36,884 nt of DNA from Gammaproteobacteria bacterium (GTDB lineage: Bacteria > Pseudomonadota > Gammaproteobacteria > JAJPIJ01), in NCBI GenBank assembly GCA_022072255.1, contig JAJVHZ010000005.1, forward strand, positions 1 to 36,884, written 5' to 3'. The position numbers and the translations under genes are program-made. The notes beneath the pieces were generated by a model, which worked only from the letters and a program-made list of their open reading frames with translations, made no database searches and was not told the DNA's origin. This document shows positions 1 through 36,884 of the stretch, piece by piece. Every line of letters starts with the position of its first letter. Position 1 is the first letter of the stretch.

Positions 1-1
1 G

Positions 2-241
2 GCGCGACCACAGTGGCAAGGGGATTTGACGCTGGAGTCCGGGCCCGAGCGCATCGAGTCCGGCTGGTGGGACAATCGGCCGGTCGCGCGCGACTACTAC
101 ATCGCCCGCGCCCGCAACGGCACGCGGCTGTGGATCTACCGCGAGCGCCCCGCCTGCACATGCGGACGCGCGCGCAGCGCCTCCCCGCCGCAGTCACCGC
201 CATCGGTCCCGCGCTGGTTCCTCCACGGCCTGTTCTCGTAA
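2..241 (+). CDS. imuB: ImuB, C-terminal fragment (Y-family polymerase-like protein)
   Basis: This is the 3' end of a gene that enters the window from the left, in frame 2, with its stop at 239-241. ImuB is a catalytically inactive Y-family polymerase homologue that bridges ImuA and DnaE2 in SOS-induced translesion synthesis. The fragment carries the family's C-terminal signature: GPERIESGWWD, then RDYYIARARNGTRLWIYRER, and WFLHGLFS at the very end. Between the last two blocks are about 20 residues rich in Cys, Arg, Ser and Pro that look unlike the usual short linker. The gene lies 161 bp upstream of dnaE2 on the same strand, the normal imuA-imuB-dnaE2 order. The identification is confident because of the motif and the neighbour. 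The catalytic-fold part lies outside the window. Confidence 0.88.
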   Translation, partial: ARPQWQGDLTLESGPERIESGWWDNRPVARDYYIARARNGTRLWIYRERPACTCGRARSASPPQSPPSVPRWFLHGLFS

Positions 242-402
242 CACGCGCGGATCGGGCCGGAGACGCGGGGCGACGCCCCAGGTACGCCAGGTCGTGCTCC
301 GCCTGCCCATGAACCGCGGAAAGGCACCTGAGGAGCCGAGGCGGCACGCCCGCCCGGGACGATCCCGATCCGGGCGGCGATGGCGCACGTGCTGATGCCG
401 CC

Positions 403-3400
403 ATGTCGAACGCCCGGCCGCCGGCCTATGCGGAACTGCATTGCGTAAGCAATTTCTCCTTCCTGCGCGGCGCCTCGCGCCCGGAGGAGCTCATCGCCCG
501 CGCCGCGGCTCTCGGCTACGCCGCACTGGCGATCACCGATGACTGCTCGCTGGCCGGCGCCGTGCGCGCGCACGTCGCCGCGAGGGACGGCGCAATCAAG
601 CTGCTCATCGGGGCCGAGCTGACGCTCGGCGACGGTCCGAGGCTCGTGCTGCTCGCGACCAACCGCGACGGCTACGGCCATCTCTCCTCGCTCATCGCCC
701 GCGCCCGGTGCCGCTCGCCCAAGGGCGGCTATCGGCTGCACGCCGGCGATCTCGACGACGGCGCCCCCGGCTGTCTCGCCCTGATGATCCCCGCGCGGCC
801 CGCGAAGGCCGGGCAGCCAGACCCCGCGCCCGAGACTGCCGCGCACGCGCGCTGGCTCGCGGAGCTGTTCGCGGGCCGCGCGTGGCTCACCGTCGAGTCG
901 CTGCTGAGCGGCGGCGATCACCGTCACCTGGCGGCGATGCAGGCGCTGGGCAAGGCATCGGGACTGCCGCTGGTCGCCGCCGGCGACGTGCACATGCACG
1001 CGCGCGGACGCCGCGCGCTGCAGGACACGCTCACCGCCATACGCCTGCGCACCGCGGTCGCGAACGCCGGACACGCGCTGTTCTCCAACGGCGAGCGTCA
1101 CCTGCGCTCCCGCGAGCGGCTGGCGGCACTGTATCCGCCGGCACTGCTCGCCGAGACCGTCGCCATCGCCGAACGCTGCGCCTTCTCGCTGGCGGAACTG
1201 CGCTACGAGTATCCCGAGGAGCTGGTGCCCGCGGGCGACACTCCGACCTCCCGCCTGCGCGCGCTGACCGAGGCCGGCCTGCGCCACCGCTATCCGGGGG
1301 GCACGCCCGGGAAGGTCCATCTGCTCGTGGAGCGGGAGCTCGCCCTGATCGCGGAGCTGCGCTACGAGGCGTTCTTCCTCACCGTCCACGACATCGTCGC
1401 CTACGCGCGCCGCCGCGGCATCCTCTGCCAGGGCCGCGGCTCGGCGGCCAACTCGGCCGTGTGCTACGCCATCGGCATCACCGAGGTGGACCCGGCGCGC
1501 ACGGAACTGCTCTTCGAGCGCTTCGTGTCGAGAGAACGCAACGAGCCCCCGGACATCGACGTCGACTTCGAGCACGAGCGCCGCGAGGAGGTCATCCAGT
1601 ACCTCTACGGGAAATACGGCCGCGAGCGCGCCGCGCTGGCCGCCACCGTCATCACCTACCAGCCGCGCAGCGCCGTGCGCGACGTCGGCAAGGCGCTGGG
1701 CCTGGAGCCCGCCCAGGTCAACGCGCTGACCCGCAACCTCGCCTGGTGGGACGATCGCGACGCGTTGCCGGAGCGGCTGCGCGAGCGGGGCTTCGATCCG
1801 GCGCACCCGCAGATGCGGCAACTGGTGCACCTGGTCGGCGAGATCATCGGCTTCCCCCGCCACCTCTCGCAGCACGTGGGCGGCTTCGTCATCGCCCGCG
1901 ATCGACTGGCCCGGCTCGTCCCCATCGAGAACGCCGCCATGGCCGGGCGCACCGTCATCCAGTGGGACAAGGACGATCTGGAGGCACTGGGCCTGCTGAA
2001 GGTGGACGTGCTGGCGCTGGGCATGCTCTCGGCGATACGCCGGGCCTTCGATCTCATCCGCGCGCATCGCGGCCGCGAACTCTCGATGGCGAGCGTACCG
2101 GCGGAGGATCCCGGGACCTACGCCATGATCCAGCGCGGCGATACCGTCGGGGTGTTCCAGATCGAATCGCGCGCGCAGATGGCGATGCTGCCGCGGCTGA
2201 GGCCGGCGAACTTCTACGACCTGGTCATCGAGATCGCCATCGTGCGCCCGGGTCCCATCCAGGGCGAGATGGTGCATCCCTATCTGCGCCGCCGCCAGGG
2301 ACTGGAGAAGGTCTCCTACCCCTCCGAAGAGGTGCGCTCGGTGCTGCAGCGGACCCTGGGCGTGCCGCTGTTCCAGGAGCAGGTGATCAAGCTGGCGATG
2401 GTCGCCGCCGGCTTCACGCCCGGGGAGGCCGATCACCTGCGCCGCTCGATGGCGGCATGGCGGCGCAACGGCCACATCGCGCAGTTCCGGCAGAAGCTCC
2501 TCGACGGCATGCGGGCGCGCGGTTACGAGGAGGAATTCGCCGAGCGCGTCTATCAGCAGATCCTCGGCTTCGGCGAGTACGGTTTCCCGGAATCGCACAG
2601 TGCCAGCTTCGCGCTCATCACCTATGTCTCGGCCTGGCTCAAGTGTCACGAACCGGCCGCGCTCACCTGCGCGCTCCTGAACAGCCAGCCGATGGGTTTC
2701 TACGCGCCCTCGCAGCTGGTGCAGGACGTCCGGCGACACGGCGTCGAGGTGCTGCCCGTCGACGTGACGGTGAGCGCCTGGGACTGCACCCTCGAGCGGA
2801 CGGCCCTCTCCTCATCGCCGCGAGAGCCGCGCACTCCGCCGCGGCGCGCCCCGCAGGACACCGCCGCCCACGGCCACGATCGCGAAGGGCCGCTGGCGAT
2901 CCGGCTGGGCCTGCGCATGGTCAAGGGTCTCGCGCAGGAGGCGGCCGCACGCCTGGCCGCGGCGCGCGCGCGATCGCCATTCGCCGATCTCACCGACCTC
3001 GCGCGCCGCGCCGAACTCTCACGCCGCGATGTCAATGCGCTGGCCGCCGCCGACGCACTGGCCACGCTGGCGGGCAATCGCCGCCAGACCCGCTGGCAGG
3101 CACTGGCCGCGGAACGCCCCCTGCCCCTGCTCGCGGAGACGCGGATCGCCGAGGCCACGCCCCTGCTGCGGCCGCCGGACGAGGGCGAGAACATCGTCGC
3201 CGACTACGGCAGCACCGGGCTGTCGCTGCGCCGTCATCCGCTCGCGCTGCTGCGCCCGCGCTTGCGCCAGCTGCGGTGTCTGAGCGGCGAGGAGCTGAGA
3301 GCCCTGCCGCACGGAACGCCCGTCATCACCGCCGGCATGGTCATCACCCGCCAGCGGCCGGGCACGGCCACCGGCGTGGTGTTCCTGACGCTGGAGGACG

Positions 3401-3597
3401 AGACCGGGCAGATAAACGTCATCGTCTGGAGCAGCCTCGTCACACGGCACCGACGAGCGGTGACGGGCGCTCACCTGATGCTGGTGGAGGGCGAGATCCA
3501 GCGCGAGGGCGAGGTCCTGCACGTCATCGCCCGTCGCCTGCGGGACTACTCGCCGTTGCTCGGAGAGCTGACCGTCAGCTCACGGGATTTCCATTGA
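403..3597 (+). CDS. dnaE2: Error-prone DNA polymerase DnaE2 (ImuC)
   Basis: This is a C-family DNA polymerase alpha subunit of 1064 residues, the usual size for DnaE2 and shorter than replicative DnaE. It extends primers past lesions together with ImuA and ImuB. The N-terminal PHP domain begins with ELHCVSNFSFLRGAS and continues with LAITDDCSLAG. The palm holds the catalytic acidic cluster PDIDVDFEHERRE (about residues 385-397), followed by the YGRERAALAATVITY block. The helix-hairpin-helix part and an OB fold (TGVVFLTLEDETGQINVIVW, near the C-terminus) follow. A Pro/Arg/Ser-rich low-complexity stretch of about 30 residues (about residues 800-830) interrupts the region before the GLRMVKGL motif. 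The ATG at 403 gives the conserved N-terminus, although no good Shine-Dalgarno sequence precedes it. I saw no clear LexA box in the 161 bp upstream, so it is probably transcribed with imuB. Confidence 0.96.
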   Translation: MSNARPPAYAELHCVSNFSFLRGASRPEELIARAAALGYAALAITDDCSLAGAVRAHVAARDGAIKLLIGAELTLGDGPRLVLLATNRDGYGHLSSLIARARCRSPKGGYRLHAGDLDDGAPGCLALMIPARPAKAGQPDPAPETAAHARWLAELFAGRAWLTVESLLSGGDHRHLAAMQALGKASGLPLVAAGDVHMHARGRRALQDTLTAIRLRTAVANAGHALFSNGERHLRSRERLAALYPPALLAETVAIAERCAFSLAELRYEYPEELVPAGDTPTSRLRALTEAGLRHRYPGGTPGKVHLLVERELALIAELRYEAFFLTVHDIVAYARRRGILCQGRGSAANSAVCYAIGITEVDPARTELLFERFVSRERNEPPDIDVDFEHERREEVIQYLYGKYGRERAALAATVITYQPRSAVRDVGKALGLEPAQVNALTRNLAWWDDRDALPERLRERGFDPAHPQMRQLVHLVGEIIGFPRHLSQHVGGFVIARDRLARLVPIENAAMAGRTVIQWDKDDLEALGLLKVDVLALGMLSAIRRAFDLIRAHRGRELSMASVPAEDPGTYAMIQRGDTVGVFQIESRAQMAMLPRLRPANFYDLVIEIAIVRPGPIQGEMVHPYLRRRQGLEKVSYPSEEVRSVLQRTLGVPLFQEQVIKLAMVAAGFTPGEADHLRRSMAAWRRNGHIAQFRQKLLDGMRARGYEEEFAERVYQQILGFGEYGFPESHSASFALITYVSAWLKCHEPAALTCALLNSQPMGFYAPSQLVQDVRRHGVEVLPVDVTVSAWDCTLERTALSSSPREPRTPPRRAPQDTAAHGHDREGPLAIRLGLRMVKGLAQEAAARLAAARARSPFADLTDLARRAELSRRDVNALAAADALATLAGNRRQTRWQALAAERPLPLLAETRIAEATPLLRPPDEGENIVADYGSTGLSLRRHPLALLRPRLRQLRCLSGEELRALPHGTPVITAGMVITRQRPGTATGVVFLTLEDETGQINVIVWSSLVTRHRRAVTGAHLMLVEGEIQREGEVLHVIARRLRDYSPLLGELTVSSRDFH

Positions 3598-3681
3598 GGC
3601 CGACGCATAAAGCTCGTGCCGGACCGGCCGCTATTTCTCCCTGAAAACCAGTGCCGGCAGCCGACCACGGAGACCACGAAA

Positions 3682-4971
3682 ATGCGCGACCCGACCTCCC
3701 GCCCCCGCCACACCCATCGGCTCCGGCTTCCGCCGAAGGCGCTGATGACGACCGCGCTGCTCGCGGTCACCCCCGCAGGCCTGGCGGGGAACTACACGGC
3801 CGCCGACGGCGACCGCCTTCCTGGCATCGCCCGCGCCCGCGGAATTTCCGTACAGGGGCTAGAGCGCGCGAACGGACCGGCATCAGGCAGCCTGCGCAGC
3901 GGCCAACAGTGGGTGCTATCGGCCGAGAGACGGCTCGCGGCCGAGGGCGATGACGACGACGGCGACAGCGACGAGCACGCGACCACCGAGAGCCGGCTGG
4001 CCGCTGCCGGCGGGGTACACCAGGCCGCCGCCGGCGGCTCCGGCGGCAATGGCAGGAAGGACGCCGACGCCACGGAGGGCGAGGAACAGACGGCGAGCTC
4101 GATCGAGCAGGGTCAGGGCGACAGCGTCCCGCAGCAGGAGGCCGCCGCCGATGCTGCCGCATCGGAGGCGGAATCACCCTCGCCCGAGAATGCGCACGCC
4201 GCGGATCAATCCGCCGCCGCGGAATGCGGCCCCAGGACCGCCGGGCAGGGCGCCCACGAAGACCAACCGCACTGGGCCTATGAAGGCGAGGCGGGCCCGG
4301 AGCACTGGGCGGAGCTGAGTCCGCAGTTCGAGAAGTGCGGCACGGGAGCACGTCAGACCCCGATCGACCTCGCCTCGGGCGAGGTGGTGCCGATGGGCCT
4401 GGAGGACGTCGAGTTCCAGTACGGAACCGCGGAGGCGACGGTCCTCAACAACGGCCACACCATCCAGGTTAACGTGTCCGAAGGCAACGGCATCGTCCTC
4501 GACGGCGCGAGCTACGGAATGGTCCAGTTCCACTTCCACACCCCGAGCGAACACACCATCGACGGTGCGAGCTATCCGCTGGAACTGCACCTCGTGCACA
4601 AGGACAAGGACGGCAATCTCGCGGTCGTCGGCGTGCTGCTGGAGAAGGGCGAGAAGAACCCGGTGCTCAGTCAGGTCTGGGGCAAGTCGCTGCCGAAGAC
4701 CGAGGGCAGGGAGCTCGCGCTGAAGACTCCGATCGATCTCAACGGCCTGCTGCCGTCCGATCGCGCAGCCTATCGCTATCTCGGGTCGCTGACCACGCCG
4801 CCGTGTTCGGAGGGCGTGAAATGGATCGTGATGAAGTCATCGGTCACGATGACCACCAGGCAGATCGCGGCATTCAAGAAGATCTTCCCGATGAACGCGC
4901 GTCCGCTGCAGCCGATCAACGCCCGCTCGATCGTCGAGGACGTCACCGACAGTACGCACGCGGCCAACTGA
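3682..4971 (+). CDS. Secreted alpha-carbonic anhydrase with N-terminal LysM-like domain
   Basis: This encodes 429 residues that interconvert CO2 and bicarbonate, probably in the periplasm or at the cell wall. The start at 3682 is chosen over the upstream ATG at 3616 because GGAGA lies 8 nt before it and it begins an export signal (Arg/His-rich n-region, then a hydrophobic core ending in AGLAG). A LysM-like segment follows at about residues 36-80 (NYTAADGDRLPGIARARGIS, then GSLRSGQQWVL). Next comes a linker of about 120 residues rich in Ala, Glu, Asp, Gly and Ser. The catalytic domain fills about residues 205-425: zinc ligands in QFHFHTPSEH and ELHLVHK, the threonine-containing SLTTPPCSEGV motif, and a likely disulfide between CGTGARQTPIDL and PPCSEG. 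Most alpha-CAs lack the LysM and acidic linker, so this is an unusual architecture. Confidence 0.93.
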   Translation: MRDPTSRPRHTHRLRLPPKALMTTALLAVTPAGLAGNYTAADGDRLPGIARARGISVQGLERANGPASGSLRSGQQWVLSAERRLAAEGDDDDGDSDEHATTESRLAAAGGVHQAAAGGSGGNGRKDADATEGEEQTASSIEQGQGDSVPQQEAAADAAASEAESPSPENAHAADQSAAAECGPRTAGQGAHEDQPHWAYEGEAGPEHWAELSPQFEKCGTGARQTPIDLASGEVVPMGLEDVEFQYGTAEATVLNNGHTIQVNVSEGNGIVLDGASYGMVQFHFHTPSEHTIDGASYPLELHLVHKDKDGNLAVVGVLLEKGEKNPVLSQVWGKSLPKTEGRELALKTPIDLNGLLPSDRAAYRYLGSLTTPPCSEGVKWIVMKSSVTMTTRQIAAFKKIFPMNARPLQPINARSIVEDVTDSTHAAN

Positions 4972-5067
4972 TCGGCGCGATGCAGATCGTCACGATCCCC
5001 GCGCGACGGTACGGCGCGCACGCAATCCACGGCGATCCCGGAGCGCGGCCATGAGTACCCGCGGCAC

Positions 5068-6303
5068 TCAGCCCGCGGTCGGCCGCGCCAGATGATGCTC
5101 GTGCTCCGGCCGGCGGGTGAACGTCAGCATCGCGAGCGCGAATAGCTGCAGTCCCGCTACTGCCGCGGCGGCCAGCCGATAGGCGTCCGCCGTGCCAACC
5201 CGCGCCACGCCGATGTCGACCAGCACGCCATAACCCCATTGCACCAGGAAGGCGCCGAGGAAGACGATGAGGTTGATCGAGGTCATGACCCGGCCCGACA
5301 GTCTCAGCGGATAGCGCGAGGCCAGCAGGGAGTAGATCTGCGCGCCGGTGCTCGCCGCGGCTCCGAAAAGGAACCATGCGAGATAGCTCTGTCCGGCAAG
5401 AGTGATGATGGCCGTCTGGGCGCCGATCGCCAGCACCAGCCCGGTCATCATGATGGAGAGCTGGTCGAAACCGCGCCGCATCAGGCGGGCGGCGAACGCC
5501 GCGATCGTCAGCTGCCCCAGCAGTCCCGCGAGGCAAAGAACCAATTGGTAGCGGGCCGCATCGGCGCCAGCGAGATCGTGCACGTTCATGAGCCACGGCA
5601 CGGCCCAGAGACCCTGTATCGCCATGAAGCCGCCGGTGGAGAACGCGGCAGCCGGAACGAACAGCCAGAACACCGGCCTGGCGACCACGGTGCGCAACCC
5701 GTGCAATTGCTGCCCCAGCGTCTCGTGCTGCAGGCCGCTGTCGATGTCCCGCACCGAGCGGAACATGTAGACGGCGACGGCAAGGCTCACCAGGGCGAGG
5801 AACATGAAGACCGGTCGCCAGCCCGCGTACGGCAGCACCATCGCCAGCGGCGCACTCGAGGTCACGGCACCCAGTCCGCCTGCCGCCATGATGAGGCCCG
5901 TCACGCCGGCCTGCCTTTCCGGCGGCAGGAACTGCGAGGAATACTTCAGCGCCGCCATCAGGCACGCCGAGACCCCGAGCCCCATCACGCCGCGGGCGAC
6001 GGTGAGCGCGGTGTCGCCATGCCCGAGGGCGAAGCCGAGCGTGCCCGCCGCGGTGAGCAGCAGCAGCGCGGATTCGGTGCGACGCGGGCCATAGCGATCG
6101 AGCAGGAGGCCGACGGGAAGCTGTGCGATCGCGAACGCGAGGAAAAACGCGCTCGTGAGCCGCCCGAGTTCGCCCGCGTTCAGCCCCAGCTCGCGGGTGA
6201 GCTCCGGGGCGATCACCGCATTGACGGTGCGCAGGAAATAGGAGAGGAAGTATCCGGCCAGAAAGGGCAGGATGGGAAACAGGATGGGGCGCATGGCGGG
6301 CAA
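5068..6303 (-). CDS. MFS transporter, substrate unknown
   Basis: This encodes 411 residues with about twelve hydrophobic segments, as in major facilitator superfamily permeases of the inner membrane. The motif between TM2 and TM3 is visible as LPVGLLLDRYGPRRTE. TM1 holds PILPFLAGYFLSYFLRTVNAVIAP, and TM4/5 hold ARGVMGLGVSACLMAALKYSSQ. Overall it resembles the nitrate/nitrite-porter-like and sugar-phosphate-like branch, but no diagnostic substrate motif is recognisable. It is convergent with the carbonic anhydrase gene (96 bp gap) and lies 108 bp downstream of dnaJ on the same strand, so read-through from the heat-shock operon is possible. An alternative ATG three codons downstream cannot be excluded. 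Confidence 0.85.
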   Translation of the reverse strand: MPAMRPILFPILPFLAGYFLSYFLRTVNAVIAPELTRELGLNAGELGRLTSAFFLAFAIAQLPVGLLLDRYGPRRTESALLLLTAAGTLGFALGHGDTALTVARGVMGLGVSACLMAALKYSSQFLPPERQAGVTGLIMAAGGLGAVTSSAPLAMVLPYAGWRPVFMFLALVSLAVAVYMFRSVRDIDSGLQHETLGQQLHGLRTVVARPVFWLFVPAAAFSTGGFMAIQGLWAVPWLMNVHDLAGADAARYQLVLCLAGLLGQLTIAAFAARLMRRGFDQLSIMMTGLVLAIGAQTAIITLAGQSYLAWFLFGAAASTGAQIYSLLASRYPLRLSGRVMTSINLIVFLGAFLVQWGYGVLVDIGVARVGTADAYRLAAAAVAGLQLFALAMLTFTRRPEHEHHLARPTAG

Positions 6304-6411
6304 GTTAGCAGAATCCCGTCGTGGCCGCAGAACGGCCGTGCATCACAGTGATTCCGGATCGGAGACCGGCGGATTACTACGGACTCATCGCGGCACCGGG
6401 CGCCAGCGTCT

Positions 6412-7542
6412 TCAGAACTTCATGTCCTCGAAGAATTTCTTCACGCCGTCGAGCCAAGAGGACGAGCGCGGGCTGTGCTCGCCGCCCTGCAGGGTGCTGC
6501 CGAACTCCTGCAGCAGCTCCTTCTGCCGTTTGGTGAGATTCACGGGCGTCTCGACCGCCACGCGGCACAGCAGATCTCCCACGCCGCCGCCGCGTACCGA
6601 CTTCACCCCCTTGCTGCGCAGTCGGAATACCTTGCCGGTCTGGGTCTCGGGCGGCACCTTCAACATCACGCGGCCGTCCAGGGTCGGCACCTCGAGTTCG
6701 CCTCCGAGCGCCGCCACCACCATGGTGATCGGCACCTCGCAGTAGAGATCGTTGCCGTCGCGGCGGAAGATCGGATGCTCCTTGACGTGAATGCTGACGT
6801 AGAGATCTCCCGGCGGTCCGCCGTTCTCCCCGGGCTCGCCCTCGCCGGTCAGGCGGATGCGGTCGCCGTTGTCGACGCCGGGCGGCACCTTCACCTGGTG
6901 CGTCTTGCTGTCGCGCACGCGGCCCTGGCCGCCGCACGCCATGCAGGGATCGCGGACGATCCGGCCGGCGCCACGGCACTTCGGACAGGTCTGCTGGACG
7001 GAGAAGAAGCCCTGGCTCATGCGGATGTGGCCGTTGCCGCCACAGGCATCGCAGGTCACCGGCGAGCTGCCGGCCTTGGCGCCGCTGCCCTTGCACGCGG
7101 GACATTCCTTGGAGGTCGGCGTCTTGATCTTGACGGTGGCGCCGAAGACCGCCTCCTCCAGCGTGAGCTCGAGGTCGTACTGCAGGTCCGAGCCGCGGTA
7201 GGCGCGCGAACCACCGCGGCGGGCGCCGGCGGCGCCGAAGATGTCGCCGAACACCGAATCGAAGATGTCGCTGAAGCCGGCCGCTCCTCCAAACCCCGCG
7301 CCGGCGGCGGCCGAGGGGTCCACGCCCGCGTGCCCGAACTGATCGTAGGCGGCACGCTTGCGCTCGTCGCTCAGGACCTCGAAGGCCTCCTTGACCTCCT
7401 TGAACCTCTCCTCCGCAGCCTTGTCGCCCGGATTCCGATCCGGGTGCAGCTTCATCGCCAGCCGGCGATATGCCTTCTTGATCTCGGCCTCGGTCGCGTT
7501 CCGGCTGACCTCGAGCAGTTCGTAGTAATCGCGTTTCGCCAT
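6412..7542 (-). CDS. dnaJ: Chaperone DnaJ (Hsp40)
   Basis: This 376-residue type I J-protein stimulates DnaK ATPase activity and delivers unfolded clients. The J-domain spans residues 1-70 with the HPD motif in [11 protein letters not shown] Gly/Phe/Ala-rich segment follows at about 75-130. The zinc-binding region has four CxxCxGxG repeats ([32 protein letters not shown]), then the C-terminal substrate-binding domains. Length and domain order are standard. It is last in the hrcA-grpE-dnaK-dnaJ cluster, 182 bp after dnaK. That gap has no sigma-32-type promoter that I can find but does have GC-rich inverted repeats. There is no convincing Shine-Dalgarno sequence in front of the ATG. Confidence 0.97.
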
Positions 7543-7621
7543 GGTTCGTCGACGTTATTGGCTCCGCTTCCGCCCCCGGGCCCCGCCACGGGCCGGCCAC
7601 GCGTTGCACCAGCACACAGAG

Positions 7622-7681
7622 CCCGTGCAGGCAGCGCGCGCCCGCACGGGCCAATTCTTCGGCGAGGCGCGGCCCCGCCTC
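7622..7681. repeat. GC-rich inverted repeats between dnaK and dnaJ
   Basis: Two hairpin-capable sequences lie in the 182-bp dnaK-dnaJ gap. One pairs CCCGTGC (7622-7628) with GCACGGG (7644-7650). The other pairs GAGGCG (7664-7669) with CGCCTC (7676-7681). Neither is followed by a T-tract on the minus strand, so they are not classic terminators. They could partly attenuate transcription or protect the upstream dnaK mRNA. At this GC content short inverted repeats are common, so function is uncertain. Confidence 0.35.
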
Positions 7682-7724
7682 CTCACTCCGCTCACCGCAT
7701 CACGGGCGCGGAGCGATGCCGGCG

Positions 7725-9662
7725 TTACTTGTCGTCCTTCACTTCCTCGAAGTCCGCGTCGACCACCGTGCCTTCCTCGGCCTTCGCGCCGGAGGAAGCC
7801 TGCGCCTCCGCGCCACCGCCCGCGCCGGCCTGCTGCTCGTTCGCCTGCGCGTAGGCGCGCTCGGCGATCTTGCCGGAGAGCTCCGCGAGCTTCTGCGTCC
7901 TGGCCTCGATCTCGGCCTTGTCGTCGCCCTTCACCGCGGTGCGCAAGGCCTCGATTGCGGCCTCGATGTCCTTCTTCTCGCCCTCCTGGACCTTCTCACC
8001 GAGCTCCTTCACCGACTTCTCGGTGGCGTGAATGAGGTTGTCCGCCTGGTTGCGGGCGTTCACCAGCTCGTGGAACTTCCTGTCCTCGGCCGCATGCGCC
8101 TCGGCATCCTTGACCATCTGCTGGATCTCCGCCTCCGAGAGCCCGCTCGAGGCCTGGATGCGTATCGACTGCTGCTTGCCGGTCGCCTTGTCCTTCGCCG
8201 AGACGTTCAGTATGCCGTTGGCGTCGATGTCGAAGGTGACCTCGATCTGCGGCACACCGCGCGGCGCCGGCGGGATGTCGGCGAGATCGAAGCGGCCGAG
8301 GGACTTGTTCGCCGCGGCGCGATCGCGCTCGCCCTGCAGGACGTGCACGGTCACCGCCGTCTGGCCGTCCTCGGCCGTCGAGAACACCTGCTGTGCCTTG
8401 GTCGGAATGGTGGTGTTCTTCTCGATGAGCTTGGTCATGACGCCGCCCAGCGTCTCGATGCCGAGCGACAGCGGCGTGACGTCGAGCAGCAGCACGTCCT
8501 TGACGTCGCCGCCCAGCACGCCGCCCTGGATCGCCGCGCCGACCGCCACCGCCTCGTCGGGATTGACGTCCTTGCGCGGCTCCTTGCCGAAGAGATTGCG
8601 CACGACCTCCTGCACCTTGGGCATGCGGGTCTGGCCGCCGACCAGGATCACCTCGTCGATCTCCGAGGGCGCGACACCCGCGTCCTTCATCGCCACCTTG
8701 CACGGCTCGATGGTCCGGTTGATGAGATCCTCCACCAGCGCCTCGAGCTTGGCGCGGGTGATCTTGACGTTCAGATGCTTCGGACCGCTCGCGTCCGCCG
8801 TGATGTACGGCAGGTTGACGTCGGTCTGGCTGCTCGAGGACAGCTCGATCTTCGCCTTCTCGGCGCCCTCCTTCAGGCGCTGCAGGGCGAGCGGGTCGTT
8901 GTGCAGATCGAAGCCCTGGTCCTTCTTGAACTCCTCGCACAGGAAGTCGATGACGCGCAGGTCGAAGTCCTCCCCGCCCAGGAAGGTGTCGCCGTTGGTG
9001 GACAGCACCTCGAACTGCTTCTCGCCGTCGACGTCGGCGATCTCGATGATCGAGATGTCGAAGGTGCCGCCGCCCAGGTCATAGACGGCGATCTTCCGGT
9101 CGCGCTTCTCGGCCTTGTCCAGGCCGAAGGCGAGCGCGGCAGCCGTGGGCTCGTTGATGATCCGCTTGACGTCCAGCCCGGCGATGCGGCCGGCGTCCTT
9201 GGTCGCCTGACGCTGCGAATCGTTGAAGTACGCCGGCACCGTGATGACGGCCTCGGTCACCGGGTGGCCGAGGTAGTCCTCCGCGGTCTTCTTCATCTTC
9301 ATGAGCACGCGCGCGGAGATCTCCGGCGACGCCATCTTCTTGCCGTTGACCTCGACCCAGGCATCGCCGTTGTCGGCGGCGACGATCTTGTAGGGCACCA
9401 TCTTGATGTCCTTCTGGACCATTTCTTCGGCGAATTTCCGCCCGATCAGGCGCTTGACCGCGAACAGGGTGTTCTTCGGATTGGTCACCGCCTGGCGCTT
9501 GGCCGACTGGCCGACCAGGACCTCGCCATCGTTGGTGTAGGCGACGATCGACGGCGTCGTGCGCGCACCCTCGCTGTTTTCGATGACCTTGGGCTTGCCG
9601 CCCTCGAGGATGGCCACGCAGGAGTTCGTGGTACCAAGGTCGATGCCGATGATCTTTGACAT
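7725..9662 (-). CDS. dnaK: Chaperone DnaK (Hsp70)
   Basis: This 645-residue cytoplasmic Hsp70 has the canonical N-terminus [15 protein letters not shown] with the phosphate-binding loop. Other conserved segments are [27 protein letters not shown] and the VGGQTRMP segment of the nucleotide-binding domain. The interdomain linker [16 protein letters not shown] is followed by the substrate-binding domain and lid. The C-terminus ends in EEVKDDK after a Gly/Ala-rich tail, the usual proteobacterial form. It works with the DnaJ and GrpE encoded on either side. GGAGAG lies a few bases upstream of the ATG, and a sigma-32-type promoter lies just upstream (9704-9732), so dnaK-dnaJ can be transcribed independently of grpE. 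Confidence 0.99.
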
Positions 9663-9703
9663 GTGCTCTCTCCGCGGACGGAAAATGATTGAGTTACGCG
9701 CCT

Positions 9704-9732
9704 ATCTGGGGACGCGGCACGGCGATTTCAAG
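9704..9732 (-). promoter_or_regulatory. Sigma-32-type heat-shock promoter for dnaK(-dnaJ)
   Basis: On the minus strand, CTTGAAA (9726-9732) is followed after 14 nt by CCCCAGAT (9704-9711). The RpoH consensus is CTTGAAA, a 13-15 nt spacer, then CCCCATnT, so the -35 is perfect and the -10 has one mismatch. It sits in the 96-bp grpE-dnaK gap, about 42 bp before the dnaK ATG. Confidence 0.8.
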
Positions 9733-9758
9733 GGCTTGCGGCCGGATGGGCCCGCGGG

Positions 9759-10349
9759 TCAGTTCCTCGACCCGGCGACGATGACCAGTGCGGGCCGAAT
9801 CAGCCGGTCATGCAGGCAATACCCCTTCTGTACCACCGTGACCACCGTGTTGGGCTCCGCATCGGCGGGCTGCACCGAGATGGCCTCGTGCAGTTCGGGG
9901 TTGAATTTCTCGCCCAGCGGATCCACCTCGACGACGCCGAGCTTTTCCATGGCCTGGGCGAAGGCCTTCCGCGTCAGGGCCATGCCCTCGCGCAGGGACT
10001 CGATGTCGGTCGCGCTCTCCGCGGCGGCCACCCCCAGGTCCATGCTGTCCTTCACCGGCAGCATCTCGACGATGAATTTCTCCTGGCCGTACTTGTGGGC
10101 GTTCTCGACGTCGCGGGCGCTGCGCTTGCGCACGTTTTCGGCCTCGGCCCGCGCCCGCATGAGATCGTTCAGGTAACCGTCCGCCTTGACCTGCAGGGTC
10201 TCGAGTTTTTGCATCAATTCCTCCACGCCCGCCGGTTCGGGGCCGGCGGAAATCTCAATGCCGTCATCGGGGCTGGCCATCTCGTCGGCGACCGCTTCGG
10301 CCGTCATCGCGTCTTTCTGCATCTCTGCGCTCTCGGATTTGGAACTCAT
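9759..10349 (-). CDS. grpE: Nucleotide exchange factor GrpE
   Basis: This encodes 196 residues if translation begins at the ATG at 10349. That start is preferred to the GTG at 10379 because AGGAGAGG lies 9 nt upstream of it. GrpE releases ADP from DnaK. The sequence shows an acidic, disordered N-terminus, then the long coiled-coil dimerisation helix (VEELMQKLETLQVKADGYLNDLMRARAEAENVRKR). The beta-wing domain ends with the family motif GEKFNPELHEAIS and VQKGYCLHDRLIRPALVIVA. It lies between hrcA and dnaK on the same strand. Confidence 0.97.
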   Translation of the reverse strand: MSSKSESAEMQKDAMTAEAVADEMASPDDGIEISAGPEPAGVEELMQKLETLQVKADGYLNDLMRARAEAENVRKRSARDVENAHKYGQEKFIVEMLPVKDSMDLGVAAAESATDIESLREGMALTRKAFAQAMEKLGVVEVDPLGEKFNPELHEAISVQPADAEPNTVVTVVQKGYCLHDRLIRPALVIVAGSRN

Positions 10350-10446
10350 TGCCTGCAGCCTCTCCTGCTGGGCGCTCACGGGCGCCCGTTCTCGTTACGC
10401 ATGCGCTCAGCCCGCGCGGTCCCGAAACCACGCCCGGCCTTCCGGA

Positions 10447-10474
10447 AGATGGGACCTAGGTCAGGGATTTCAAG
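10447..10474 (-). promoter_or_regulatory. Sigma-32-type heat-shock promoter for grpE-dnaK-dnaJ
   Basis: On the minus strand, CTTGAAA (10468-10474) is separated by 13 nt from TCCCATCT (10447-10454). The -35 is perfect and the -10 has one mismatch to CCCCATnT. The -35 box lies inside the last codons of hrcA, and the -10 just past its stop codon, about 98 bp before the grpE start. The internal heat-shock promoter is thus embedded at the 3' end of the repressor gene. Confidence 0.82.
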
Positions 10475-11523
10475 GCCGCGCCGAGCATCCGGGCGGTCAG
10501 GTCGACCAGCGGCACCACGCGCGAATAGGCCATGCGGGTGGGGCCGATGACCCCCAGCACCCCCAGGTTGCGCCCGCCCGTGCCGTAGGTGGAGGTCACC
10601 ACGCTGTAATCGCTCAGCACCTCGTAGCCGGATTCCTCGCCGATGAAGATCTGTACCCCGCTGGCGCCGATGGCCTGGTCGAGCAGGTGCAGGATGTCGC
10701 GCTTCTGGTTGAAGGCCTCGAAGACCTGGCGCAACTTCTCGATGTTCGACAGTTCGTCGATCGCCATGAGATTGGTATGGCCGGTCACCACGAACTCGTC
10801 GCCGGCGCGGCTCGAAACGAAGGTCTTCTCCGCCATCTCGATGGCGGTCTGCATCATCCGGTCCATCTCTGCCCGCGTGTTCGCCATCTCCCGCACCAAC
10901 CCCTCGCGCACCTGGTCGATCTCCCTGCCGGCGAAGGCCTGGTTGAGGTAATTCGCCGCCTGCTCCAGCTCCGAGGCGCCGTAGCTGCGCGCCGTGTGTA
11001 TGATGCGGTTCTGCACCTCCCGCTCGTTGACGACCAGGATGGCGAGGACGCGATTGTCGCTGAGGGGCAGGAACTCGACCTGGCGCAGCGACTGGTGATC
11101 CGGGCGCGGGACCATCACGATGCTGGCCAGCTTCGTGATCTCCGAGAGCATGTTCGAGGTACGGGCCAGCAGCACGCCGAGATCGGTCTGGCTGGCGATA
11201 TCCGCGTTCATGCGTTCGATATCGGTGGCGGTCGGCTCGCGAACCGCCATCATCGTGTCGACGAACAGCCGGTAGCCCGGCGCGGTCGGCACGCGTCCGG
11301 CCGAGGTGTGCGGCGAGCGGATGAGGCCCAGGTCCTCGAGGTCCGCCATGACGTTGCGGATGGTCGCCGGACTCAGGTCCAGACGCGAATCGCGGGCGAG
11401 CGTGCGCGAGCCGACGGGCTCGCCGTCGGCGATATATCGCTCCACCAACAGCTTGAAGAGCAACTGCCCGCGCTCCGAGAGCGCGACCGAGGGCGATTTG
11501 CGATGGATGGGCAGAGCCGTCAT
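10456..11523 (-). CDS. hrcA: Heat-inducible transcription repressor HrcA
   Basis: This 355-residue repressor binds CIRCE operators and loses activity on heat shock. The N-terminal winged helix is recognisable in LLFKLLVERYIADGEPVGSRTLARDSRLDLSPATIRNVMADLEDLGLI. The conserved SPHTSAGRVPTAPGYRLFVD block comes next. A GAF-like regulatory domain follows, with the late motif IGEESGYEVLSDYSVVTSTYG and GVIGPTRMAYSRVVPLVD at the end. Length is normal. It is first in the cluster, and a CIRCE element 14 bp upstream of its ATG indicates autorepression. Confidence 0.97.
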   Translation of the reverse strand: MTALPIHRKSPSVALSERGQLLFKLLVERYIADGEPVGSRTLARDSRLDLSPATIRNVMADLEDLGLIRSPHTSAGRVPTAPGYRLFVDTMMAVREPTATDIERMNADIASQTDLGVLLARTSNMLSEITKLASIVMVPRPDHQSLRQVEFLPLSDNRVLAILVVNEREVQNRIIHTARSYGASELEQAANYLNQAFAGREIDQVREGLVREMANTRAEMDRMMQTAIEMAEKTFVSSRAGDEFVVTGHTNLMAIDELSNIEKLRQVFEAFNQKRDILHLLDQAIGASGVQIFIGEESGYEVLSDYSVVTSTYGTGGRNLGVLGVIGPTRMAYSRVVPLVDLTARMLGAALKSLT

Positions 11524-11536
11524 GTGGTCATCGAAT

Positions 11537-11563
11537 CTAGCACTCTACCCTTGGGAGTGCAAA
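11537..11563 (-). promoter_or_regulatory. CIRCE operator (HrcA-binding inverted repeat)
   Basis: On the plus strand the arms read CTAGCACTC (11537-11545), a 9-nt spacer, and GAGTGCAAA (11555-11563). The consensus is TTAGCACTC-N9-GAGTGCTAA, so 16 of 18 arm positions match and the spacer is exact. It lies 14 bp upstream of the hrcA start and between the divergent hrcA and nadK genes. A weak sigma-70-like pair on the minus strand (TTGCAC, 17 nt, TAGATT) overlaps it, as expected for a repressor site. Confidence 0.93.
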
Positions 11564-11590
11564 GCCGCCCGCGACGTCCCCCGGCCGCGG

Positions 11591-11619
11591 TTGGCGGGCT
11601 GGAGTGAAAATGCTAACTT
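11591..11619 (+). promoter_or_regulatory. Candidate sigma-70 promoter for nadK-recN
   Basis: TTGGCG (11591-11596) is followed by a 17-nt spacer and TAACTT (11614-11619). The -10 is preceded by an extended-minus-10 TG at 11611-11612. Transcription would begin about 30 nt upstream of the ATG chosen for nadK. Both hexamers are only moderate matches. Confidence 0.4.
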
Positions 11620-11657
11620 GCCGTGAAAACATTCGCTTACCAGCACCGCGCCCGCAC

Positions 11658-12530
11658 ATGTTCAATCGCATCGGTCTGTTCGCCAAGAAGGGCGATCCCC
11701 AGGTCAAGCAGACCCTGGAGCGGCTGCTGGCCTGCCTGCAGGGACGCGGGGTGGACATCCTCCTCGATGACACCTGCGCCGCCCTGGTCGGAGACCTGGT
11801 CGCCCCACCGCCGGCCCCGCCGACAGCCGACGGCGGCCGCGAACTCGTGATCGTGGTCGGCGGCGACGGCACCATGTTGAGCGCGGCCCGCAACCTGTTC
11901 GAATTCGACGTGCCGCTGCTGGGCGTGAACCTGGGCCGGCTGGGCTTTCTTGCCGACCTGAGCCCCGCGGACATCCCCGTTGGCATCGAGGCGATACTCG
12001 ACGGCCGGTACACCGAGGAGCTGCGCATGTTGCTGCGCTGCGAGGTGATCCGCAACAGCGAGGTCGTGGCCACCAGCAATGCCTGCAACGATGCCGTCGT
12101 GCAGAAATCCAACACGGCACGGCTCATCAGCCTGAGCACCTACATCAACGGCCGCTTCCTGCACAGCCAGCGTTCCGACGGCCAGATCATCGCCACCCCG
12201 ACGGGCTCCACCGCCTACGCCCTCTCCGGCGGCGGACCGATCCTGCACCCGGCACTGGATGCGGTGGTGATCGTTCCCATCTGCCCGCACACCCTCACCC
12301 AACGCCCGATCGCGCTGGCGGGCAACAGCCGCATCGAGGTGCTGGTGAATACCCGCGAGCCGGACCGGGCGGAGTTCACCTGTGACGGTGAATCCATCTG
12401 CACCCTGCAGCCCGGCGATCGGGTGCACATCGTCAAGCACGAGCGCACCGTGCGGCTGCTGCACCCGGCGGGTCACGATCACTACGCGACCCTGCGCGCG
12501 AAGCTCAACTGGGGCACCGACCCCTGCTGA
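11658..12530 (+). CDS. nadK: NAD kinase
   Basis: This phosphorylates NAD to NADP with ATP or polyphosphate in the cytoplasm. Starting at the ATG at 11658 it is 290 residues and begins MFNRIGLFAKKGDP, the usual position of the first strand. A GTG at 11604 would add 18 poorly conserved residues. Neither start has a good Shine-Dalgarno sequence. The kinase motifs are clear: VVGGDGTMLSAARNL (GGDG), GVNLGRLGFLADL, and SNACNDAVVQK (the NE/D motif, here ND). The substrate loop SDGQIIATPTGSTAYALSGGGPILHP and PICPHTLTQRPI follow. recN begins 20 bp downstream on the same strand, a common proteobacterial arrangement. Confidence 0.97.
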   Translation: MFNRIGLFAKKGDPQVKQTLERLLACLQGRGVDILLDDTCAALVGDLVAPPPAPPTADGGRELVIVVGGDGTMLSAARNLFEFDVPLLGVNLGRLGFLADLSPADIPVGIEAILDGRYTEELRMLLRCEVIRNSEVVATSNACNDAVVQKSNTARLISLSTYINGRFLHSQRSDGQIIATPTGSTAYALSGGGPILHPALDAVVIVPICPHTLTQRPIALAGNSRIEVLVNTREPDRAEFTCDGESICTLQPGDRVHIVKHERTVRLLHPAGHDHYATLRAKLNWGTDPC

Positions 12531-12550
12531 GAATCCGGTCGGGCGACCTC

Positions 12551-14224
12551 GTGCTGCGCTACCTGCAAGTCAAGCATCTCGCGGTCATCGACGAGGTCGA
12601 ATTGGAGTTTGACGGCGGAATGACCGTTTTCACCGGCGAGACCGGCGCCGGCAAGTCGATACTGATCGAGGCCCTGGGGCTGGCCCTCGGTGACCGCGCC
12701 GAGAGCAGCATGGTGCGCGCAGGCTGCGAGCAGGCAAGCATTTCCGCGATCTTCGATCCGCTGCCTGACACCGCCTTCGCGACGCTGCTGGAGCAACACG
12801 GAATCGAGCGCGAGGAGGAACTGGTCATCAAGCGGCAGGTGGGCAGCGACGGGCGTTCGCGCGCCTTCGTCAACGGGTCGCCGGTACCCCTGACGGTCCT
12901 GCGCGCCATCGGCGAGCGGCTCGCGGACATCCACGGACAGCATGAGCATCATTCCCTGCTCCGCCGCGACGCGCAGCGGGGATTGCTCGACGAGTTCGGC
13001 CATCATGAGCAGCTGCTCGACGCCGTCGGCTCCGCCCATGCGCGTCTGCGAGTGCTGCAGCAGCGGCTCGTGCAGCTCGAGGGCGCCTCTGGCAACGCCG
13101 AAGGCGAGGCGGACCTGCTCCGCTACCAGGTCTCGGAGTTGAAGGCGCTGCAGCCGACCCCCGAGGGCATCGCGGCTCTGGAAGAGGAGCATCGCCGCCT
13201 CGCCAATGCCGGGCGCCTGGCCGAGGGATGCGGGCAGATCCTGGACCTCCTGAGCGATGCGGAGGACAACGCGCAGGTCATGGCGGATCGCGCCGCGCGC
13301 GAGGTCAACGCGCTCGCCCGTCTGGACGCGCGCTTCGCCGAGGTCGCGGCCATGCTGGAGGCCGCCTCGATACAGCTCGGCGAGGCGGCGCTGTGGCTGC
13401 GCCACTATGCCGGCGGGATGGATGCCGACCCCGAGCGCGTGGAACAGATCGAGCAGCGGCTCGCCGCGCTGCACGACCTCGCGCGCAAGCATCGCGTGCC
13501 CGCCCCGGAACTGCCGGCGCAACTGGCACGCCTCGAGCAGCGTCTGTATGAACTGGAGCACGGCGCGGAGCTGCGTGAGCAGGTGCGCCGCGACCTCGAG
13601 ACCGCACTGCAGGAGTACGACGAGGCGGCGACACGGCTGCACGAGGCGCGTGTGCAGACGGCGAAGAAGCTTGCCGCGGCGGTCACGCGCAACATGCACG
13701 AGCTCGGCATGCCGGGCGGCAAGTTCGCCGTCGGCGTGGAGTCCCCGGGCGCCGCCGCGCGCACCGCGCACGGCAGCGACCGCGTCGAGTTCGAGGTGAC
13801 GGCCAATCCCGGACAGCCGATGAGACCTCTCAACAAGGTGGCCTCGGGCGGCGAACTCTCGCGCATCAGCCTTGCCATCCAGGTGCTGAGCGCCAAGGGC
13901 AAGCGCGTTCCGTCATTCGTCTTCGACGAGGTGGACGTCGGCATCGGCGGCCGCGTGGCCGAGATTGTCGGACGAATGCTCCGGGATTTGGGCGGGGACG
14001 GCCAGGTGCTCTGCGTCACGCACCTGCCGCAGGTGGCGGCGCTGGGCCACCAGCACATTCGCATCGAGAAGGCCGTCGACGACGGTACCACCCGGATCGA
14101 GGCATCGTCGCTCGGGAGCGAGGCGCGAGTCGAGGAACTCGCGCGCATGCTGGGCGGAGTCACCATCACCAAGCAGACGGTCGCCCACGCGCGCGCGATG
14201 CTGGAGGCGTCCGCCACAGGCTAG
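12551..14224 (+). CDS. recN: DNA repair protein RecN
   Basis: This SMC-like ATPase of 557 residues binds double-strand breaks and supports recombinational repair. The start is a GTG giving LRYLQVKHLAVIDEVELEF. Walker A is GETGAGKSILIEAL (about residues 28-41). The middle is a long coiled coil rich in Glu, Ala, Arg and Leu. The ABC signature is ASGGELSRISLAIQVL, and Walker B is SFVFDEVDVGIGGRVA, followed by VLCVTHLPQVAALG. Length matches the family. It is probably co-transcribed with nadK. recN is often SOS-regulated elsewhere, but I see no clear LexA box directly upstream here. Confidence 0.97.
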   Translation: MLRYLQVKHLAVIDEVELEFDGGMTVFTGETGAGKSILIEALGLALGDRAESSMVRAGCEQASISAIFDPLPDTAFATLLEQHGIEREEELVIKRQVGSDGRSRAFVNGSPVPLTVLRAIGERLADIHGQHEHHSLLRRDAQRGLLDEFGHHEQLLDAVGSAHARLRVLQQRLVQLEGASGNAEGEADLLRYQVSELKALQPTPEGIAALEEEHRRLANAGRLAEGCGQILDLLSDAEDNAQVMADRAAREVNALARLDARFAEVAAMLEAASIQLGEAALWLRHYAGGMDADPERVEQIEQRLAALHDLARKHRVPAPELPAQLARLEQRLYELEHGAELREQVRRDLETALQEYDEAATRLHEARVQTAKKLAAAVTRNMHELGMPGGKFAVGVESPGAAARTAHGSDRVEFEVTANPGQPMRPLNKVASGGELSRISLAIQVLSAKGKRVPSFVFDEVDVGIGGRVAEIVGRMLRDLGGDGQVLCVTHLPQVAALGHQHIRIEKAVDDGTTRIEASSLGSEARVEELARMLGGVTITKQTVAHARAMLEASATG

Positions 14225-14270
14225 GCGGACGGGGGGTCCCAGGGCGGGTGGGGCGGGATCGGGATGGGGG

Positions 14271-14690
14271 TCAGTTCTTGCGGCTGGCGCACTGCCGGCA
14301 CTTGCCGTAAAGGACCAGCGAGTGCTCGATCAGCTCGAAGCCATAACGCCCGGCGATATCGCGCTGATGCTGCTCGATGACCTCGTCGACGAACTCCTCG
14401 ACCTTGCCGCACTGCATGCAGACGATGTGGTCATGATGCCGGCCGCGATTGATCTCGAAGACGGCCTGGCCGCTCTCGAAATTGTGGCGGCTGACCAGAC
14501 CGGCGGCCTCGAACTGGGTCAGAACGCGGTAGATGGTGGCGAGCCCGACGTCTTCCCCGTGATCCAGCAGCGCCTTGTAGACGTCCTCGGCCGTCATGTG
14601 GCGCGGGTCGGCCCGCTCCAGGATCTCCAGTATCCGAAGACGCGGCAGCGTCGCCTTCAGGCCGGCCCGCTTCAGCTCTTGTGAATCCAT
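14271..14690 (-). CDS. fur: Ferric uptake regulator Fur
   Basis: This 139-residue iron-responsive repressor starts with MDSQELKRAGLKATLPRLRIL. The winged helix is visible in MTAEDVYKALLDHGEDVGLATIYRVLTQFEAAGLV. The metal sites follow: the HHDHIVCMQCGKVEEF segment and the C-terminal CRQC pair. The reading frame is open further upstream, but the ATG at 14690 matches the family start. A possible -10 (TATACT on the minus strand, 14749-14754) sits about 60 bp before the ATG with a poor -35. It is divergent from bamE, a conserved proteobacterial arrangement. I found no convincing Fur box in the shared 221-bp region. Confidence 0.97.
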   Translation of the reverse strand: MDSQELKRAGLKATLPRLRILEILERADPRHMTAEDVYKALLDHGEDVGLATIYRVLTQFEAAGLVSRHNFESGQAVFEINRGRHHDHIVCMQCGKVEEFVDEVIEQHQRDIAGRYGFELIEHSLVLYGKCRQCASRKN

Positions 14691-14858
14691 AGTCGATCTT
14701 CTTCTGACCGCGATTGACCGGGGACAAGAATGTCTGGAATCGGTCTGCAGTATAGCGGAAATCGGCGGGGTGGGACCCTGTGGCGAGGCCCCGCGGCGAC
14801 GCCCGCCCGCGGGCACACCGAACCTGGATGCGGACTCGCGGTCACACTCAGCGTGGTC

Positions 14859-14887
14859 TTGAACATCCACGCGGGTTACCATACCGT
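14859..14887 (+). promoter_or_regulatory. Possible promoter of bamE
   Basis: TTGAAC (14859-14864), a 17-nt spacer and TACCGT (14882-14887) lie about 25 bp upstream of the bamE start. The -35 is a 4/6 match and the -10 only 3/6, so this is tentative. Confidence 0.3.
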
Positions 14888-14911
14888 CCCGAACTTCCCG
14901 TCTGTTCCCGC

Positions 14912-15907
14912 ATGCATCCGAAGAATTCGACCCCGACGTTCGCACTGGTCACGCTGACGCTTGCCCTGACCGCGGGCTGCAGCCGCACCGGCATACCCTC
15001 CCCGGCCGATCTGCCCATCGTCTACAAGATCGACGTGCAACAGGGCAACCTGGTGACGCAGGACATGCTCGCGCAACTCGAGCCCGGCATGGACAAGACG
15101 AAGGTGAAATACGTCATGGGCACCCCGCTGGTGACGGACACCTTCCACGCCGATCGTTGGGACTACATTTATACGATGCAGGAGCGTGGCGGCAGACGCA
15201 CCCAGCGGCGCGTATCGCTGTTCTTCACGGACGGCAAGCTCGCGCGCGTGGAGGGCAACGTCAAACCGGCAGCCGGCGCGATCGCGCCCAGCGCCGAGGC
15301 GCAGGCGACGACGGTGGAGGTGCCCGAGGCGGAAAAGTCGCTGGTCGAGAAGATGAAGGGCACGGTCAGCGGCGACGAGCAGGAGTCCGGCGGCAAGGCC
15401 GCTGCGACGGAGCCCGCCGCGACGGCCGCGGTCGACGGCGGCACCGCGGAATCCGTCGCCGCCGAGGTTGGGGGCGATCAGGGCGAAGCGGCGGGTGAGG
15501 GCAGTGAATTCGCGGTCGACAACGACGCGGCGGCGGGCAGGAGCGCGGAATCCGGCGGCGAGGCGGCGGCGCGCGGCGATCCGCTGCTACCGCGCTTCCA
15601 GGCCGAATCCGATCTCGAGAATGCCGTGCTCACCGACGAGGCGCCGCCGGCCGAACCGCCGGCCGTGGCCGCAGAGGCGGCGACCGGCGCGGATGCCACG
15701 ACCGAGGAGGGCGGCGGCGCCGCCGGTGGCAAGGGCGATACCGGCGCGGCGACGGAGGTGACCATTCCCGATGACGCCCCGAAACCGCCGAAGAAGGGAT
15801 TCTTCCGCCGGATACTGGAAAAGGTAGGCGTCGGCGACAATGAAGGCGGGGAATACGAATCCGCCGACCCGAAATACCGGGACCCGTCCGACCCCGAGAC
15901 GCAGTGA
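14912..15907 (+). CDS. bamE: BamE/OmlA (SmpA) lipoprotein with long low-complexity C-terminal tail
   Basis: BamE is an outer-membrane lipoprotein of the BAM complex that inserts beta-barrel proteins. The start at 14912 gives a lipoprotein signal ending in the lipobox LTAGC (Cys about residue 23). The BamE fold spans about residues 35-115: [20 protein letters not shown], then [21 protein letters not shown] and RWDYIYTMQ, ending in [15 protein letters not shown]. Typical BamE proteins stop soon after this. Here a further 200 or so residues rich in Ala, Glu, Gly, Asp and Thr follow, ending in a basic patch [16 protein letters not shown] and an acidic tail. The tail is probably disordered in the periplasm. 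It is divergent from fur. Confidence 0.92.
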
Positions 15908-16132
15908 CCCTGCCGAAGTTGCGCCCGTGCAACTTGCGGCGGCCCGATCTTCACCTTACGCCCTGATTTGTGGTGCCATTCGCATATTGCCTTCGAGAGA
16001 TTTTGCGACTATACAACTATCGTCCGGGCGATGATCGGCTTGTGGGGCCCGCCGTTCGGGCGTGAACGTCTGGGGGAGGGTTCGGATGTCACACGCTGCA
16101 TTGTTCGCCGGGCGCGCGTCAGCGGAGGCCGC

Positions 16133-17395
16133 ATGCGCCTGAGTCACGCCGAGCAGACCCATCTGGGTATCGGGATCCGCTCCCACGGCGCGGATAGCTG
16201 GCCGGAATTGTTCGCCTCGCTGCGCGAGCGCATTCCCGCCATCCGGCGCGCCGTCGGCGGCGACGCGGAACTCGGGTTGTGCCTGCAACTCCCCGCACTC
16301 GCCGCCTTCGAGCTCTATGACCCGGCGAACCTGGCCGACTTCCAGGGCTTCCTCGACGAGGAGGGTTGCTACGTTTTCAGTCTCGACGGACGCGCCTTCG
16401 GCGCACGCGGCATACCGGCCGACAGCCGTTGGGGCAACCAGTTCCCGGACTGGCGCGACATGCGGCGGCTGGCCTACACCAACGTCCTCGCCGACATCCT
16501 CGCCGAGCTGCTGCCGGAGGACGTGCCTTACGGCAGCATCAACACCCTGGCCGTCGCCGGCCGCGAGACGATCGAGATCAACGAGATACCGGCCGCCGCG
16601 CGCAACCTGATCCGGTTCGCCGCCTACCTCCACTTTCTGAAGCAGACCAATGGCAAGCACATCGCGCTTGCCCTCGAACCGACCCCCTGCTGCCTGCTGG
16701 AGACGGGGGCGGAAGCAGTGAAGTTCTTCCGCGACTATCTGTATTCACCGGTGGGCGTGGCGCATTTCGCCGGGGCGTCGGGGGTCGCGGCGGCGGAGGC
16801 CGACGAGCAGCTCCGGTCGCACCTCGGCCTGTGCGTGGACACCAGCCACGCGGCGGCCATGTACGAGTCCCCGGAGGCCTGCGTTGAACGTCTCCGTCGC
16901 GCGGGCATTCCGATCATGAAACTGCAGGTAGCCTCGGCACTGAGCACGCGCAATGCCGAGTTGACCCGCCGGCTGCCGGCGGCCGGAGAGCTGGCAGACA
17001 GCCCGGTCGTGCAGCGGCGGGGCGACGCCCTGCTTCGATTCCTGGACACCCGCACCGCATTCGCCGGACTGATCGAGGCGACCGATGACGACCGGGAGTG
17101 GCGCATTGCCTGCCACGCGCCGGTGTCGCAGGCGGAGGTGGCGCCGTTCGAGACCACGCAGCCGGTGACGCTGGGGTTCCTCACCATGCATGCGCGCGAT
17201 CCCCTCACCGGTCACATGGAGCTGGAGATCGACGGGACCTCCGACGGCAGATCGTTAGCGGCCACGCGCTATGCGCGCGAATTCGCCTGGACGCTCAATG
17301 CGATAGGCCAGCCTCGCCGCGCCTCCGGCGACCCTGCGGCAGAGACCCTGAAGGCGCGCCGCAAGAAGAGCCCGACCCTGCGGATTACCGGCTAG
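16133..17395 (+). CDS. EboE-like TIM-barrel protein (sugar phosphate isomerase-like), orphan
   Basis: This encodes 420 residues resembling EboE of the ebo (edb) clusters, whose members have xylose-isomerase-like TIM barrels and unclear catalytic roles. Those clusters are linked to export of metabolites such as scytonemin precursors. Supporting segments are LGIGIRSHGADSWPELFASL near the N-terminus, GCYVFSLDGRAFG, and FPDWRDMRRLAYTNVLADIL. They continue with LLPEDVPYGSINTLAV, LALEPTPCCLLET and LGLCVDTSHAAAMYESP, then IPIMKLQVASAL. The start at 16133 is set by GGAGG at 16124-16128, although the frame is open from 15968. No eboA, B, C, D or F neighbour is visible, so the gene stands alone. The assignment rests on remembered family patterns and is moderately confident. 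Confidence 0.7.
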   Translation: MRLSHAEQTHLGIGIRSHGADSWPELFASLRERIPAIRRAVGGDAELGLCLQLPALAAFELYDPANLADFQGFLDEEGCYVFSLDGRAFGARGIPADSRWGNQFPDWRDMRRLAYTNVLADILAELLPEDVPYGSINTLAVAGRETIEINEIPAAARNLIRFAAYLHFLKQTNGKHIALALEPTPCCLLETGAEAVKFFRDYLYSPVGVAHFAGASGVAAAEADEQLRSHLGLCVDTSHAAAMYESPEACVERLRRAGIPIMKLQVASALSTRNAELTRRLPAAGELADSPVVQRRGDALLRFLDTRTAFAGLIEATDDDREWRIACHAPVSQAEVAPFETTQPVTLGFLTMHARDPLTGHMELEIDGTSDGRSLAATRYAREFAWTLNAIGQPRRASGDPAAETLKARRKKSPTLRITG

Positions 17396-17408
17396 CGCTG
17401 CCGCGCGC

Positions 17409-17720
17409 TCACCTGCGGCCAGGCTGCGCCGCTCTTGCAGTCGCGCGCAACCGCCGCGCCTCCTTCGGATCCACGCGCAGGGGGCGGTAGACCTCGATCC
17501 GGTCACCCTCGCGCACCGCGTCCTCCAGCGCGCACAGCCTGCCGTGGATACCGACGCGATTCACCGCGAGATCCACGTCGGGAAACCGGTCGAGCAGGCC
17601 GGAGATCTCTATGGCCTCGCGCACGCTCGTTCCCGGCCTCACCTGTAGCGGGAGGCTGACCTGCTCCGCGGGCGTCGCGTAGACGACCTGCACCGCGATC
17701 CGCTCAGGCCTGGCAACCAT
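17409..17720 (-). CDS. rnfH: RnfH-family ubiquitin-like protein (RatB/UPF0125)
   Basis: This small protein of 103 residues has a beta-grasp fold. Family hallmarks are RIAVQVVYATPAEQVSLPLQV, then VREAIEISGLLDRFPDVDL, VNRVGIHGRL and REGDRIEVYRPLRVDPKEARR. It is usually encoded directly after ratA, as here: its start lies inside the ratA 3' end (17 bp overlap), indicating translational coupling. The biochemical role is unsettled. There is no visible Shine-Dalgarno sequence, consistent with coupling. Confidence 0.93.
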   Translation of the reverse strand: MVARPERIAVQVVYATPAEQVSLPLQVRPGTSVREAIEISGLLDRFPDVDLAVNRVGIHGRLCALEDAVREGDRIEVYRPLRVDPKEARRLRATARAAQPGRR

Positions 17721-18150
17721 ACAGGTCGCGGGCGCGGGCGCAGAAGGCGTCGATGAGCGAGCTGGAGATCGAGTGAAACGCCTTGCCGAAGGTCATTGCC
17801 AGCAGCCTGCTGCTGAACTCGAATTCCAGGTGGAGCGCCACGAGGCAGCCCTGCCGCGCCGCACCCACCGGTTCGAAGCTCCAGTGCCCGTGCAGGCGCC
17901 GGAACGGGCCGTCGACCAGTTGCATGTCGATGCGTTCGCCGTCGCGCAGCCGATTGCGCGTCGTGAAGGCCTGTCGTATGCCGCTGCGGGCGAGCGCCAC
18001 CCGCGCGGTCACGTCATGCTCCCCACGGGCCAGAAGCTTCACCTCGGTGCACCAGGGCAGAAACAGCGGATAGGACTCGATATCGGCGACCAGGGCGTAC
18101 ATCTGGCCGGCGGTGTACGGCACCATGGCGCTCTTCTGTATCTTCATCAT
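17704..18150 (-). CDS. ratA: RatA/COQ10-like START-domain protein
   Basis: This encodes 148 residues from the first of two adjacent ATGs (MMKIQKSAMVPY). The family is known both as ribosome-association toxin RatA in Escherichia coli and as the bacterial homologue of COQ10, a ubiquinone-binding protein. Conserved parts are YALVADIESYPLFLPWCTEVKLL, then VDGPFRRLHGHWSFEP and LHLEFEFSSRLLAMTFGKAFHSIS, ending with IDAFCARARDLYG. GGAGGAG lies unusually far (about 16 nt) from the ATG. Coupled to rnfH downstream. In many gammaproteobacteria smpB is the divergent neighbour. Here a large kinase gene sits between them. Confidence 0.93.
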   Translation of the reverse strand: MMKIQKSAMVPYTAGQMYALVADIESYPLFLPWCTEVKLLARGEHDVTARVALARSGIRQAFTTRNRLRDGERIDMQLVDGPFRRLHGHWSFEPVGAARQGCLVALHLEFEFSSRLLAMTFGKAFHSISSSLIDAFCARARDLYGCQA

Positions 18151-18327
18151 GACGCGGCGGTGAGTCTCCTCCGCGCCGATTGTCGGTGAAATCCACCCCA
18201 ATTCTCAATCGCACGGGCGAGCCCGGGGGCCCGAGCCGCCGCTCCTGCCGACCTAAAGCAACCGGCAGTCTTGCCGCTACTCCACGCAGGAACGCAAACG
18301 GCGTCGTTCCGCCCCCAGGAAGCCCGC

Positions 18328-20730
18328 ATGCAATCTGCCGCCAGGACGACCGTCCCAGCGATACCCGAGAAGATCGGCCGATTCCGGCCGACGCGGGTCA
18401 TCGGCCAGGGCGGCCAGGGCGTGGTGTATCTGGCCAGGGATCCCGACCTCGACCGCCTGGTCGCGGTGAAGACCCTTACGCGCCGCTGCGCCGACCCGGG
18501 GCGCATGGTCACGGAGGCGCGTCACGCCGCCCGGCTGCAGCATCCGAACATCGTCACTCTGCTGGAGATCGGCACGCACGAGGAGTTGCCCTTTCTCGTC
18601 TACCAGTACGCCGAGGGCACGAGCCTGAAGCAGACGTTCGATGCGCGCCAGCCGATCCCGCCGGCACGCGCCATCGCGCTCATGCTCAGGATACTCGAGG
18701 GCATCGCGCACGCGCACCGCGCCGGCATCCTCCATCGCGACCTGACGCCGGGCAACATCCTCATCGACAAGGACGGCAATCCGCTCGTACTGGACTTCGG
18801 GATATCCAGCCTGGTCGGCATGTCCGCCACCGGCAGCAATGTCCTGGGCACACCCAACTACATGTCGCCGGAGAATCTCACCGGGGGTGAGGTGGGGCCG
18901 GCCGCCGACATCTTCTCGCTGGCCGTGATCCTGCACGAGATGCTCACCGGCCACCCCCTCATCGTCGCCGACAATCCGATGACGGCGATGTACAAGGTGA
19001 TGAACGAGACCTTTCTGCCGCCGTCGATGGCCAACCCCGCCGTCGACGCCCCGCTCGACGAGATCGTCATGCGCGGCCTGGAGCGGGATCCGGCGCGTCG
19101 CTACGCGAACGCGCAGGAATTCATCGAGGCGCTGAAGGGCTACGTCGATCCACAGGTAGCCCCGCGCGAGCTGGACGGCAATACCGACGGCAACAGCGCC
19201 GTGGATTTTCTCCTCCGCCGCCTGAGCCGGCGCCCGGATTTCCCGGCCATCTCCCGCCACGTCGCCGAGATCACGCAGAAGACGAGCAAGAGCGACGACA
19301 CCCACGCCAACGAACTGGCGAACGTCATACTCAAGGATTTCGCGCTGACCTCCAAGCTGCTGAAGCTCGTCAACTCCTCCGTCTACCGCCACGGCGGCGG
19401 CTCGGCCATTACGACGATAAGCCGCGCGGTCATGATCCTCGGCTTCGAGCAGGTGCGGCAGGCCGCCCTGAACCTGACCATGTTCGAGCACCTGAAGAAC
19501 GCCGAGCAGGCGCAGGACATGCGCAACTCGCTGCTGAACTCGTTCTTCAGCGCGATGGTCGCGCGCGATCTGGCGAGCGGCACCCACGGCGTCAGCGGCG
19601 AGGAGGTATTCATCGTCGCGCTCTTCCTTCGCCTCGGCAAACACCTGGCCATCTTCTATTTCCCCGAGGAGTACCGCGAGATCGAACGCCAGATCGCCAA
19701 CCGGGGCCTGAGCGAGCTGAATGCCTCCAAGGAGGTGATGGGGGCCTCCTACGTCGAGCTCGGCGCGGCCATCGCCAGGCAGTGGCAGTTGCCCGACCTT
19801 GTGATCAGGGGGATCAACTGCTCGGCATCGACCGCCGGCAGTCAGCCAAACTCACCGGCCGACCAGGCCGTGGCGATCGCCGCGTTCTCCAACGAGCTCG
19901 CCGAGGTCTTCGCCCGTGGCGGCCCCGATGTCGCCGCAAGTCTCGAGACGCTGACGTCGCGCTACAAGCGCACCCTGAAGATCAATGGCGAGGAGCTCAA
20001 GAAGGTCGTCACCGTGGGCATGGAGCGGGTGACGGAGTACGCCCGCATCCTGAACATCAACACGCGCGACAGCGCGCTCTGCGCGAGCATCAGCAGGACC
20101 ACCGGCAGACCGATGCCCGCGACGGACGCGGTGGCATCCGATAACGCGGCGAACGCAGGCGGCGCTGCAGCCACGGCGCCGAGCGCCGGGGAGAGTGACG
20201 ACGCAGCGATGAAGCGGCGGATGCTCCTCATCAACAGCATCTCCGAGATTGCGACCACGGTGATGGGCGAGTACAACCTCAACAACGTGCTGGTGATGAT
20301 TCTCGAGACCCTATACCGCGGCGTCGGCTTCTCCCGCGTGCTGATGGTCGTCAAGGACGCCAGGACGCACGGCATGCAGGCCCGCTTCGGCTTCGGCGAG
20401 GGGATCGACGAGCTGATCCCGAAGTTCCGCTATACGCTCGACGGCGGCTCCGACATATTCGTCGAGGCCGCCACCACGGGGCGGGAATTCGTGGTGGTCG
20501 ACACGGGCGCCCCCGAGTACCAACAGCGCATCCCCGCCTGGTGCCGCGGCCTGACCGCGCCCCGCGCCGTGGTGCTGCTGCCCATCGTCGTCAACAAGGC
20601 GGTCATCTCGCTCATCTACGCGGATTTCGCCACCGCCAGCACCCGCATCTCGGTGGAGGAGATCAAGCTCTTCGCCACGCTGACCAAGCAGGCCGCACTC
20701 GCGATCCACCAGAAGTCGCAGCGCAGATAG
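18328..20730 (+). CDS. Ser/Thr protein kinase fused to HDOD and GAF domains
   Basis: This cytoplasmic signalling protein is 800 residues from the ATG at 18328 (AGGA 8 nt upstream). The kinase domain occupies about residues 15-275: glycine loop GQGGQG (26-31), Lys48, catalytic loop HRDLTPGN (136-143), DFG at 156-158, and the APE-like SPEN. The usual lysine two residues after HRD Asp is Thr140, while Asp138 and Asn143 are kept. An HDOD domain follows at about 290-490 ([54 protein letters not shown]). A GAF domain sits at about 640-795. HDOD proteins scaffold signalling for motility, competence or cyclic-di-GMP pathways, so this is probably a signal integrator. Its target is not evident from the neighbours. 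Confidence 0.9.
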
Positions 20731-20756
20731 CATCGCCGCCCGCGCCGTGGGGCCTG

Positions 20757-20762
20757 TATAAT
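20757..20762 (+). promoter_or_regulatory. Consensus -10 box of a likely smpB promoter
   Basis: A perfect TATAAT at 20757-20762 lies 27 bp after the kinase stop and 33 bp before the smpB ATG. It gives a short leader. No -35 match is present at 16-18 nt, so an activator or weak promoter is possible. Confidence 0.5.
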
Positions 20763-20795
20763 TGCGGCCCCTCCCGCGAACCACCTTGCGTTGTG

Positions 20796-21269
20796 ATGGC
20801 CAGGAAAGAGGAAAAAGCCCCCAGCAGCACCATTGCCCTGAACAAGAAGGGCAAGCACGATTACTTCATCGAGGACCGCTACGAGGCGGGGATTGCGCTG
20901 GAGGGCTGGGAGGTGAAGAGCCTGCGCGCCGGCCGCGTGCAGCTGCGCGATTCCTACGTCATCATCAAGGGCGGCGAGGCCTATCTGTTCGGTGCGCTCA
21001 TCACGCCGCTGCCCACGGCCTCCACCCACATCACGCCGGACCCGCAGCGCACGCGCAAGCTGCTGCTGCATCGGCAGGAGCTCAGCCGCCTGATCGGCGC
21101 CGTCGAGCGCCGGGGCTACACGCTCATCGTCACCGCGCTGTACTGGAAGAAGGGTCGGGCCAAGGCGGAGATAGCGCTGGCCAAGGGCAAGCAGGAGCAC
21201 GACAAGCGCGCCACCATCAAGGAGCGTGACTGGCAGCGCGAACAGCGCCGCCTGCTCAAGCACGGCTGA
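20796..21269 (+). CDS. smpB: SsrA-binding protein SmpB
   Basis: This 157-residue partner of tmRNA in trans-translation binds the tRNA-like domain and delivers it to stalled ribosomes. The oligonucleotide-binding fold is clear: [40 protein letters not shown], with [27 protein letters not shown] near the end. The basic C-terminal helix that enters the decoding centre ends [13 protein letters not shown]. The start is the ATG at 20796 with an adjacent in-frame GTG at 20793. ssrA follows 217 bp downstream on the same strand. Confidence 0.97.
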
Positions 21270-21578
21270 CCGCGCATACGCCCCACCGCCCTGCCAACCC
21301 CGGTGCGGGCCGCCCCGGGGGTCCGGCGCTGGCGACGCCAGCGGCTGGCCCGGCGATCTCGCACTGCCAGCCCGGCTGGGCCGCGCTGGCGACACAGTCC
21401 CGGGTGCAGGGGTGCTCGGGGCCGCGAAGTCGCCCACGACCGCCCGCAACTTTGTTACAGTAGCGCTGTCTGACGTTTCAGTTCCCGGGGGCGACCTGGC
21501 TTCGACGCGGGTTTGAAACCTCAAGGGGCATGCCGAGGGGCAGAGCACCTCGTAAATCCAACTGCAAAATACATAGTT

Positions 21579-21611
21579 GCCAACGACGACAACTACGCCT
21601 TAGCCGCTTAA
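21579..21611 (+). other. tmRNA proteolysis-tag reading frame (ANDDNYALAA)
   Basis: The resume codon GCC at 21579 opens a ten-codon frame ANDDNYALAA with stop TAA at 21609-21611. With the alanine carried by the tmRNA, the added tag is A-ANDDNYALAA. The Escherichia coli tag is A-ANDENYALAA, so only one residue differs and the ALAA degron for ClpXP is kept. Confidence 0.95.
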
Positions 21612-21821
21612 GCCGGCTAACCTTCGACCCGGTCGTGCTTGTGCGCTGGACTCGAAGGTCATCCACACAAGATCGTGACGAGGCACGCCTGGGGCCGAAC
21701 TCACCAAAGCAGTACAGGATCGCCACGTGGTCCCCCTGCCGCTCGGAGGCGCGTGGTCAAATCAAAGAGACGGCTACGCATGTAGAACCTTAGGCGTATG
21801 GCTTGCGGACGCGGGTTCGAT

Positions 21822-21838
21822 TCCCGCCGCCTCCACCA
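21822..21838 (+). repeat. Left attachment-site copy at the ssrA 3' end (attL candidate)
   Basis: The last 17 bases of ssrA read TCCCGCCGCCTCCACCA. A copy with one mismatch occurs at 30112-30128 in the same orientation, where the base composition returns to that of the core. tmRNA 3' ends are classic integration targets of tyrosine recombinases. Confidence 0.6.
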
Positions 21839-21844
21839 ATCCGC

Positions 21845-21870
21845 TGGTCTGGGGAGACCTCCCCAGACCA
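21845..21870. repeat. Perfect 11-bp hairpin just after ssrA
   Basis: TGGTCTGGGGA (21845-21855) and TCCCCAGACCA (21860-21870) pair perfectly around a GACC loop. It begins 7 nt after the ssrA 3' end. No T-tract follows on the plus strand, so it is a poor intrinsic terminator. It may still end ssrA transcription or help 3' processing, or it may belong to the island end. The remaining DNA up to 22188 holds no gene I can support. Confidence 0.6.
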
Positions 21871-22188
21871 CGCCAGTTTCACTGTCATCAAAGGCTTGGC
21901 ACCAAACCGGTGCATCCTAGGCTACAGACCGCGTCGGTTCATTCTGAACGTTGGTTGGCCGCAACGGCCTCGCAGCGCGGGCCTACCGCATCGCTTTTGC
22001 CGTGCCCGAAGGCCTCATCAGCGACTGTTTGGCGTGGCGGCAACGTCCTCCCGGCGAAGATTGGCGCCGATGCTTCGGGTCCTTTCCGACAATCGAATGC
22101 GGCTGGACGTATGTGAGAGAATCAACTGTTGCAGGAACTGCAGGGCGGTCGAGCTTTTCACTCGCAGACGCGAACGGGCGGCAGACCG

Positions 22189-22219
22189 AAAAGGCGGCCT
22201 GGAATACCTCCAGGCCGCC
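22189..22219 (-). terminator. Rho-independent terminator of the exported-protein operon
   Basis: GGCGGCCTGGA (22193-22203) and TCCAGGCCGCC (22209-22219) form a perfect 11-bp stem with a 5-nt loop. On the minus strand it is followed by TTTT (22192-22189). It lies 26 bp after the stop of the 516-residue exported protein, so it ends the cupin/exported-protein transcript. Confidence 0.85.
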
Positions 22220-22245
22220 AATAGCCAATACATGCGAACAAGATG

Positions 22246-23796
22246 CTAGTTCTGACTCGCCGTCGACATAATTGGTTTGCAGGAGGTTCCCGCCGGTGTC
22301 ATGCCGCTGCTGGAACGCATGACCGGTGAGGCCGGGGACGATACGTACGACACCGGAGCACGGACTGTCGGATAGTGCATAGTCAAGTAGTCAGGAACAT
22401 ACCGAGCGTCTGGGTTCTTTACGCCGCGCTTGACGAGGTATGGATCTGTGAAGGTACCGTAGTTTCCAGGCTGTACATGGTAGCTCACGTCCTTGGTTCC
22501 TTTGCCCGCATTCGCCAGATATTTCCCTGCGTCATTCCAATTGTTGCCATCTAGGTTGGCGTAGAATTTGATGTCCACAAGGACCCCATCGCACAAAGGC
22601 GTGATTTCCTCGTATTGTGTCGGCCACGCCGACCCTCCGGAGGTATCCGGATACCGGCCCCAGTCTCCACCCTTGAGCGGGCACGCACCACCACCACCAT
22701 ACGACGCACGGTCAGGATGGTGTACGCCATACAGTGGCGTCCCGATGACTCGCTCGAGCTTGGGGCCTTGCGTCGTGGCGATATTAAACCTGGGTCTCTG
22801 TGTCACGATTGTCTTTAGCTTGTGCAGCCCACGTTCCCTGAGTGACTGATAGTACTCACCGTAAGGTCGTACGTATCTCAAATCATTGTTGTCCTCGTTA
22901 TCGTATACCGCGAGCACGAACAGATAAGGATGATTGAAGAACGGCCGTTCCACAAGATAGTACTCTGCTTTCGTCTTGCGAGTATCGATCGGTTGCCAAT
23001 CAAGGTACGACGAGTCATGCCCCTTCTTTCCGACATTGATCCAGCTACGTGCGTCTGGGAAATGATCAAGACGGAGAACCTTGGTGTAATTTTCCTTGAT
23101 ATCGAGTCCGGCGCGCTTCCCAAGAGGGCCGACCTTGTTTGCTCCAGGCTGATCGAACGCAAACGTCATCGCCTCCACCGCGTGCGGATAATCATTCTCC
23201 GACATGGTGCAGTAGAAGCTCGGCAGCTCGATAGGTGCGTGCCGAACGTATTTGCCCCCGTACTTCGCATGGGTAATCGGCAAATCGATGTAGTTCAACT
23301 TCCCGTCCGAGACCCTCTGATCAGGATACCGATAGAAAGCCCAGTCCTCGGGACGGTCATAACTGCTGTAGCTCGACTTGATAATCGCCAAGTTGGCCGG
23401 ATCACTGAGGTCGGCGCCCTCGGGAAGGGCAGGCTGGCCGCTCTTCAGATACTCGCGAATGGTGCCGGCCTCCTGCATGCGCCACAATCCATGCTTGCCT
23501 TCTCCGATCATCGTGAAGACCTGCTCGACCACGTTGACGAAGCGATACGTGTAATTCGTCTGCATGTAGCCAACGTAGAATGGCAGATGTGGTATCAGCG
23601 AATGCGTCGTTTTGGGCCGTCCACTGGCGCCCATCATCTTTTCTTGCTCGGGTGGAATGATCTGATCGGCCGTGTAGAAGAACGGATCCGTGTTGATCAG
23701 GTCAGATTTTGGATCGGCAGCATGGACATTGCCTGCCGCGAGGTACAGGGCCGCACACACCGCGCCCGACAGTTCGGATAGCTTAATTTTGGTCAT
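22246..23796 (-). CDS. Exported protein of unknown family, 516 residues
   Basis: I do not recognise this family. An export signal is clear: KIK n-region, hydrophobic core, and cleavage after VHA (about residue 26). The mature protein is rich in Tyr, Pro, Asp, Gly and His, with no membrane helix. Notable parts are HSLIPHLPFYVGY (65-77), ITHAKYGGKYVRHAPIELPS (175-194) and YGVHHPD (356-362). Four cysteines lie at 196, 372, 402 and 506. There is no CxxCH haem motif, no twin-arginine signal, and no molybdopterin or copper-oxidase signature. The last 40 residues after YLTMHYP turn into Ser/Pro/Thr-rich sequence and may be frame-shifted. The gene follows the cupin gene by 66 bp on the same strand and ends at a strong terminator. 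It is probably a TorR-type regulator target because of its position. Substrate and activity are unknown. Confidence 0.8.
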   Translation of the reverse strand: MTKIKLSELSGAVCAALYLAAGNVHAADPKSDLINTDPFFYTADQIIPPEQEKMMGASGRPKTTHSLIPHLPFYVGYMQTNYTYRFVNVVEQVFTMIGEGKHGLWRMQEAGTIREYLKSGQPALPEGADLSDPANLAIIKSSYSSYDRPEDWAFYRYPDQRVSDGKLNYIDLPITHAKYGGKYVRHAPIELPSFYCTMSENDYPHAVEAMTFAFDQPGANKVGPLGKRAGLDIKENYTKVLRLDHFPDARSWINVGKKGHDSSYLDWQPIDTRKTKAEYYLVERPFFNHPYLFVLAVYDNEDNNDLRYVRPYGEYYQSLRERGLHKLKTIVTQRPRFNIATTQGPKLERVIGTPLYGVHHPDRASYGGGGACPLKGGDWGRYPDTSGGSAWPTQYEEITPLCDGVLVDIKFYANLDGNNWNDAGKYLANAGKGTKDVSYHVQPGNYGTFTDPYLVKRGVKNPDARYVPDYLTMHYPTVRAPVSYVSSPASPVMRSSSGMTPAGTSCKPIMSTASQN

Positions 23797-23862
23797 GTCT
23801 CATTCCTCCACTCCAGACACTACTGAGTGTTCGTGGTCTACATGTTTGATTTGGTGCGCCGC

Positions 23863-24288
23863 TTAAGCGCCGCCCATTTCGCGGTTGCCGCAGATGAATC
23901 CCAGTCCGCTGTCGTTCGATGAGAACTCGATTGTTGCGCCCTTCGGAAAGTACAGCACATCGCCGGCGTCGGCCGTGACAGTTGTTTCGCCATCGGACAC
24001 CGTAATAGATCCATCGAGTATGATCTTCGCCTCGTCATAGTCATACGTGTACGTCAGGTGCTTGCCTTTCTCCATTCTGAAAAGACCACAGGTGATGGGC
24101 GCAGTCTTGTCGGAATTGCCCACAAGGTCCCGGAGAAACGCATTGGTACCTTCCACATTCATCGATGGGAGTTCGAGTTTGCTCGCCCCGTCTATGTACT
24201 GCAGTTTGATTTCGGCTGCTCTTGCCACCGAGATACTGGCTGCCGACACGAGCGTCGCACTAACCACAATCAGGACTGACGTCTTCAT
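23863..24288 (-). CDS. Small exported cupin protein (EutQ-like fold)
   Basis: This encodes 141 residues with a signal peptide ending near VARA|AE (about residue 25). The cupin core shows motif 1 as GKHLTYTYDYDEAKIILDGSITV (about 75-97) and motif 2 as GDVLYFPKGATIEFS (about 109-123). Only one of the canonical metal-binding histidines is kept (His77), so classic 3-His metal binding is unlikely. It resembles the EutQ/ureidoglycine-type cupins that act in small-molecule metabolism. It is first in the operon with the 516-residue exported protein. It is divergent from the torR-like gene with 151 bp between, which marks it as a likely target of that regulator. Confidence 0.8.
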   Translation of the reverse strand: MKTSVLIVVSATLVSAASISVARAAEIKLQYIDGASKLELPSMNVEGTNAFLRDLVGNSDKTAPITCGLFRMEKGKHLTYTYDYDEAKIILDGSITVSDGETTVTADAGDVLYFPKGATIEFSSNDSGLGFICGNREMGGA

Positions 24289-24410
24289 GGTAATGGCCTC
24301 TCCTCTGGTACATGTGGGTCGATTTCGAAACGTGGTTGCACCTCACCGCCAAGAATGTATCGTCGCGATGTAAATGCGTTGTGGTATTCCGCTAGAAGAT
24401 GTGGCACGAT

Positions 24411-24430
24411 TTGTTAAAAGTTGTTAAAGG
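24411..24430 (+). repeat. Tandem decamer repeat, candidate TorR-like operator
   Basis: TTGTTAAAAG (24411-24420) is followed immediately by TTGTTAAAGG (24421-24430), a 9/10 direct repeat at one helical turn. OmpR-family regulators, including TorR, bind tandem decamers. The second copy includes the AAAGG ribosome-binding sequence of the torR-like gene, so binding would block transcription or translation there. No sequence identity to the Escherichia coli tor box is claimed. Confidence 0.5.
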
Positions 24431-24439
24431 ACTCCCGTC

Positions 24440-25150
24440 ATGAGGCAACTGCCTCCGCATATCGTCATCGTCGAAGACGATCCCACGACGAGGACCAAGC
24501 TGGCCGCCTATTTCAAGGTCGAAGGCTATCGTGTTAGCACGGCAGAGAGCGGCGCTGCCATGCGCATCGTTCTCGCGGATCAGCCGGCGGACCTCCTGAT
24601 GATCGACATCAATCTGCCTGGAGAGGATGGACTTCGTCTTACTCGAGAGCAGCGCGAACGCTCAGAGGTGGGAATAATTCTGGTTACCGGTCGTACCGAT
24701 GTCGTGGACCGAATCGTCGGGCTGGAGATGGGCGCCGATGATTATGTGACAAAGCCCTTCGATCAACGGGAGCTGCTCGCGCGCGTCAGGAATCTTATTC
24801 GCCGAGTGCAGATGAGCCGCGTCGATTTCGCGTCGCACCGCGCGCGGAGGTTCCTCGACTGGACTCTTGATCTGACTCACAGGACATTGAAGGGAAAAGA
24901 CGGTAGGTTCGTCGATCTCACTCGTGCGGAGTTCGCTGCACTTGCATTGCTTTCCGGACATCCAGGGCAAGTAATGTCGCGCGAACGCATCTTGCGCGAA
25001 ATAGCGCATCGCGACTGGGATCCGTCCGATCGAACAGTCGATGTCGTAATCCGCCGCTTGCGGCAGAAACTCGGTGATGATTCGCGCCATCCCCGAATCA
25101 TCGTCACTTCCCACGGCGAAGGCTATCTATTCGTCGCCACCCTGAGGTGA
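24440..25150 (+). CDS. torR: TorR-like response regulator (OmpR family)
   Basis: This encodes 236 residues. The receiver domain (1-120) has the acidic pair in IVEDDP (Asp13/14), the phosphoacceptor Asp56 in [13 protein letters not shown], Thr83 and Lys105. The winged-helix effector (about 135-232) shows [26 protein letters not shown] and [18 protein letters not shown], the OmpR/TorR pattern. AAAGG lies 9 nt upstream of the ATG. The gene is divergent from the cupin operon and converges on torS, overlapping it by 24 bp at the 3' ends. The symbol marks homology. TMAO control is not shown, since no torCAD genes are present. Confidence 0.88.
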
Positions 25151-27994
25151 GGCCATGACCTCAGATCTCGCCTCCGCAATCGCGGCACGGTATTGACTCT
25201 CACACCGTGCAATCAACTCCCGCACCATGCTTTCCTCGTGTTCTTTTGCTGCGCGTTCGAGCGCCTCGGCGGCATACAGAAGCGCATTGAAACCGACGGA
25301 CGCCGCAGTGCTCCGTGTTGCGTGCGCGAGATTGACCAGCTCTGCGAAGTCTCCGTTATCCAGCGCCGTCCGCATGGCGCTCAGCCTTGGCGGGAGGGTT
25401 TCCTCGACGGTTTCCAGCAGCAGTTGAGTCGTCTCAGGTCCTAACGCGCAGAGGTCTTTGCGAAAACTCTCACGATCAAGATTCACGGGCAGCACCGTTC
25501 GTATTGCATTACATAGACTCTCCGGTGTCATCGGTTTGCTGACAAAGGCGTCCATACCGGACGACAGATAGTGCTCCACCTCAGCCGTGAACACGTGGGC
25601 CGACATCGCGACGATTGGCAACGGGCAATATACCGCTTCGCGAATCTTATGAGCCGCCGTGATACCGTCCATTCCAGGAAGGCCAATGTCTAGGAAGATA
25701 AGATCCGGAAGCCATCGCCGGGCCAATGCAACCGCCTCGTAGCCGTCAGCGGCCGTGCTCACCGTGTGCCCTAGGCGTTCGAGGAAGGTGCCAACGACAA
25801 TTCTCGTCGCCTCGTCATCCTCGACAACCAGCACCCGAAGAGACCGGCCTACCGTACCTGTCGCGCCCGCCGGCGATTTCGTCATCGCCGCAGGCACAGT
25901 CGTCTTCCGCAAGGAAATGGTAAACGCGAACGCGCTGCCCTCGCCGGGTCGCGACGTCGCGGATATCTGTCCGCCCAAGGCTTGAACGATTCTCCTCGAG
26001 ATCGCCAGCCCAAGCCCGCTGCCGCCAACTCGTCGCGTGATCGACGTCTCGACCTGCGAGAACGGCTCAAACAGGCGGTGCTGCTCGGATTCCGGGATAC
26101 CAATTCCCGTGTCCCTAACGACGATGACCACAGCCTGGTCTTCCCCGTCATCCGCAACGAGCTTGGCCGAAACGTCAATATGTCCATTGTCCGTGAACTT
26201 GATCGAATTGTTGACCAGATTGAATACAACCTGCCCTAGTTTGCCGGGATCGCCGCGGTGATGTTCCGCAAGTTTGCCGTCATACCACAACGCAACCACG
26301 AGATCTTTACATTCCGCCGATGGTCGCATGAGTTCGACAATACCTGTCAGAACCTCGCGCAGGCTGAAGTCGATACTCTCGATCTCTAACTTTCCGGACT
26401 CAATCTTTGAGTAATCGAGAATGCTGTTAAGAATACTGAGCAACGCTTCCCCCGATCTCGTCGCAATGGATAACTGCTCGCGTTGTTCCGTGCCCAGAGG
26501 TCCGTCATTCAGTATGCGAAGCATTCCGAGTATGCCGGTCATCGGCGTACGAATCTCGTGACTCATTGTAGCCAGGAAGTCCGATTTTGCTCGCGTCGCG
26601 ACCTCGGCCCTTTCCCGTTCCGCCGCGTGCCGTGTAACCTCCTGCTGCAGCTGCGCAGTGCGCTCGTTGACAAGCTCCTGCAAATGTTCACGATGCAGTC
26701 GCAGTTCCTGTGTGTCGCGCTCCCGCTCTGCTTCCAGGACACGGCGTCGCTGCGATTCGTCTCGAAAGGCAATCACGGCATTGGACAGTGCCCGCAATTC
26801 CCGGATCCCCTCTTCCTGCACTTCCACGCCGAGATCGCCACTCGTGAGACGCTGCATCGCGTTGGTCAGTTGCGTCAGTCGCCGCACTACGCTGCGTTCG
26901 ACATAGAACCAGACTATGAGCACCGACAGCCCTACAGCCACCGCCGCGGAAATTACCAATACGTATAGACCGGCATCGACCGCGCGCTCAGCCAGTGTGG
27001 CCGTGGATCTCGCGAACGCCTCGGATTTCCGCAGCATTTCCTCCGCGATGCGGTTCATGTTCGCTGATAATTCCCGATTACCCGCGGCAACTTCATCGAA
27101 CTCCCTATTGAGCGCGATTAAGCGCATGCGCTCAGGGAATGGCGGATGATTCCTTGATGATGAAGGTTTGGGCGTCTGTAGCACCGCAAGAAACGTTGCG
27201 GCCTGCTGACGACGGGCAGGGTCCTGAATGCTGGCGATGCGCCGCCGGACTACGCGGAGATGGTCCTGATAGCTGTCGGCAATTTCTTTGACTTCCTCGA
27301 TATCATCGGCGCGCGTCAATCGATGAATGAGCAGCGCTAGTTGAGAGCTTCGAAAGCGCAGTTCGGACATCCGATCGAGAAGGTAGATGTCGTCTTCAAT
27401 CAGACGATCCAGGGCACCGTAAACCTGTTCGCGATCACTGGCGCTATCGACAATCTCGTAGAGGCTGGATACAACGGCGGAGGTCGTCGCCCTCGCGTTA
27501 GACACCAGTGTTTCTGAAAGATCGAAGATCGCGGTGGCCGCCGCGATCGCACGTTCGGCGTGTTGGGTAAATTTCACCTGCAACTGGATTCGCTCTTCAA
27601 CGAGGCGATTTTGAGCTGACAGATTGGATACCAAGGCATCGACGGTATTGGCTACGTTGTCGACCAGATCAGGATCCACAGATGAGAACGCTACTTCATT
27701 GACCGACTTGCGAATCTCGCTCGTGAGCACCTGCAGGTCCGCCTCCAGGCCGGCGCGTGTGCTCTCGTCCGCGGCAGAGCTCCATCGCGGTGCGGCGGCG
27801 ACAAGCCGCGCGGTTGCCTCAGCGATGTGCTGTGTGGCGGCCACCGCCGGCAGCGCCTTTTGAGTGATCAGCGACTGTGCCTGAGATACCTCGCGAAAGA
27901 TGATCCACCCCGCGATGCCGGAAGACAGTGACAGGCCCGCAACGCCAAGAAATGCCACGAACAGTCTTGCACCGATGCCGATCCGGGAGAACAT
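25127..27994 (-). CDS. torS: TorS-like hybrid sensor histidine kinase
   Basis: This inner-membrane sensor of 955 residues has the full TorS order. TM1 is at about 10-32, followed by a large helical periplasmic sensor (33-340) and TM2 at about 342-364. HAMP and coiled coil occupy about 365-465. The kinase core has His479 in [10 protein letters not shown], the N-box [10 protein letters not shown] and GIGIPESEQ. The receiver has Asp769 in [13 protein letters not shown]. An HPt domain has His891 in [13 protein letters not shown]. The phosphorelay His-Asp-His-Asp would end on the TorR-like regulator. It is divergent from the torT-like gene (68 bp). Its 3' end overlaps that of torR. Confidence 0.9.
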
Positions 27995-28062
27995 TGCTGT
28001 ACCCTATACGCGTAGGCCGATAGGTTGATGATACATCCAGACAGGAGGGCCGAACGAGGCAT

Positions 28063-29112
28063 ATGAGAAATGCACTGCTGGCAATAATGGTGGGCATGGT
28101 TCTGCCGTTGCAGGGTCAGACCGATCAGTTCTGGTCCGTCGATACCTGGACATCTCCCTTTGACTACGGGAGCAGTTCGAGAACCATCGAATATCAGCCG
28201 TTGACTGCCGCCACAAGGCCTTGGCGCATCTGCGCCGCATATCCTCATATCAAGGATTCCTACTGGCTGTCGGTGAATTTTGGCATGGTCGAGCATACCC
28301 GCGCGCTTGGGCTGAAGCTTCGGGTGGTCGAGGCCGGCGGTTATCCCAACCTGGAGCGTCAGGTAGCGCAGATTGAGGAATGCTCCCGCGATGCTGATGC
28401 GGTCATAGTGGGGACGGTCTCTTTCGACGGCCTGACCCCGCTGATTCAGCGATTGTCTCAGACCAAGCCGGTAATTGCGGCAGTCAACGACATCAATAGC
28501 GCAGGCATAACGGCCAAGGCCGGGGTCTCGTGGGTAGCGATGGGGGCGGCAGTTGGCGAATACCTGGCACTCAGGCATCCCGCAGGACAGCGGCCGGTCA
28601 GGATCGCCTGGTTCCCCGGGCCCAAGGGAGCCGGCTGGGTGAAATTCGTGGAGGCGGGGTTCTACCGCACGCTCAGCGAGAGTTCTGCGGAAATTGTCGC
28701 GGTGAAATGGGGCGACACCGGATTTGAGTCGCAGCTGTTGCTACTCGAGGAGGTGCTTGAGGAACATCCGGACATCGATTACGTCGTCGGCAGCGCAGTA
28801 ACGGCCGATGCCGCCGTAAGCCTGTTGCGTGCGAAGGGTCTTACGCACCAGATTGGAATACTCGCAGATTACTTCACCCATGGAACGTTTCGCGCAATCA
28901 AGCGCGGCAAGGTATTAGCCGCGCCAACCGACTCGCCCGTCATGCAAGGCAAGATCGCAATCGACATGGCGGCCCGAGCGTTGGAGGGTTCACTGAAGAT
29001 CATTCATGCCGGGCCGACCATCCGAATAGTCGACCAAGGGAACGTAACCGATCTTGACATCGAAGACAGCCTCGCTCCTGCATGGTTCAAGCCGACATTT
29101 GTCGTGGAATGA
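28063..29112 (+). CDS. torT: TorT-like periplasmic sensor protein
   Basis: This periplasmic binding protein of 349 residues belongs to the ribose-binding-protein-like superfamily. In Escherichia coli TorT binds TMAO and signals through the TorS periplasmic domain. The N-terminal signal (residues 1-19) is short, ending near LQGQ. TorT-like blocks include RICAAYPHIKDSYWLSVNFGMVEHTRALGLKL, EAGGYPNLERQVAQIEEC, VIVGTVSFDGL, WFPGPKGAGWVKFVEAGF and DYVVGSAVTADAA. They end with ILADYFTHGTFRAIKRGKVLAAPTDSP. It lies beside a TorS-like kinase, so ligand reception is clear in outline, but the ligand need not be TMAO. Confidence 0.9.
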   Translation: MRNALLAIMVGMVLPLQGQTDQFWSVDTWTSPFDYGSSSRTIEYQPLTAATRPWRICAAYPHIKDSYWLSVNFGMVEHTRALGLKLRVVEAGGYPNLERQVAQIEECSRDADAVIVGTVSFDGLTPLIQRLSQTKPVIAAVNDINSAGITAKAGVSWVAMGAAVGEYLALRHPAGQRPVRIAWFPGPKGAGWVKFVEAGFYRTLSESSAEIVAVKWGDTGFESQLLLLEEVLEEHPDIDYVVGSAVTADAAVSLLRAKGLTHQIGILADYFTHGTFRAIKRGKVLAAPTDSPVMQGKIAIDMAARALEGSLKIIHAGPTIRIVDQGNVTDLDIEDSLAPAWFKPTFVVE

Positions 29113-29215
29113 CTTCAAATCGGCGGCGTATTGAAACATGAGCATGCAGTATGCGTTGGAGCGATAGTACGTCGATATCGAGTGTTCCGCAGAGCGTGCT
29201 ATGTCGCGATGGCAC

Positions 29216-29536
29216 TCAGCAAACAAGACCGCATCGGTATTTCCGAAGACACCCGTATAGGGGAACAGGTCGCTGGCAGCCAACCGCTCCCTCCCTATCT
29301 GCCAATTCCACCACCGAGCCCAAACTCACCACGGTACCCCAAGACTCCATCGGTGCCGCCTGCAGCCGCCCCCGCTTGCCCAACGTGAACTGCTCAGGGT
29401 CTCGGAACATCACCGTACAGACACAACAACTGAAGAACGGCGTCCGGTGCGGCGGCTTGCCGCCACGCAGCACTATCACTTGCTCGTAGAAATGTCCGCC
29501 GCAAAGTGGGCACCGGAATCGTGGGTAGTCCGTCAG
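29216..29536 (-). CDS. Zinc-ribbon-like small protein of a decayed mobile element
   Basis: This encodes about 106 residues if a CTG at 29536 serves as start (LTDYPRFRCPLCGGHFYEQ). No ATG gives a sensible N-terminus, so the start may be lost. Two CxxC pairs (CPLC and CCVC) flank VLRGGKPPHRTPFF and precede VMFRDPEQFT, a pattern I associate with hypothetical proteins on integrative elements. The C-terminal 45 residues look unstructured. A LexA-boxed promoter sits just upstream. It may be a pseudogene. Confidence 0.45.
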   Translation of the reverse strand: MTDYPRFRCPLCGGHFYEQVIVLRGGKPPHRTPFFSCCVCTVMFRDPEQFTLGKRGRLQAAPMESWGTVVSLGSVVELADREGAVGCQRPVPLYGCLRKYRCGLVC

Positions 29537-29548
29537 GTGCGCGCGGAA

Positions 29549-29576
29549 ATAATACTGTACTAATGTACAGTAGCAA
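29549..29576 (-). promoter_or_regulatory. Promoter with LexA-like SOS box in its spacer
   Basis: On the minus strand the -35 is TTGCTA (29571-29576), the spacer 16 nt and the -10 TATTAT (29549-29554). The 20-bp palindrome at 29553-29572 has perfect 8-bp arms TACTGTAC and GTACAGTA and fits CTG-N10-CAG, the gammaproteobacterial LexA box. LexA bound there would occlude RNA polymerase. The predicted transcript starts near 29542 and reads into the zinc-ribbon ORF. Confidence 0.75.
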
Positions 29577-29603
29577 GTACGGCGTACGTAGCGTCGGTGT
29601 GGT

Positions 29604-29793
29604 CTAGGCCGACATTTTCGCGCGGGGTGACTCACCCTGTTGAAATCGCCGGAATATCTCCTCGTGGTGAACAGCCGTATCAGCAGGAGCGGCTACTCCG
29701 ATACGTACCTGGTTGCCCTTAACCCCGACGGGTGACCTCGATGGCCTCACCGATTCTGATGGTTTCGCCTGCGCGGCGGGTGAGAATGAGCAT
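29604..29793 (-). pseudogene. csrA: csrA-type carbon storage regulator, frameshifted
   Basis: The ATG at 29793 is preceded by AGGAGG and starts [21 protein letters not shown], an unmistakable CsrA N-terminus. The frame then hits TAA at 29719-29721. Shifting by one base near 29730 restores [32 protein letters not shown] and a stop at 29604-29606, giving about 62 residues. The lesion is one inserted or two lost bases. CsrA homologues are common cargo on integrative elements. This copy cannot make a full protein unless the ribosome shifts or the base is a sequencing error. Confidence 0.88.
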
Positions 29794-30111
29794 GATGCCT
29801 CCTTGCTGGTTGGTGGACGTGAATCCGGGCTATCTGCCCGTGAGTGAGAAACTACTGCTCCCGCCGACAGTGGGTTAGCGGGGGCTATTGAACGTGGGCA
29901 TCATTTCACGTTAGCCCTTCTTCGCCGTGGACGTGGGAGTGAGGGTAACGCTGAGGGCGGTATCAGAGGTGGCAAGGTCGAGATCGGCCTGAATCCTTGC
30001 TAATCTGAGTGACAAGCGGGTGTATCAAACTCGTGACCGCATCGAACCCAGACTCGATATTACGACCATTACAATCAGCGAGTTAGGCGGATAGCTGGTG
30101 GAGGTAGCGCC
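29794..30111. other. Right arm of the island, no intact gene
   Basis: No intact gene is visible. On the minus strand the end of a protein-like frame can be read (ATSDTALSVTLTPTSTAKKG followed by a stop at about 29910), without an identifiable upstream part. A small hairpin (CGGGC with GCCCG) lies at about 29826-29840. TGGTGGAGG at 30096-30104 is the exact reverse complement of the last nine bases of ssrA, next to the direct copy. Confidence 0.4.
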
Positions 30112-30128
30112 TCCCGCCGCCTACACCA
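30112..30128 (+). repeat. Right attachment-site copy (attR candidate)
   Basis: TCCCGCCGCCTACACCA matches the last 17 bases of ssrA at 16 of 17 positions, in direct orientation. It lies where the sequence changes back to the GC-rich composition of the core. The adjacent inverted copy of the terminal nine bases at 30096-30104 gives the site a partly palindromic look. Confidence 0.6.
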
Positions 30129-30597
30129 TTCTCACCAGGCCCAACCATCACAGGTTGCGCTTCTTGCTTTCCCGAGCGCGCCCGCTGGCGGGGTCTCGGA
30201 CCCCGCCTCGCGAGCGCCGCCCCTTGCGATCCGCCGGTCCCGCCCGATCCAGGGCCTCTCCTCTCTCCGCTTGCCGCGGTGGTCTCGCGAGCATTCGCGA
30301 AACCAATTCCCCTGTCGTTGAACAGCGCGATGTCGCTCGCACCGTTCGGGCCGATGCCCCCTGGCTCGAACTCCTCTACTGGCAGGCTGAGCCCCTTGAT
30401 GGCCGCCACGCCACTGTGGTGGCTCGCCGGCACCTCACGTTCCAGCAGTGCGGCTGCGCGGGAACGCGACCGAAAAGCGCGTCATCTAATGGTCGGGATC
30501 ACGCGCGACCAAACATCGCCGACCGGCTCGGTGCCTGACCCATCCGCGCGTACCCGCCGCGGTTCGCCGACTAACGAAATGGAGCGAGGACACTAAG
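30129..30597. other. GC-rich region without a recognised gene
   Basis: I see no gene I can name here. Both strands have open frames, as expected at this GC content. On the minus strand a stretch at about 30290-30430 (SHHSGVAAIKGLSLPVEEFEPGG and onward) looks protein-like but crosses into the inferred attachment site and has no family I know. The last 15 bases hold the GAGGA ribosome-binding sequence of the next gene. Confidence 0.4.
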
Positions 30598-30936
30598 ATG
30601 CTCAACTACGCAATTGCTGCCTTTGCCATAGCCGCCGTTGGCGGCGTAGTCCTGGCCACGCGAGTGCTGCGTGACAAGTTCGCACCTTGGGCGTTGTCGC
30701 TACTGCACGCGCTACTCGGGGCGGCGGGTCTGGTCCTGCTGATCGGCATGCTGGTGCAGGGGAACGCGCCACAGAAGGTGCTGGTGGGCTTCGGGCTCAT
30801 GTTGGTCGCCGCACTGGGCGGTTTCTTCCTCGCTTCCTTTCATTTGCGCCGGAGGCTGCCGCCCAAGGCGGTCGTGGTCGTACATGCCGGCATCGCAGCG
30901 GCAGGCTTCCTGACGCTGCTCAGCCTGCTGTTCTGA
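30598..30936 (+). CDS. Small four-helix membrane protein, unknown function
   Basis: This encodes 112 residues with four hydrophobic segments: about 2-20, 30-52, 58-80 and 88-110. Basic turns (LRDKF, HLRRRLPPK) separate them. GAGGA lies 8 nt before the ATG. No family is recognised. It is followed after 4 bp by a DUF2231-type membrane protein, so the two are probably translationally coupled and may act together in the inner membrane. Confidence 0.75.
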   Translation: MLNYAIAAFAIAAVGGVVLATRVLRDKFAPWALSLLHALLGAAGLVLLIGMLVQGNAPQKVLVGFGLMLVAALGGFFLASFHLRRRLPPKAVVVVHAGIAAAGFLTLLSLLF

Positions 30937-30940
30937 CGCC

Positions 30941-31357
30941 ATGCGCCATCCGCTGCATCCAGCACTGGTGCACTTTCCCGTGGCCTGCTGGACTTTGGCC
31001 ACCGCTGCCGACTTCGCCAGCCTTTGGCTTGGCGAAGCGGCGTGGCGCTGGTCCGGCGGCCTGCTCGTGGTCGGCTGCGCGACAGCCCTGGCCGCGATGC
31101 TGGCGGGGATGATGGAGTTGTCGCGCGTCGCCGATGGCGCGGCATTGCGCGACACCTATCTGCACATGACGGCGATGCTTGCCGCGTTCATGCAGTACGC
31201 CATCAGTCTGCTGCTGCGGCTCGATTATCTGCAATCGCTGGCCCCAGGCACCGTTTCTCTGCTGCTGGATGCCGGCGGATTCGTCGCATTGACTGCGGGC
31301 GGCTGGCTCGGCGGCCGTCTGGTGTATGGCCACGGCGTGGGCGGCGACAGTGCATAG
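30941..31357 (+). CDS. DUF2231-type membrane protein
   Basis: This encodes 138 residues. The N-terminus RHPLHPALVHFPVACWTLA has the HPxHPxxxHFP signature of DUF2231 proteins, followed by about four membrane segments. The ATG is 4 bp after the stop of the previous small membrane protein and has no separate ribosome-binding sequence. The biochemical role of the family is not established. Some members sit near cytochromes or redox proteins, but no such gene is adjacent here. Confidence 0.8.
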   Translation: MRHPLHPALVHFPVACWTLATAADFASLWLGEAAWRWSGGLLVVGCATALAAMLAGMMELSRVADGAALRDTYLHMTAMLAAFMQYAISLLLRLDYLQSLAPGTVSLLLDAGGFVALTAGGWLGGRLVYGHGVGGDSA

Positions 31358-31456
31358 GCGCCGTCTCCGCGTGCCATCCGCAGATCGCGGCGACAGGAAG
31401 CCGTTCGCCGGTTCCCGATCTGACTTCGCTCATCCGTCCTCGACCAGGAGTTCTTC

Positions 31457-32188
31457 ATGCCCGCACGTACCCCCCTCGCAGTACTCAAACCAGAAGATGC
31501 TGCGGCCGGAACCAAAACTTCCGATCGCATACGCCGACGGATGATCGAGGCAGGGCAGCGCTTCCACGCCAACGACAATATTTCGGCGTTCATTCGCGAG
31601 GGTGAACTGGACGAGCTACGCCAGGAAGTGGAAGGCAGGCTGCGCGAGGTCCTCCAGGCGCTCGTGATAGACACCGAAAACGACCACAACACCGCCGATA
31701 CCGCGCGGCGTGTGGCCAAGATGCTTGTCCACGAATCGTTTCGCGGCCGCTACGAAGCTGCGCCCCCGGTCACGACATTCCCGAACATCTCGCGCTTGAA
31801 CGGGCTGTTGATCGTGGGGCCGATCAAGGTGCGCAGCGCCTGCTCCCATCACCTCTGTCCGATCCTCGGCAGGGTCTGGGTGGGCGTCATGCCCGATTCG
31901 TCCTCCGCCCTCATGGGGCTGTCCAAGTACGCGCGCCTTTGCGAGTGGATCATGAGTCGTCCGCAAATCCAGGAAGAGGCCGTGATGATGCTCGCCGACG
32001 AACTTGAACGGCGCATGAAGCCGGACGGGCTGGCGGTGGTCATGGAGGCCAGTCACTTCTGCATGCATTGGCGCGGTGTCAGGGACGATGACTCGTTGAT
32101 GACCAGCTCCATCATGCGCGGAGCATTTCTGAAGAACGCGGCGCTGCAGCGAGAGTTCCTGAGTCTGCTCGGCAAGCCGAGTCACTGA
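31457..32188 (+). CDS. folE: GTP cyclohydrolase I (FolE)
   Basis: This converts GTP to 7,8-dihydroneopterin triphosphate, the first step to folate and other pteridines. It is 243 residues, slightly longer than Escherichia coli FolE because of an N-terminal extension. The start has AGGAG upstream. Conserved parts are DTARRVAKMLVHESFRGRY and the zinc/catalytic block SACSHHLCPILGRVWVGVMP. After LMGLSKYARLCEWIMSRPQ, the second zinc cysteine lies in FCMHWRGVRDDDSLMTSS. RGAF follows. It lies 99 bp after the DUF2231 gene and may belong to the same transcript. Confidence 0.95.
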   Translation: MPARTPLAVLKPEDAAAGTKTSDRIRRRMIEAGQRFHANDNISAFIREGELDELRQEVEGRLREVLQALVIDTENDHNTADTARRVAKMLVHESFRGRYEAAPPVTTFPNISRLNGLLIVGPIKVRSACSHHLCPILGRVWVGVMPDSSSALMGLSKYARLCEWIMSRPQIQEEAVMMLADELERRMKPDGLAVVMEASHFCMHWRGVRDDDSLMTSSIMRGAFLKNAALQREFLSLLGKPSH

Positions 32189-32481
32189 ATAGGAGTGCGG
32201 AAATACCGATCACGACCCAAATGCCGTTGCGGTCGCGGGGGCCGGCGCGCACCAGCCGTCGTCCGGGTTGCGAGGTGCCGCCAGACCATCGTTCAGGCTT
32301 TACAATTGAATGGGCCGGAGGGCTGAAAGCAAGGCATTCCTGCTGCCCTCCGGGTAATGGCTCCGGATTGCCCGACGCTGCGGCAGGTGCGGCCGGGAAG
32401 CTGGATCTACCCCCGGCGGGAACGCCGCCGGCACTCGCGGCATCCAATACGCACCTGACCACTCTCTCACGTGAGGCCTCC

Positions 32482-33189
32482 GTGCTCACCGCTACCGCAA
32501 CAGACTTCAAGAACCTCGGCGACACCGCCCTCGCGCAACACATCGCCGCGGGTAACACGATGGCGCTGGAGGCGCTGATGCGTCGTTACAACCGGCCGCT
32601 ATACCGCGCGGCGCGCAGCATACTCAAGGACGACGCCGAGGCCGAAGACGTCGTGCAAGAGACCTACATTCGGGCCTACAAGACCATACGCAACTTTCGC
32701 GGCGATGCGAAGCTGTCCACCTGGCTCACCCGCATTGCCATCAACGAGGCGCTGGCCCGTGCGCGGACGTACAGGCGCCGCGCCGAGATCATTGCCCTCG
32801 GCGGCGATGCCGCGCCGATACCCGAATCGGCAGAGGATCTCCCGATGCCAGAGGACGTCGCCGAAACTCCTGAAAACGCCGCATTGCGGGCGGAGGTTCG
32901 CCGCCTGATCGAACGCAGGATTGATGGCCTGCCGGCGGTGTTCCGCAGCGTATTCGTGTTGCGCGCACTGGAAGAAATGACGGTCGAGGAAACCGCCGCC
33001 TGCCTCGGCGTGCCCGAGGCCACCGTGCGCACCCGCTATTTCCGCGCCCGGGGCCTGCTGCGTGAGGCGCTGGCGCGTGAGATTGATCTCCACCTCGAGA
33101 GTGCCTTCGGCTTCGATGGCGCGCGCTGCGACCGCGTGGTCGCTCGCGTGCTGGCGCGGTTGCGGAACTCCACCACCATCGCCCCGTGA
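32482..33189 (+). CDS. ECF-type RNA polymerase sigma factor
   Basis: This encodes 235 residues from the GTG at 32482, preceded by GTGAGG at 5-6 nt. The frame is open upstream to 32221, but that part is low-complexity and unconserved. Region 2 is MALEALMRRYNRPLYRAARSILKDDAEAEDVVQETYIRAYKTI with the promoter-melting block STWLTRIAINEALARAR. Region 4 is LPAVFRSVFVLRALEEMTVEETAACLGVPEATVRTRYFRARGLLREAL. A C-terminal tail of about 35 residues ends in RNSTTIAP. No anti-sigma gene is recognisable next to it, so its control is unclear. The 293 bp upstream shows no intact gene. Confidence 0.92.
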   Translation: MLTATATDFKNLGDTALAQHIAAGNTMALEALMRRYNRPLYRAARSILKDDAEAEDVVQETYIRAYKTIRNFRGDAKLSTWLTRIAINEALARARTYRRRAEIIALGGDAAPIPESAEDLPMPEDVAETPENAALRAEVRRLIERRIDGLPAVFRSVFVLRALEEMTVEETAACLGVPEATVRTRYFRARGLLREALAREIDLHLESAFGFDGARCDRVVARVLARLRNSTTIAP

Positions 33190-33576
33190 GGCCGCTTTGC
33201 ACCGAGGACGTTTGCACGCGAGCCAAGCGGTACAACCTGAAATTCTTATCCCTCCCCGCGACTGGCGCCGATCAGGACGATCTGGAAGAGCACGCCGATG
33301 ACCGTGTCGGAGTCGCCATGGGCTGATCGGCGGGGCTGTCCAGCATCAGAATTTCGCTGGGAACTGGCGATCCCCTGGCCGGCACCTCACGACGCCGGGG
33401 TGGATGACTGAGCATCAGTGACGGCTGTCCTGCCGACGGATATCCTGTCTCGCCGCCACCCGCGCCGTGCATGGCGCCCGGACGCTGATATCGCCGGCGC
33501 GGTGGAGGCGGCCGGGACGGCCCCCTCCCGCATGGGTCGGGCGCCGCAGCGCTTCATTACGAGACGGATCCTGACG
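33190..33576. other. Region without a recognised gene between sigma factor and MOSC gene
   Basis: I find no gene I can support. The MOSC frame is open back to 33418, but the added residues are unconserved. On the minus strand a short hydrophobic frame (DTVIGVLFQIVLIGASRGEG and stop, about 33257-33320) looks like the end of a membrane protein, possibly decayed. This is weak evidence. Confidence 0.35.
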
Positions 33577-34284
33577 ATGAGCGAGAGACGGCAGGTCAGC
33601 ATCGACCGGCTGCTGGTCGGACGTTGCGTTCCTTTCGGGCCGAACGGCGAGCCCAGCGGTATCGACAAGCGCTGCGTCACGGGGACCGTGCCGCTGGGCG
33701 CGCTCGGCCTCGCCGGCGACGAGCAGGGTGACCGGCACCACCACGGCGGGCCGGACAAGGCTCTGCACCACTACGCCGCCGAGCATTACGCCGTATGGCG
33801 CAGCGAGCTTCCCGATGTAGCCGAGGCGCATTGGCGGCCAGGGGCGTTCGGCGAGAATCTCAGCACGGTCGGTCTCACCGAGCATGACGTCTGCGTCGGC
33901 GACCTCCTCCGGCTCGGCAAGGCCCTCATCCAGGTCTCGCAGGCACGCCAACCCTGCTGGAGGCTCAACGTACGGTTCGGGCGACCGGACATGTCGCGGC
34001 TCGTGCAGGCGAGCGCGCGCACGGGCTGGTACTACCGCGTGCTGGAGAACGGCGAGATCGCGGCAGGGATGGCCATGCAGCTGATCGAGCGCCCGCACCC
34101 GGAGTGGACGTTGGCGCGGCTGCTGCACCATCTGTACGCCGACCCGCTGGAGCCGCAGGCACTGGAGGCAATCGCGAGGCTGGACGTCCTGCCGCAGTCC
34201 TGGCGGCAGCTTGCCGAGCGCCGCCTCCAGACCGGGCGTGTCGAGGACGGCTCGGCCAGGCTCGACACGCCGCCGGTCAGGTAA
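33577..34284 (+). CDS. yiiM: YiiM-like MOSC-domain protein
   Basis: This encodes 235 residues from the ATG at 33577, chosen because the family begins here. MOSC proteins bind molybdenum cofactor-sulfur centres. Escherichia coli YiiM detoxifies N-hydroxylated base analogues. The YiiM pattern is strong: LGLAGDEQGDRHHHGGPDKALHHYAAEHYAVW, then GAFGENLSTVGLTEHDVCVGD and ALIQVSQARQPCWRLN. The catalytic cysteine lies in QPCWRLN, and GWYYRVLENGEI follows. The C-terminal 3-alpha domain is present (LPQSWRQLAERRL). Only a weak Shine-Dalgarno sequence is visible. Confidence 0.9.
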   Translation: MSERRQVSIDRLLVGRCVPFGPNGEPSGIDKRCVTGTVPLGALGLAGDEQGDRHHHGGPDKALHHYAAEHYAVWRSELPDVAEAHWRPGAFGENLSTVGLTEHDVCVGDLLRLGKALIQVSQARQPCWRLNVRFGRPDMSRLVQASARTGWYYRVLENGEIAAGMAMQLIERPHPEWTLARLLHHLYADPLEPQALEAIARLDVLPQSWRQLAERRLQTGRVEDGSARLDTPPVR

Positions 34285-34329
34285 TCTGCCCCACCGAAAG
34301 GCTGGCCACGCGCACGTCTGAGTCTTGCC

Positions 34330-34537
34330 AGCGGGATCCGCGCGCCCCTCTTCTCGTGCGTCACGCCGTCGCGAATGTTGCAGAGGCGCCTGAAGGCCGG
34401 AATGATCTTCTCGTCCAGAGCAACCACGATGATGACGGTCTGGAGCCGGCATGGTCATTGAAGATGCGAATGACCGCCTGTGCGCGGGTGCTGTCGAGAG
34501 GTGCGGTGGGCTCATCGGCGAGGATCACGGGGGGTGG
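34330..34537 (-). pseudogene. ABC-transporter ATPase, C-terminal remnant
   Basis: The minus strand encodes VILADEPTAPLDSTRAQAVI followed by RIFNDHAG, the Walker B and D-loop region of a LolD/MacB-type ABC ATPase. The frame is then shifted by one base, after which TVIIVVALDEKIIPAFRRLC, NIRDGVTHEKRG and a short tail continue. The switch-region His of TVIVVTHDE is Ala-Leu here. Walker A and the signature motif are missing: the match starts at about 34537, right at the start of the divergent GNAT gene. The fragment is truncated and frameshifted, so non-functional. Confidence 0.8.
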
Positions 34538-34539
34538 CT

Positions 34540-35139
34540 ATGATCTGCAGGACGGCAGAGGAGTTCGGGAATCTGCGGCTGGCCACCATTGCAGACGCCG
34601 CGCTGCTGGCAGTGCTCGGCAATATCGCAGGCGAGGGGCTCCCGCTTCATGTCTGGGAAGGCTTGGCCGCGCCGGACGAAAGCGCCTGGGACGTGGGACG
34701 CCGGCGCGCGGCGCGCGAGGAAGGCAGCTTCTCCTACCGCAACGCCACCATCATCGAACACGGCGGCCAGTGTGCCGGCTGTCTCGTCGGCTACGCGATA
34801 CCGGACGCCCCGGCATCCATCCCGCAGGAGCTGCCCGCGATGTTCGTCCCGCTCCAGGAACTGGAGGGCCTGGCGCTCGGCACATGGTACGTGAATGTGC
34901 TCGCGGTCCTGCCGCAGTTTCGCGGTATCGGCCTGGGTACCCGCCTGCTCCAGCGTGCCGAGGCGAACGCGGGCGCACTCGGGAAACACGGGCTGAGCGT
35001 CATCGTCTCCGACGCCAATGCCGGGGCGCGGCGCCTGTACGAGCGCTGCGGTTACCGCGTGACGGCGTCGCGCGCGATGATCAAGAACGGCTGGCGCAGC
35101 GATGGCCGCGATTGGATCCTCCTGGTCAAACGGGTTTGA
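34540..35139 (+). CDS. GNAT-family N-acetyltransferase
   Basis: This encodes 199 residues from the ATG at 34540, preceded by a G-rich ribosome-binding sequence. The acetyl-CoA-binding motif is VLPQFRGIGLGTRLLQRAEANA (about residues 125-146). SVIVSDANAGARRLYERCGYRV follows, the usual GNAT motif B. Upstream it has a segment common in a subfamily of uncharacterised enzymes (IAGEGLPLHVWEGLA). The acceptor substrate cannot be told. It abuts the ABC-ATPase remnant head-to-head. Confidence 0.88.
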   Translation: MICRTAEEFGNLRLATIADAALLAVLGNIAGEGLPLHVWEGLAAPDESAWDVGRRRAAREEGSFSYRNATIIEHGGQCAGCLVGYAIPDAPASIPQELPAMFVPLQELEGLALGTWYVNVLAVLPQFRGIGLGTRLLQRAEANAGALGKHGLSVIVSDANAGARRLYERCGYRVTASRAMIKNGWRSDGRDWILLVKRV

Positions 35140-35343
35140 GATCATTCGCGCGCGCAGGCCAGCTTCGAGGAGGACGCGGCAGTCGTCCATCTCCACAAGG
35201 CGCCGGGTAGCGGCCCGCGCCGACCAGTGACGCACGCCGCGTACAGTTTCCGGACCGCCGGTCGATACTGGCCATGGCCGCCGGCGATTGCCGGTCTGCT
35301 AGACTCGGCGTCGTGCGGCAGTGGACAGACTGGAGGGCAGGAC

Positions 35344-35916
35344 ATGGGCGTGGCAGCTTTCGTCGTACTGGGCGTACTGGTCATCGTCGCCATCTACGGG
35401 GTTTCGCTCTACAACGGCCTGGTGGCGGTGAAGCACAACGTCGACAAGGCCTGGTCGAACATCGACGTGCTGCTCAAGCAGCGGCACGAAGAGCTGCCCA
35501 AGCTGGTGGAGACCTGCAAGCAGTACATGAAGTACGAGCAGGACACGCTCGAGAAGGTCATCAGGGCCCGACAGTCGGTGGCCGCGGCCCAGGGCGCCGG
35601 CGACATCAAGGCCCTCGGACAGGCCGAGACGGCGCTGCGCGCCGGGCTCGGCCAGCTCTTCGCGCTGGCGGAGGCCTACCCCGACCTGAAGGCCAACGAC
35701 AGCTTCAGGCATCTGCAGGCACGCATCTCCGAGCTGGAGAACGCGATCGCCGATCGGCGCGAGTTCTACAACGAGAGCGTCAACATAAACAACGTGCGCA
35801 TCGAGCAGTTTCCCGACGTGCTGCTCGCCGGCATGGCAGGCGCCCGGCCGCGCGAACTGCTGCAATTCGCCGAGGAAGAGAAGAAGGACGTCGACGTCAA
35901 GGCGCTTTTCGGCTGA
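35344..35916 (+). CDS. lemA: LemA family protein
   Basis: This encodes 190 residues from the ATG at 35344, with GGAGGGCAGGA just upstream. One N-terminal membrane helix (about 4-24) is followed by the LemA helical domain. Family hallmarks are LYNGLVAVKHNVDKAWSNIDVLLKQRHEELPKLVE, LFALAEAYPDLKANDSF, ISELENAIADRREFYNESVN and FPDVLLAGMAG. The biochemical role is uncertain. LemA genes are often followed by a GIDE-type membrane protein, as here. Confidence 0.93.
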   Translation: MGVAAFVVLGVLVIVAIYGVSLYNGLVAVKHNVDKAWSNIDVLLKQRHEELPKLVETCKQYMKYEQDTLEKVIRARQSVAAAQGAGDIKALGQAETALRAGLGQLFALAEAYPDLKANDSFRHLQARISELENAIADRREFYNESVNINNVRIEQFPDVLLAGMAGARPRELLQFAEEEKKDVDVKALFG

Positions 35917-35968
35917 AGCCCTCGCGCAGTCGTAGCCGCGCCACCTCCGCCGCCCGGGTGCCGCAGAC

Positions 35969-36884
35969 ATGCTGGCCGATCTCGCACAGAGTGTGGCGCG
36001 CGCCGAGCCGGGGATCTGGTGGCTCATCGGATTCTGCGCCCTGTTCTCGGGCTTCGGATTCCTGCAGTACAAGCGGGGTCTGCACCGCTACCGGCTGATA
36101 GAGAACATGCCGCGATCGCTGCTGCGATCCGCGGCGCAGGGTTACGTCGAGTTGCATGGAACAGCCCGCCTGTTGCCGGGCGAACCGATCCTCGCCCCCC
36201 TCTCCGGCAAGTCCTGCGCCTGGTTCAGCTTCGCGGTTGCGGAGCGGCGCCGCGACAGCAACGGCAGGACCAAGTGGGTGACCGTGGAACGGGGCACCAG
36301 CACGGACCATTTCCAGCTCCATGACGACACCGGCGATTGCATCGTCGACCCGGACGGCGCCGACGTCATCGCCGTGCACAAGGACCAGTGGTACGGAGAC
36401 AGCCGCCGGCCGCTGGCAGGCCCGCCGCCGAGACAGGGCTGGTTCAGGAGCGGCCGCTACCGCTATACCGAAACACGCCTGCACGAGGGCGAGGAGCATT
36501 ACGTGCTCGGCACGTTCCGCACCGAATCCATGCGCGTTGGCACCGATGCCGCGGTCAGCGAGCTGCTTCGAAAGTGGAAGCTCGACCAGGCCACGCTGGT
36601 CCATCGATTCGACACCGATGGCGATGGCAACATCGATTCCGCGGAGTGGGAGGCGGCCCGCGCTGCCGCCGGTGACGAGGCCCGGGCGCGCCTGGTCGCC
36701 GAGGCCGCGATCCCGCCGCTGAGTATGGTGCAGCGTCCGCCGGAACCGGATCGGCCGTACATCATCTCGGCGCTGACACAGACGCAGCTCGTGAAGCGCT
36801 ACCGCACGAACGTCTGGACGGGAATGGCGCTGTTCCTCCTCTTCGGCGCGGCCTTCGTTTGGATGGCCGGCGTGCGTCTGTCGG
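35969..36884 (+). CDS. GIDE-type membrane protein with EF-hand, 3' truncated by window end
   Basis: The frame is open from the ATG at 35969 to the last base (305 codons and one base), so the C-terminus is missing. A membrane helix lies near residues 14-32 (IWWLIGFCALFSGFGFLQY). The GIDE-like domain follows, with YRLIENMPRSLLRSAAQGYVELHG, the segment EPILAPLSGKSCAWFSFAV and QLHDDTGDCIVDPDGADV. At about residue 213 an EF-hand-like loop, DTDGDGNIDSAEWE, has acidic residues at 1, 3, 5, 9 and 12, fitting calcium binding. A second membrane helix begins at about residue 288. It pairs with lemA (52 bp gap). In eukaryotes GIDE domains occur in mitochondrial E3 ligases. A ligase function here is not implied. 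Confidence 0.85.
   Translation, partial: MLADLAQSVARAEPGIWWLIGFCALFSGFGFLQYKRGLHRYRLIENMPRSLLRSAAQGYVELHGTARLLPGEPILAPLSGKSCAWFSFAVAERRRDSNGRTKWVTVERGTSTDHFQLHDDTGDCIVDPDGADVIAVHKDQWYGDSRRPLAGPPPRQGWFRSGRYRYTETRLHEGEEHYVLGTFRTESMRVGTDAAVSELLRKWKLDQATLVHRFDTDGDGNIDSAEWEAARAAAGDEARARLVAEAAIPPLSMVQRPPEPDRPYIISALTQTQLVKRYRTNVWTGMALFLLFGAAFVWMAGVRLS

Follow-up and report, generated by a model that had tools for sequence, protein, structure and literature searches.

A putative LexA operator in the promoter of a zinc-ribbon gene on a decayed island at the tmRNA gene

The segment 29549-29576 of the window, by which we mean the whole stretch of 36,884 nucleotides that was analysed, is probably a minus-strand promoter of the sigma-70 type in which a LexA operator serves as the spacer. 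It would place a small zinc-ribbon gene, an accessory gene of an island at the tmRNA gene, under SOS control. SOS control of an island transcript had been proposed in the original prediction. For the zinc-ribbon gene it is now well supported by sequence comparison: the genome contains lexA and near-match operators, and the box recurs together with a -10 hexamer and the same protein family in two other lineages.

Read on the minus strand, positions 29576-29549 are TTGCTA-CTGTACATTAGTACAG-TATTAT, with a spacer of 16 nt that is filled by the box. The -35-like hexamer TTGCTA is at 29571-29576, and the -10-like hexamer TATTAT (29549-29554) overlaps the end of the operator. The operator itself (TACTGTACTAATGTACAGTA, 29553-29572) is a palindrome of 20 bp, TACTGTAC-TAAT-GTACAGTA, with perfect arms of 8 bp. 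Arms, centre, fit to CTG-N10-CAG and placement between the two hexamers are exactly as originally described. The palindrome also matches CTGT-N8-ACAG, the form of the E. coli-type LexA operators of beta- and gammaproteobacteria (PMC3323433), and its location within a promoter is that expected of an SOS unit. It shares with these operators the perfect consensus, the overlap with the promoter -10 and the near-identity to the organism's own lexA operator, but the gene that it would control is an island zinc ribbon rather than a repair gene.

This is the sole perfect TACTGT-N8-ACAGTA in the genome, while Markov models of first and second order, trained on the window, predict only 0.007-0.010 per 4.27 Mb. 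With arms of 8 bp the expectation falls to 5e-6 to 3e-5 under the same models, and dinucleotide shuffles of the window never produced the palindrome, even when 3 mismatches were allowed. As chance alone would give 12-15 sites of the loose form CTG-N10-CAG in the window, we base the argument on all 12 outer letters together. If up to 2 mismatches are allowed, the whole genome has only 18 sites. A second, weak LexA-like site with 2 mismatches and a GC-rich centre (TACTGCTCCCGCCGACAGTG) is found at 29853-29872, about 60 nt upstream of the start of a csrA remnant.

The original prediction made its reading depend on a lexA gene. The genome encodes one clear LexA DNA-binding domain, and the gene's own operator is a one-mismatch match to the box. 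There are only two one-mismatch sites in the genome. One (C11:80274) is located 221 bp before the start codon of lexA in the arrangement lexA-imuA-imuB, the other (C28:45932-45951) precedes an integron integrase gene (TIGR02249; L053:4683-6068, minus strand) that is broken by one in-frame stop and suggests a chromosomal integron, or a former one, in this genome. Because the only near matches precede lexA-imuA-imuB and an integron integrase, the word in the box is taken to be the LexA motif of this organism. A one-mismatch box is also found before lexA in genome G001 from the same genus. Contig C11 ends in 127 bases (83196-83322) that are identical to window positions 1-127, and thus lexA-imuA-imuB and dnaE2 (window 403-3597) appear to be one cassette that was split by the assembly. 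In that case imuB continues to dnaE2 at the window start and lexA would be about 32 kb away from the box. As CTG-N10-CAG occurs neither around recA (L064) nor just upstream of recN (window 12300-12700), the SOS regulon of this organism may be small.

It could be argued that the palindrome belongs to another regulator, or arose by chance, and has nothing to do with LexA. AT-rich palindromes like this one are bound by some regulators. We consider this very improbable, since all 12 outer positions match at an expectation of 0.01 per genome, and since nearly the same word precedes lexA in this genome and in its sister. Somewhat less improbable, yet still unlikely, is an intrinsic terminator belonging to the csrA remnant that lies upstream. 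Such a structure would have a stem of 8 bp, a loop of 4 nt and a TTATTT tail; it follows the csrA stop after 31 nt, a terminator-like site is indeed found there (about 1 is expected by chance), and the RNA fold has a z-score of -2.25. However, the stem is rich in A and U with only 3 G-C pairs and the U tail is poor. The two related loci described below (L073 and L123) retain the outer TACTGT/ACAGTA and not all of the inner stem pairs, which is what LexA binding would predict but a hairpin would not, and csrA is not recognised immediately upstream of the box in L073 (the L123 sequence extends no more than about 115 bp upstream of its box).

Downstream of the proposed LexA-controlled promoter, the zinc-ribbon ORF can be read on the minus strand from a CTG codon (LTDYPRFRCPLCGG...CCVCTVMFRDPEQFT, 29216-29536), which is separated from the box by 16 nt. 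As had been noted before, it lacks a normal start: there is no ATG, GTG or TTG between the box and the first Cys pair, and the first start-like codon is the CTG at 29536. Relatives could be assigned only to the core at about 29536-29384 and not to the ORF beyond it. In a related protein from a viral contig (L187), the first residues MPDPTRFRCP align with LTDYPRFRCP of the window; the ATG of the relative thus coincides with the CTG of the window, and loss of the original ATG in the window copy is the simplest reading. Neither the window nor L123 has an evident Shine-Dalgarno sequence, and in L123 the ATG follows the -10 by only about 6 nt, so that a nearly leaderless mRNA is possible. Since the start codon has apparently been lost and csrA is frameshifted, the zinc-ribbon gene is probably decaying in this genome and the operator may drive a transcript that gives little or no protein. 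A decaying island can thus retain an operator whose gene has already lost its start codon.

All four ligand cysteines are intact in the core and have the spacing C-x2-C-x24-C-x2-C. Pfam, NCBIfam and PHROGs provided no confident family for the protein of the window. A beta hairpin and a short helix are predicted by AlphaFold with moderate confidence (pLDDT 77). The family profile matches zinc ribbons of the Rpb9/RPA12 type weakly (E 1.6e-4 and 2.2e-4), and the same group comes up in Foldseek at a level that is not significant (E above 0.1). The cysteine spacing is the one seen in the C-terminal zinc ribbons of TFIIS, Rpb9 and RPA12, but in the window the ribbon is a stand-alone bacterial protein. 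Contact with nucleic acid or with RNA polymerase is a reasonable guess, no more. A comparable arrangement is that of the Ogr/Delta late-gene activators (PF04606): in genomes of Pseudoalteromonas and in viral contigs, these small zinc proteins with four cysteines are preceded by a LexA box at a distance of about 40 nt. The window's protein does not pass the Pfam cut-off for PF04606, however, the profile comparison reaches a probability of only 33%, and the cysteine spacing differs.

Searches with the single protein returned nothing significant from plasmids, phages, viral contigs, 85k species genomes and two sets of 56 and 369 related genomes. For this reason we scanned 85,000 species genomes and the viral contigs for a pattern consisting of a LexA box, 25-55 nt, and CPxCG codons. 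Two of the 93 stretches returned encode proteins like that of the window: L073 from a betaproteobacterial MAG and L123 from a MAG of the Burkholderiales. They score 89 and 105, respectively, against the window core, while the next best stretch scores 47, and none of 200 shuffles that kept CPxCG and all cysteines in position reached these values. Box and CPxCG were prescribed by the pattern and the other 40 residues were not, so that family membership is independent evidence, while the presence of the box in L073 and L123 is a biased measure, as both were found by demanding it. Window, L073 and L123 share TACTGT..ATT...ACAGTATNAT, and in all three the box runs straight into a TATNAT -10 (TATTAT, TATGAT and TATCAT, respectively); conservation does not extend to the -35. 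The genome of L123 has a lexA gene with a one-mismatch box; no match to the LexA DNA-binding domain was obtained in the MAG of L073, which may be incomplete. L073 is located near a gene for an SRAP (SOS-response-associated peptidase).

The third relative, L187, was found by alignment search. It is 57% identical over 51 residues and resides on a viral contig that also encodes a prohead protease, and no box precedes its gene. LexA control is thus not universal in the zinc-ribbon family. Box plus zinc-ribbon gene, a combination that the original prediction advised to search for on intact elements, is present in the two MAGs and not in the viral relative. The viral contigs do not contain the promoter pattern of 28 bp. 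Profile searches with the family (A2 and A3, covering 369 and 398 genomes) gave weak matches which, except for the window itself, were taken as chance, so that no clear family member besides the window emerged from the roughly 770 genomes sampled. A literature search found no report that joins a LexA box with a zinc ribbon. LexA-regulated accessory genes are already known as a kind, and this unannotated family adds to them as one that is probably under SOS control. Its members can be checked for by a simple signature: box, TATNAT, and 33-44 nt to CPxCG.

The zinc-ribbon gene is part of an island of 8.3 kb with signs of integration at the 3′ end of the tmRNA gene and no recognisable integrase. 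The tmRNA gene ssrA (21487-21838, plus strand) provides the left att-like site at its 3′ end. The 20 nt at 21822-21841 are repeated with 18 of 20 matches at 30112-30131 (plus strand), the probable right att-like site, and the 17-nt core with one mismatch is beyond chance. The region in between (21842-30111) has a GC content of 57%, as opposed to 67-68% in the flanks, and codes for hypothetical proteins, torR, torS, torT, the csrA remnant and the zinc ribbon. In the csrA remnant (29604-29793, minus strand), which ends 31 nt before the operator, both halves match the Pfam family CsrA (PF02599) above cut-off and are separated by a frameshift. With att-like repeat, low GC and frameshifted csrA, the original view of a decayed mobile-element region is supported.

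An integrase was not found: tblastn with the tmRNA integrase of the sister genome gave no credible match, and none was seen among the scanned island ORFs. Neither a relaxase nor an excisionase was recognised in the island, and the gene does not adjoin integrase, relaxase or excisionase genes in the related loci, so that the proposed link to excision or transfer gained no support. Integron integrase promoters are SOS-controlled (Cambray et al. 2011, PMC3108266), and the window locus resembles them in having a gene on mobile DNA with a LexA box overlapping the -10, as is also the case at C28:45932 in this genome; it differs in that no integrase was found at the locus and that another protein is encoded. 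G001 matches the window up to the end of the tmRNA gene, exactly where the match stops, and then continues with an unrelated element that has a tyrosine integrase beside the tmRNA (L061:1706-3046). As this is a different element, the genus probably has a hot spot of integration at the tmRNA 3′ end. An empty site was not seen in G001 when synteny was followed from FolE; its tmRNA gene is on another contig, and is occupied by the integrase element. The genes resembling TorR, TorS and TorT (TMAO sensing) occupy window positions 24440-29112 of the low-GC island, where no torCAD reductase genes were recognised.

Decay of the island raises the question whether the operator has merely been inherited from a formerly SOS-controlled element and controls no functional gene here any more. 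The frameshift in csrA, the missing start codon, the lack of a recognised integrase and a gene tail without relatives would all fit, and we hold this to be quite possible, if just short of an even chance. Yet the box is intact, as is the core with its four ligand cysteines in the spacing C-x2-C-x24-C-x2-C. As to origin, such a relic is compatible with the explanation we prefer, a LexA-controlled promoter for the zinc-ribbon gene.

Under that preferred explanation, LexA bound at the box would occlude RNA polymerase. Upon DNA damage, self-cleavage of LexA stimulated by RecA would release the box, and transcription would then give a short mRNA, possibly with hardly any leader, that encodes a small zinc-ribbon protein of the TFIIS type. 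The gene belongs to the accessory DNA of an island that had inserted at the 3′ end of the tmRNA gene. LexA binding, induction and binding of the protein to nucleic acid or RNA polymerase are what we infer from the sequence. A more far-reaching scheme, by analogy to Ogr/Delta in P2-like phages, is that this undescribed TFIIS-like family acts as a damage-induced switch of mobile islands, the protein made upon LexA release binding to RNA polymerase or DNA and turning the element on; we regard this as speculative and rather doubtful. If true, the zinc-ribbon genes that follow LexA boxes in Cupriavidus and in Pseudoalteromonas phages would be parallel cases.

Both of these came up as separate observations. 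In many Cupriavidus genomes and one Ralstonia genome, a perfect or near-perfect LexA box precedes another kind of zinc-ribbon ORF by 34-41 nt (M[LS]PEPANCPxCGxAAER...; loci L067, L070-L072, L075, L077, L081, L082, L084, L098, L100, L103, L109, L110, L116, L117, L118, L126), which is a candidate SOS gene of Cupriavidus. In Pseudoalteromonas genomes and viral contigs, the box is located about 40 nt before the zinc finger of the Ogr/Delta type (loci L076, L079, L080, L083, L092, L112, L129, L130, L133, L136-L138, L142, L143, L146, L149, L151-L154, L156, L157), which suggests direct SOS control of a late activator in Pseudoalteromonas.
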